Shown: one piece after another, positions 1 to 64,000 of the stretch
How the letters are laid out: each line of letters opens with the position of its first letter
How positions within the stretch are numbered: the first letter of the stretch is position 1
Source of the DNA: Symbiodinium natans
Lineage: Eukaryota; Sar; Dinophyceae; Suessiales; Symbiodiniaceae
Assembly: GCA_905221605.1 (NCBI GenBank)
Contig: CAJNDS010001635.1
Coordinates: 248,001-312,000 of the forward strand
Direction: 5' to 3'
DNA length: 64,000 nt
Notes under the pieces: model-generated
Database searches by the model: none
Seen by the model: only the letters and a program-made list of their open reading frames with translations
What the model was told of the DNA's origin: nothing
Position numbers and translations under genes: made by a program

Positions 1-239
1 GAAGCCAAGAACTACCCCAAATCAAGGCAAAGCAAGTCCGGGGGGAACCCTATGAGTCTATAAGCAAAGAATCCCCAGAGCCAATCCGACCTTCGAGCCT
101 TGCCGACCTTCTACCTAAGTACGTAGAGCCCTTGCGGGGTCGCGGGAGGATGCTCCCATTTGGGGGCTTCCGAAATTAGGGGGGCCCACCCCCAGGGCTC
201 GCAAGAGTTTCAGCATGTTTCAGCCTTCCCACCCCCTCA

Positions 240-613
240 CACTCAGCGACCCCTAAACCCTAAACTCCAAACCCTAAACCCGAAACCCTAAACCTTAAGT
301 CCAGTCAGCCCCAAAAGTTCCGTAGACTGTCGACATTCCACAGGCCCAAGGCACACTAAGACGCTTCTGCTGCCCTAAACCCATCTGAAGCTTTAGAGGG
401 GTTTGGGCCGGCTTGGGGTTTAGCGTTTAGGGTTTAGGGTTTAGGGTTTAAGGGTTGAGGGCTGAGTGCATGAAGGGTTCAGACCCTGACCACCTACCTT
501 TCAAGGCGAGGAGAAGGAGGGCTTCGACCCACAGAGACTTGGCCAGAGCTGGTCCCAAACGGGTTGTCGACTCTTGGGTTTAGGGTTTAGGGTTTAGGGT
601 TTAGGGGGGTTAA
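240..613. repeat. degenerate telomere-type heptamers
   Basis: Short runs of CCCTAAA (about 246-300) and TTTAGGG (about 420-450 and 574-605) lie in both orientations within 400 bp, separated by unique sequence. The opposite orientations and short lengths show that this is interstitial repeat and not a chromosome end. Confidence 0.85.
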
Positions 614-667
614 GGATTCTCCGTTCAAAAGGGTTTAGGGGGGTTGCAGGGGCTTGCGACTCCTCAG

Positions 668-722
668 GTGCTTCCTTGGCGAGTGGCTCGACAACCTCGG
701 GCATCGGATAGCTCCTTGCCAG
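668..722 (+). CDS. candidate exon of an unknown gene
   Basis: An open segment bounded by CTCAG|G on the left and GCCAG|GTTTAG on the right reads CFLGEWLDNLGHRIAPCQ (one base of the first codon comes from upstream). The 5' splice site would be the first bases of the large TTTAGGG array that follows. I recognise no family and found no partner exon in matching phase, so this is only a splice-bounded coding-like segment. Confidence 0.3.
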
Positions 723-813
723 GTTTAGGGTTTAGGGTTTAGGGTTTAGGGTTTAGGGTTTAGGGTTTAGGGTTTAGGGTTTAGGGTTTAGGGTTTAGGG
801 TTTAGGGTTTAGG
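722..813 (+). repeat. (TTTAGGG)13 interstitial telomeric array
   Basis: About 13 near-perfect tandem TTTAGGG heptamers. This is the Arabidopsis-type telomere unit, also reported for dinoflagellates. It is flanked on both sides by unique sequence, so it is interstitial. Confidence 0.95.
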
Positions 814-1917
814 CACATGCCACCAGCTTGTATCAGCTCATTCTTCACTTGCTGATGTATGTTCGGCATTTGTCTCAGTCTTGTGTCTGTCAGTGTGCAA
901 GTTTCTTGTGTGTGTTTTCCTCTGTCGGTCTGTGTTACATAGACCCAGACAGCAAGCCTATTCGCACGTCATTTCTCGATGCAGCGCAACAAGCTCCCTG
1001 TATACTTCTGCACAACTCTACCACGTGACAGTATATCTTACTCATCCGCATGAACGCCCCTGTCACAACAATCACTCTACGCGTTGAGACAATCGGGAAG
1101 TATCCGCTGAACAGTACATCAGCAGCCCACAGCCGCCCAAACTTGGGGCATTCCGAGATAGCACTTGCAGGTGGTCACTCCTGCGTCCGAGAAATTTGTT
1201 GGCCGACGCGGGCGACGCCAGAACGGCCGCCGCCCTGAGGCATTCATGGAGTTATTATGAGTTCTTGCCACTGCGCGCTTTATTTAAGTCTGACAGTCTG
1301 ACCCTTTCCCGGAATTTTCTGTAGGTTTCAAAACGAGGGTGGATATGATTTAGGGTGGCCAACAGCGGTACGCCAGACTCCGTACTCCATACTCCGCACA
1401 TCTCCGCACTCCATACTCGGCGTGCGCCTTCTCCTGTCGGACGGCTGTTGATTTGAGTTCCCAGAGAAGCATGAAGCCTTTACACAACTTCGGCATCACC
1501 TGCATATGGCAGGTTTTGCTTAAACTCACGCTTTTTGGGGATGCCCATAATGTTCTTGCACCCAAGAAGGGCCAGGGCTTCGCAGACTTTCAGCCCCACA
1601 GTCCCCGATTTTGGGCGGCCTTACAGCCTTGGTCCATCGGAGTTCTTGGAATGCTCAGCCCAGGCCAGCCGCGCATGGCCTTCACGGCAAGCCTGCAGAA
1701 GCTAGGAGTGCCAGCAGGGGGCTCAGCGGCCCAGGGCGTAGGCCGGTTGGGCTTTGTGGGGTTTATAAAGTCTGCAGCGCAATTATTTAGAGTCTTAGGG
1801 CTAAGGTCAGCAGGTCTTATCAGGGATGTGTGAATGCAGCCCTTGAGATAAGGAGAAGCGATTCACAATATCCCTGGATCGATGGCAGCAGTGGCGATGT
1901 GGAGCCTCCGGCTATAA

Positions 1918-2012
1918 GCTTCCTTGGCGGTTCATGGGTACTTAGAAGTAGGGTTATATGTACCCGAAATAAGGTTATTACCCGAATTACCCTACTTATA
2001 ACCTTTCTTATA
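1918..2012. mobile_element. family A TIR element, left part
   Basis: It begins CTTGGCGGTTCATGG followed by TACTTA, matching the left terminus of the complete copies at 35403-35608 and 47954-48105 (CTTGGAGGTTCATGG). The interior is AT-rich with TTATAACC-type motifs like those copies. I could not find a clear right terminus, so this copy is truncated or decayed. Confidence 0.45.
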
Positions 2013-2223
2013 CATACACATGTTCGTAGACCACTCGTCCCATGCACTTAAGGGTTCAGATTTAGGGCTTCGGGGCGTTGGTGGGGGGGGTTTGTCTTTT
2101 CCATGTACATTTTCGAGAGACGATCGCTCAGCAGGTAGAGGTAAGTCAAGAGTCTGACAGTATAAAGCTCACCGATGACGACATGTCTAACCACACCCCA
2201 AGTCCCATTTCCACGCTACAGTC

Positions 2224-2312
2224 ACCCCAAGGCTCCAAATAGCCCAAAGCAGGGGTTATTTTACAGACGTTAGACCCCAATGTAGTTATTCTTCATGTAC
2301 TTGGAACCCTAA
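2224..2312. mobile_element. family H short repeat, copy 1
   Basis: The order CTCCAAATAGCCCAAAG, a short AT-rich core, then TTAGACCCCAAT is shared with 49577-49642. The two copies are about 47 kb apart, so this is a dispersed family. Its termini are not resolved. Confidence 0.5.
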
Positions 2313-2732
2313 GGTGACTGGTGAACCCCCCAAACCCTAAACCCTAAACCCTAAGCCCTAAAAAGCTCCAAAGCCCAGCGCTCAAGATGAGGAAACGGCT
2401 CCCTCGTAGAAGAGGAGAGCGACATGGAGTCGCTCACGTGGGCTGCGGAAGATGGGAGGGCACCTTCCGCTGGAGCAAGGGTTTAGGGTTTAGGGCTTAG
2501 GGCTTAGGGTTTAGGGCTTAGGGTTTGGGAGCACGTCCAGGCGTGCACTGAAGAAGGAGTGTTGAGGGTGTGAAGGGGGGAGATTGTTTGGGGGATGGCA
2601 CCTTTGTTGACACTAACGGACCAGAGAAGTGCTGCCATGTTGCACAAAGTCTTGGGAAGCTCCAGTAGCACTGTTGGCTCCTGTGTGAACCTTTCAGTAG
2701 ATTGTTATTTTATTTTAATCTTTTCTCCCCAG

Positions 2733-4239
2733 GTCAGCAACTGGGAACGTCCTGTGCCGGACGGCCCAGTGTACTTCGACGCGCCACCAGCATGGAATGA
2801 ATGGGGCGTGCAAGGCCATGCGGCTGTGCATTTGCGGCAGCTTCCTTGTGCGGCAAAGTGTAAACTATCTTTCGGCGTGCAGCACCTCCGACAGGCTGTT
2901 CACTGACAGGATGATCTGCAATGCAGCATGACAACCCTACACCATGATGTGTCCCCGAAGTACTTCCCAACAAACACTTGGGAGTGGGTTCGTCGGCGAG
3001 GAAGCAAAGAAATACAGCACCTGCCAGTTTCTCTTCGTCCGATTCTCCTTCTTGTGTAGTGAGGATTTGTTGACCTCCAAGAAATTTCGTGGCTTTTGTA
3101 GACAGCTCCTCGGGAAGTGGATGCTGTCAGTTGTCCAGGTGGCGGCGACTACGACTACGGACAGTGGGTCTCCGTAGACATGACAGAGATGGGCTGCATG
3201 GGAGGCTTGGGCAGGAAATCCTTCGATGCACGGTATCAGCCGAAGTTTTGACAGGACTTGTACCCCGCACATATTTCATACCCTTTGCTTCCTCTTCAAC
3301 GCTTTTTAAAGCGTTTGGGTTCATTATTACACTTTGTACATCCCATTGAACCAAAGAAGCATTCACTTTTTTCAGAGTTTGTGCAACCCGGAGCTCGCAC
3401 GATGGAAACTGGAGATTGAAAGGGGTCGTTCCTCCAAAAGGGCTCTTTGCGCAAGTCTGGGACCTGCTGCTAGGTGAGAGCAGGGGGACAAACGGGTTTA
3501 GGGTGTAGGTTTAGCGTTCAGGGTTAGGAAATTATTTAAAGGTACTCCAGCTTAGTAATAGGCAGGGCTCTGAGCCCTCGAAGCCGCACAGCTGAAAGCT
3601 GTACCACAAAGCCTTCCCAACCTGTTCGGGCTCTCCCCCCCCAGTCCCCACCCTCTTGCAGGTCCGAGTGCTGCGTCCTGGTCCTTCAACCCGCAGGCAG
3701 CGGAGTGTTGTGGGATTCCAGGATTTAGGATTCAAGGGCTTTTGGGGTGTAGCACTTAACCTTGCAGGGAGGCGTAGGTTTCGCGACAATTCGCTGGCGA
3801 AGGTGCAGGTGTGCTGCAAGTTTGTTGGGTGTTTGTGGTCTATGCGTTGGCCTGAGAAAGGCAAGGCGATATGGGCTTCAGGAACATCATGTGCAGACAG
3901 TTAGGTGCACGATTCAAGGGTTTCGGGTCAACACATGTATCCCCACCTGAACCTGATTTTCGGGACCACGACGTTTGGCAATTTTGGGGCGATGGTTGCT
4001 CTTGCAAGCCCTGCAAACCCCAAACCATCCCGTACCCCAAGCCCCAAAATCCTGAAACCCTAATCCTTTTATGCCTAAACGTTTTAGGGCTTAGGGTTTC
4101 ATTAAACTCTGTTCTGCTTGGCAGCGTGGCAAAAAGAACGTCTACCCTAAGCCCAGCGGCGGAATTCAACAAACAATAAGAACCTTATATCGCAGGCTGT
4201 TGAGTTCAACCCGCAGGCGAGGGAGTCGCCTGGCCTCAA
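2733..4239 (+). CDS. multi-exon gene, unknown function
   Basis: Exons that join in phase: 2733-2814, 3139-3232, 3376-3473, 3662-3721 and 3768-3808. One more (4195-4239) has coding character and good splice borders. The joined frame reads through WERPVPDGPVYFDAPPAWNE, YDYGQWVSVDMTEMGCMGG, WRLKGVVPPKGLFAQVWDLL and SAASWSFNPQAAECC. Donors are GC (CAAG|GCCATG), GT (CACG|GTATC), GT (CTAG|GTGAG) and one probable GA; every acceptor but one is AG|G. The motif FNPQA followed by A/R and E occurs twice (exons 3662 and 4195), suggesting an internal protein repeat. I do not recognise the family and see no signal peptide or membrane segment. The start codon was not found. An ATG at 2424 in an open segment before a TTTAGGG run is possible. 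Phase agreement over five exons makes the gene itself likely; its ends are not known. Confidence 0.55.
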
Positions 4240-4355
4240 GGCTTTAGTGTAAAATTGGTTCTGTATATCGGGATTGAGGTACATCGGGCTGCTGGGCAGG
4301 TGGCCCAGTACGTGGGGTGGAGCTGGCTGTGACTGTGACTATAAGGTTTATAGGG

Positions 4356-4457
4356 CCTATCAGGGCCTATCAGGGCCTCTACAGGGCCTCTACAGGGCCT
4401 CTACAGGGCCTCTACAGGGCCTCTACAGGGCCTCTACAGGGCCTCTACAGGGCCTCT
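4356..4457 (+). repeat. 11-bp tandem repeat
   Basis: About nine copies of the 11-mer CAGGGCCTCTA in direct tandem, with two variant units (CAGGGCCTAT) in front. Open frames across it (GPLQGLYRAST period) are a by-product of the repeat and not evidence of a gene. Confidence 0.9.
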
Positions 4458-5093
4458 TGGGCGGCGATGGTGGGATGCAAGTGCCGCGAAGTGGGTTTTG
4501 GGTTCAGGCACCAGGGCTGAGTGCAGGACAACACTGAGGGTTTCAAGAGTGTGAACTGATTAATTAAACCCTTGAAGTTCGCAACTGACTGGAGTAATGC
4601 AAAATGGGGGGACCTGGATGAACCTCCCAAGAAAGTTTTAGGAGGAAGCTCAGGTCCACAGCATCAGCAGAAACAATAAAAAAGCTTGAAGCCCCCGAAA
4701 CCTGAACCCTCGACCGTACACTCTACAGCCAACACTTGTTTTGGGTTTGGCAGAAGTTGGGGGCGGGGGGCGGCGGGGGGGGCGCGGGGGGGGCGCAGGG
4801 GGGGGGGGGGGGGGAGTCGGAAGGGACTTGAACAGTGTGGTAGTAGGGGAGGTTGGGAAGTCAGACAAGTCGACTCGGTTTGCCCGGTTTGTGGATGCAT
4901 TTACATAAATCATAATGGGATGTTTATACAATTAAATACAGTATATAGTATAGGGGCAGTTATTGAAGTGGGTTTCTGGTGGTTAGGGGCCAGGAGTGTC
5001 TTGGTTTGAGCTTGGCAAGTGCCCTGCGATCAGCAGAGGCCTGCAAAAAGGGTTCGGGGTTTTCGTGTTTGCGGTTTAGGGTCTAGGGTTTAG

Positions 5094-5230
5094 GGGTTCC
5101 ACCGGATGCCCAGTGCCAGCAATGGGCCGAAGCTCAGGTACGTCCCCATGGGACGCCGAAAGTCCTCCGACTCCCCAGGTATGGGCTCCAGCCAGGGGGC
5201 CCCAGTTGCACCGAAACCTCCTGGGATCAG
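5094..5230 (+). CDS. candidate exon, unknown gene
   Basis: An open stretch of 45 codons begins after an AG supplied by a TTTAGGG-type repeat (TTTAG|GGGTTC) and ends at ATCAG|GTTCAT. It includes MPSASNGPKLRYVPMGRRKS. It starts in phase 0, as the 2733-4239 gene ends, so it could be a further exon of that gene. No family recognised. Confidence 0.35.
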
Positions 5231-7062
5231 GTTCATGATCAGGTTCAGGGTTTAAGGTTTAGGGTGTGTGTCTGTGAGTCTGTGTGTGTGTGTGTGATTG
5301 GTCTTTGTTGGGGGCCTCCAGGGGGGGGGGGGGTGGGGAGGGGATGCAGGTTGGGTGCTTTGATTCGGGGCTTGAGGTGTCATTGCTTCAAGCAGGCCCT
5401 TGATGTAGCAGCTCTCGATCTCCAAACTAAACCATTTTCCGAAAACTAGACCCCGAAAACCTATTTGCCCTATTTCTTACCCTTCACCAAGCGGCAGTCC
5501 AAAGTCCTCAACAGTTCCAGTGCTGTAGAAACGTAGCCTCGAAGCCTGTACGGTTTGGCTGGCCTAATGGTGTAGTTTCCTGAGGCGTTTGTTGCGTTGA
5601 CTTGTCAGCGGCGTATCTGGTGCATACCTGCAGCCCTAAACCCCATAACTCTTTAACCCCCATAAAACCCGATAAACCCTATAAACCCTATAAACTCTTA
5701 AAACCCTACGAAACCCGGTATGAACCCTATATATATGTGTGTATATATATATATATATACTCCATAAACCCTCGGGCCGGGCTCATGCGTAGCTTGGGAT
5801 TCTGGTAGGCCTTGGCTCATTGCAGTCCCCAGGTCCTTCCACATCCGGGCGATCGCGACACCGTGCGTGGGCATCGCCAAAGGCAGGGAGTTAGGGGTTG
5901 CATTAATAATAGGGTTTAGAAGCATCCACTTGGAAACTAACCTACAGAATAATTGCCAATTGGCATAGGGTTTAGGCTTTAAATCGGGTGTAGGGCAGCA
6001 CAGGAGTTATGATGAGCCCATGATCTGCGATCTTGGCTGCTGGACCTCTGCACACACACACACACACTTACTCATACTCACGTTTCGGAGCACCTCGTGT
6101 GTTTCTGTCTGCTTGGCGATCCGTACTTGTCAAGCAACTGGAGCCAACTTTCTGAAGTCTGGTGTTGGTTTCCTATGGCCGTTGGTCTGGGAGTGAGTAG
6201 TAGAAAGAGTAGTCAGGGGAGGTGATGCGTAGCTTCGGCTTTGAGGCAACTCCAGTGGTTTCGCCGGCTGTGGGGCCTGGAGGCCACGGTCAAAGCCTAA
6301 GGGACCAGGTGTGCAGTGGATGTGGGGAGGGGGGGGGGTTTAGGTTGATGGCCGAGATGTATTAGGGATGGCTGGCATGGACAGTAAGACAAGGTGGAGA
6401 CCACGACCAAGCCGAAAAACGAAGAAAGCCGCCATGCAAGGTTGGGGCCGAACGCCAACACCATCTCCCATGATCCGGCCTCTCGGAGGAGGAAGGGGTT
6501 TAGGCTGTTTAGGCTCAGGCGCGAAAGCACCAACAAGTTGCCATGAAGTGCGTGAAGTATCTGAGGCCAGTGGGTTCGCCTCTTCTGCAGGCCTTGGATT
6601 GGTTCGGGGGCTGCCTGAAGTCTCGAGGGTTTAGGGTTTAGGGTTTGGGCACCTGTTGCAAATCAGCGGACGCACAGAAGGGCTGTTCGGCAGCCACGGA
6701 CCCGCCAGAGCACGCGGGGTCAAAAAAAGGGTTAGGGTTTAGGGGTTGGAAGCATATCCCGAGTGGAAACATCTGGGATGGTGTCAGGAGACAAGGTACA
6801 AAGAATAAAAAGGTGTGTTAGGCTTAACTGCTCAATGCCCAGGTTTAACGAGAACTGGACGCTGCGTTTGTGGATTGCCTGATCCTACTGTTTTCCAGCA
6901 ACACTTCGCAGTACATTTGCAGGGCCTTTCCCGGCACAGTGAGGCGACTCCAACTACTCCATGAGTCTGTCTTCCAATATAGCTTCTATAGACCCCCGAA
7001 GCAAGTCTCACGCAAGCAACCACTGGAAGAAACCCTAAACCCTAAACCCATCAACCTTTCAG
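5231..7062. other. non-coding, simple repeats, one possible small exon
   Basis: Holds GT/CA microsatellites (5266-5296, 6053-6068), an AT microsatellite (5729-5758), poly-G tracts and scattered heptamers. A 38-bp splice-bounded segment at 6591-6628 (TGCAG|...CGAGG|GTTTAG, reading ALDWFGGCLKSR) is exon-like but unsupported by neighbours. Confidence 0.5.
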
Positions 7063-7173
7063 GCCACCTACCTCCCTGATCTGGGGCCCCCAGCGGACGT
7101 GGATTTCGTGGTTCCGCCGGCGATCGACCTGCAGCTGGTTGAAGAGAGCTGCCCGGACAGGAACCCAAAATCG
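7063..7173 (+). CDS. candidate exon, unknown gene
   Basis: It follows a good pyrimidine-rich acceptor (CCTTTCAG|GCC) and ends either at GGACAG|GAACCC or at TCG|GTTTAG in a telomere-type repeat. The frame reads ATYLPDLGPPADVDFVVPP then AIDLQLVEESCPDR. Amino-acid use is protein-like and there are no stops. Function unknown. Confidence 0.45.
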
Positions 7174-7507
7174 GTTTAGGGTTTAGGTTTTTTTTTTGGG
7201 GGGGGTTAAGTGTGCAGGAAGGAAGGAAGAGATTGTGTGTATGTGCATAGGTTCACACTGCTGATGCAAAACGTCTGCTGTGGCTGGGCAATCGATGAAA
7301 AGGTCGAGGCTTTGACTGCGCCAGGCTCTGAATTTAACCCTGTGGGCGGTACCCTAAACCCCAAACCCTATAAAATCCCTAGACCCTAACCCCCCCCCTC
7401 CAAACACCCTAAACCCTAAACTGGTATGCCCCAAAACCCCATAAACCCTACATCAAACCAGCCCGAGGCGCCGGAGCCGCCGTGGAGGGCAGCTGCTTCT
7501 TAGTAGC

Positions 7508-7635
7508 TGAGTGAGTACACTTTACATTTTTTGGGATACGATAACCCCCTATAGAACTGAAAGTGTACACTTTACACTTTTTGGGATACTTTCGTCCCCT
7601 ATAGACTTCTTCGAAAGTGTACACTTTTGGGGGGG
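7508..7635. repeat. duplicated 66-bp unit with GTGTACACTTT core
   Basis: AGTGTACACTTTACA, CTTTTTGGGATAC and CCCCTATAGA occur in the same order twice, and the core appears a third time at the right end (AAGTGTACACTTTTGG). The self-complementary GTGTACAC could form hairpins. It may be a decayed TIR element. Confidence 0.6.
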
Positions 7636-7656
7636 CTTCTGATCTCAGCAACTAAG

Positions 7657-7730
7657 GCTTCAAGTGGACCGTGGCAGACCCCTGGGGCGAGCTCAGCAAG
7701 TTCCCGAAGGCTCTTGGGACCTTGGAGCCC
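7657..7730 (+). CDS. candidate exon, unknown gene
   Basis: Bounded by CTAAG|GC and CCC|GTGTAAG, a near-consensus donor. It reads FKWTVADPWGELSKFPKAL and then GTLEP. If no splice occurs, the next codons are GTG TAA, so it could instead be a terminal exon. Its entry phase does not match the 7063 exon, so the two cannot be joined directly. Confidence 0.4.
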
Positions 7731-7786
7731 GTGTAAGGTATACCTGGGACTCTATCTTACCTGCAGTTTCGTCGTAACTACCCTTA

Positions 7787-7874
7787 ATTAGTTTAGGGTT
7801 TAGGGTTTAGGGTTTAGGGTTTAGGGTTTAGGGTTTAGGGTTTAGGGTTTAGGGTTTAGGGTTTAGGGTTTAGG
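7787..7874 (+). repeat. (TTTAGGG)12 interstitial telomeric array
   Basis: About twelve perfect heptamers in tandem, flanked by unique sequence on both sides. Confidence 0.95.
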
Positions 7875-10305
7875 AAACTGGGTAAGGCTTGGGAGCTTTG
7901 AGCTCGTGTAGGGGTATGGGGCCTCTAGGGGTTGAGGCTTTAGGGGTTTAGGGTTTAGAGGGTTGGCTGCAAAAGGGTTTAGGGGTTTGATGATGGGGTA
8001 CCACCGGGCGTGCTCCAATGCTTCAGCTACAGTCGGTGTTTTTGTTGGGCACTGATGCGACGCACTGATGCGCAGCTTCTGCCGGGAGGACTCTTGCATC
8101 ATGTCACCCACCTTCAGCATCCAGGCAGGGCGCTGCCTGGCGAATCATGTGTGGGCCCGGAATAACTTGTGTAAATGACGGCACGCTCGTTTCGAGCAGT
8201 TCAGCATCCTAGCATGCTGTGCCTCGAATGTTTCTGACTCGCTAGGACGCAGGTAGGGCTGCACACAATGGTAGCCTTGTGTATGCAGTGAAGTTTAACA
8301 TGACGCAACGCTGTAGGCTATGCAGATGCGTTGTGTACAGTGTATGCTTGCACTGGCAACCCACGTAGATGGAATATCAGTGCGTGATAGCCCCCCTTTG
8401 AAACCCTACATATTAAGGCGGGCAAAAAAGCAAACCTTCAGCTTCCCAAGTTAGCATTCCAAATGAACAGACCTCCACTTCACCTGAGCGCACACAGAAC
8501 TCTCCCGCCGCATGACTGCGCGCAGGATGCGCACATGCAGCTGTCCTTTTATCCCAATGGCAGCCGCGGCTTGGATCATGCTAGCTGCCATGTTGGAAGC
8601 CCGAAACCCCAGGGCCACGGTTTAGGGTTTAGGGTTTAAAAAAGGGTTTCTTGCTGCGAGCCCAACGCAAAGAAACAAAGAAGCTGAATTATACTGGTTA
8701 TCAGTTATAAGAGCCTCCTAAGCCGGCCTTGTAGTCGGTGCCGAGTGACAGGAGTGCATGGAACCGGGCACCTCTCGTGTCGAAGAAAGGAGGCAGCGTT
8801 CTATTCCACACCTAAAGCGCAGTGCCGTGGCACCCCAACCCCAAGGCTCTGCAGAAACCTTGAAGACATCGAACTCCTACTGCATGGACACTCCCTCTTC
8901 TCTGATCGTTCTCGCTCTCTCATCCTTGATCTCTGATTTCTCTCCTCTTCCTCCCTCCTCAACCCCCCCTCTACCCCTCTGTCTTTGTTCTCTCTGTCCT
9001 TTCTGTATCGCTTTCAGTCGGTCCCTCTGTTACTTTGTCTCCGTCCTCTCTGTCCTCTCGCCTCTCTTGCTGTCTATATGTGTCTCTGTCGCCGTGGCCA
9101 TCGCTGTCTCTCTCTCTCTCTCTCTGTCACATACGCTCATGCCCAGCGGTCCGTAGCTGTAAGCTGCAAGCTGAAAACCCAAAACCCGAATATCTAAACC
9201 CTAAGCCCGAACCCTCAACCCTAAACCCTAAACTGGCTCCCCAAAGGAGAGGCTGAGCCGGGGCACTGCTCTCTGGCTCTGTCCAGAAGCCCCGACTGCC
9301 CGGGCATCAAGCAGCTCGGAGGAGGTGGTTTAGGGTTTAGGATTTAGGGTTTCTAGGGTTTAGGGGGTTATGTGGTCTTTTTCGTGTTTACGATGGGGCC
9401 CACGGGCGACTGAACCAAGGTTGCCGAACGAGGCAAACCCTCACCCCCCCCTAAACCCTATATATCCCTGTAATTTAACCCCAAATCCCCAGAAGCCCCA
9501 AAACCCTAAACCCTCTAAGCCTTAAACCCTATAAACCCTGAACCCTCCCAAGGTTTGAGTTTGCGCTCAACGGCCGTTCGACCGGGCCGAAGGCCCCCCG
9601 GAGTTTGGTTTGCCAAGACCCCCCCCTATAAGTGCTCCCCGCCCCCTCTCCACTTCTTTAGGCTTAGGAGTTAAGAGGTTATGGCTTAGAGGGTTTCTAG
9701 GGTTTAGGGTTTCGGGTTTAAATTTATGGTTTAGGGTTTGTATATACACATATACATACATACATACATACATACATACATACATACATACATACATACA
9801 TACATACATACATACATACATACAAGTCCCTGTGAAGTCCTACCCGCACAACGTCCTCATCGTTATTTTGGTGGGAGATATTCGGCGGAGGGGTCGGAAC
9901 CTTGACAGTGGAGTTCTTGGACCCGAAATGATCACCCGCTTGTCCCTGTTGTGCCTCGTAAGGACCCACCAAATATGAATACCTGGGGCCTTCCGCGAAA
10001 GCCCTAACCCCAGGCCCAGTAAACCCCCAAGCCCATGGCGAAACACCGAGCCTCTGCGAGAGGTTTGCCTCGGCAGGCGCTACCTCGGCCGCTGGGTGGC
10101 AGGGAAGTTAAGCGTGACAATGAGGGGGCTGGGAGGGGAGAGATGGGGGTGGGGTGGGGTGGGAGCTTGGGGCGCAAGGCTTGAGATGCAACCCTGTCGC
10201 CCAAGCACATCCCTCCTCCCCATAACCACGAAGACGAAGCAACAGCAACAACATGCAACAACTACAACCTTAATTAACCTCCACCGCAAAGCTCAAGCGT
10301 CACAG
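7875..10305. other. mostly non-coding; weak exon candidates
   Basis: Contains scattered heptamers, a CT-rich tract (8930-9125) and a long TACA microsatellite. An ATG-started frame at 8463-8639 ends at a TTTAGGG run and includes MQLSFYPNGSRGLDHASCH. It could be an exon with its donor at CCACG|GTTTAG, but nothing corroborates it. Confidence 0.4.
9753..9824 (+). repeat. (TACA)n microsatellite
   Basis: About 17 uninterrupted TACA units. The YVCM- and YIHT-type open frames on both strands come from the repeat. Confidence 0.95.
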
Positions 10306-10370
10306 GCGACTACATGAAGCCGTTTGAGGACTCGGACGACTCCCAGTCCCAGGTCGTCGTGTCTATCAGC
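10306..10370 (+). CDS. candidate exon, unknown gene
   Basis: It begins after GTCACAG|GC and reads DYMKPFEDSDDSQSQVVVSI. The acidic Ser-rich stretch followed by a beta-type run looks like real protein. The donor is uncertain (ATCAGC|GTGCCC or an earlier CAG|GTCGTC). No neighbours could be joined in phase. Confidence 0.35.
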
Positions 10371-11380
10371 GTGCCCTGTTTCGTTTGGAGGGGGTTTTGG
10401 GGGGGGGGGGGGGGCTATGGGTATAGTCTGGGGTTTACTGTGCGTTTTCGGGATCATAAGGGCTCAGGCTTGTGAGCTCAGATAGCTCAGGCCCTACGTC
10501 TGCCGACGTTCCTACCCAGCAGTGTAATTAAGCTCCATGAGGAAGTCAACTCTCCCTCTTGCTTCCACAGCTCGGGCTTTGAGTTTTAGTTTAGCGTTGC
10601 ACCTACCGTCCTTGGAAGAGCAGGAAGCACACACACACGAGCAACATGCTCCACAGAATGACAGACAGAGAGCGCGCGCAATAAAGAAAGAAAGAAAGAA
10701 AGAAAGAAAGGACGAAAGAGCAACAGAAATGAACACAAAGTAATACGCAAGCATCGAAAGGGAAAGCAATGTAAACAAGGAATAACGAACAGGCGAATCA
10801 ACATTCATGTATAAAAGAAAAGAAAATTGGACCGGAGAGAACACGAGAGAGCGCTCGGCCCTTCGAGCCAAGAAGGGGGCCTCTAATGCACGCGGCATAT
10901 CTACCCGGAAGCCAAGATGAGCCGCAATCAGAGAGGGCACGGGATGCGTTCAAGGGTATCATTCTGAGGCCCTAAGAAGTATAGGTTTACTGCCTTGAAA
11001 TTCACTTAAGGTCCATTATTTTATAACCCTTACAACTCACCATGAACCTCCAGGCAAACCAAACCCTAAGTTTTTTGCCGAGCCATCACCTCTGAGCTCC
11101 CTCTCCTCGACTCATTTTGAGATGTCAGGTGCTGGAACTCATTCCTGGTCGCTGATCTTTTTGCTGGAGGGCACGGCGGGGTCCTCAGATGGGGTCCCCA
11201 GATACGACCAAACGCAATTTAAGGCATGTAGCGCCGTGTCGGGTTGAGGGAGTGAGTCAAGTGAGTTCCTACAAATCCTATGATCGCAGGGGTTGAAAGA
11301 AGTTCAGGGAGGCTGAGGGTTCAGCGATTTAGGTTTTAGGGTTTAGGGTCCTGGTTGCAAAAAAAGGGTTTAGGGTTTAG

Positions 11381-12573
11381 GGTTCGACCTGGATGCCACC
11401 TGCGACTGTGGCCAGGCAGCGGGTAAGCCGAGCAGGGCAGTGGCTGAGAGCGCCTCTTTCGAAGCCTCTGCTGCGGCTCAGCAGGGACAACTTAAATCGG
11501 TAAGCGGGTAGGCCGAACCATCCGTCCCCAACACACAACATGCGTATCCGCTTTATGGTGCACACAGAGTAGCATGGCTACATTTTACGTGCGCCTGAAG
11601 TTCTTGCACGTTTGTTTTGCTTCATCTCCCGGCAGGTGAAGGCATGAGCATTGCCGCGACTAGCCTTTAGCACCACTAAGAGAATCCTATTGCCCTCACA
11701 ACTTGCTTCGGTTACCAATCGCTATTGTTACGCTTGACATAGGGGGGTTCTACGCTCCTCACATCCACGATGAGATGGGGCGAGCCACTCTGTGCCAAGC
11801 ACACTAACGTGAAGCACCGGTATGCCATGCCACGTGTCACGGCAGGGCTGCCCCATCCGTAAACTCTTCACCCTAGAACTTCCTCGGCCCTGAACCGTCT
11901 CCTGTCCCTGACTTCTGGTTCCCAGCCACAGCGGAGGACTTTTTGCTTGTCAACGGCGGTGCGACACGAACAGGGCTCATGGCTTAGGGTTTAGGGCTTT
12001 TGGTGACTTAGCTCGAAACACTCACGTGTGGCACTGCAAGGGGAATCACGCCCAGTATTGATGCCCAGGAGCTCCACTTAGGTGCTGAGGAGGCAAGCTG
12101 TTGGGCACTATAACAGACATAGTAGACTATAGCCGCCGATGTCAGAGAGTTCGAATTTCCGAGGCTGCAGGGTGCAGGAGAAAAGGCCGAAACCCTGAAG
12201 TCCTGTAGGAGTACATGGATCCCCAATCACTTGCGAATTTTGGAGGGTTAATGTCAAACCTTGAACACGGAGGTTTAAGGCAACAGCCTACTAACTTGTA
12301 GGGGTTGGGAGCACACAACTCCAGTTGATTATGCCCTAAACCCTAAACCCTCTAGATGCATGAGGGCAAAAAAGCGTATCCAGACATTTGACTGACGCCC
12401 ACCTCCTCTCTGATTGCAAGGATCCCCCACGGTCCTTGTGGAAAGGAGCATGCAATTCCTGGGGTCTCTGCGCGGGCATGATTGATCCGAAGAAGTTTCA
12501 CGCGAATTTCGGCAGCGGAGGCTTCCAGCTCAATTGGGATGCTGCCCGTGTTTGGGGCTGCGAGCCCTGCTAA
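11381..12573 (+). CDS. two-exon 3' end of an unknown gene
   Basis: Exon 11381-11499 starts directly after a TTTAGGG-type acceptor (TTTAG|GG TTC) and ends at AAATCG|GTAAGC, an excellent donor in phase 0. It reads FDLDATCDCGQAAG and an Ala-rich segment ending AAAQQGQLKS. The second exon, 12421-12573, starts at TTGCAAG|GAT in phase 0 and runs to a TAA, reading DPPRSLWKGACNSWGLCAGM and IDPKKFHANFGSGGFQLNWD. Matching phases and a natural stop make this a credible gene terminus. Cys and Trp are frequent in the last exon. Upstream exons (perhaps near 11115-11220) were not fixed. Family unknown. Confidence 0.5.
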
Positions 12574-13321
12574 ACTTTTTGCTAAACTCCCCCACATCAG
12601 TATCATGATTTTGCTATTCTCAGTGTTACTGCGAGTGGTGCTAGTGTTTGTATGTGTTTGGGTTTTTGGATTATCATCACCTCAGCTCATACGCGTCTTG
12701 GCCTTTCCATATTCAGCAGGGACTGAACATCAACCGTCAGCAAGAGTAGCCTGCTGGGACCTAACCGCTCAATCCAAAACCCTGAACCCTAAACCCTAAA
12801 CCCTGGACCGTGGCTTCCTGTCCGGTCTCAAGTCGTCATTCCCCCAAGGAACTCCAAACCTTTGGACCCTACAAGGTGTGCACTTCTCCCTCACTCGGAG
12901 ACTGAGATTCCTTTTTTAGTAAACTATTATACTATAATCTAGTTTTGCTCTGTAGTACTACATGCCCAAATACGTTAATATATAAATAAATCCATCAATT
13001 AATTGATATAATATTTTACATATTGTTGTAGGGCTCTGGAGCTGTGGCTTCCGATCTTTTCTTATGGCATAGGCCGGCGGTTGTCGGATGACTGTGGTGA
13101 CTTCGGGCTTCAGAGTTAGGGCTTTGGAGGTTTGAGGTCCTTCGGGCAGGAGTAAATGGCATCCTGGACTGTGTATGCATCACGTTTAAAGTCCTTGGAC
13201 CTACCTCATTGGGCTGCGATGTGCAGATGGTGCCTGCTGCAGCAGTTGTGTGCACAAAAGAAGCAAGTAGGAAAAGGCTAGCTCACCCTAACAATGTCTA
13301 CATCCATATAGATCCGGCAGG

Positions 13322-13453
13322 CAAGCACCGTGGTTTACCCGGTTGTTTTCTTGTCTAAGTGGCTTGTAGGGTAGTGGGACCAACGTCCAAGCACCGCGGT
13401 TTAGCCGATTGCCTTCATTGTGTGAGTGCCACGCAAGGTAGCGGGACCAACGT
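13322..13453 (+). repeat. tandem duplication of a 65-bp unit
   Basis: Copy 1 (13322-13386) and copy 2 (13388-13453) share CAAGCACCG, GGTTTA, GGTAG or GGGTAG, and GGGACCAACGT in order, with about 20% divergence. No coding frame is supported. Confidence 0.75.
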
Positions 13454-14726
13454 GTCCTGGGCTTTTCCCACCACCATGGCCTAGCGCAGTCGTGCACTCA
13501 AGCAATAGTAGATGTAGCATTCATGAGCCCGTGACGCCCCTGTCGTGTTGGCTGCTAGCCTGGCATAACTTAATGACCGTCTCAGCACTGCTGCCTTGTA
13601 ACTGCGGTCGTTGTTCTTTGTCCCGGCGCAGCAGCAAAACACCCCCCCTCCCCCTCCCCCCCCCCCTTTCGTTTTACGTACTTCCGATGCCACAGACGCG
13701 CGACGATGAACATCCTCACCATCTCTATCAGGACAGAGGATTGGAATGACAAACAAAGTCATCTTGGCACAGTGTGCATTCTCCTCAAAACAAACCCTTG
13801 CAGGTCTCATGGCGTGCACAGCTGGACCAATGCTAGCAAATCTAGACTCATCAACTCCCAGATCCACATTATCCTTAAGCTACAGCCCCTCCCCAAAAGC
13901 TGGGCCCCTCCCCAAAAGCTGGGCTGTCGCAGCCTGGTATGGTGGGACTGACACATGAAGGTTTCAGTGAGGCAGGCGCTGGAGCCGGAGGAAATACATG
14001 GAGTTTATAGCTTCATCCTGAAGAAAACTGTGCTCATCCGCCGCGGTTGTGCTGAAAGTAGCAGTGAACCCGACGAGACCGAATACATGTAGCAAGGTGT
14101 GAGACCCACAAAACATTCTGATCTCCAGCATATTTCCTCTGCAGGCAAAATGAAACGTCTTATGTGTGATCAGAGGCGCGACGCATCTGCTGTGGGAGGG
14201 CGTTTGCGGATCAGATTGCAAGAAAGACAGGCGCTGGGTTTCGGTTGCGCTTGTTACCATGCCGCGATGATGAACGTCCAATCCAAACATGATGGACCCG
14301 AATCGGCGCTGCAACGTGAAGGAGAACACACACCCGCTGTGGCCCGGAGCGTCCCATAGGATAGGCCTATGTGTGACGTCACGTGTCAGTTCTAGAATCA
14401 GAAGAATGCGGCATACCACTCGTTTCATCGCCCGAAGCCACGGCACCTAACTAGCAGAGACTGTTTAGGTGCCGCAGGCCTTCTTCAGAGGGACGAGGTT
14501 CTCGAAGCAGTCTAGCAACGCTCGAGCACATGTGACTATTCCGTTGAAGAACAGGCACAGCGCAATTGCATGATATGCATACATAGAAATAGGTATACGG
14601 CTCAGGTGTGTGTGAACTGATGTTCATGTTCGCACAGACTGGCGAGACTGCAGGGGGAGGGATTGCGAGAGAGAGGAGCGGGAACGGGAGTGGGAGCGAG
14701 ATCGCGAGGGGAGGGGGAGAAACAGA

Positions 14727-14762
<36 letters not shown>

Positions 14763-15650
14763 AACAACGAAAAGACAAAAAGAGCGGAAGGGGGAGAGGC
14801 GAAGGGAGAAGAATGTCAATCAAAACCCCCTTTGGGAAGCCAATTGGACAAAGGTACAACGCCCTTGTGGTCGCGACGAAGGCCGCCGCCCAGTGGGAGC
14901 TCATGCCTTAGAACTCAGGAATCATTGGCCCCCCGTTTGAAGGCAGTGCTTCTGAGCATCATGTGATGAGGAAGTCAGGAAATGTTCAAGAGGCAGGGCA
15001 GGCGGTTCACGCCGCGCCCTTCGAAGCGCTTAAAATCTAACTCCAACTCAACGCGCACGACACAGAAGACGCGCAGCGTCGTCAGCCTCGTGTGCCCGAA
15101 TAGTGGGGGGCATTTTTGCGCACCTTGCTGCAACAGCTTCTTCCCTTGCCATGCGTGCAGAAGATGCTAGCAGGGGTGAGGGGGGGTGTGCTATGGTGTG
15201 CTCCCGCCGCCGCGTCGGCTCGGAGTCATTTAGTCAGAGCCCCCTGTCCAAAACAGGTTCGGGGCTTGTTTCCATGCCGTGCCTTTACGACCCCAGCTGA
15301 CAACAGCCAGATGGAGCGGCCTTTGCAGGGTTAGAGCTCAAACCCACCTACACTCCCAACCCTAAAGACCCTAAAGCCCAAAGCGTGGATCCTCAATTTG
15401 AAGCCTGAACTCTCAACCCTCAAAACCTCCACACCCCCCAAAACACCCCAACACCATGACCACCCGGCCCCAAGCCCCAAACCCTAAACCCTAAACCCTA
15501 ATGCCTAAACCCTGCGGGCGACAGAAAAAAGCCCTAAACCCTAAGCCCTAAGCCCTAAACCCTAAACCCTGCGCCACCTGCATGTGGCGATGAATGCCTT
15601 CGAACTGGAAGATGCTTCACATCGGAGCCTCTTCAGTGGCGAACTCGGAG

Positions 15651-15746
15651 CCCTATACCCTTATACTAGCAGTCCTTAGTAGGGATTAAGGTACCCCCCC
15701 CCCCCCCCCCCCCCTTAAGGACTGCTAGTATAAGGGGGAACAGTCC
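15651..15746. mobile_element. family C TIR element
   Basis: A hairpin element: the left arm CTTATACTAGCAGTCCTTA is mirrored by TAAGGACTGCTAGTATAAG on the right, followed by GGGGGAACAGTCC. The arms flank a 23-bp poly-C tract. Related copies are at 17708-17766 and 52116-52211. Confidence 0.8.
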
Positions 15747-16159
15747 AACCTACAAGCCCATAGGCCCCTTATAATGGGTTTGGGAGGGCCTGAGGGATGA
15801 GGCAGGGAGTGATCCTTTCGTACCCTTGAAGAAGGTAGCTAACTATACCCTATATACAAAAGCCAACAACTGTCTCCCTGCAATTTCAAGTGTAGGCACA
15901 TTGTGTAGAATGTGGGCATTTGTTTTCAGGAGCTCTGAGTAGCGTGGATGGAGTTTTACGAGGTGTAGGGTTTGCGCGGGGGCAGGGGTCGGGTTCAGGG
16001 CTTGTGGGGTTTGGTTGCGGTGGTTTAGGCTTCGGGCCCTTATGGGTCTAGCTCCACATCCTTAATCCCCACAGCTCCTGACAAGCCCATGCCAGAAACC
16101 CTATCTTGTCCTGGAACCCTGAAACTGCCCGCCGCATGCGAGCGTGAGACCCTAAACGC

Positions 16160-16237
16160 TAAACGCTAAACCCTAAACCCTAAACCCTAAACCCTAAACC
16201 CTAAACCCTAAACCCTAAACCCTAAACCCTAAACCCA
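16160..16237 (-). repeat. (CCCTAAA)10 interstitial telomeric array
   Basis: About ten CCCTAAA units in tandem (TTTAGGG on the minus strand), preceded by two CGCTAAA variants. Confidence 0.95.
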
Positions 16238-16246
16238 AGTCCTCAG

Positions 16247-18932
<2,686 letters not shown>

Positions 18933-18933
18933 A

Positions 18934-18948
18934 CCATTCTGGCTCAAG
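18934..18948 (+). other. relic of the dinoflagellate spliced leader
   Basis: CCATTCTGGCTCAAG differs at one base from the 15 nt at the 3' end of the conserved 22-nt dinoflagellate spliced leader (CCATTTTGGCTCAAG, from memory). It is in sense orientation and ends 130 bp before the first in-frame ATG of the PCIF1-like gene. Such relics are established signs that a trans-spliced mRNA was reverse-transcribed and re-inserted. The first six or seven leader bases are not preserved, as is common. A chance 14/15 match on either strand of this window is expected about 0.005 times (my estimate). Confidence 0.6.
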
Positions 18949-19078
18949 AAGCAAGATGGGTTATGAATGCCTATCCCTGTATTAACAATGCGCAGGCCAT
19001 AGATCCGAAAAAGATCTCCCACCATGGGCTTATTATCCACAAGCAAGAGCAAGTAGCAGAGGACCGTGCAGTAAAGGC

Positions 19079-20923
19079 ATGGCAGTGCCGGGCCGGGGAA
19101 AGCGACAGCGGGCTGCTGATATCACGCCAATCGAATGGAAGAGCAACCAGGAAGTTCCGAGGCGCAATGGTGTGGCTTTGTGGGATTTTTCGGGCCCGAC
19201 ATCAGTAAAAGCGTCTGCGCCGCCGGCATCTTCCAGCCGAGAGCTGCGTCGTGCTGAGCTCTTCGAGCAGTTTCGGGTGTTTTACGCGGGGGTGTGTGCC
19301 GAGGTGCTTGGGCTGGAGAAGCCGCCCTCCGATTCCATCGACCGATGGCTGTTGGAACAGCTGGCACAACCCCGAAGTGCTCAGGCCACACGAGGTTCCA
19401 GGGATCCGCTGCTTCCATATCCTCGACTGGCGGAATCCTCCAACGTCCTGCGGCGAGAGTTGTTGGCCGAGGTGCCCATGCGATGCCATTCCCGAGTCAC
19501 GGGGAAGTTGGCGGAAGAGCAACTCGTCAGGTATTTGGGCCGAGCCAGAGAGTGGCTGATGAAGTTGCATGAGCCTGTGGATTCTGCGCTCTCCCGGGAA
19601 GTGAAGGCGCTGGGCGAGTGGCTGAAAGAGCATGACGGGAGCTGGAAAGGGGGTCGCAGGTCTGCTGAGGAGTGCCTCTTCCGGCGCAAGCTGGATGGGC
19701 TCGTCACGGAGACTGCAGGGGAGGTGGGGTTATCCGTGCGCTTTCGCGTTGCCGTCGAGGACAAGGCAGTGGAGATCCTTAAGAGGGTGTCTGACGAGGC
19801 CGAGTGTGTTGCAGAGCAGGTCATGGCTTTCCAGGCAGCTGGTGATGCTGAAGTGGCTTTGGAAGAAGCGAGTGAAGGCGCCCGTCGCTTTGCAATCCTT
19901 CGCTTTGGCCAGGATGCCATACCCATCTCCTGGATGCACCTCCAGAAGCTTGGTAGCCTGGTGGTGCCCTTTTCCCCCTTTTTGGGGGGGTTCAAGGTTC
20001 CCTCATGAAATACTTACTTAGCCAATAGTTGAACTTTAAACTTTTTGGGTTTCCTTGTTGAGTAGGAAAAACAAAGTTTAACCTTTCTGCCCCCTTGGCT
20101 ATTAAGAATATCCAACCCCAAAAAAGGGTGCCCTCAGAAAAATATTGTTACTGGGCTACCAAGGAAGCTACGAAGCTTGTACGAGGTTCACAACGGCCCA
20201 GCCGACACCAATAAGGACTGGGAGCCCATGTTCAGGCAAAGGCTCTACTGCATGCTGCGCCGCTACGTCACCTTCATCGGCCTTGACCCCTCAAAAGAAG
20301 GCCAAGGTGGTAACATGCATGCCGCAGCCCCCGAGTCGGTCTTCGCGTGGTTGCGCCAGGAGATGGGCGTGTCCTGCGAGCTCTTTGCCTCACCCCTGAA
20401 TTGCTACTTCGCCGAGTTTTACTCGGCTTTCCCTGATGTCGACTCTGCCTTTGGTTCACGAGGCTCATTCTTCGAAGTTGCAGAGCTGCCAGAGGGTTCC
20501 TATGAAGTGGGCCCCCCCTACACCGAGGAGGTGATGGACTTAATGGCCAAGAAGCTCTTGACCCTCCTGCGTGGCTCCGGTGCGCAGCCCCTAAGCTTCG
20601 TTGTATTCGTTCCGGATTGGGGTGACGCATGCACTGCGCTGGGGCTGATGAGCGGTGAGGACTTCAAACCCTTCCGACACTGCCGGCATGGAGGAAGCTT
20701 TGTCCTGGCCCGTGGGAGAGAGCACGAGTACATCTCTGGCGTGCAGTTCTTTCAGCACTCAGGCGCTGATGCATCGCGGCGGTACTACGACGTGCCTCAT
20801 GGCACCCGCATCTACGTTCTTCAAAACCCTGCTGGTGCGGCCAAGTGGCCCTTCACGGAGGAGAAGGAGCGCGCTCTCTTGGCAAAGCTGGCACCCGCTG
20901 CCCAGCATAAAAAATGCCCCTGA
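19079..20923 (+). CDS. PCIF1: PCIF1/CAPAM-like cap adenosine methyltransferase homologue
   Basis: Exons 19079-19944 and 20164-20923 join in phase to 541 codons. PCIF1 writes m6Am next to the mRNA cap and binds phosphorylated RNA polymerase II CTD. The second exon carries the hallmark core: FASPLNCYFAEFYSAFPDVD, then FGSRGSFF (SAM-site region), LSFVVFVPDW, a conserved EHEY, and LQNPAGAAKW near the C-terminus. Human PCIF1 has NPPF at the active site; here the aligned residues are GPPY (YEVGPPYTEE), so catalysis is doubtful. No WW domain is visible; the N-terminus has a basic GRGKRQR. The intron runs from a GA donor in the direct repeat GAAG to a TIR-end AG, and its removal restores HLQKLRSLYEVH exactly. 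The ATG at 19079 is the first after the spliced-leader relic in this frame, but the frame is open back to 18986. Almost intronless, unlike its neighbours. Confidence 0.85.
19949..20163. mobile_element. TIR element forming the only PCIF1 intron (introner)
   Basis: 215 bp with terminal inverted repeats: the left end CTTGGTAGCC matches the right end GGCTACCAAG, with weaker symmetry further in (GGTGCCCTTTT against AAAAGGGTGCC). A 4-bp direct repeat GAAG flanks it (19945-19948 and 20164-20167), as expected for a target-site duplication. Splicing CTCCA|GAAG...CCAAG|GAAG removes one GAAG plus the whole element. A second hairpin (about 20018-20108, AGCCAATAGTTGAAC against GTTTAACC..TTGGCT) is nested inside. 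The same family occurs at 40204-40283 and, in part, 54771-54819. Confidence 0.85.
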
Positions 20924-21457
20924 TCGCTGACTTGATTGGTCCCTACACTCCATGAGTGGCTGGGTGGGCGGCGGCAGCAAAACAAGCCCTGGCGACTAAA
21001 TGCAAACCCCAACCAGGTTTTGGGTCCAGATACTTGTAGCAGGTATCCCTAAACCCTAAACCTGAAACCCCTAAACCCCTAAAGCCCTAAACTCTGAACC
21101 CTAAATCTAGGGTATACGATCCGAATTTCAGGGTTCATGTGGTGCCCAAGTGGGGTTGAGGCATCCCAGAGTCATCCGGAGCTTCCGCGGTGAAAGCAAT
21201 GAGGGTTCATCATATGGGGTGTACGGCAGGGTTTGTGTAGGCTTTAAGCAGGGTTTTTATGGGTTTCGAGTAGGTTTTTGCGTAGGGTTTCATCGGGTTT
21301 GTGTAGGGCTTTTATAGGTTTTTAATTGGGAGGGTTTAATACATAGGGTTTACAGGGTTAGCTTTGTTCGAGCTCTAGGCTTTCCTTCAGCCGCTCGTAC
21401 ACCTCTCCCAACAGCAAAGCGAAGGCTTGAGCTTAAAATCGCTACAGCCGCTGAGCC
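20924..21457. other. intergenic; degenerate heptamers
   Basis: Holds CCCTAAA-type runs (21047-21115) and a GGGTTT-rich stretch (21225-21360). I see no gene, and no poly-A relic just after the PCIF1 stop. Confidence 0.6.
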
Positions 21458-22303
21458 ATGCCATGTTCCCTACAGCACGTGTTTATTCATCCTGGCTCTG
21501 CATGGGATAATGCACTAGGTGATCCCGAACAGACGTGCCATCACTGGAGGAAGACAGCTGCAGATGCCCTGCATGCTGCGCGGGTGTTCTCAGACACCCT
21601 GACGCTGGGCAGCACGGTGTCGTTTGCAATTCCTTCCTTCGTAGACTTCGCCTCCACATGTCACGAACTGACACCTTGGACCATCACATGTCTGGAGAGC
21701 TCCCGAGGTGGGTTCTAGGAGCTCAGTTCATGCCATTAAGTGCCCGACTACAGGCAGAGCAGCGCTTCTTTCAGTGCTTATAGGTGCTGGCTACTGTAGG
21801 TTATAATAATAAGTTAGAAGTTATATGCCGTTAACCACTTTTGCTTGGCGCATGCTTCCTTTGGCGCATGCGTTTAAGAAGAAACTTGCGCGCTGCCTTT
21901 CCCGGCGGAGTTCCTTGAGGCCGGGGTGCAAGGAAACATCTTTGGGTACTCGAATCTCTCCTCAAACCCCCAAGGTTAACCATGTATATATATATATGTA
22001 TGTAGTTGATTATATGTATACAATATATCTTCCACAAGGAAAGCTCATCCAGCGGCTCATCCAGATGTTAGCCAGGATCAACACCTCGAGAAAGATCTGG
22101 ATGGATTTGGCCACTGAGGAGGCGCGGACAGAGTGGCAGAAAGTAGAAACCCCCTTCTTAAGGATCTTAAAGCCCAAAGGCAGACTTCTAGTCCCCCCCC
22201 CCCCCCCCCCCCCCAGGCCCCTCGCCAGAAACCTCAGCCAGCAAGGAAACAATACCAAGGCCACGGTTTGTCAAAGCCGTCACGCCAGCTCGAACTTGCA
22301 TAA
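21458..22303 (+). CDS. three-exon gene, unknown function
   Basis: Exon 1: 21476-21707, or from the ATG at 21458 if translation starts there. It reads HPGSAWDNALGDPEQTCHHW and continues to TWTITCLESSR, ending CCGAG|GTGGGT in phase 1. Exon 2 starts at 22039 (ACAAG|GA), matching phase, and reads KLIQRLIQMLARINTSRKIW then MDLATEEARTEWQKVETPF. Its donor near 22180-22192 is unresolved. Exon 3, 22217-22303, follows an acceptor whose pyrimidine tract is a long poly-C, and reads APRQKPQPARKQYQGHGLSK to a TAA. The middle exon is helical and the C-terminus basic. No domain recognised. An AT microsatellite (21976-22030) lies in intron 1. Confidence 0.55.
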
Positions 22304-23876
22304 GTCCACGAACAGGCCCATTCTCTTATTGCCCCTCACACGATATACAGCTTATAGGCGCAACTCTACATCGTAAGTGCCATCACAAGGTCTAAGGTTT
22401 CAAGGTTTCAGGGTATTCGGGATCACACTGCGAGACGTTGAGAAGCCCTCAGCTTTCTTTAGTCTTTGACCCATGGAGCCTGGGGACAGACTCTCACGTG
22501 GCAGATATCTGTATAGTGCATGTGTAGTCGTGTACGTGACCTTTAGGGTTCCCACATGTTTTCGCAGACAAGCTGCGCCCTAAACCTCGAGTCAGAACAG
22601 CGATTTTTCCGCCTGACATCCGTCAAGCCTGTACAGGCAAGCTTCCCGCCATATGTGCTCGTGGTGACTGGCGAGGCAGGAAGAGCCACAGCAGCACTAG
22701 GTTTGGTGAAGCCTCAGTGTCTCAGACTCTTATGGTAGACTTCCATGTGTCTGGAGCATGCTGGGGCAACAACAACGAACCTCCAAGATCGAGCCTCAAA
22801 TTAAGTAAGCTTGGCTGCTGGGACAAGCTTTCGATGGGGGTTTTTAACGCCGTGCTGATCTGCGTTTAGCAGTGTAAGGTTTAGGCAAATGTTCCTTTCC
22901 GCCTCCTGGCCAAGCTTTCGCATGAGCATGTTGGGGCTGTGTCTTGAGCGCTCATAGCTTGGGGGTTGAGAGGCAAGAAAGTCTCCTGACAGGGGGGTTG
23001 GGACGCAAGAAAGTCTTGTCAGGAATCCTGACTGGCATGTCTCTCTCACTGGTGTTACAAGCTCCGTGGCCTCTTCACGCGCAACACCCAGAAAAGGCTT
23101 AAGAGCTGACTCGCGGTCGCTGTAAGCTGCACCACGCGAAGAACCTTGTACGGCTGCCCCGTCTATGATCAAGCACACCGTCTGCACCATCACGCCTGAG
23201 GACGGGAGATGTCCATGTACAGCAGGATGGATGCTCAGCTGCAGTTTGTTTTTCAACTTGTCGAAGAACCTTCGAGTTTGACTTAGCTCGCTTCGTGATG
23301 GTTGATACATCAGGTCCCGAAGTCAGCCAAGCCAAAGCCAGGCTTCGTTTTGAGTGCCCCTGGTAGGTAGCAGCACCGAGCCCTTTGTGCCGAAAAAACT
23401 CTGCGCTGCTTCCTAAACTCAGGAATTCCTGATTTACCTTGCTGACTGCCCGGGCCGGCGGAGCTACGCAAAGCGAGACTCTACACAGGTCAGGTTGGGT
23501 GTAACGCTGTCCCATCCTTAATGTGAACCCTTCCCCTCCCCCCTTTCCCCGGGTTTAGGGTTTAGGGTCTAGGGTTTAGGGTTTAGGGGTTTCCCAAAAG
23601 TGGGGGAGGGGATGGAGGCGGGGTCGACCCTAGAAGTATCCAAGAAGGGAGACAGCCGGCAGCCTGAGACCTTATTGGGCTACGTGAAGCCTTGACAAAA
23701 AGATATTGGCCAACAGTAATGTATATGTACTACAGTATCTAGACCAGGGAAGTTCACTTTCAGATCAAACAACTCTGTAATGGCTACATGGATACTGAAA
23801 CTAAACCCAGGTCTAAGTCTTAAGCAACTCTGCAACTATCCCCGCCGCCACAGCACCTGGGGACTTGGGCTGATGG
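22304..23876. other. ambiguous coding, both strands
   Basis: On + a frame open from 22570 (after TTCGCAG) for about 100 codons ends in a TAG near 22868 (KLRPKPRVRTAIFPPDIR start). On - a 169-codon frame occupies 22801-23310. I cannot choose between strands from sequence alone. The consistent + polarity of all identified genes favours the + reading. A TTTAGGG run lies at 23554-23588. Confidence 0.35.
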
Positions 23877-24356
23877 TTGAGGTCGCAGAACAAAGCAGGT
23901 ACTCAGCGCATGCAAGGCGGAGTCATGACATTCTCCTACTTGCAAGTGGTGGCGTTCTGTAGGCTTCAAGTTCTAAGCTTCTGGACCCAAGGACGTGCCT
24001 TTTTCAAGTCGGTCTCCGACTTCAAGTACTTGATGGAAGCTGCGAACATCAGAGTTAAACTCCTCAACCAGCCCATTGCGAGGTCTACGATCAGGCGGCT
24101 TTGCATGCAGGGTACAGTGATGCACTGTGCACAGGCTTGGCAGGAAGTCGCAGGTAGCCCCGAACGCAAGTGTGGTGTACTAGTAGCTGCACTGCCAACC
24201 CTCCTGCGCACCCCACACACTTTGGTTCCGAAGTCGCTCTGGAGGACCTTTCCATGTACAACTCAGCTGGCCGTAACCAAAACTCTGCTGACCCACGACT
24301 TCGTGATGACCAGCGACTTGGAGAGCTCTGACCTTGCCCAGCCTTGTGACACTTAG
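23877..24356 (+). CDS. candidate ORF/exon, unknown
   Basis: A 159-codon open frame containing FKSVSDFKYLMEAANIRVKL, LNQPIARSTIRRLCMQG and a C-terminal MTSDLESSDLAQPCDT. Length and amino-acid use favour coding in at least the second half. A TTTTCAAG|TCGG boundary inside suggests the true exon may start near 24010. No family recognised. Confidence 0.35.
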   Translation: MRSQNKAGTQRMQGGVMTFSYLQVVAFCRLQVLSFWTQGRAFFKSVSDFKYLMEAANIRVKLLNQPIARSTIRRLCMQGTVMHCAQAWQEVAGSPERKCGVLVAALPTLLRTPHTLVPKSLWRTFPCTTQLAVTKTLLTHDFVMTSDLESSDLAQPCDT

Positions 24357-24610
24357 ATTTGCCTTCAAGTTCTTACCAAGGTCACCAGATTCCTCCTGTG
24401 TTGTAAACTTTGAAGTGGCGTACCCCCCAACCCCCCCCCCCTCCCCCCTCCCCCCTTCATGTGCCTGGGCATGCTGTAGAATGAGGAAACCCCGCAGCCT
24501 TTTTCGTAAGGCTTAGGCGCGCAGCCACGCTGAACCTAGAAGCCACAAATCCCCCTTTCTACATACCATAAGCGTGGGGCCGTGAAGATCTCTCAGGTAG
24601 GGTTTTGGAG

Positions 24611-24649
24611 GGCAAGTTCTTCTTTGGGGACATGAACCTCTACCGGCAG
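24611..24649 (+). CDS. candidate 13-codon exon
   Basis: Bounded by TTTGGAG|GGC and CGGCAG|GCGCCG (GC donor), phase 0 at both ends, reading GKFFFGDMNLYRQ. A short microexon is plausible here but isolated. Confidence 0.3.
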
Positions 24650-24879
24650 GCGCCGTGACAGGGACCTGCTCATATAATCCCACAAAGCCTTCTCTTGGGT
24701 TTCTGCGTGTCTGTTGTTTTCATGTTCGGTCTTATCAGAAAGATGGTGCCATCCTCCGGAGCCAGGCTAGGCCCCAAAGTCCCGTGACCCAAAGCAGGTT
24801 GGGCAAGATGTACGGACGTGGATGCTGGCGCCGCTAGAGTGCCTCAGATTCATGGACGCCTCTCCCTGCCCCCCCAAAG

Positions 24880-25019
24880 GCATGAACTTCACCTTCAAAG
24901 TCAAGGGTGTGGGTCGCATTACCACGATAAGACCAAAATCCATGACGCCAGAAGAACGAGCGCGCCTTGTTCAGGCTAGGGGTGCCCAAAACAGGATCCT
25001 GCTTGATGGGGGACGCTAG
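24880..25019 (+). CDS. terminal exon, unknown gene
   Basis: Acceptor CCAAAG|GC, then a frame to TAG reading MNFTFKVKGVGRITTIRPKS and MTPEERARLVQARGAQNR. The mixture of a beta segment and a charged helix looks protein-like. It needs an upstream exon ending in phase 1; I did not find it with confidence. Confidence 0.45.
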
Positions 25020-25217
25020 AACGGTCCGGGCCCCAACGCAATCTTTACACCCTTGGCAGACTCTGGGAGCCCTATACCCCTAAACCCTATTCCTATAAAC
25101 CCTATAAACCCTATAAACCCTATAATCCCTATAAACCCTATTAACCCCAAAACTCTATAACCCAAAAAACCCTAAAGCCGTATCTGTAGCTGCGTAGAGA
25201 CCATCTTTAGACCTTAG

Positions 25218-25344
25218 GCGAGCTGCCGCTGCGGCGCCTTCTTACGACGACAGCTCTGAGATGCTTTGGCTGCCGGGCGTGTTTTTAAGATTCTCTGGGG
25301 GGAGCATCGGGCTTTCGAGATGCAAAGTTGACTCTAGGGTGTAG
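25218..25344 (+). CDS. candidate exon, unknown gene
   Basis: Begins CCTTAG|G and stays open for 41 codons, reading AAAAAPSYDDSSEMLWLPGV and FLRFSGGSIGLSRCKV, ending at a TAG next to a TTTAGGG run (or splicing out at ACTCTAGG|GTGTAG). Confidence 0.35.
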
Positions 25345-25418
25345 GGTTTAGGGTTTGGGGTTTAGGGTTTAGGGTTTAGGGCTTGGGGTTCTTTGCATTG
25401 GAACCAACAAGTTGCAAG

Positions 25419-25532
25419 AAGCAGTCTTGTGGTGGCGCAGCCGCTTCGAGGTATGCGGAGCGGGTGCCGAACACGACCTTGGGCACCTACCTGAAAGGGC
25501 ACATCGAGGTGCGCAAGTCGCTGGGCATCTGA
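25419..25532 (+). CDS. terminal exon, unknown gene
   Basis: From TTGCAAG|AAG to TGA, reading KQSCGGAAASRYAERVPNTT then LGTYLKGHIEVRKSLGI. GC-rich third positions and no stops in 37 codons. A long minus-strand frame over the same bases is its shadow. Confidence 0.45.
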   Translation, partial: KQSCGGAAASRYAERVPNTTLGTYLKGHIEVRKSLGI

Positions 25533-25955
25533 CAGCCCGAGCCAGGAGTGGAAGCTAAGTGTATGCCAGGAGTGGACTTGGGGGAGGATAACGAGGGCCG
25601 CATGGCTTGATGCTCCTAGGGTCTGCATGCCCTCTTCGAGCATTGAAGCTCAAGGAATTTCAGGTGAATTGCTTGGAGCCCTTTGGGGCAAACCAACCAG
25701 CAAGGGGCTTGCCAGAGGGATTTGAAGATCGAGTTTTAGTGAAGGCGATCGTTAGAATTGGGTTGGAAGAAAAATGGAAGGCTGGGTTGGCTAACCCTCA
25801 ACCCTAAACCCTAAACCCCCTACCCCCTAAACCCTGAACCCTAAACAGGAGTTCTCGGAAAACCCAGGCCCTTAGTGTGAAGCCAGTGGACCTGGGGTGT
25901 GCAGCCTCGATCAGCTTTGGGCATGCGACCTGAACAGAAAACCTGCGTCCCTCAG

Positions 25956-26119
25956 ACTTTGCTGAGGTTCGCGCGTTTCTACAGGAAGCACCATCTTGGT
26001 CTTCTACTTTTTTTAAGGGATGGGTACTTGCTGAGGTTCGCTCGTTTCTACAGGAAGTACTACCCCAAGCTGAAAGCAGCTCGGCACTGAAGGATGCAAA
26101 GCAGCAGGACAAGCGCTGA
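25956..26119 (+). CDS. terminal exon with an in-frame internal duplication
   Basis: From CCCTCAG|AC to TGA. The segment AEVRAFLQEA (first copy at 25961) recurs as AEVRSFLQEV exactly 69 bp (23 codons) later, and the DNA identity over about 28 bp is nearly perfect. The tail is acidic/polar (SSSALKDAKQQDKR). A partial exon duplication is the simplest reading. Function unknown. Confidence 0.45.
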
Positions 26120-26878
26120 ACGGCTGAACGCTGATGGAAGGCACCATCGCACTGTGCGCGTAAAGAGGGGCCATTTGGCCCCGAACGAATGTGGGTGTGG
26201 AGCAGTGCAAGGTAGGTGTCCCGACGTGACTGACAGACTGCTCTCAGTGTTTATAGGGGTTTAGGAGTTTAGGGGTTTATAGGCTCTCAGTCTGAGAGCT
26301 GCCGGGTCATTTCACTGTTCACCGTCTTGGCTTGTGCTGAGGGGGGCATCTCTCCCCGACGAGTGTGGGAAGTCAATTCCTGGCTGTACAGCCCAATGCA
26401 GGCGAGATGTGGGCTTCGGTCGGATCTGGTTGTCAGTTGCCACCTTTGTCTTTTTGACTTGCGTCCTAGCCTGCAGAAGTTCCCATCAATCTGCCTTCAC
26501 CCTACAAATCCTTACCTCCAAAGCAGGATTTTATTGCGGCGCAAGTCTTTCAGCCGCTGTACCAAAGCGATTTGGCCCTGGACGCGCTCTCGCCGCCCGT
26601 CTGCTTCACTCTCCCAAAGGGTTTTGCAATTTAGGAAGCATTGGCTAGGCTTTACCGGGTCTCGATTTGTTCCTTATATAAGGTTTAGTTTTGTTTGGCT
26701 TGTTCATGTAGGGTTCGGGTTTCGGGACAGGGATTGTGTAGTTGTTGTTGGATTTGGGGCTTGGGGTTTTGATGTATAGTACGTAGGAAGGGTTTACGGA
26801 TTCTCTCGGGTGCTGACAACATGTGTCCAGAAAAGATTCTGGCGTTTTGGGTTTTGGGTTTGGAGTTTAGGGGTTTAG
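26120..26878. other. unassigned; GLTP 5' exons expected here
   Basis: A 105-codon frame (26334-26648) has a hydrophobic stretch, IWLSVATFVFLTCVLAC. I could not find the expected GLTP N-terminal motifs. Heptamer variants occur at 26255-26280 and 26855-26877. Confidence 0.3.
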
Positions 26879-27126
26879 ACGCAAAGCATCAAGGACAACG
26901 GAGCGGCGGAAGGGGTCGCGGCATTGATCTGGCTGGTTCTCGGTAGGGAATGAGGGAATGAGGTACCCTGTAGAATCCCTTAAAGGGTATATACAGGGCA
27001 CCATGGGGCCCTAATTCCCTCACTCCCTACTCAGAACCAGGGGTTGATGTATCTTAGCTGGATCGCCACTTCGGGCAGCGAAAGCGCAGTTTCAGGGAAA
27101 AGGAATCTTGGACAACCGCACTTGGA
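26879..27126 (+). CDS. GLTP-domain protein, internal fragment
   Basis: Exons 26879-26935 and 27035-27126 join in phase 0 to give IKDNGAAEGVAALIWLNQGL then MYLSWIATSGSESAVSGKRN. Glycolipid transfer proteins share a helix with the pattern ALLWL-x-RGL-x-F, whose Trp stacks on the sugar headgroup. AALIWLNQGLMYL fits with no gap, but Gln replaces the usual Arg. The first exon starts after a TTTAG acceptor in a heptamer. The intron is a family B TIR element. The second exon probably ends CTTGGAG|GTTCATG, a family A left terminus; otherwise the frame reaches a TAA at 27148. N-terminal and C-terminal exons were not found, so this may be a fragment or a gene with distant exons. Confidence 0.5.
26933..27040. 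mobile_element. family B TIR element acting as an intron (introner), copy 1
   Basis: 108 bp from CTGGTTCTCGGTAGGG to CCCTACTCAGAACCAG, 16-bp inverted ends with one mismatch, with a second complementary pair inside (GGTACCCTGTAGAA / CCCTTAAAGGG region). Splice sites lie inside the ends: CTG|GTTCTC and CTCAG|AACCAG. Confidence 0.8.
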
Positions 27127-27148
27127 GGTTCATGTGACATACCCATAA

Positions 27149-28902
27149 ACAAACCCCGAAACCGGTGTCTGCAAAACATGTAGCGGGCCCAGGTGCAATG
27201 CATCCTTTTCTAACCTCTTGCTTTTGGTGGGTTTCTATCTTGCGGTCTTGCGCTGGTGAAGGCCAGAAGCTCCAAAACCCAGTCTGATCCGTATAGGTCC
27301 AACACTGGCGACCGTCTCCAATGGCTTCTTCGGGAGGGCGTCTGGTCTGAGCGAGCCTTGACAGCGTAGTGGTGGCTGGGAAATCAGTGCGGAGGGTTTG
27401 AGTTGAGAGTCCTGACAGGGCATGAGCAAGAGTTTCGGACCCTTAGCTCTGAAACGCGGAATCCGGAAGCCAAGCTGGAAAGGCGAACTCCGTGATGTTG
27501 AGGGCTAGGGCTGGGAGATTCAACATGATTGGGCCTCCTAAGATTACCCGTCATATGTTTTTTCTGACTTCAAATTGGTCCAATCGTCACCGGCGACTTC
27601 AGGGCTTGTTTGTTACGAGCTCACCAGTCTTCAATACCACACATGAAGTTCTCACGCCTTCTACTTAGTTTGGCCCAGAAGCCACATCGCTGAATCCCAT
27701 TTCCGTCGGCTAGACGGGCACAACTCAGAAGCTTAATAGGATGCCTAGGCTCAAGAATCTGGAGACAGGTTCAGGGTTTCAAGCGCGAGGCTGAGGGTTT
27801 GATGAAGGAGGAATCTCCCCAACTGAAGAACATGTCAAGTATGACAAGGTGCTGAAGCTTTATTTCTGGAGTCACTATGGAGTAGCTTTGGGAGGCTTCG
27901 TTGGGGCAATGGAGTAACATGGGCTTCCCAACTAAAATCGGGGTGCCCCGTTACAATCTTTATGTTAGGTTTAGAGGGTCGTTTTCAGGCCAACCCAATA
28001 TAGGGGTCGGAATAACTACGAAGAGTATTCCCTACATAATCATGCTATACGAACCCCCCCAACACACGATTGTACTTCCTATGAGCCCTAAGCCCTATTA
28101 TTGGATCCGCACGAGTTGCCTCTTTAAAGCGCGGAGGCATGGTGGGCCGAGGCATAGAGGCGCCCCAGGGTTCAGGGCCTCAAGATAGTTCGGGTTTATT
28201 GGGCTCAGGGCTCAGGGTTCAGGGTTCAGGGTTCCGGGTTCCGGGTGCATAATGCACGATTTTAGGGTACCCGGTCGGCTTGCCCACGGTGCTCCCCTAA
28301 TCCCATCCTGAGGATTGGGAATCGGACTGGGAGATTGTACTTGGCCTTGTTTGGGTTGTTGACTGTGGGTTTCGTTGGGGATGGAAGTCTCCAACGCAGG
28401 TTGCAATGTGAGCTGGTGTGTGCAGATGTGCGTTGCGAGCTTTGTTCGGGTTTGGCTTGGTTCATGGGCTTTAGGAAGGACCTGGTGCTGGTGCTCCAGT
28501 CACTGAGCAATGCCAGCAGCTGGATTGCAGATGTCTCGATTGAGAGACCCGTGCCACGTACCCTAAACGTCCAAAATCCGAAATGTCGGGACCTGCCGAA
28601 ACCTTACTGGGGGACCTGATCCTTTCCTGGTCCTGCAGGCACTTTGGATGAGTTTGATGCGGAGTTGCAAGAAGCCCGGGTTCAGGTTCTGGCTCCCGGC
28701 ATTTGAAAGAGGGCCTTGGGCCTTTGTGGGCATGTCGGGCATCCGGTGGAAGGCTTTTGAGTCATCAGTTCTGCTAGAAAGGACGCTGCCTGATATAGCT
28801 AGCAACAGCACCAGCAACATGCTGTGACCGCCCGCACTTCCATTTCTGGCTTAGAACAGTTTACCTTGGGGTATGGATGCTGTGTTTGGTTTTTTTGCTC
28901 AG
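27149..28902. other. unassigned; ambiguous open frames
   Basis: A 94-codon + frame (28335-28619) and two competing + frames after TCCTGCAG at 28639 are open, and a minus frame at 28563-28820 starts with a signal-like MLLVLLLAISGSVLSS. A family D-like motif (GGGGTCGGAATAA) is at about 28006. None can be chosen safely. Confidence 0.35.
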
Positions 28903-29110
28903 AGTGCCAAATCCCGCAACAGCACTAGGCCGTCTTCAACTGCATGCAAAGCGCTTTCAAGACTCTGCTCGGTTCAGGAAAGTGCGGACACAAGCTCATG
29001 CTCGTCAATCCGGGCCATCGAAAGATGTTGCACACGCAGCTTGGCAAGGGGGACCGGAAGTAATGTATGCCATTCTGAATGTCTTTCGAGCCGTCGCTGC
29101 AGACATCTAG
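28903..29110 (+). CDS. terminal exon, unknown gene
   Basis: After TTTTTTGCTCAG the frame is open for 69 codons to a TAG. It reads NPATALGRLQLHAKRFQDSA and ends EVMYAILNVFRAVAADI. Basic, helical, no stops, good pyrimidine tract. Family unknown. Confidence 0.45.
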
Positions 29111-30459
29111 GTTCCGATCCCCACGCCCGACGGGCATGATGTTTTAATACTATAATAATCGATCGAATATTCTAATCACGCGTGCACTCCATTGCGGTTC
29201 TGGCACCTGCTGCACGTGCCGCAAAGCCCTGCTCGGACTTGTTTTTCTCCTGCGCAGCTTTTTCCTGTGCAAGGGGCTGCAGAAGCTCACCCCAGAGTCA
29301 GAAACAAAGATGTCCTCGATTGGCTCTGCGTTTGCTTCATGTGCTAGTATAGATCCTGCCTCTTGCATAAGGGAGCTAGGCATCTGGGGCATAAAGACAT
29401 ACATATACGTGTGTGTTATTATGTATCTCTTCTAGTACCCTATAATATAATATACGATACACTGATAAACAGATGTTCTGAAGCGTGAACGGCGACGTGC
29501 TGGCTTATTTTGTAGGCTGAGACAGTCTGAGACAACGGGAACTTGTTTTTGCTAAGGCCATGTGCGCCGTCTACTTAGTTTGCTTGGGGGGGTTGCGTAT
29601 GTTTTGAAAAAGTTCATGCCTAGATCGTGCATTTCGTTAGGTGAACATGTAAGAAGTTGAGAGAAGCTAACGTAGGGAAACAGGGTGCTGGGTTCTTGCT
29701 TATCTCACATCGCGGGAACGCATCGGGGAACGTCGCATTGGGAAGCACAGTATGAATAGCCACGTTCTATATAGTCTAATCTACTGTTGCACACAGGTGC
29801 TCAAAGCATCAGCGTCGGCTAGCCATTGTGAGTTTTGAGCTGTCTCACGCCTTGAGAACGACACGCTGCGCACACGTTGGGGTTCGATGCGCCTTTTAGC
29901 CAGCGATGTGCCACCGGTGTGGTGTGTGTTAGTCCGCTTAAGTTTGGGATGTCGCGAAGTCGAAATATAAGAGTTGAAAACAGAGGTTGGGTGCCGGGGG
30001 CGTGGAATCCGGCGTGGAAGCCCATCCTTGATGGGCGAGGTAATGCAGGGAAGATCACCTACTTGAAGACATAGATGTTGCAATCTATGCGTCCAACATG
30101 GTTTCGATCGTACTTTCTGCAGTAACTTGGAAAACGATCTGCGTGCATCATCCACATGTACTCTCTGGCCGTGCCTTGGAGCCATTCACCCTAGTGCGCT
30201 TGTAAGCACCGGGGCTTAGGGTATCGCACTCATGGTTCTAAGTCTAAAGTTTCCCGGATGCATGCCGGCCTCACCTGGCTAAGGTCTGTTTTTCATGCGA
30301 GCAGCCGAGTGTCTACAAGGCCTGGGCCTGTGAGCCGCATGTGTAGCTTTTTGCGTGTGCGTTGTCTCAGTTCTGAACACCAACCTCCAAGCTTTAAAGA
30401 CTCTAAACGATATGAAATGTTTGTATTTCTTGCGTGCGTTCTGTGATGGTCACACACAC

Positions 30460-30493
<34 letters not shown>

Positions 30494-31660
30494 GTATTCC
30501 CCCCCCCCCCCAATGGTGTCCTAGAGGAAGGGGAAGTCCTGCAGGCTCGCTAACTTGCAGGGATTGTTGGATAAGCAACCTCTGATACCGAAGCGTATGT
30601 GAGGATCGATGGAAAAGTTTGCAACGAAAGGGGATAGGGATCGGGAGATATGCTCTGGAAGCTGGGGCAAGCGCTGCTGCTTGGAGATTCATGGAACAGT
30701 CGGCATGCAGAGGACACACAGGTTTTCTTGTTACACCGTAGTGGAAATGGAGGTTTGCCTATGAAACCCGTAGAAGGAAAGGAGGTTCCCTATACCCTGT
30801 TGATGGGTTCCCTGCCTGGAGCTGAACGTCGAAGTTGCTCATAATCGCTGCGACGGGTCGTCACGCTATGACATGCCATTTTTCCGAAGCCTGCACCCAT
30901 AAGCACCCATGAACCAGCTAGAAGCAGAGATTGAGGCTTTGGGTTCCAGGCTTGGTTTCGGACACGCCCCAAAGCCTTATTTGGCTTACGGGTTCTAGGT
31001 CCAGGTAGAGAATTAAGTGAACACCCTTTGCAAACCCTGGCAAGGAACCCTGCAATCGAAACCTTCCAAAACGAACTTCCGCGCTGCAACCGGAATCCCA
31101 AGTCTGCTGGAGGTGCCCGGCGACTTGCAAGGGCCGCTTGAGGAGGCCTTCGGACCTCGGCTTCGGAGGTTTTTAGGGTTCTTGGGAAGGGTTTTAGATT
31201 TTGGAGTTGGACGGGGCAGTGAGGGGGGGGGGGGGGGGGGGGGGCATGGCGTTTAGGGTTTTCGGGGTGTTAGAGTCAGAGCTTTACAGCTTCAGATGTC
31301 GAGCCTAATTTATAGGGCTTTGGGGGAAGACTGTCGGGACTTCGGAGTTTAGGGTTTGGAGCAGAGACATCTCCAGAGTACAGGAGGCCGATCCCGAAGA
31401 AGCTGTTGGGGCGTTCCAGGGATTGAGAACGTAGCTGCCCTAAACCCTGAACCCAAAACCCTAAACTTTTGGACTTTTGGAGTTTGGGACGAGGGTTCAT
31501 GGCAGCGGCTTCGTGTCAGCTGCTGATGCAAGGCCGTGCGATGGCTGGCCTGCTTGGCACATGCCCACGAGACCGCAGACTTGAGCCCGGACTGCTAGGA
31601 GGACGGAAGGGTTAAAAAGCCGAGGGTTGAGTTTATATGTATATATATATTATAGAGAGA

Positions 31661-31737
31661 CATCCCATTTTATAGAACCTTTAAGGGATGATGTACGTAG
31701 GGTACCCTAGCTCCCTCATTCCTGACTCATAGCCAGC
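31661..31737. mobile_element. family B element, decayed copy
   Basis: The interior (TTTAAGGGATGATG..GGGTACCCTAGCTCCCTCATTCC) and the right end CTGACTCATAGCCAG align with the two intact copies. The left end is lost, next to an AT microsatellite. Confidence 0.55.
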
Positions 31738-31865
31738 AGGTACATGTTTAATCCCAAGAAGGGATGGCGATGGTTCGAGACATCAAAGCTTTCAGGTAGT
31801 CCAGGTCCGGAAGCTTTAGGCTGTAGCCGTGAGGGTAGTGTTTGCATAGTGTCAATGGCACAATT

Positions 31866-31941
31866 GACCCTAAACCCTAAACCCCAGACCCTAAACCCTA
31901 AACCCTAAACCCTAAACCCTAAACCCTAAACCCTAAACCCT
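31866..31941 (-). repeat. (CCCTAAA)10 array
   Basis: Ten CCCTAAA units with one CCCCAGA variant. Confidence 0.95.
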
Positions 31942-33720
31942 GTCATTCAAGGCCCTACTTGGCACAGTGTCATGCGACGGTTTTTTCCTCCCCGTGGCTT
32001 TGGTGAGCAGCAATTAAAACAAAAACAACCAGGAACCTAGTATCAATAATGATAGTACACTAAGTTTACCACTATGTAATACCAAGAATAACAGTAATCA
32101 GAATCAGAATTGCTTACAATAGTCGTATGGCTTCGGGCTTTTAGGGGTGGGAGTCAGTATTGGTCACCTGGCAGAGTCACAGCAGGCCAGATGCAAAAGG
32201 GGTGGGTGGGTGGGGGCATCTTGGAGCAGCGGCCCCTGCCCTGAGCTGTTGGGGAAAATGCCCGCCCCCCCCCCTGTCCAGGAGAATGGCCCCGGCGCCG
32301 CTAATGTACCGATGGGATGCGAGGGAGGAGTTCCGACATCCCAAAGCCCTAACGGTTTCGGGTTTAGGGTTTATGGTTTAGGGTTAGGGGTTTGGGGTTG
32401 TGCCTGAGCTGCCTTTCGGTGTACTTTGCCGTTGGGTAGGAGGGCTTGGAATTTAGGGTATGTTCAGGCTCTCAGCCAAATCCAAGCACACTTCCCGACT
32501 GCACGCCGAAAGCATACTCTCGCAGCGCAGCTTCGTACAAGGTTTCTATGGAACTCCTCTCTTTTGCTCGCCTGTCGCCGATCACCGGCACCTTCCCGTT
32601 AGAAAAAAGGCTCTGCATCCGACTCAGGGTCCAGGGAGTATCTATCTAATTGGGAACGCACTTCGGGGTGTGTAGGATCAGGGTTCTGGATTTTAGGGCT
32701 GCGGGTTCAATGATGCTGGACTCTTTTGGAGACATTTTGGAGACAGTGCTGCAGGGAGGGGTGGTGGGGCGACTTAGCATGCCACTGTGATTGGGGTTGG
32801 GTCTCACTCTACGTTGTTGATGCCCTTCTGCCGGATCCCTTCTCAGCCGACCTACCGGACTTAGACCCTAAATCAAGATGCATGAGTGGTGGGCTGCAAT
32901 GTTCTGCAGCACGAAAAGCAGCGCAAAGTGGGAACCCCAAAGTGCCTTGCCTGCCTTCCTGCGAGCGTGCGCAGCGAAACCCCTAAGCCCCCCAAAGCTG
33001 GATCCCTGGTGGTGCTCCTTTTCAGGCTGCCCTGTGGTACTCCCATGTATGCCTCATGGGACCAAACTGGATTTCCTTGTTACGAAAATTCTGAGACTGA
33101 GTAGGTGCCTCTACAACCTGTCCTAGACTAGCTGCCAGGTGTGGCGAAGCAAACCCAGGTAGGACGCAATTTACAAACCCCTCCGAGTGCCCTGAACCCA
33201 TCCAACATCCTTGAGCCTAAAAGCAACAAGCTATAGATCCTGTATTCCGAAGCAAAAGAACCCAAACACCCTGATAAAACAACCCAAAGCTGAGGATGAG
33301 CCTCGCCGTGTGGCAGCACATGGAGACAAGGCTCCATAGGGTTGAGGTTGTTAGGACCTGGGGGAGGGCTAGCATCAAAGCGACCGGTTGGGCTTCCCGC
33401 GGCATCTCACACCCCGAAGGTCCCACACTAAACCCAAAAACCACCTTGTTGCATTCTGAAGCTGAGAGAAGCCGACCGAAGCCTTGCCTGCCGCGTGCGA
33501 GTGTGAGAGTCGGAGCCCTGTCTTGAGTGATGTTCTCTCCTTGACTTCTGGCTTTCCCACCTCTCCAATCTGTGGCCGAAGCGACCTAGGCCCAGTCTCT
33601 CTCTCGTAGATTGGGGCTTATGGGGATTTAGGGCCGCGTGGTCCAACATGTTGCAAAGAAAGTCAAAACCTGGCATGCGTGGCTCACTGGCTAAGCCGCA
33701 AGCACACTCTTAGCCCGCAG

Positions 33721-35387
33721 TGCCAGGGGCCTCGCTGCGGATGCTGTGACTTTCAGTGCGCTGCTTCTTGGATGCGACTTCTACTGGAGGATCATGGGTA
33801 TACCCCAAGGTGCACGAGCTTATAGGCAGTCATAAGTCATGAGCAGGCAAGGCGGCATGTAGCTTGGGTTGGTGCGGTGCAGGGGCGAAAGCATGCAAGA
33901 ATCGGGCTGCGGCTGCTGGAGTTGGCAGCATGGGTGGATCCAAGCAGGACACTGCCTAGAAACAACAACAAAAAGCCGAGCAGTCACCTCAGAAGACGGG
34001 CCCACCGAGGATGACAAGCCTCGGCAAGCGCCCGGGCGCTCAGAATTCAGACTCGCCCCCGGTGGCAGCTGTCGAGTCTTCCTGCTCTCTCAGAGGGACC
34101 TTGGGGCGGGGGGGGGGGGGCAACTACCAAGCCCTAACGTGTCCACTGAAGATGTCGCGAAGATTCTTGGCGTCTTTGTGGTCGGTGGTCCCACCTTCAA
34201 GATTCTTTATTTTGATGAGTGACGAGTTCAATTGCGGGCTGTATTTAGGGGACCTTAGTTTTTCGGATTGCCGTGCACGAATTCTCGAAGTGAGTTTCCG
34301 CTCTGCCTCCAACCCCAGAGGTGGCTCAAGGACACTAGATGAGCCGTGCTTTTTTTTGTTTTTGCCCGGATTTGCTTTAGGCTTAGGTGAGGGGTGGGGG
34401 AGGTGTGGAAGGGGTCAAGCCGAGGTACCTACAGAGACTTTCGACCTGCTTCTCAGACAAATTCTCTCAGGGAAAACAAGGACCCAAGTATCCCGCCAGG
34501 CTTTGACACCGATGTTTCTGGTTCTTTTTGATTCCCAGCCAGGTGCACATTGGCAGGGCGCCATGTCGCTTTTCGGCGAGATGAAGGCACCTACGCACTG
34601 GCAAGGTCATGTGTGGCATGTGTGCTGTGCCGCCTATCCTCTCTCTCGCTGAGCTGCAAGCTGCTAGCCAGCTTGTAGATCCAGCAATTACCCGTCGTTG
34701 CTGAGTAGCTAGCTAACCTTGAACCCTGTGGTGTGTCCTGAAATCCTTCAAGCGCGAAGGTTATTTTTTGTTCGTCCCGAGCCAGCAAATATCCAACCCA
34801 AGCACACGCAGCACGTGCCAAGACCATGCTAGGCCATCCCCTTCTGAAACGTGATGCGCGCTCAACTCCACCTCTCTCTGAACCCAAAAGCCCCAAGACT
34901 CAAGCAAAATCAGGCCCCCAAGCAGACAAACGCACCTGTTCAAAACACCAAAGACCTCAACCCCAGGTCAGCTAGGCAGTTTGCAAAAATTAACCCTGGA
35001 TACAAAAATCATGACATCCAAGCCCGGAAAACATGCAACTTCAACTTCACAACGAAACGAAAACTGTTCGGATGGTGCTCGGAACCCAATGCGAAGTTCA
35101 CAATGCAGACGACGTCGATAAAGATATCGATGACATTAGCCGTGATGATAGTAGATTTCTACAAGAGGAACATCAAAAGACGTATCAAACGAATGAATCA
35201 TTTGAAATTGGAGCAAATACTTCTCGTGCTCCAAGAAATTTACTCAGGGAAACCCTAAACCCTAAACCCTAAACCCTAAACCCTAAACCGCTCCCAAGGC
35301 CCGGCGCCTGCCCGCGAGCCTCGTGGCCTCCTCGGCCGCAGTGGCGGCGGCCGAGCGCGGTGGGCACTGGCAGGCATCCCTACTCAG
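33721..35387 (+). CDS. PPR-repeat protein exons
   Basis: Pentatricopeptide-repeat proteins bind organellar RNA one base per motif. Three exons join in phase: 33721-33797 (LAADAVTFSALLLGCDF), 34543-34586 (AHWQGAMSLFGEMK) and 35299-35387 (RRLPASLVASSAAVAAAERG then GHWQASLLR). The join from EMK to ARRLPAS keeps the 35-residue spacing between W/AL positions exactly, through a GC donor (ATGAAG|GCACCT). The first join agrees in phase but not in motif spacing, so an exon may be missing there. A family A element starts within about 25 bp of the last exon. Start and end of the gene were not found. Motif style (W at +6 after the C/A position) matches the large PPR gene at 51.9-62.9 kb. Confidence 0.55.
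34980..35252 (+). other. AT-rich coding-like patch between PPR exons
   Basis: A frame at 35033-35272 reads QLHNETKTVRMVLGTQCEV and an acidic ADDVDKDIDDISRDDSRFLQ. Its base composition is clearly more AT-rich than the flanks. A second frame over the same bases is Lys-rich. It could be an insertion of foreign origin or an exon of another gene; not resolved. Confidence 0.3.
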
Positions 35388-35402
35388 GAATAATCCCCTG
35401 CT

Positions 35403-35608
35403 GCTTGGAGGTTCATGGTACTTCTAGGGTTTAGGGTTTAGGGTATAGGGTTTAGGGTTTAGGGTTTAGGGTTGGTTTAGGGGTACTTACTCACCAATTT
35501 GTATTTGTGCTTATAACCTACTTTAACCCCCTTAAGTGTCCTAATATGGTTATAAGTACAGTTGTAAGTACAGTCATAATTGGTTAGTAAGTACCATGAA
35601 CCTCCAAG
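35403..35608. mobile_element. family A TIR element, intact, with internal heptamers
   Basis: Left end GCTTGGAGGTTCATGGTACTT and right end AAGTACCATGAACCTCCAAG are inverted repeats. A TTTAGGG run (about 35428-35475) lies just inside the left end, and the remaining core has further symmetry (GTACTTACTCACCAA / TTGGTTAGTAAGTAC). Confidence 0.85.
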
Positions 35609-38517
35609 TACCCCCTAATATTAAGTACCCCCCTTATGATTATCTTATAGTATATGGGGGTTTTAGGATTAGGGGGAGGGGAAGAGGGTTTAGGTGTTTA
35701 GGGGTTAGGGTTGAGGGCTTCAGGGTTTAGGGCTTTAGGGGTTTAGGACTGAGACCTGGAGACCTGGAAGCAAAAGGGCCTTAGTCCTGGCATGAAGCAG
35801 CTTCCAGGTTCAAAAGAGGTGTAGGGTTTATGTTGATGCAACAAGGCCCTGCTTTCAGGTGTTGCTGGCAGCCTCCTCAGTCCGTGCTTAAAAAGGGTTT
35901 ATGTATGGGTTCTGGTGGCCGTGGCTGAAAGATGGGCGTTCTTTTCCTGGCACAGTTGCAAGAAAAAGGGGTCTCGGGTTTGGATGAAGAGCCAAACTTA
36001 TTATCATGGTCTCTCTGGGCAAGGGGCTCATTTGCTGGAACTGGTGCCAGTGTCTTCATCCGAACATGAGACCCTAAATTAAATCCTACAAAGCCCTCAA
36101 CTTACTCCCAAGCTTTACGCTGTAGCCCAAGACCCTTCATTTTATGAGACTCGTTCTTGAGAAGGTGTGATTTTCGAGTTTCGGGTTGCTCCCTCAGCTT
36201 TTCGTTTGAGGCACGTGGGCATAGGCCCTCCGTTCCATGTGTCTGGTTTAGGGCAGTTTAGGGCATTTGGGGATTTGTTTTTTTCTTGAGTTTTGGTTTG
36301 GGTATTCGGGGTATTTGGGTTTGAATGGGGGTTAAGGTTTCTGGTTAGGGTCTTTAGTTTGCATGTTAGGCTGATGCAAGCGGTTCGTTAGTTTGTGGTT
36401 GATAAGGTATTTCGCATGGGGCACCATAGAAATTCTCATGGATTTAGCCCTAAACCCTGAACCCAGGGTATTGAGGCTTCGCGGTTTGGGAGTACCGTAC
36501 ATGGGGTCCGTGCATGCAGGCGGCCGCTGGTCTGTTTTGGGACTGTGCCGCTCGGAGTGCAGATTTCAACGTCTGTTCCCGCATGAGGGACAGTCTCTAC
36601 ACGATAGGCCCTGTTTGGGTACCTGAACTATGAGGCTTCGTATCAGAATAGCCATTCCCAAAAGGGACCACAAGACAGAGAGAGAGAGAGAGAGTCTGGG
36701 GAGGGAGGGCATGATGATGGATACCACGTGCGAGCTGGATGCCAAGCAATGGCCAGTTGCGGGCCTTTTTGCGGTTGGGATTGTTGGGCTATTCCCATCA
36801 AAAACCGAACTTCGTCTGGCCCCATCGTGCAAACCCGAATCTGGGTTTGGGTTGGAAAACTGAAGGTATAGGTGCAATGTGCGTAAACATTGCCAGTTAT
36901 TTTTGCCATGTCCACAAACTTGGCTACGTGTGAGGTCTACGCCGGCCTCAAACCGGATGTGGTCCTGCAAAGCCGGCGATGCTTCCGGCAGGGCAAGGAC
37001 CAAAAGGGGCTCTCATCACAAATGGGGGAGTACGGAGTGAATGTTAAAACCAGGGACGCACATCCCTTTCGGCAGTCGTTTTGGCAAAGTCGTTATTTCG
37101 AAGTCTCATGACAACCTGCCTACCTCAGCGCCCAAGCTTAGCAGTAGTAGTCGTCTTCCTCGTCTCGTCCTCCTCCTCGTCCTCCTCCTCCTCCTCCTCC
37201 TCCTCCTCCTCCTCCTCCTCCTCCTCCTCCACGTCGTCGTGGTCGTGGTAGTGGTTTTGGTGGTGGTGCTGGTGGTGGTGCTGGTAGTGGTGGTAGTGGT
37301 GGTAGTGGTGGTAGTGGTGGTAGTACACTGAACCCAACACCTCTGGCACCTAAAGCCGGCATGCCGCGACCTTTTCCAGCCAGCTGGCACAAGGGATCCA
37401 GCCCCAGCCCTGCATTTTGTACAGCCCTTGTGTGCCCTGGGAGCCCGCGTGGGCCCAGCCAGCAGCAGCTGGGTTCAACGGATTTTGCTGTGAGTTCCCC
37501 CAAAGCCTAAGTCGAATATTGAGCCTTATGCAATGCTTAAGCCCCAACGCTGTCTTCCATCGTTCCGTTGTGCCGGTCATGGCTTCTATACAAGATTTTC
37601 GGGCCCCACCCAAGCAGCCTAATTTCATGGTGAGCCGCAAATTTCCCGCCAAGCACTGTATGCAGGGATATGGATGTAGCATGAAATCGATGCTCCCCGC
37701 AACTTCGCAAACCCTCAAACATTGAGATTGCAAATCAGCCCAAGCCTAGACACCTCAACTCCCTCCTGTAGATATGGAAGTTCTTTAGGGCCCTTGGTTG
37801 GGAAAGTTTAGGGTTTATGGTTCCCGATGTGGTATTTAGGGCTTACAGAGAGCCCGAGGCCAGAAGAGCAATCTCAAGGGGTTAAGGGGCGAAGTGTATT
37901 CCCTTATGATCCCTAAGTATATTATATTCACCCCAAGACCTTATTCTAACCCCTAAACCACCTAAACCCTAAGCCCTAAATCCTAAAGACAGTCTAGGCC
38001 TCGCACGCCCCCACCGCAGCCCAGGTCCTCGTCGCCATGGCGGACGGCACGATGTCATCGAAGTTTATGAAGAGCGCCTTCGTAGGCGAGGTTGTGAGAT
38101 TCAAGGGTTTAGGGTGTAGGGCTAGGGTTTAGAGTTTAGGGTTTAGGGTTTAGCGTTTCAATTTGGCAGGCACAGGGGATGGGCGGCGGGGTGCGAAGGG
38201 AAGGGGCTTGGGGTGTCGGGCGGCACGGCAGTTTCACAGGCCCGGATGCAACATGGTTTTTGACTGTTGGGTTTAGGGTTTGGCGATTTAGGGTTTAGTG
38301 GCTTGGGCGCTTCTGGGTCTTTCGTCACCCCTGGTTTTCAGAGGTAGCAGCCCACAGCCTATGGAATTCCCTAGCCAACCATGAGCACCACCCTATCGCT
38401 AGAGCTACTGGAGACCTACTAGAAAGAAGGTCCCGAGTTTAGCGCTGAGTGGTGAGGTGGCAGCTGCAAGAAACAGGGTCTCAGCCCTATCAGGGTTCAG
38501 GGTGATGGGTTCCCTTG
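35609..38517. other. mostly non-coding; one good exon candidate
   Basis: After GCATGCAG, 36520-36633 is open to a TGA and reads AAAGLFWDCAARSADFNVCS. Another segment, 38342-38429 (TTTTCAG|AG to GAAG|GTCCCG), reads VAAHSLWNSLANHEHHPIAR then ATGDLLERR. An ATG at 38038 in a good context starts MADGTMSSKFMKSAFVGE. These might be 5' exons of the next gene. CTC and GTG/GTA microsatellites occupy 37160-37325. Confidence 0.4.
37145..37325 (+). repeat. compound trinucleotide microsatellite
   Basis: (CTC)n from about 37163 to 37229 changes to (GTGGTR)n to 37324. Low-complexity Leu/Val/Glu frames on both strands are artefacts of it. Confidence 0.9.
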
Positions 38518-38621
38518 GGGACGAAATGAACCCTAAAAGGGTTTATGGTTCATATACCTTAATAGTAATTATGGTAGTATAGGGTAACATGACCCCAATT
38601 TTAAGGTTCATGTGGTCCCTA
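38518..38621. mobile_element. family F TIR-like element, forward copy
   Basis: GGGACGAAATGAACCCTAA, TTTATGGTTCATATACC and GACCCCAATTTTAAGGTT occur here in order; the reverse complement of the same series is at 41976-42083. The forward copy ends just before the first YJU2 exon. Confidence 0.75.
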
Positions 38622-38671
38622 AGGTTTAAAGAAGGGTTTAAGCGACGGGAGCGAGCACGGCATTCCGGCAG

Positions 38672-41600
38672 GATGGACCTTCACTGCTGGCGTGTACTAC
38701 CCACCCGACTTCGATGCCTCGAAGTTGATGCCCGTCAAGGCATCTTGGCAAGTTCCGGGCCCCTCTGTTGGGGTTTAGGGTTTAGGGTTTAGGGTTTGGG
38801 GTTTGGGGTTTAGGGTTTAGGGTGCAGGGACAGCTTGTAGATGGGGCTCATGAGGGTCTTGATCTGGATCAGGATTCCAAATGTAGCTCTGACGCAGTGC
38901 GTTTCACGGCTGAGCTCGGACGGATTTTCATAGAGATTGCTGTTCAGAGCACCCCAGGACTCGGACTAGCGTTGACAGGCAATGTAGATTGAAGGGCTCC
39001 CAGCAGATTCCGAAGCCTCAGTGAACTGCTTGTTGTGGACATCTGTTTAAATCTGTCAGTGTCTATGGGCCTTAAGACCCCATACAACCCTAGCGTCGCA
39101 AGTTCAGTTTTGTCCATGGACCCTCCAAGCCCACGCGACCCCAGCGAAACCCTGAAACCCAGGGGCAAACCCTGCAAAACCTCATTGATCTAGGTCCAAA
39201 AAAGTTCACCCTAAACCCTAAATCCTAAACTCTACTCCTAAACCCTGAACCCTAAACCCTAGACCCTAAACCCTCGTGCGGGTGGCGAAACCCTGAACCA
39301 ACATTTTACAAAGTAGTAACGAGCATTGTTCCCTAGTGCGTCTCTCTGAGTCAGCTAGGCGAGTGGCAAAAAAACCTTAAATCCTAAACCCTAATCCCTA
39401 CCCCTAAACCCTAAACCCTAAACCCTAAACCCTAAACTCCGAGGGTCTGCTAGGCGGGTGGCAAAAAAAACCCTAAACTCCCGGGTGGCAAAAAAACTCC
39501 CTAAACCCTAAACCCGACCCCTAAACCCTGGATCCTAAAGAACCTGCAAGCTGAGCGCAAGGCCTTGAAGCCCAAGGGCCCCCAGATGATGAACATCCGA
39601 ATGATGCGGCTTGGGCCGCCTCCAAGGGCTTAGGATCTTGAGGGTTTAGGGTTTCTGGCTAGGGTTCAGGGGTTTGGGGTTTAGGGTTTAGGGTTTAGGG
39701 TTTTGCTGTTTTCGTTTGTCTTCGAGGCCTCGAAAAGGGTGTTTGGGGCTAATTGTAGGGTTTAGGGGTGCTCTTAGGGTTCAGGGCTTTCGGGCGGTGC
39801 GTTGGCTGCAGACCCTAAACCCTGAACAGCCCTACTAAACACTCTCAGCCTCAAAGTGCTTAGCCTAGAACCCTTCTAATCCCCTTAAAACCAAAAAGGG
39901 ACCCTTTCTTGTTCCTAGGTTACTCCCGGTTCTAGTAGTATTCCAGAGCTTGAATGGTCCGAGAGTCAAGAGCTCTACCCAACGGCTCTTGGGGCGATGG
40001 AAGAAGCTGGAGCCGCCCAAAGAGCGGAGACAGGGTTTAGGGTTTAGGGTTTGAGTCCCAGTTGCAAAAAGGGTTTGGGGTTTGATACAAAGGCCCGAAG
40101 GGCCCAATTGTTAGGCAACAGAGGGTCGAGGGCTGCGAATCACCGAGGTCGGTTCACCATTCGTAGAACCTTACTGCGGCAAGTGCTGGTACCACGAACC
40201 TTCCTTGGTGGCCCAGTGGTACCCCTTCTGCCCCTTGTTGGGGTTTCCCACCCTTGTTGTACTATGGCTCCTGGGCTACCAAGCTTCAAGCTCCGGGAGC
40301 GCTCAGGTTCCCGTTTACCATGGTCTGCGACTCATGCAAGGAGTACAACTACACAGGCCGGGTCTGCTGTTGAGGCTTCAGGGTTTGTTGGGGCTTTTGG
40401 GGCTTCTAAGCCGAGAGTGAAAACTGCAAACGTGATGATATGTGATGAAAAACCCTGGTGCACCACTGTGCAGGTGGTCACATGATTGATATCTCTTGTT
40501 CGGCATGATGTATTAAATCTCTGTCCCTTTTTCACTATGTCTCGGGGGTTGCCTGAGAACTGCCCGTCAAAAGCTGTGCACAAACCTCTTCCCGAAAGCC
40601 TCAACCCCAAAGGATCTTCACAGGGCGCCCATGAGTGCAACTGCAGCTGCTCGCGAGGTACCAAGTTCACGGCCAAGGTCGAGCAGATCAAGCGCGAGAG
40701 CTACCTTGGGCTGAAGGTAGGGTTTGCCTGATTCAAAGCTTCGGGGCCCTATAGGACTTCTAGAGTTAAGAGGGTCATGGGGCCGCGGGAATCGCGGGCC
40801 CGCTTGGCGAGAGAGCGAGAGAGAGATAGAGGGGGGAAAACATGTAAGAGATGAAACGCAAAAAATAAGGAGAAGAAAAGAGACACAGAGAGAGAAAGAG
40901 AGGCATCATGAACAAACGGGGCGGGGGTGGCAACCTCTGAAGTAAGAATTGTACATGGCTTTTGTTTCTTGGTGACTTAGCTAGCCCAGCATTCGGGATC
41001 TTCCCAAGAGGTTCACGCATTCGTGTGCGCCCGTGTGACATGGTTCCCACCCAGACCGTTTCATGCCGCAATCCAGCTTGAAGCAAAGCGTTGCAAGGTT
41101 CACTGTGACACCCCGCCATGAGGGAGGCTCATTTCTTGAGGCCTCGACCCTCCCGCCCTCCCAGCCCCCTGCTACAGTACTACGGGGCTCTCGAAGTAGC
41201 TCTCGAAGTAGATGGCGGCTCGAACCCCCAAACCCGACCCTTTACCCTCAAAAAACCCTAAACTCGAGAAGCCCAGAGTGAGTGGCATCCATCGTCGCTC
41301 GCGGGCAGGTGTACCGGTTCTACGGTAGATGCAGACACTGCTGGTCCGAGTTCACCTTCAAGACAGACCCAAAGAGCCTTGAGCTGGCTTTGTTCTTGTG
41401 CATTTTGATATATTTTGATTGCAGCAACCTTGTGTATGCTAGCGCCCCCCCTAGCACCGTCACAAGGTTTTGGAGCGTTTTTTTCTGGATCTTGCTCGGT
41501 GTTGTGGGTTTGTGGGGGGGGGGGGGAAGGGGGCGGTGGTGGCTCCTCCCCTTTGCAACTGATAAGGAATTCCGACTATACCATGGAGTCGGGTGGCAAG

Positions 41601-42277
41601 CGACTCTTTGCTGCAGCACAACAGCTTGTGGAAGTGATGTGAGAGTAATGTGAGTTTGCAGAGGACTCCCGTTCAGCAGTCAAAAGTGGCGTACGAATGT
41701 GATGCAGGGGAAGCCTTGGGCAGATGCAAGCCTTGGGCCAGAAACAAGCTTCACGCCTACTTGCAGTTCCGTGTTTTTTTGGGAGGGTAGCAAAGTGCCC
41801 TGAACTGGGACAAGTGTGTGAGTGTATGCCAGCCTTTTGACAGTAGGTTAGTGTGTGCTGAAAGCATCTTGGATGAAGGCTCAGGACAGAGTGCGCAAGG
41901 GCGAATATAAATCAAGTTGGGGCAAGCTATGCGTGGCCCTCTGCCATGATGGCCAAGTGGCACAAGGTTTTAGTTTAGGGACCAAAAAAACCTTAAATTG
42001 GGGTCATATACACTATACTGCTATCATTCCTATCAGGTATATGAACCATAAACCCTCTTAGGGCTCATTTCGTCCTTAAGGGTAGGTTATGTTTGGGGCT
42101 TCCACGAATAGAAAGGCTTTGGGCCGCACAAGAGCGCGGCCCTCGAATAAAGAGCAACCCCCCGTGTAGATTTTACGCATTTGCCACCGACACACCAATT
42201 TGTGCTTTATGCGCAAATACATGTATGCATGTACGCATGTATAAATATGAATATAAATATTGATATAAATTTAGTTT

Positions 42278-42309
<32 letters not shown>

Positions 42310-45300
42310 TCTTTATACTTATACAAATATTATAGTATTGTAAAAAGCCGTACATATATATATATATACATATACATATGTACATATATGTTTACTTCAA
42401 AACTAGGTAAAAGAAGCAGACCTAACCTTGAACCCGAAATTGCAGCCATGCCGCCAGGCATATATGATATTTTACCAATAGCCAATAGCATTATCGCTCG
42501 AACCCCCCCCCCCCCCCCAAACAAACAAAAAAATGCCTAAACCCTGAATCTGAAAACCCTAACCCTAAACCCGAAACCCTAAACCCTTAAAAAAGATATA
42601 GCAATGTCAACCGACGACGCAACTGCTCGAGGCACCTACGAGGCTTGGAAGGATGCTGATGCCATGGAGTCCCAGCTCAAGCATCTTGGCTCTACTTGAC
42701 TTAGGGTTTCGCTGTCTCCTCAGCAGTCCTGGGTTAACAAAGGGTTTAGAGATGCTTGGGGTTCGGTGTCTTGGACTCTGATTCTTTTCTGTTTCGTTTG
42801 GGCTGAGCCATTTGGGAGGTTTTCTGGTGGTTTCCCACATCAGGGCACCAAAAGCAGCCACTGCACGAATCTAACGTGCATGGACGTTTTTGGCTGTTCA
42901 TAACTTGGTCCTTTGTCATACAGGTAGGGGCTTGCTGGGTCGAGGGCTTATGGGCTTGCAGGGCTAATAGGGCTTTTTGATTTGGGTGCGGGGTGCGAGG
43001 CAGCGTGGGTTCCTTGTCCCGATTTGGTTCGGTGTTATTTACTGACGCCCAGCACAGCAGCAGTATATTGCTACATATTATTGGGGGACATCACGGACTT
43101 GTCATTCCAACAAGGCCCCAAAATATCGCCTAAATGCTAGCTCCGAATCCTCACAGCGCAGTCTAACCCTGCCCTTCACCCTGAAGGCAAGAGAAGGAGA
43201 AGGAAGCGGCTCAGGACCATTGCGGCTTTGGGGATGTCACAGGTTCCCTTCTACCCTCTATACTACTGCCCCTAGGTCCCCCCCGCCCCCGCCTAAATTA
43301 AGGCGTTTTAGGGGTAATTAAGCCTAATTAAGGTTACTAGAGAGCGGGGGGGAATGCTCGAAGCCACTGTAGGGGTCGGAATAATTAATATACTTGTACG
43401 ATAGTATCCCCTAAAACCCTGTTCTAATCATTAAGGCCCGTGTAGTATCTGGTTTTCTCATACGACTGTCTGATGGTTCCTTTTGTTTGTGCAGGTTCAT
43501 TGGGGGTTGTGTCGCTCGGGGGCCAAGTTTCGATAGCGCCCCTACAGCACCGCAGGTGTGCGAGCCCCCATATCAACCCTAAATCCCACAACCCTCAGGC
43601 TGGGTAGGCCCTTGGGATACTATACACGTTCCCTTATTGGGTTTAAGAGGGTCATTTTTGGCATGTTTTTTCTGAGGGTTTTGGAGGGTCGACCTATGAG
43701 GCGAGGAACCAATTACTGTAGAGCAAGGCGCCTGTGTTACAGCAGATGCCGACTTGAGAATCGGCCACAACCCAGCTCCCACAATCTGTGTACTATTCAG
43801 GTGAGCATTTCCCCAATATACCCCTTATATGTCCGTTATATGGCTCAAGCTTATACCCCTAAGCGTTATGCAAGACACCCTACTTGGGAAATCCTGAAGC
43901 TGTATGTTTTCTCCTCGCCCTCCCGTCACGAACTCTTGCCAGGATCAGATGAAGGCGCTCGAGCAGAAAGCTGTGGACGTTCAGTCGGAGATGCAGCGCC
44001 TCGAGGAACGGTACTTTCAGCCAGGATGCTCTTGTTTAGATGGGGTCCTTGTGTGCTCCTTAGCCCCACTGCCCGCGTTCCCGCTCCCAGGACCTTGATG
44101 CCATCCGAACAATGAACAAAAGGCTGGGCAACCGCGACGCAAGCATCCAGGGGGCTTTGGACTACCTCTTCAAGCAGGACAGCTGCGTGTGTCGCGTCCG
44201 GCTGACGTGCCAAATTCAACACCGGCAAGACAGCACATGAACAATTGCAGAACCATGCCGGCGAAACGCGACCCTGTCTGGGTGGTATCCAAGCATGGAA
44301 GCAGCTACTTCTTGAGTATCATATCCCCGCCGCTTCCCTAAACCCTAAACCCTAAGAGGGTGTGGCTTAGCTGCATCTGTTGTTCAGCGCTCATACGAGG
44401 AAGAGGCCCGAAGTGCAGACGAGGAGAAGCTGTCCAAGGCAGGTGCTGTGCAGAGACCCGTGCTTTTTGAGTAGGGTTTAGGGTTTAGTGTTTAGGGTAG
44501 ACCCGGAGATGAGACTTCGAGGGGCACATTTCTTGGTGAAATGGTGGCATGGTTAACCTTCAGCTCTACAGCACCACTATGGTTTGTTTTTTTTGGACAG
44601 GCAGGGAGAGTGCAAGAGTCTTTGAACCACCCAGGCTGTCCGACCCGGCCTCCCTTCACACATCATTGAAGTTTCGATGCTATCTCCGAAGCTTCTACGA
44701 ATCCAGCCCGTGAGCAACAAGACATGAATCCAGCATATGGGCCTGCACATAACAGGCAAGCACTCGGAGGTTCCTGGGGATGTAGAAGCGGAGTTTCAAG
44801 AATAGCTGTAACTGGTTAAAACACACGCGTTGGGATTCATATAGCCCTATTTGGTAACGACCCATTGGCCTCACAGTAGGCTAAAGTAGGCTGCGGCACA
44901 TGTCCTCACACATTTTTTTGCAGAAGGCTTTGACACGGACACTCTGCCAGTCTCCACCCCTCAGCACGAAACGTCACCCAGCCCTCACCGACAGGCAGAA
45001 ATGGAGGAGCTGAAGGGCTTCAAAGAGGAGAAGGAGCAGGCGCCACGTCAGCTCACGAAATGGGGGTTTACGGAGATCAGGGACCCCTAGTATAGACCCC
45101 CCAAATAGTAGGATCCCCTACAAGGATCCCAATAAGGTACCCCTAAAATCGTAAACTCAGCATCATGGGAAGCCTAGAGGGGCTGCCGTCCACACTGTCG
45201 CTCAGCGACAACCTTCACACTCAAGAGCCCCTGAGTCGTCAGTCTCTATAGGAGTTAGCGCATGCTTTTTCAGGATTTCTAACTTAGAAGCCCTAAACCC

Positions 45301-45487
45301 TAAACCCTAAACCCTAAACCCTAAACCCTAAACCCTAAACCCTAAACCCTAAACCCTAAACCCTAAACCCTAAACCCTAAACCCTACGCCCGGCTGCGAT
45401 GTACCGAAAGCTTCTCCTTCAGAGACCGAACCACAGGAGGCCAAGAGGAAGTTGGATGAGGACCTGACGGGAGAGCTTAGGGTTTAG
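38672..45487 (+). CDS. YJU2: YJU2/CWC16 (CCDC94) splicing factor
   Basis: YJU2 joins the spliceosome with the Prp19-associated complex and promotes the first splicing step. Exons 38672-38733, 39541-39608, 40307-40356, 40658-40716, 41309-41373 and 41567-41633 join in perfect phase. They give YYPPDFDASKLMP, ALKPKGPQMMNIRMM, FPFTMVCDSCKEYNYTG, TKFTAKVEQIKRESYLGLK, VYRFYGRCRHCWSEFTFKTD and SDYTMESGGKRLF: the PPDFD signature, the two CxxC zinc pairs (CDSC, CRHC) and the FKTDP..SDYTME block. Later exons 43943-44005 (DQMKALEQKAVDVQSEMQRL), 44091-44186 (DLDAIRTMNKRLGNRD), 44388-44438, 44995-45046 (AEMEELKGFKEEKEQAP) and 45411-45487 (EAKRKLDEDLTGEL) fit the coiled-coil and KRK tail. Donors include GT, GC and GA. 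One linking exon is missing between 41633 and 43943, perhaps near 42602 (DDATARGTYEAWKDADAMES). The 5' end before PPDFD is not fixed; the final exon might continue past 45481. Confidence 0.85.
39195..39520 (-). repeat. CCCTAAA runs in YJU2 intron
   Basis: Repeated short CCCTAAA tracts with a three-fold duplicated linker (GGGTGGCAAAAAAAC.. at about 39280, 39365 and 39460-39490) lie between YJU2 exons. Confidence 0.8.
40204..40283. mobile_element. same family as the PCIF1 introner, 80-bp copy in a YJU2 intron
   Basis: The left end CTTGGTGGCCCAG and the right end CTGGGCTACCAAG are inverted repeats (one mismatch). A direct repeat CTTC flanks it (40200-40203 and 40284-40287). It lies inside the intron that ends at 40306, so here it is a passenger and not the whole intron. 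Confidence 0.8.
41976..42083. mobile_element. family F element, inverted copy
   Basis: Reverse complement of the 38518-38621 copy: AACCTTAAATTGGGGTCATA, GGTATATGAACCATAAACCC and CTCATTTCGTCC in order. Confidence 0.7.
42240..42395. repeat. AT-rich / (TA)n microsatellite region in YJU2 intron
   Basis: TATA and ATAT runs (42289-42308, 42354-42368) in an AT-rich stretch, followed by a poly-C tract at 42505. Confidence 0.8.
43260..43440. mobile_element. palindromic CCTAAATTAAGGCG hairpin and family D copy
   Basis: GCCTAAATTAAGGC and TAATTAAGCCTAATTAAGG form an inverted structure between C-rich and G-rich arms (43278-43352). It is followed by GGGGTCGGAATAATTA..CCCTGTTCTAATCATTAAGGCCC (43372-43440), a family D unit also present at 47024-47108. 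Confidence 0.6.
45293..45386 (-). repeat. (CCCTAAA)13 array
   Basis: Thirteen near-perfect CCCTAAA units between the last two YJU2 exons. Confidence 0.95.
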
Positions 45488-47279
45488 GGTTTAGGGCCTT
45501 CTTCAGGCTTTTTGCTTCATTCGCGTTGAGGTCCTTAAGGACTGCTGTGGGTTTGAAGGCCCATGCCTCCTTCCAGGTTCTCAGGGTTCCAGCGGCTCAA
45601 AACTGCATTGGCCCCCCAATATTCCGCGGGGGAAGTGGGGCGGGAGATTGTATCTTCCTGCCATGGCACGGCTGGATTTGTATGGGCCTTGAGTACAGTA
45701 CATACCCTCATATACCCAAACAGCCCAGGCCTGAACACTCTAAACCTTGTGCGAGTGTGAGAGCCGAAACACTCTAAACTTCCAGCACTGAAGCCCACAA
45801 AATTCTGCGAGACTTGCGGGGGGATATGTCTTTCGTTTCTTAACGCCCGGACCTCCGAACTCTGAGCTCAAAAACCCCGGGTTTAGGGCAACAAGGGGTT
45901 TAGGGCAACAAGGCCTGGGTTTAGGGCGACAAGGGGTCTTAGGGTTTAGGGTTGCACTCAGGGCAAAGCGCTTAATTAGGGTATAGGACCAGAGTCTGGA
46001 CTCAAAAGGTTTTAGGGCTTATGGCAACAGAGGTTGAGTGGTTACCTGTCATTTCAACGGACGAGATGTGTGATCGAGTGCACCATGTCATCGTGCACTG
46101 AAGCCAATAGGCTGCGGTTTTGGGTCTGTGTGCTTTGGCGTGCTTATGTCATCTTGTAGCCGCTGGTTGTGCGTGTGCGCTGGGCCCCAGTTAGTGTACA
46201 TCTAAGCCGGCTGTCTTCTTGGAGTCCTGGATGTAACAAGGTGCACTCTAAACAGTTTATAGGGTCTAAACAGTTTAGAGTGTATAGGGCTGGATACCTC
46301 AAGCCTTACTAGAGGAGCTGGATACCTCGGAGCCTGCAGAGTCCTCAAGCAGCTGGGCGTCTGATATTGGGAAGAAGGGGTTTCAACCCTACATCATTTC
46401 TGAAAAAAGGCTGGAGGCTTCAAGGAGGCTCGAGGGAAGGGGGGGGGGGGGGGGTTGCGTTTAGGGCGTCCTGTAAACAAACCCGAAAACCAATTAGGGT
46501 GCGCTACAATAAACCTTAAAACCCGAAAACCTTTTCAGGGTGCCCTGTCAACCCAAAAAGCCCGAAGCTCTGTTTCGGGTGCCCTAAAACGACCTTAAAC
46601 TCGAAAGCCCTACAAACCCATTTGGGGGTTTCCGAAAATATGGGGGCACGCTGTTGAGGGGTTCCGATAATAAGGATTATACGCTGTTTTGGAGGGATAT
46701 TAAGGGTACCCCTATTTGCGAAATACTTACAGCTCAGGCTCCGCGGCCGCGAAGGCGCCCAAGGCGACTCAAGCAACTCGGGCGGCACTGGTTTTGGTTT
46801 AGGGTTTAGGGCCTTTAGGGTTTAGGGTTTAGGGTTTAGGGTTTAGGGCTAGAGAGCCTGCACCTCAGAGAGTCCGGGAACAAAAGAGCACATAAAGGGA
46901 TCTCGGGGCTAATTAAGTTGCTTCTGCTCGATCTAAGGGGCGTGGGTGGCGTGATGCAGGTGTTCAGGGCATGACCGCCGCATGCGGGAGCTGTGCCCGA
47001 AACCTTGAAAAACACGGGGGGTCGGAATAATTACTGATATTATTCCCTTCTGGTCCCTTTATAATTATGCTACGATAACCCCAAAACCCCATTCTAATCA
47101 TTGAGGCCCCGATAATAACCTTAGCCATTGCAGCCTAGTCAGCCCCGAGCCTTCTGGCTGCCAGGCGCAAAAGATGTAAGAGACATGGAAAACTTTCCCT
47201 ACAAACCATATAATTAAAAAAGTAGTCCCTATATAAACCATAGACAGAAACTCCTAAATCCTGATCTCCATGGTCTCAG
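45488..47279. other. non-coding; weak exon-like segments
   Basis: A segment at about 46736-46785 (SGSAAAKAPKATQATRAAL) and one at 45540-45577 (TAVGLKAHASFQ, donor CCAG|GTTCTC) look exon-like. A family D copy lies at 47024-47108, a poly-G at 46440-46454, and TTTAGGG at 46797-46850. Confidence 0.4.
47024..47108. mobile_element. family D element
   Basis: GGGGTCGGAATAATTACT at the left and CCCCATTCTAATCATTGAGG at the right match 43372-43440. A weak inverted relation (GGAATAATTA / TTCTAATCATT) suggests a decayed TIR unit. Confidence 0.55.
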
Positions 47280-47368
47280 ACATCACCCCCAAGCATGAGC
47301 CTCTTCAGGTAGGCTCCGCGATCCTCTCCGCTGTCGCAGAGCGGGCCACGGCCACTGCCCAGGCCTAA
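47280..47368 (+). CDS. terminal exon, unknown gene
   Basis: After GGTCTCAG the frame reads ITPKHEPLQVGSAILSAVAE then RATATAQA to a TAA. A donor-like CAG|GTAGGC lies inside, so the exon may end at 47308 instead. Confidence 0.35.
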
Positions 47369-47460
47369 CAAGATGGGTTTAGGGTTTAGGGTTGAGGTCT
47401 GGGCATGTCCCAAGCTAGGGGAGCCTCCTTTGACCACAAAATACTCTTATCTCTTTTCCA

Positions 47461-47528
47461 GCCCCCCCACCCCCCCCCCCCCCCCAAAAAAAAAAAAAAA
47501 AAAAAACATATATATATATATATATATA
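47461..47528 (+). repeat. poly-C / poly-A / (TA)n compound tract
   Basis: A run of 14 C, then more than 20 A, then (TA)n in immediate succession. The order resembles a processed tail but there is no gene directly 5' of it. Confidence 0.8.
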
Positions 47529-47733
47529 ATCGCTATTTTGGTGTGGCATGAGCCGTGCTTTAAGGCGTTGTGAGGGTTCATGGATCATAGTTTAGAACCC
47601 CTTATAGGCTTTAGGCTTTTATGGCTAAGGTGATGGCTTTGAAAGCCCCGGTATGCGAAACCCTAAGCACAAAAACCCTAAGTAATCCTAAGGCCCACCC
47701 TGGAAGCCCCGACTTCCATTAGTTTGCCGCCAG

Positions 47734-47784
47734 GCTGCAAAAGCAAAGCCGAAGTTCACAGTGAAGGCCATCGGTACTTGGCAG
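47734..47784 (+). CDS. candidate exon, unknown gene
   Basis: Bounded by GCCAG|GCT and GGCAG|GTTTAG, phase 0 at both ends, reading AAKAKPKFTVKAIGTWQ. Its donor belongs to a heptamer run. Confidence 0.45.
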
Positions 47785-47886
47785 GTTTAGGGGGGTTTAG
47801 GGCAAAAGGGTTTAGGGTTTAGGGTTTAGGGTTTACGGTTGGCAAAGGTGAGAGCTCAACAGTGTTTCGGGCTTGATGCTTTCCAG

Positions 47887-47953
47887 GTGCCCGGTTGAGT
47901 TATTGGAAGCTAAAGCTGTCATGGCGCAAGAGTCCCTGAACCCCACAACCACT
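47887..47953 (+). CDS. candidate exon ending at a family A element
   Basis: After CTTTCCAG|G the frame reads CPVELLEAKAVMAQESLNPT then TT, and runs straight into the left end of a family A element. The likely donor is inside that end (TTGGAG|GTTCAT). Confidence 0.4.
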
Positions 47954-48105
47954 GCTTGGAGGTTCATGGCACTTATGACCCAATAATAACTGGTCTTCTA
48001 ACTCACTTACAAGCCCCTGAAGTGCCCCAATAGGGTTATAAGTGGGTTATAAGTACAGTCATAATCTGTCATAATTGAATAATTAAGTACCTATGAACCT
48101 TGGGA
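47954..48105. mobile_element. family A TIR element, copy in or next to an exon
   Basis: Left end GCTTGGAGGTTCATGG and right end CCTATGAACCTTGGGAG are imperfect inverted repeats. The core (ACTTACAAGCCCCTGAAGTG, TTATAAGTACAGTCATAAT) is shared with 35403-35608. AG at the right end could serve as an acceptor. Confidence 0.75.
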
Positions 48106-48272
48106 GATCCACCCGGGGTTGTGGATGCCAAAGAGGGTCCAAAGGGCATGTAGCACGTTGAGCATGCGTTCTGGAGATCAGGTCTCCAGAAGTTAAGAGC
48201 CTGTTGAATTCTCAATGCTCCTACCTTGCTCCCTCAGTGCTTGCTGCGTCTGACCCCACTTGGCTTGTATAG

Positions 48273-48449
48273 GTGAAGCGAAAGGCGAACGATGACGCTG
48301 CTGGAAATGGTTCCCTGGCTCGTTTCGGCTACAAAGTCAGTCTTGAAAGGAGGATAGTTCCCTTCCCCTACAGCCAGATGTATGTTACCTACCTCGCACG
48401 TGCCTGTCGTACAGGTCCCCGGGCCTCTTGGCACGGCTCTGTCAGCTAG
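48273..48449 (+). CDS. terminal exon, unknown gene
   Basis: After TTGTATAG the frame is open for 58 codons to a TAG. It reads VKRKANDDAAGNGSLARFGY then KVSLERRIVPFPYSQMYVTY. No stop, balanced amino-acid use, good acceptor. The minus-strand frame over the same bases is its shadow. A preceding exon may be 48238-48271 (CLLRLTPLGLYR). Family unknown. Confidence 0.5.
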   Translation: MKRKANDDAAGNGSLARFGYKVSLERRIVPFPYSQMYVTYLARACRTGPRASWHGSVS

Positions 48450-48663
48450 ATTCCCCAGCGCCTCCCAGCTCAACGGTTCACCGCACCTTTTTTTGCACAA
48501 CATCCCCAGACATTGAGATTCGGCAGCGACAGCGAGGGAGGGAGGGAGGGAGGGAGCGAGGAGAGAAGAGAGCAGAGGAGAGAAGAGAGCAGAGAGACTC
48601 CTAGTGTGTTCGTTTTGAAAGAAGAAGCACGCGGGGCGGGCAATGGGCTATGTAAAACCCTAG

Positions 48664-48954
48664 GAGCATGCCTTCGATCCTGTTGCAAAGATTGTCTCCC
48701 TGGTTCTTAGTAGGGAATGAGGGAATTAGGGCCCTCTATAGACCCTTTAACGGATTACATAGGGCACCTCCTTCCCCGCATTCCCTACTAAGAACCAGCC
48801 AGTTCTAAAATGCACGGGCCTTCTCCTGCAAAAGGGTTGGGGAACACCGCGTGGCAAGCGAAAACCAGCAGCAAGCGGGCGTTGGCCCATACTTTGCCAA
48901 GGTCCCGAGATTCCAGACAGCAAGAGGCCAACATGCCAAAGATGGTGGGTTTAG
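48664..48954 (+). CDS. unknown gene split by a family B introner
   Basis: Exon 48664-48702 (after CCCTAG) reads EHAFDPVAKIVSL and ends CTG|GTTCTT. Exon 48793-48954 starts CTAAG|AACCAG in phase 0 and is open for 53 codons to a TAG: NQPVLKCTGLLLQKGWGTPR then GKRKPAASGRWPILCQ. The intron is a complete TIR element, and the splice geometry is identical to that in the GLTP fragment. No family recognised. Confidence 0.55.
48700..48798. mobile_element. family B TIR element acting as an intron, copy 2
   Basis: 99 bp from CTGGTTCTTAGTAGGG to CCCTACTAAGAACCAG, a perfect 16-bp inverted repeat. GGAATGAGGGAATTAGGG on the left is partly mirrored by CCTTCCCCGCATTCC on the right. Confidence 0.9.
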
Positions 48955-49576
48955 GGTTTAGAGTTTAGGGTTTAGGGCTTAGGGTTGGGAACCCTAAATC
49001 GTGAGGCGCAAGACACCCCGGAATGGAAGCCCGAAGCCCCCCTCAGGCCCAAACCCGAAGTCCCATCACCCTAAATCCTAAACCCCAAAACGTCTTTTGT
49101 GTCAGCCCCAGCCCGGAGCTTTATAGGAGACGGCTGCGTCGTTTCTGGGTCTCGCGGTTTAGACTTTTCAAGTCCTGGGTAGAGGTGCAGATGCATGGAG
49201 ATGTTTGTGTTTCCATTATAGTGCAAGTTTTGAGAATCAAGAAGGGCCATGAAGGGCTTGTTTTATTTTCGATCACCCCCGGAAGTGATTCTTTTCGGGT
49301 TGACCACCTTTAAGCTCTGAATCAACTGAACTCGCAGCCCTAAATTTGCATTTCTGGTTGCTTGATTCTTCCGTCCGAATCTCGGAAATGAACTACCGCA
49401 CGGTTGCCTGAACACACTCGAATGGCCTCTCACTCTCACACTCTTTTTAGAAGCACTTGGAGCACTGCATACATTGCTCCTTGGGAGGCCCTGTGCTGAT
49501 GGGGATGATGCCCCAGGGCCACCGGCGCCAGCGACCAGCTCAACGGCGCGGGTTTCCGACATGTTCTCTGCATCCC

Positions 49577-49642
49577 TAAGGCCCCAAATAGCCCAAAGTA
49601 GGTATCATTATTAACGGACTTTAGACCCCAATATAGGTACTG
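49577..49642. mobile_element. family H short repeat, copy 2
   Basis: CCCCAAATAGCCCAAAG..TTTAGACCCCAATATAGG matches 2224-2312. Confidence 0.5.
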
Positions 49643-49769
49643 CATATTTACTGGGAGCTCAAGGGTATTGCAGGGAGAAGGGTAAACATTTATGCTTCCG
49701 GCGTACGCATAATAACCCTGAACTGCCCTTAACCCTATAAACCCTAACAATTTCTTTAGCCCGCTGCAG

Positions 49770-49832
49770 GAAACCTCCACAGCGGCCGGCAGCGGCCTCC
49801 TGGGAGCTTACGCGGACAGCGAAAGCTCCTGA
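49770..49832 (+). CDS. terminal exon, unknown gene
   Basis: CCGCTGCAG|GAA then ETSTAAGSGLLGAYADSESS to TGA. GC-rich and splice-bounded; upstream exons not identified. Confidence 0.4.
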   Translation, partial: ETSTAAGSGLLGAYADSESS

Positions 49833-50244
49833 GACGGGGCGTCGGGAAAAATCAGCGCCGACCTGCTTTAGTGCCGGTCATCATGATTCGGGTTTTGCGG
49901 GTGCAGAGCCTAGGGCTGTAGTAGGCCGTGTGCCCTCACACCCCATGCAACCAGAGAAGCCCCAAACCTCAACTGACTTTCGGAGCCGGGCGGTGGCCAG
50001 GTACAGCTCTGTCATCAGTGTTTCGGCACAAAAGTTAGAGGAGAGCCTGGGTTTCAATGTACAGTTGGAGCTTCAGGGTTTGGGAGATCAAGCTTAGAAC
50101 TTCTGAGCCGAAGGCTTGGGTGTTGGGTTCAGGAACAGGAAGGTCTGTAGCATGCTTAGACACTTGCATTGGCGGTGCATCAGAACCCCCTGCAATCCCA
50201 GCATTTTCTGATTGTGGCTTGCCGGAGTCCGAATTACATCTGTT

Positions 50245-50312
50245 TTCTTCTACTATTACTACTTCTATCTCTATTACTTCGACTGTTACTCCTACTACTA
50301 CTACTACTACTC

Positions 50313-50406
<94 letters not shown>

Positions 50407-50443
50407 GACTACGACTGCTACTGCTACTGCTACAACTACTACA

Positions 50444-50496
<53 letters not shown>

Positions 50497-50605
50497 TACT
50501 TTTACTACTTCTACTACTTCTACTACTTCTACTACCACTACCACTACAACTACCACTACCACTACTGCTGCTACTACTACTACGACGACAACTACTACTA
50601 CTACT

Positions 50606-50658
<53 letters not shown>

Positions 50659-50795
50659 CACAACTACTACTACCACAACTACTACTACCACAACAACTAC
50701 TACCACAACTAGTACTACCACAACTACTACTACCACAACTAGTACTACCACAACTACTACTACCACAACTACGACTACCACATCTACTACCACAT

Positions 50796-50873
<78 letters not shown>
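50245..50873 (+). repeat. 630-bp (CTA)n microsatellite
   Basis: Almost entirely CTA/TAC trinucleotides with interspersed CCA, ACA, CTG and CGA variants, followed by (GAC)n to about 50955. Long poly-Thr, poly-Leu, poly-Tyr, poly-Val and poly-Ser frames on both strands are artefacts. Confidence 0.95.
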
Positions 50874-51004
50874 GATGGGGACGACGACGACGAGGACGAC
50901 GAGGACGATGAGGAGGACGAGGACGACCAGGACGACACGACGACGACGACGACTGCTATGACTGCCATGACTGTACTGTTGTTTCATTTTCCCCACACCC
51001 CCAG

Positions 51005-51612
51005 GAGGCTCTAGGTTTTCGCGCTGAATACGTCTACTTCCTACGCGACGGTTCCTGGATGTGGAGCTTTAAGGTGTAGGCTTTCGGGTTGGTGAAGGGA
51101 TGTGAAGGGTAAGTTGGGGGAGTGTTCGGTACCGTGTGGGTTTACGCTCCGTCGGACGGAGCCCTGTTAAGGGTGAACACTTTGCTGGTTGCTGGCTACA
51201 GGGGCTTGAAAGGGTTCAGAAGGTGAGCGTCCAAGATCGTCCAAGCTAAGGCGCTTGCGAGAAAGGCGCGAATTGGTCAATGGCTTTGGTGCTCCTCGGC
51301 TCGATTGAGAGGTCTATGGTTGAGGGTTTCGAGCCGTGGTTGCAAGGATTTGGGACCTCGGGCTAGGCTGGAACTGTAGGTGGGTCTGCTTTTCAGGACA
51401 TGATCCCGTCAATAGGAAGGGCAGCGCATGCGCAGGGCACATCTCTGCCGCACATCCTTGCATCTATAGTTCATGGAAGAGTTCCCAAGATTAAAACCGT
51501 TCGAAGCCACACGGCAGCGTGTCTGCACCAGCCGAGGTATCTTGAGCAGATGAAGAAGTGGGCCTGGGTCCAAGTTAGATCTGCGTGGCCCGATCGTTCT
51601 AGGAAAAATTAA
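51005..51612 (+). CDS. two-exon 3' end of an unknown gene
   Basis: Exon 51005-51073, after CACCCCCAG and just beyond the CTA/GAC microsatellite, reads ALGFRAEYVYFLRDGSWMWS and ends AAG|GTGTAG in phase 0. Exon 51397-51612, after TTTTCAG, starts in phase 0 and reads DMIPSIGRAAHAQGTSLPHI, then HTAACLHQPRYLEQMKKWAW, to a TAA. Phase agreement and the natural stop support it. Aromatic-rich first exon, basic second exon. Family unknown. Confidence 0.55.
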
Positions 51613-51867
51613 CTGTGCGGAGCCCACAGACCAGGGACGCTCCAACTGCCTGGACATCAATATTGCTCCTGACCATTCACAAGTTTGGAGGCTGCATAGC
51701 CTCCTGCGCGGACCACTGTAGTTTCAGCATGCCGGCTAGTGGAGCAATCGGATCAGTGGCGGTTTTGTTGTTGATCAAGATCTGCTGAGTCTTGACTTGG
51801 CTCGATGTTTAGGAGTTTAGGACTTCAGGATTATTTAGTGTTTAGGGGTGCCGCGTAGGCTTTAAAG

Positions 51868-54800
51868 CTACGACGCTTACGAGCCCGCGAAAAGACAGGC
51901 AGTGCGGCCCAACATCATCAGCTATTCCAGCGCCATTGCCGCCTGCGAGAAGGCAAAGCAGGTCAACCCTCCCCATCTTCAAAGAGATTTGGCGTTCGGG
52001 ACCGCTAGCGCTGAGCGCCCAGGGCAGTATACACTCTGACCCCAAAGGGTTGCTCAGAATTCCGCGGGCTCCCACCTATAGGAGTCGGCTAGCTGTTTTC
52101 AATACCAGGTTCTTGGGATGTTCCCCCTTGTATTAACAGCTCCTGAATAGGGATTGTAGTACCCCCAGTATAATGCCTAGTAAGGACTGTTCGTATAAGG
52201 GGGAACAGCCCACCAGGTTCTCAAGAAATCGACAATACCGACACAGCTGCTTTCAGCTACCAGGGAGGGCTCGATTCGGGTTTGGGAGGTTCATGAGGTT
52301 CCAATCTTCATGGTGGCTTCCCAAAGCTAAGGGTAGTTGCATGGTCCCTTAGTATGGTCCCTTACCTTCTCTAAAGGGTTTTGAAGTATGGGCCCTTGGG
52401 TTTGTGGGATATATATATATATATATATATAGATATAGACATAGATATATATATATATATGTGTGTAAGGGGTCCACTTTTTAAGGGCCCGTACTAACAA
52501 TGAAACTACCCTTAGAAAATGACTCAGACAGGGCGAATGACTCCGACTATACCTTGCAATAGTGCAACCCTTATCTAAGAACCCCCCAAAAAGCCCCCCC
52601 CCCCCCCCCGCAAATCTACCCAAAGGCTCCAATGTAGTTCCTTTTTGGGTTGGTTCTAGGGGATTCTAGTATCCTACCCCGAAAAGGTACTATATAGGAC
52701 ATTGGAGCCTTTGGGTAAAGCACTTACCAACAAAAAGACGGAAGCGGCGAACCTCCTGCACATGGGAGTTGCCTTTCGTTCAGCAGCAACCGGCTCCAGG
52801 TCCCTGGACATTTAAGGGTTTAAAGGTGGTGCACTTCAGAGGATTTATTTTGGGCTTACAGGTGTGCTTACGCATAGATATAGTATAGAGCTTGTAGGTT
52901 TGCCGGGTTGCTAGGGCTGAGTCACTCAGAGATGCCCCGCTGATCTGTTGTGCCATCGGGGTTATCATCGCCTGGCATGCCTGTGCAAGCACTGCCGCTT
53001 CAGCAGGCCTCCGACAGGGCGTACCCCAAACTTGATGTGCCAAAATTAGGTGACCCTAAACCCTAAACCCTATACCCTATAAACCCTAAAGTTTCACTGC
53101 TTCTTGCCGGGTCATGCCTGCTCTTCCGGCCACTCAGATCTTTCCCGAAGTATGACAGGCGCAAGTCTTTCCTTCACCTGCCAGCCTGTATGTTCGCCAC
53201 GTCCCAGTGCTGCGAAGGTGGGGACCAAGGTGACTTCCTTGGACCTAGCGATTCACAACGCCGGGGCATGTGGACCCTTGGACTCCGGTGGATCGGTGAA
53301 TCGACTAGGGTTTAGGGTTCAGGGTTCAGGGTTCAGGGTTCAGGGTTTAGGGTTTAGGGTTTAGGGTTTAGGGTTTAGGGTTTAGGGTTTAGGGTTTAGG
53401 GTTTAGGGTTTAGGGTTTAGGGTTTGGTGGTTAATCGAATGCGTAATGGTCCGGTAGGGGAGACACTATGGGGACTCTAGAAATTGAAGTGTGGCGTTGA
53501 TTAAGGGCTAGAGGAATCAGGGCGCCACTGAGGGTGCGAGTTTGACACCTTTCCTGCACCCTAACCCCGAGATCCTCAACCCTGAACTAGCTCGGGATCG
53601 TTATAAGTCAGTTTGACAGTCGCCTTTAGGTAGAGCTCTTTTCTGAGCATTGTCCGCGAGATGGGAAACTGCAGTTTCGAGCTGGCCTGTCCGAGTTGTG
53701 GGCCATTGAAACACAGCAAACCGGATTCCCAGAGTAAGGGGCTTTGCTTCGGGATTCGAAGCCGGATTCTTCGGCAGATTGGGACTCTGAAGCGTCCCAT
53801 GAGGACTTTGCGCATTGCGAAGCTCAGTATTCACGCTAATCGGAGTTCGCCGTTTATGCTCCCTTGGCGGTACTTCCTTACACTATTCCAATGTCCACAA
53901 AAGCGGCCCGAAACGACCCTTGATTGCCTGCGAGCGAGGCGAACGCCCAACTTCAACCCCCTGAACCCCCGAAACCCTAACCATCCCAAGTCCCAAACCC
54001 TCCTTAAAACCCTAAGCACCCCTGAACGACAAAAAAGCGAGTCCTAAACCACCCTCAAACCAGACGCTAGGTCGCTGGGACTTGGCGCTCCATCTCCTAC
54101 ACAGCCACAGACAAAGCCGGCTCGAGGCGGAGAGGTGTTCTGAAGTAATGGGTATCTTGGTGAACTGATGGTGATTGACCTATACCGAAACCCCCTCAAA
54201 CAGCCACTTAAGTTGGAGCTGGAACCAAGACCCTCAAGGAATGCAACAATGACTTTCCCTAATGCCCGGCAGTAAAACTCTAGAAAAAACCCTGAACACT
54301 CAACACAGCTTGAGAAGCGAATGCCTTGAGGGGGTGTGTCGAACCACTTCTTTCCGGCTCGTCAGACATTTTTGGTAGCATTTCTACTTCATGACGTTCC
54401 TCTTTGAAGGACTGAGAATAATCATAAGTTCATAGTGTGGGCTGCGGCGCATATCGCGAACGAAGCTGGTAAGCTTATAGCAAACTTCAAGAAGTTGGAA
54501 CATCCTTCTCCCCAAACCCCAAAAGGTACACTAGGGAAGCCCAGGTCGAATCATCCTTAAACCATGCTCCAACTTTCTGGAGTTTACTGTATTGCGCTTC
54601 AGGGATGCAGAAAAGCTGCTGCTCCGCTGTTCTCCCCGATTGCAAGTGTCTGCAGGGCGCCGGTGTTTACATGACATGGGCATGGTACTGCAGTGCTTCT
54701 CTAGGTTTTAGGGTTTAGGGCTTACAGGGCTTAAAGGTGGTTGGGGTTTAGGGTGCTTATAATGTAGCTAAGCCCCAAAAGGGTACCCTTATAGTACTAT

Positions 54801-57302
54801 GGCTACTGGGCCACCACGCTTTTTAGGTTGCATTTAGCGAGCTCGTTCTTCAGTCAGGCCGGCGTCGTTAGCATCAACAGAGTGATCAGCGCTTGTGCAG
54901 CTGCAAAGTGCTGGCTGCTTGGCCTGATGCAGTCTGATCGAGCCCCCACCTGCAGGCCTTGAATACATCTAGATACCCCCAGGGTGTACACTCTAGCCTT
55001 CTTTTGGGGGTGCTTGGGCGGCTGCAGGTTTTTCCCTCCCCCGAATATCGACAGTCCCCCAAAGCAGCCCCAAACACGTCGTACCCTCTAGCTTGCCGAA
55101 CATCATTAAGTACTATTCGCTGTGGGAAGGGTGAAGGTATGGAGTCTTCTGCTTGAACCTGGCCTCATCCCGTCTCCTTCCACTCTGTTTTTTTCTCTAT
55201 CTGCCCATCCCTGTGTACCTTGAACCCTCATGAAGCAAGTTGTTCAAAGAAGACTTCCTCCTCAATTGCATAGTCTTGGGGGATAGGTGGTACCGAAGAT
55301 ACTACTACGCAGCTCCTTACTGATGACTTCAGATGATCTCAGTGAGGTCCATGGCGCTGAAGCTACTGGAATTCATGCAGAGCACTGGCAACCTGACCTT
55401 GGGCAGGGGCCTGCCAGGTCTCCCGACGCCTTGCCCATCATCTTCCTGAACTCCCAAATTCGAGCTTCTAAACCCTAGAGGCCCTCCTAGGGCGGATTGC
55501 GGTCAGAGCCGAACCCTCAGAGCCTCAACCCTGGGCCCCCCTTCGCCTTCCCAAATGGAAGTTGATCTCAAACATGACCTTAAAACTCTCGGGAATCATA
55601 TTATTCTATTCCAACAAAGGCTCCAAGAGAATTCCCCCCCCCCCCCCGTTTAGACCCTGTCCCTTCAACGCCCAAAACCCAGATCTCCGAGGCATTCAAG
55701 TGGACGTTTTCAGCTTCGGTAGTGCCATCTCCGCTTGCTCCGCGGGCGCACGGTGGCAAGAGGCGCTTGCGGCGCTTGGGGAGATGGAACGCATGGAGCC
55801 GCTTGTCGGCTCAGGGCTTATTTCGGGGTAGGGTTTTCGGGTTTCGGGCCAGGGCTGCATCGCTGGAGTACCCTGCTTAGGCTTCAAAGGCCTCGGCTTT
55901 TGGGGGGGTTGCAGCTGGATTTGATGAGGCGTGAAGATTTTGACAGCTCAACATGTGCTTTGGGGTGCAGCTTCCCTCGAGACCTCGCTCAAATTGAGAA
56001 ACGGAATAGGCAGGCTACTTGAAGGTTCTAGGTCAGTTATATGTAGGCGAGGATTACAAACAGTCAGAACTCAGAACTGTAGCTTAGGTACTTCTAGCCC
56101 TTGTTAAAGATCCTCCAAATATGGTTTATGGGGATCATGGCCTATTCTGAGGCCTTTCTACTCATTCTACTCGTCCTTAGATCTGAAGCCCTGATCGTCA
56201 AAGCTTCGAGCATGTTGAAGCCTGTGCTTGCTTTTGCGGGCCGCGATGGCGAAAATTCGAACAGGTGAGTCCGCATGCCATGGGTTTGATGCCGCCTGCC
56301 TCCGTGTCCATGGGGCAAGTTTGTGGTTGTGGCACTGGGGACTGAGATATAAACGGCTGAATTCGGTCCGCATCGGCACACAAGCCTCCAGCAAATACCT
56401 CGAAACATTGTAGTTTTGCAGTTTTTGCTGGCACAAACTACCAAGCTGATGCCACGATATATTCAGAAACCGAAGCGGTTCCAGCATCGTGCGCTTGTGT
56501 TCGGCTGTTGTCGTCTTCGCGTATCACCCCAAGGCCTCAGCCAACTAGAAGCGCTCCAGGATATTGCCCAGCATCGTTGCTTGGAACAGTGCTGTCACCG
56601 CTTGCGCGCGTGCGGGGCGGTGGCAGCAAGCCATTCACCTCCTGGAAGCCCTGGCGGGCATACCTCTGACAGCTGATGCTTCTTGTCTCAACATACAACA
56701 GATTTTGCTTTTTGGGTTGGGGAGGGATGATTGCCGCCATTGCTTGGCAAGACGTGCTTGGACCTTGAAAATTGCCTCTGTCATTCCCAGGTGGTGACCT
56801 ACAGCTCCGCCATCAAAGCCTGTGACACATCCAGCCAGTGGTCATTGGCCCCGACGTTACTAGGGTGCCCTCTTTGCAAAAAAACAGCGCGGAGTATTGC
56901 TGTTTTGGTATTTTTTCAATGGGCCCGCGACGAAAGCCCATATACGGATCCGATGGTCTGTCATGTCAGCAACGCGCCATGTCCCATGCTTAGTTTGTTG
57001 CGAACAGTGGTGACCACCCCCTCGCCCTGCTGGCTTAGAATTCAGAATTCTGTGAAAGACCACAATGCAAGTTCAACCACAAGCTTCTAATCCAATTTTT
57101 ACGTTCCCATTCTAAGGTCCATGATGCGACACAGGATCAGAGGCAATCTTGTTGCCTTCAACACCGCCATCAGCTCTTGCGCAGCTCTGCCGGCACGCCA
57201 TGGCTTAATTAACTTTATAGGGAACACCCTATACAGTGCTTCAGCAGCGGTATAGCGCGGCAGCGGCAGCGCGGCAGCGGTAGCAGAAGTGGCAGAGGCA
57301 GC

Positions 57303-57343
<41 letters not shown>

Positions 57344-60300
57344 TAGCAGCAGAAGCAGCCATAGCAATAGCAATAGCAATAACGGCGACGGCGACGGCGA
57401 CGACAGCGACGACGACAGCGACAGCGACAGCGAGAAAAGCAAATGCTGCCGCAACCACAGCCACAACCACAGCCACAACCGCCACAGCAACCACAGCGAC
57501 TACTTACCGCTTTCACAACAAGCAAAACAATTTATGGCACCAGTAGTTAGCAGATTGCTCTGCCAATCCGTCGTTGCGCTTTGTTGAGCCAGCCTGCAAG
57601 GTATCAGACCGCTGGGAACTCTCTCTCGCCCTGGTGAGTGAAGCTGCCACCCAAGCAATCCATCCAGATTCTTTCAGCTTTGCCACAACTGTTGCTGCCT
57701 GCCGCCTGACTATTTTTGGCCGCCTCTGTGTTCGTTTCGTCTTGATCCGGGGCTCGTTCATGCTAAACTGGTCTTCTTTTTCGACTGGGTCAAAGCAGAA
57801 TCTGGTGCATCAGCGCAGGTGGCACAGCACAAGACTGGCCATTGGCCCTTGCGGGCCTGCGCGACGCAAAGCTCAATGGGAACACTGCCTGCTGGAATGC
57901 CATGATTAGCACTGCAGCAACCGGCGACTGCTGGGCTTTAGCTTTGGATGTCTTGGGCACCATGCCGAACGGCCAGCTGCGACCCAACATCTTGACTCTG
58001 GGCGGCAGCATCCTCGCCACGGAGCGCGCAGCCGAGTGGAGCGTGGCGCTCTTCCTCGTCTGCAAGCTGCCCGAAAGGTGGGCAATCTCTCAGCACGTAG
58101 CGCCAAGCTATGAAATCACCTCAAACCGGAAATTTTGAACAGATACCTCTAATCATCCTGATGTTCTGCACAGGTCACCTGCTAGCTTTTTCGGGGCACC
58201 TGTTAAAACTCCCCAAACCCCGAAGCTTCACCAGGTAACCCTTTTTTGTTGCACCAGGAAAACAGCCAGGAAGCATCCCTTCTGCTTCATAAACCCTAAA
58301 CCCTACTTGTGTTTAAGTTCGGAGTATCAGACCCCGCAGTGCTGTGGCTAGTCGGGTGGCAAAAAACACCCTACCTCAAGCCCACCCTCCCCCCCCCTCC
58401 CCAACCCTAAACCCGAAACCCTAAACCCTACTAAACCGTAAACCCTAAACCTCCTCCCCACCCCCTCAGGCAGCTGAAGGGCAACCTCATCACGTACAAC
58501 ACCGCCTTGAGCGCCTTGGCGCAGGCATCAAAGTGGCAGGCGCCTCTGCCTATCTGGGGGGGAGGTGGGCTTAAGGGGGCTTGAGCTACTTGTAGGGGTC
58601 TGGATATTAGGGGTCCCTTGTCGGTGTCCTTCTCGGGAGTTTCTACGACCTTGGAACCCTCCACCCCTGAACCTCTGGTAGGCCTATATAGGGTTTAGGG
58701 TTTAGGGTTTAGCGTTTTAGGAACTCCCCACTTGGAGGTTGACGTGACGAGTTCTTGCTGCAGAGCCCTTCTTGAACATTCAGTGTTTTGGCTCTGGGTT
58801 CCTGATTCACTGTACTTCTTCTGAAGCAACCCCAAAAACTAAACGTGTAGTTTCCAGGGCTTACGAAATCAAATGCCTGGAAATTGCGGAGATTCCTTAT
58901 TCGCCGGTTGCCAAACTAAGAGAGCCCATCTCACCTCCATCTGAGAGCATGTAGGATTTGTGGTTTGAGCTGTTTTGGGTTTTGGTGTTTCGGGTACAGC
59001 AGCACGGTTAAAGAAATGAGCATCTGGCTTAGGGTTTAGGGTTTGGGGGGCGGCCTGGATTGAGGCAGCTTTGCATTTTCTCTGCTCCATGCCCGCCCAG
59101 TGCCCGCCGGATGCCATCAGCTTCTGGGCCTAGCATCAAGTCTGTGCATTTCTTGGTATGTGTGTAGATTTCTACATGTGTTTAGAAAACACACATGGAA
59201 ATGTATATGCATATACATATATATATATATATATCTATATAGATATGTGATATAAGTATACATATAAGAGAGGGGGAGAGAGAGAGAGAGAGAGAGAGAC
59301 GGAGAGAGAGAGAGAGACGGAGAGAGAGAGAGAGAGTGAGAGAGCGAAAGAGAGAAATAGAGACAGAGAAAAACTAGCGCGATGCTCTAGGTAAACCCGT
59401 ACCGACCCTTGGTGCGTCATTTGGTTCGGGGATACCCAGCGTCCTTGATGCCCAAACTCCTCGCAGAAATCTTCGTCCAAAGCCGCTTAGGAGCTGTGAC
59501 CCCCTCGTGAAACATCTCAGAACCCCAGCTGGGACTCGGAGACTAAGCCCCCTAGACCCCAAGCCTTCTTTCAAACCTTGGCTGTAGGTAGGGTTGTAGG
59601 GTTTAGGGTTTAGGATTTAGTCTACCTGGGGTTTAGGGTGTAGGGTTCAGGGTTTAGGGTGTAGGGTTTAGGGTTTAGGGGTTGGGGTTTGTCTACCTAT
59701 ACTTTCAGGATGAGCCCTGAGCAAGGCTACAACACCACCATCGCGGCCTGCAGCCGCGCAGCACAGGGCCAGCGCGCCGTCGAGCTTCTGGCTTCCATGG
59801 AAGCTAGGCTCCTTTTGGGCGGAGGGGTGTAGGGTTTAGGGTTTGGGGGGCGGGAGGGGAGCCTCTTCACGTTCTAGGTTCTTGTGCACTGTAGAGACCC
59901 TTGCCTTGTTTTGCAGCCAAGGTGCGCAGTCGAAGCGGTTTAGGGGTGGACATCAACACTCTTGTCATGAATGAAACATGTGTATTGGTCAGAAGCTAAA
60001 CTGGATGGACACAACACAGCTTCCTTATTTCCCGAAAACTAACTCCATGTCAAAACCCGTAATCTTTCAAGATAGCCACCAGTACTGTAACCTGAAACGA
60101 CGATTCCCACAGATACCGACCGCTTTCACCACTGGCACTGCAAGTGCCACTGCTACTGTGACTTGCCACGATGGTTGCTATTGCTACCGGCCAAGGGAGC
60201 TCACAGCCTACGGCGAAATGCCATCAGCTTCAACGCGGCTGTGGGGGGCTTCACAGATGGCCAGTGGATGGCCTCTTTGCACTTGCTGTGCCTGGGCACT

Positions 60301-61540
60301 TGAATTTTGGGTTGATGGCTCTCGGGCTTAGGCTTCGGGCGGCTTGCTTGGCCACGTGAACCCCAGGAACGGCACATCCGTTAACTCTAAAACCTATGTA
60401 TAAGTATGCAACAAAAACAAATGATACATGCATACATGCGCACGTACACACATGCCCACATATATGTGGTAAAAAAAATACCTTTTGCTTGTTCTTGTAT
60501 ATGTATATGTTTTAGTCACTTAATTACATTGCAATTGCTGTACTAGTAGTTGGGTATGCACTTGCTTTGTAAGCATCTCCCCAAACAGCGTGGCAATGTC
60601 ATGGGGTGAAAGATTTTGGAAGAAGCTGGGAGTAAGTACGGATCAGGTCACGCTTGCGGCCCCACTTTGGGCTCTTTAGGGTCGCTTCGGGCATCAGTTC
60701 TCAGTTCATTGTTCTGCAAATGCCGCTCCCGCCTTCGGGTCACTCTCCCGTGCACGCTCCTGCCGAAGCATCACATGCAGTGTCGCTTTTGGGTATTGGA
60801 TCACTACATGGGGTTTCCCGGGCATGATTTCCTGAATCTGTCCCGTAGCATCGACCCTCAGCTCAGCCAGGAGTAGGCGTGTACCTGAAGAACGGGGTGC
60901 AAGCAATTCCAACATGTCCGATGCGTGGGACAGTTCCCATTGGCCTCAAACTTCCTGTACCCCAAGAGCCCTGGCTGGAATCTCCCCCTGGTTCCACGAG
61001 ATTTTGTGCCGTGAGCCCCATAAGCCCTCTACCGTCAACCGTGACTTGCAGGTGTACCGAAAGATCCCGAAACCCTGGCTGCTTGGCGGGTACCCCAAAC
61101 CCTTAAACCAAGACAACCCAGCCCAGGGCGGCGATGTCCCTTGCAGCCCTGGTACCAGACGCTGGAAGCTACAGCGCTGCCATCAGTGCCTGTGAGAAGG
61201 GAGCCTCGGCTCTATTAGAGGGCTTAGGATGCTCAGGAGTTCGTAGGGCTTAGGGTTTAGGGTTTAGGGTTTAGGGCGGGTTCATAATTTAAGGCTCCAC
61301 ATTAGGAGGCTTTGTGTGTTGGGGCTTCCTCACATGCAGCGCGACGAACCACATTTAAGATGCGCACTCCCAACTGACAATTGAGACCGCCCAAGACCTC
61401 CTTCAGCACTTCAGGAGGCGAGTGGCGATGGCCATTGCGGGCGCTGTGCGTGGTGGAGCAAGGAGTGGCCAACGCGGTGGCCCTGAGTGTTCATCTTGTT
61501 TGATGAGTTTGGTGGCAGAGAGAGAGAAAGAGACAGAGAC

Positions 61541-61571
<31 letters not shown>

Positions 61572-62902
61572 AAAAAAGAGAAAGAGACAGATAAATGGAA
61601 AGAACAAGAGAAAGAAAGAGAGAGAACAGGAGAGAGAGAGAGAGAGTGAGAGAGCGATTAAGCAAAAACAGAACCGCAAAATGAAGCTTCGCCACGTTTG
61701 CTGAACACACACACACACACATGCACACACACAAGCACCGGGTCCTGAAGTCCGTCCTGCAATCCTCAAGCAGAAAAGACCTTGAGCGGAACTCCTCCCA
61801 ATGTGCTCAGCCACACCTTGAGCCGCCGGCTAGCAAGGAATGAAGATCATGAAGGGATTTTAGGTTTAGTTCGGGGGTCCGGTTCACGCCCATACAAGAT
61901 CAGCTTGCGGTTTGTCCATAATGATTCATGCAGCAGGGAGGGGGTTAAACTCAAGCCCATCACAAGACAAAGCGTGAGCCTCATAACGGGTCGGCTGACA
62001 GGTGGCATACAATGCCGGGATCGGTGCATGCGCGCAGGCTGCGCACTGGGTCCAAGCACTCGAGCTCCTGAGGCGTGTTGACAGGTACTGTGGCTTTTCA
62101 GGTTTTTCATTCTGGCAGGGTGTTGTAAACCCTTTACACCCTGTAAACTCTAACCCCCAAACGGCTCGTTCCATGAGTCGGAGGACGCAGCTGGGGCACT
62201 CAAGCCACAAGGATTCCCGACGCCCTATACAGCCTCTAAAGCCCTACAGAAGCACCAAAGTGTAGTGTTTCAATGATGTCTCTGACAGCCAAGCCTAAGC
62301 TCTGGCCATACTGTTGCTACCTTCCTTGGGAGCTTTGCAATCCGGCCTGACTTCGGGGTTTTCCGGAAACAGTGAGCATCTTAGAGCATACGCCGAAGGC
62401 TACCCCAGTAGTTTCAATCAAGTTTCTGGGGAAGAATGGCTTGAACGCGCTGCGTTACCCACTGGGCCCGCTAAACCTCATGAACCTTCTGAAAATCATG
62501 TTCCGAGAAAGGTTTTTTTGGATCATTCTAAGACTCAGCAGCCCTTGAGCCGCAAGTGTGGGGAGGCAGATGAGCTTTGCAGCTGTCGCGCCGACAGTTG
62601 TCACCTTCAACAGCACAGTCAGTGCGCTTGCTGCAGGGGGCACCTGGGCTTAAAAATCCGGGGTTTTCGGAGTGTATACTACTAATTACTTATAAGAACC
62701 CCGAAAAAATAGAAATATTCTTCCTTATCAAGGGTATGATTGTGTTTAATTGTTTTGGGGTTCTTAAGCAAATATAGTAGTATAGGGTTGTGGGATTTGG
62801 CCATGGTCACGCTTGCAAGCTCTCGTTGTTGCGAGTGATTTTCACTTGGTGTTGTCCGGTGGTCTTCGCCTTGGAACTGACTTGGAACGTGGCTCTCAGT
62901 GA
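51868..62902 (+). CDS. large PPR-repeat protein, about 15 motifs in about 19 exons
   Basis: Each motif follows N-x-A-I-x-A-C..W..AL..L..M, as in dinoflagellate RNA-binding PPR proteins. Exons joined in phase: 54603-54645, 54858-54913, 55347-55387, 55692-55797, 56560-56677, 56791-56864, 57117-57183, 57601-57703, 57819-58077, 58470-58539, 59065-59099, 59709-59807, 60207-60287, 61127-61200, 61415-61476, 62002-62084, 62566-62647. The first, 51868-51961 (IISYSSAIAACEK), is separated by an unresolved gap, perhaps with 52739 (TEAANLLHMGVA). Most joins keep a 35-residue period, which fixed the splice choices, e.g. VAWNSAVTACARAGRWQQAI and TYSSAIKACDTSSQW. Donors are about half GC, half GT, with one GA; nearly all acceptors are AG|G. 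Last exon 62791-62902 (to TGA) is tentative. No E, DYW or Smr tail seen. The join 59099 to 59709 breaks the period slightly. Confidence 0.8.
52116..52211. mobile_element. family C TIR element
   Basis: GGATGTTCCCCCTTGTATTA and its mirror CGTATAAGGGGGAACAGCCC bound a 96-bp unit with TACCCCCAGTATAATG in the middle. It lies in the first intron of the large PPR gene. Confidence 0.75.
52614..52720. mobile_element. family I hairpin element
   Basis: ACCCAAAGGCTCCAATGTAG at the left and ACATTGGAGCCTTTGGGT at the right are inverted repeats, with CCTTTTTGGG / CCCCGAAAAGG as a second inner pair. A possible PPR exon begins about 19 bp to the right. Confidence 0.8.
53307..53427 (+). repeat. (TTCAGGG)4 followed by (TTTAGGG)12
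   Basis: A block of variant TTCAGGG units is followed by a long block of canonical units; the variants are contiguous and not scattered, suggesting local amplification. Confidence 0.95.
54771..54819. mobile_element. PCIF1-introner family, right half
   Basis: CCCCAAAAGGGTACCC..GTACTATGGCTACTGGGCCACCACG aligns with the right half of the 40204-40283 copy (GTACTATGGCTCCTGGGCTACCAAG). The left end is missing. It lies about 40 bp upstream of a PPR exon. Confidence 0.6.
57241..57505 (+). repeat. GCA/GCG and ACA/GCGAC compound microsatellite in a PPR intron
   Basis: Imperfect (GCAGCG)n, (GCA)n, (AATAGC)n, (GACGGC)n and (CACAGC)n runs between the exons at 57117 and 57601. The poly-Ala frames are artefacts. 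Confidence 0.9.
59268..59372 (+). repeat. (GA)n microsatellite
   Basis: Imperfect GA repeats with GACG interruptions, preceded by a TA run (59215-59236), in a PPR intron. Confidence 0.9.
59598..59692 (+). repeat. TTTAGGG and TGTAGGG variants
   Basis: Alternating TTTAGGG and TGTAGGG/TTCAGGG units just upstream of the PPR exon at 59709. Confidence 0.85.
61518..61652 (+). repeat. (GA)n microsatellite
   Basis: Imperfect GA repeats directly after the PPR exon at 61415-61476, followed by a CA repeat at 61705-61733. Confidence 0.9.
62676..62786. mobile_element. family E TIR element, copy 3
   Basis: TATACTACTAATTACTTATAAGAACCCC at the left (given as its first and last bases) is the inverse of GGGGTTCTTAAGCAAATATAGTAGTATAG at the right. 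The right end closes with AG followed by GG, a usable acceptor, and a PPR-like frame continues after it. Confidence 0.75.
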
Positions 62903-63038
62903 CCACTTGTTTGAGTTAGTGGTTGGGCTTTCGCGGGGGTCAAGTCTAAGCTGATTTGCCTTCCAAGTCCTAACCTCCCTAACCCTGGACCGCGCAGATC
63001 GAGAAGCTTACCGAGGCAAATAGGTCTTCTCACCCCGA

Positions 63039-64000
63039 ATGGTTCTTGACAGGGCACAGCCAAGCCATGGTCAAATGGCGCTGGATGTGACTTCCAAACC
63101 CTCGGATCCCTCTGTGGTCTCCGTGGAACTTGAGCCGACCCTTCTGCGGGGCATTCCGCTACACTCATGCCTGAGCGGCACGGGACATCACTGGCGCCGC
63201 CCCCGCACCACCCAGAGTTTCACGACCAGCAGCCAGCAGACCAAACAGTTCGATATTTTCTTCAGCCATGACTGGGGAAGCATCCGCTTAAGCAAGCATC
63301 TGTCGCTGCTGATTGTTTTCAATGGTCTCCCAGCTGCCGGTGCAGGTTTCGCAGCGAGTCTCGTCATGACACTGCTGGAAACCTCTCACATACTGCCCAG
63401 GTCGTTTTGGCTGCCAATCTTCGGGCACGCGGTGCAGCTGATTGTGTTGTTCTTCTGGCAGTATGCGTGGATGTGTCTGAGAGGGCCAAGAATGGCTTTT
63501 GTTGACAGCTCGTGCATACCGCAGGGTGACGAGGTGCTGAAGGCGAGATGCATACAAAGTCTGGACCAATTCCTCAGCAAGTCGAAACAGCTTGTCGCCC
63601 TTTGGTCGCCTCAATACTTTCAGAGGCTGTGGTGCTCTTATGAGCTTGGATTCTTCCTGATGAAGCAGAAGAGCGCACAGACACTTCACTTCGTACCTGT
63701 CCAGATCGGCCTTCTTTGCCTCCTTACTTTCGTGGGTGTGACGATTTTCCAAGCTCCACTAAACATTGCCCTCTATGCTTTTCAGTTGACCTGGTTTCAG
63801 AGGGTTGCCGTGGTGTGTTCCTCGTGCGTAGTTCAGGGAGCCATCGTACTTCCTCTTCAATTCTTCTTCTGGACCAACTTGTTGAAGGAGCTCAAAGAGC
63901 TACCGCAGCAACTGAGGGAGTTCCGAGTGCAGGACTCTCAGTGCACCTGCTGCACACTGCAGCATTGCCACCCAGTGACCAAGCAGCCCATGCCTTGCGA
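63039..64000 (+). CDS. TIR-like domain membrane protein, partial (window edge)
   Basis: An uninterrupted frame of 320 codons from the first ATG after an in-frame stop (63021) to the window end; a second ATG lies at 63075. After a polar N-terminus comes FDIFFSHDWGS, like the first strand (box 1) of a TIR domain. Two hydrophobic segments follow (LSLLIVFNGLPAAGAGFAAS; FGHAVQLIVLFFWQYAWM), then FVDSSCIPQGD, IQSLDQFLSKSKQLVALWSP and YFQRLWCSYELGFF, the rest of the TIR-like fold. Two further membrane segments follow (VQIGLLCLLTFVGVTIF; VVCSSCVVQGAIVLPLQFFF). The order SHDW, hairpin, D-x-x-C-I-x-Q, LW-S-x-x-Y-x-x-RLWC-x-x-E resembles a protein family I recall from dinoflagellates. Its role is not known to me; NAD hydrolysis or adaptor functions of other TIR domains cannot be assumed. 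A minus-strand frame here is its shadow. Long and intronless, unlike its PPR neighbour. Confidence 0.8.
   Translation, partial: MVLDRAQPSHGQMALDVTSKPSDPSVVSVELEPTLLRGIPLHSCLSGTGHHWRRPRTTQSFTTSSQQTKQFDIFFSHDWGSIRLSKHLSLLIVFNGLPAAGAGFAASLVMTLLETSHILPRSFWLPIFGHAVQLIVLFFWQYAWMCLRGPRMAFVDSSCIPQGDEVLKARCIQSLDQFLSKSKQLVALWSPQYFQRLWCSYELGFFLMKQKSAQTLHFVPVQIGLLCLLTFVGVTIFQAPLNIALYAFQLTWFQRVAVVCSSCVVQGAIVLPLQFFFWTNLLKELKELPQQLREFRVQDSQCTCCTLQHCHPVTKQPMPC

Follow-up and report, generated by a model that had tools for sequence, protein, structure and literature searches.

A PCIF1-like gene of Symbiodinium natans, lying in the 64,000-nucleotide window analysed here (G000:C1635:248001-312000), probably owes its present form to the retroposition of an mRNA, the loss of its parent, the conversion of a MITE into its sole intron and the nesting of a second MITE within the first. 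According to this scheme, a trans-spliced and fully or largely cis-spliced PCIF1-like mRNA would have been reverse-transcribed and inserted elsewhere, together with its leader, in the S. natans lineage, and the intron-bearing parent would then have been lost, leaving an orphan retrogene. A TIR element of about 117 bp would later have entered the coding region and duplicated GAAG. With a GA donor provided by the target-site duplication (TSD) and an AG acceptor at its own end, the element would be removable as an intron with exact restoration of the frame. Still later, a second TIR element would have inserted into the first. The coordinates of all features are given in Table 1.

Table 1. Features of the PCIF1-like locus, in window positions.
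Feature	Position	Strand	Description
Candidate 5' target-site duplication of the retrocopy	18916..18925	+	CCAGGTTTTG, direct repeat with 21013-21022
Spliced-leader relic	18934..18948	+	CCATTCTGGCTCAAG, 14/15 to CCATTTTGGCTCAAG; ends 130 bp before ATG 19079
Exon 1, PCIF1-like gene	19079..19944	+	866 bp, open; ATG at 19079
Codons 163-171, place of the inferred old intron	19565..19591	+	Continuous in the window; 7/9 genome-derived models start or stop there
Inferred GA-AG intron	19945..20163	+	219 bp, TSD copy GAAG plus element
Outer TIR element (MITE)	19949..20163	+	215 bp including nested element; 10-bp perfect TIRs CTTGGTAGCC/GGCTACCAAG, TSD GAAG
Inner TIR element, second MITE family	20013..20106	+	TSD AATA; short deletion at right end
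Exon 2	20164..20923	+	760 bp, open; carries PCIF1_WW Pfam domain
Motif GPPY	20510-20521	+	Stands where PCIF1 has NPPF
Candidate 3' target-site duplication	21013..21022	+	CCAGGTTTTG, 89 bp past the stop codon

Gene structure and predicted product

The two long exons noted in a preliminary description of this DNA are both open and join in frame once the intervening segment is excised, giving a predicted product of 541 residues. The start of exon 1 lines up with residue 1 of the relative P0092 in the alignment, and exon 2 shares 73% identity with the full-length relatives P0003 and P0004. PCIF1 is the cap-adjacent m6Am methyltransferase, with NPPF as its catalytic motif. The S. natans product resembles it in carrying the Pfam domain PCIF1_WW (PF12237; residues 290-479, E 2.6e-49) and in matching the solved PCIF1 chains 6irx and 6irv, but differs from it in that the 541-residue product has no Pfam match to the WW domain and GPPY replaces NPPF. 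Since NPPF is absent and GPPY stands instead, the gene is called PCIF1-like. Judging from the sequence, a protein of the GPPY type may differ from PCIF1 in its catalysis.

Among 88 protein matches, GPPY is found in 45, NPPF in 27 and a variant in 4, with no pattern match in the remaining 12. All of the top 24 matches carry GPPY, which is also present in some further protists, among them Acrasis and Barthelona, and two other PCIF1-like places in the same genome carry NPPF. Horizontal transfer of an intronless gene was set aside, because the matches with a named source are all eukaryotes and, among the closest ones, those named are dinoflagellates. Elsewhere in the window, ten further open reading frames gave no Pfam match, and long overlapping open frames of up to 284 residues occupy both strands at 50035-51014, two of which were tested and showed no Pfam match.

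A spliced-leader relic upstream of the start codon

The sense match to the spliced leader that had been described upstream of the ATG was recovered at the same coordinates and is the sole match with at most one mismatch to the 15-mer on either strand of the window. At up to three mismatches, the window contains 2 matches against 3.04 expected; the weight of the relic therefore rests on its one-mismatch score. Across the 759.4-Mb assembly, the 15-mer occurs with at most one mismatch at 690 + 665 = 1,355 sites, compared with 10 + 5 = 15 for the reversed control, and the exact 21-mer leader occurs at 104 + 101 sites, compared with 0 for the reversed pattern. From the genome counts, we calculate an expectation of about 1.2e-4 relics for any 130-bp stretch on a single strand, background by itself giving 1-2e-6. 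In the accessible text of PMC12014239, the relic unit of retrogenes is the leader minus its first seven nucleotides, and the 15-mer of the window corresponds exactly to this unit. As to a longer relic, for which a check had been suggested, the 7 nucleotides immediately upstream match the leader at 3/7 positions (by hand) and its first part is unrecognisable there. No poly(A) was seen at the locus. By eye, five ATGs were counted between the relic and the start codon; a stop comes after the one that is in frame.

Some of these features enter into one of the least probable explanations, in which the gene is not a retrogene but belongs to a lineage with few introns, and the 15-mer is unrelated or represents a separately inserted leader-like sequence. 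The mismatch in the relic, the missing upstream 7 nucleotides, the lack of poly(A) and the 15 reversed-control matches, which show that such matches do arise by chance in this genome, are compatible with it. However, the expected number of relics in a single-stranded stretch of this length is about 1e-4, and breaks in the gene models are common to the relatives.

A gene-model break shared by relatives is continuous in the window

These breaks emerged from an alignment of 30 relatives, consisting of 28 of the 88 protein matches (P0003-P0029 and P0051) together with P0092 and P0093; P0091, an open reading frame of the window itself, was left out. Nine of the 30 are genome-derived by label, including those labelled symbB, s354 and s1634, which we take to be genome-derived models. 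Seven of these nine start or stop at residues 163-171, namely P0015 (Polarella, labelled partial), P0017 (Cladocopium), P0019, P0028, P0051 (S. microadriaticum), P0092 and P0093. P0092 and P0093 finish there with a few unrelated residues, as if an intron had been read, and P0028 and P0093, numbered on one scaffold (s354_g12 and s354_g10), cover opposite sides of the break. The other two, P0003 (Durusdinium) and P0027 (Symbiodinium sp. CCMP2592), are continuous across these residues. Among the remaining 21 relatives, which are mostly transcript-like, 18 are likewise continuous and P0016, P0025 and P0026 start further downstream. Because seven of nine genome-derived models share the break, the simplest reading is that an old intron lay at these codons, was missed by the predictors in seven models and is absent from the window. 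P0027 also diverges near residues 24, 267-278 and 300, which may reflect further introns or model errors.

The element sequence coincides with a predicted intron

The 215-bp TIR element with a GAAG duplication was confirmed, its perfect TIRs bounding the segment between the exons. The predicted intron takes its GA donor from the TSD and its AG acceptor from the element, whose end reads CCAAG. When GAAG and the element are excised together, the product reads MHLQ|KLR at codon 289, where the 27 relatives covering the junction are ungapped. Two other donors were considered and rejected. The frame permits a GC-AG intron at 19948-20163, but this would insert a lysine that none of the 27 junction-covering relatives has, and a GT donor at 19953 leaves the AGs ending at 20163, 20167 and 20175 all out of frame (by hand). 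The gene prediction of S. natans allowed for GA donors, according to the accessible portion of PMC8045281.

Both elements have diverged from their families. The outer copy is identical to its consensus in 94/111 columns, where the mean difference of 40 copies is 13.7%. The inner copy is identical in 85/98 columns, a figure into which misalignment around the short deletion also enters, and the mean difference of 29 copies, chosen as the best matches to this one, is 4.6%. Such divergence is a rough clock only and not a date. In simulations without indels, unprotected exons accumulated a mean of 3.2 stops at a divergence of 0.05, with 4.05% free of any, and a mean of 5.5 stops at 0.087, a rough hand estimate for the inner element that leaves out the misaligned columns, with 0.35% free of any; the real exons contain 0 stops. 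Selection points to splicing, the two exons being free of stops in spite of the divergence of the elements, and we infer from these sequences that the element is spliced out. The contrary case, in which the element is unspliced and the gene interrupted and decaying, appears very improbable, the most so of all the explanations. In its favour, the exon 1 frame reaches a stop at 20006-20008 inside the element; the open exons and the 73% identity of exon 2 to P0003 and P0004, despite the divergence of both elements, speak against it. The earlier proposal of intron gain by a TIR element is strengthened by a large family with 4-bp TSDs and by the restored junction of the relatives.

A copy of a spliced mRNA starts intron-free, so that an intron in a retrogene is either inherited or new. 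For the intron to be inherited, a trans-spliced but only partly cis-spliced mRNA would have been copied, with the element-intron already present in the parent and predating retroposition. Intron-keeping retrogenes are reported in dinoflagellates in the available part of PMC6050394, but inheritance would require this intron to be kept while the inferred intron at codons 163-171 was lost. The relatives cross codon 289 without extra residues, which also argues against it, although a spliced intron would look alike. We regard inheritance as unlikely and favour retroposition before intron gain. The order of events put forward in the preliminary description accordingly stands in part: the element lies within a candidate retrogene, and intron gain may have followed retroposition. 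On a narrow balance, the gene appears to be an orphan retrogene that was stripped of its introns, regained one by MITE capture and had it enlarged by a second MITE.

Target site, parent gene and neighbour

Flanking target-site duplications and poly(A) are supporting marks of retrogenes. The upstream copy of the direct repeat at this locus ends 8 bp 5' of the relic, and its extension to 18929 gives a 13/14 match. Wider margins of 150 and 327 bp were used in the first repeat search, whose output included shorter repeats; the control was built for the relic-side repeat. The same layout occurs at 109/8792 control positions, and the 13/14 version at 28/2931. Because 109 of 8792 positions match as well, the 10-bp repeat gives weak support. 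Degenerate CCCTAAA-type repeats lie just 3' of the candidate 3' duplication, at 21040-21110.

Genome searches with each exon detected no second copy of the gene: P0001 matched itself only, and P0002, besides itself, matched two other places, with identities of 39 and 45% and nothing higher. The multi-exon PCIF1 parent expected from the preliminary description was thus not found above 45% identity, and no intron-bearing parent gene was found in the genome. The models P0027 and P0051, from other Symbiodinium, both run on into one common unrelated downstream protein. This protein is not in the window but is encoded at C153:183959-184963, with 84% identity over its main part, so that in S. natans the PCIF1-like gene lies apart from the neighbour that these models imply. 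The gene would have relocated in the S. natans lineage.

A possible parental fossil lies near the implied neighbour, as a 20/21 match at C153:178862-178882. The region scores 18 without gaps (sense), exceeding all 26 background scores of 11-17. In BLAST bits the match reaches 34.6, a value surpassed by one match (36.5) in 258,919 background bases, for an expectation of about 0.07 in 19 kb. Gapped scoring of the region peaks at 43, at another place and within the 33-60 range of 20 background scores, and a profile search of C153 165000-194000 for a PCIF1 remnant gave nothing above noise. The interval holds no clear-cut PCIF1 remnant, and the match carries no weight in the present reading.

The same searches bear on in-place intron loss, whereby a cDNA recombined with the original locus, the gene stayed unmoved and its neighbours changed in other Symbiodinium or by rearrangement. 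In its favour, neither a second copy nor a clearly vacated locus turned up, and either neighbour arrangement may be the older. The upstream leader relic and the weak candidate TSD nevertheless fit insertion better, and the implied neighbour is on another contig; we judge in-place loss to be as improbable as inheritance of the intron. Retroposition of a trans-spliced mRNA, as originally suggested, is backed by the relic unit, the missing break and the neighbour on another contig, and the parent may have had many exons.

Relation to published introners and retrogenes

In the accessible text of Gozashti et al. 2022 (PMC9860276), introners of S. microadriaticum have TIRs, a 4-bp TSD, their own 3' splice site and a TSD-derived 5' splice site, and the published example of family 1 spans 115 bp. 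The S. natans element has TIRs, a 4-bp TSD and a splice-site layout in common with family 1, a likeness of description. What sets the S. natans copy apart from family 1 as described there is the second element nested in it, which has added to its length, and its location in a likely retrogene. DinoSL-tagged retrogenes of Symbiodiniaceae carry a leader relic upstream of the start and may contain introns (PMC6050394, PMC12014239, accessible parts), and most leader-tagged retrogenes of dinoflagellates are orphans (PMC6050394, likewise). The present gene resembles them in its relic before the start, the absence of a detected parent and the presence of an intron; unlike those in the available descriptions, its intron is a recognisable mobile element, giving a candidate order of events.

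Leader-tagged, orphan and intron-bearing retrogenes and Symbiodinium TIR introners are each already published. Their ordered combination in one gene, retrogene first and introner second, was not found in the literature searched, which consisted mostly of papers outside subscription. By title, the literature on introners and retrogenes included nothing on dinoflagellates, and that on retrogene intron gain by a transposable element in dinoflagellates yielded a general review alone; nothing was found on PCIF1 in dinoflagellates. Because a recognisable element, itself host to a younger one, makes up the sole intron, intron gain can be ordered relative to retroposition. Applied across relic-bearing Symbiodinium genes, this approach would measure the speed of introner refilling, and if the pattern is general, leader relics would serve as a genome-wide clock for introner gain in dinoflagellate retrogenes.

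Element families across the genome

MITEs are nonautonomous DNA transposons, short, with TIRs and a TSD of fixed length. For the outer family, 1,014 exact-TIR pairs were found in two searched spacer ranges, 947 with a spacer of 80-110 bp and 67, including this copy, with 181-211 bp; the reversed-pattern control gave 0. Since the TIR pattern is palindromic, the forward and reverse counts represent the same copies. The 4-bp flanks are identical at 23 of 51 loci including the window and one base off at 15; among 59 copies without the window, the corresponding numbers are 24 and 19. These 59 copies are the head of the match lists and constitute a non-random sample. For the inner family, a first look gave 1967 candidates, of which 40 were scored.

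Of the 59 outer copies, 10 lie in frames that stay open for 35 codons to either side. The other 49 do not, so the outer family is mainly an ordinary MITE family, and the notion that its members are mainly intronic is unsupported. With about 1,000 copies, most of the sampled ones lying outside long open frames, the family behaves like MITEs in general; the copy in the PCIF1-like gene, unlike ordinary MITEs, lies in coding sequence and is apparently used as an intron. Among the ten copies in open frames, the TSD starts with GT, GC or GA in four (L045, L046, L094 and L099) and otherwise in six (L073, L083, L091, L101, L102 and L108). Six of the open frames were searched against Pfam. For L094, an RCC1-like match spans the junction (E 1.9e-4), and for L045 there is a TPR match (E 0.013); neither reaches its curated cut-off. 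The frames of L083, L091, L099 and L101 gave no match. The L099 frame is matched by two short open reading frames.

Some of these MITEs seem to have acquired internal telomere-like tracts: at least two telomere-type units (CCCTAAA/TTTAGGG) lie inside the element in 6 of 10 long copies (L043-L052, 201-235 bp), compared with 0 of 49 short ones. The window itself contains a second copy of the outer element, of 80 bp, at 40204-40283, with an apparent TSD of CTTC on both sides.
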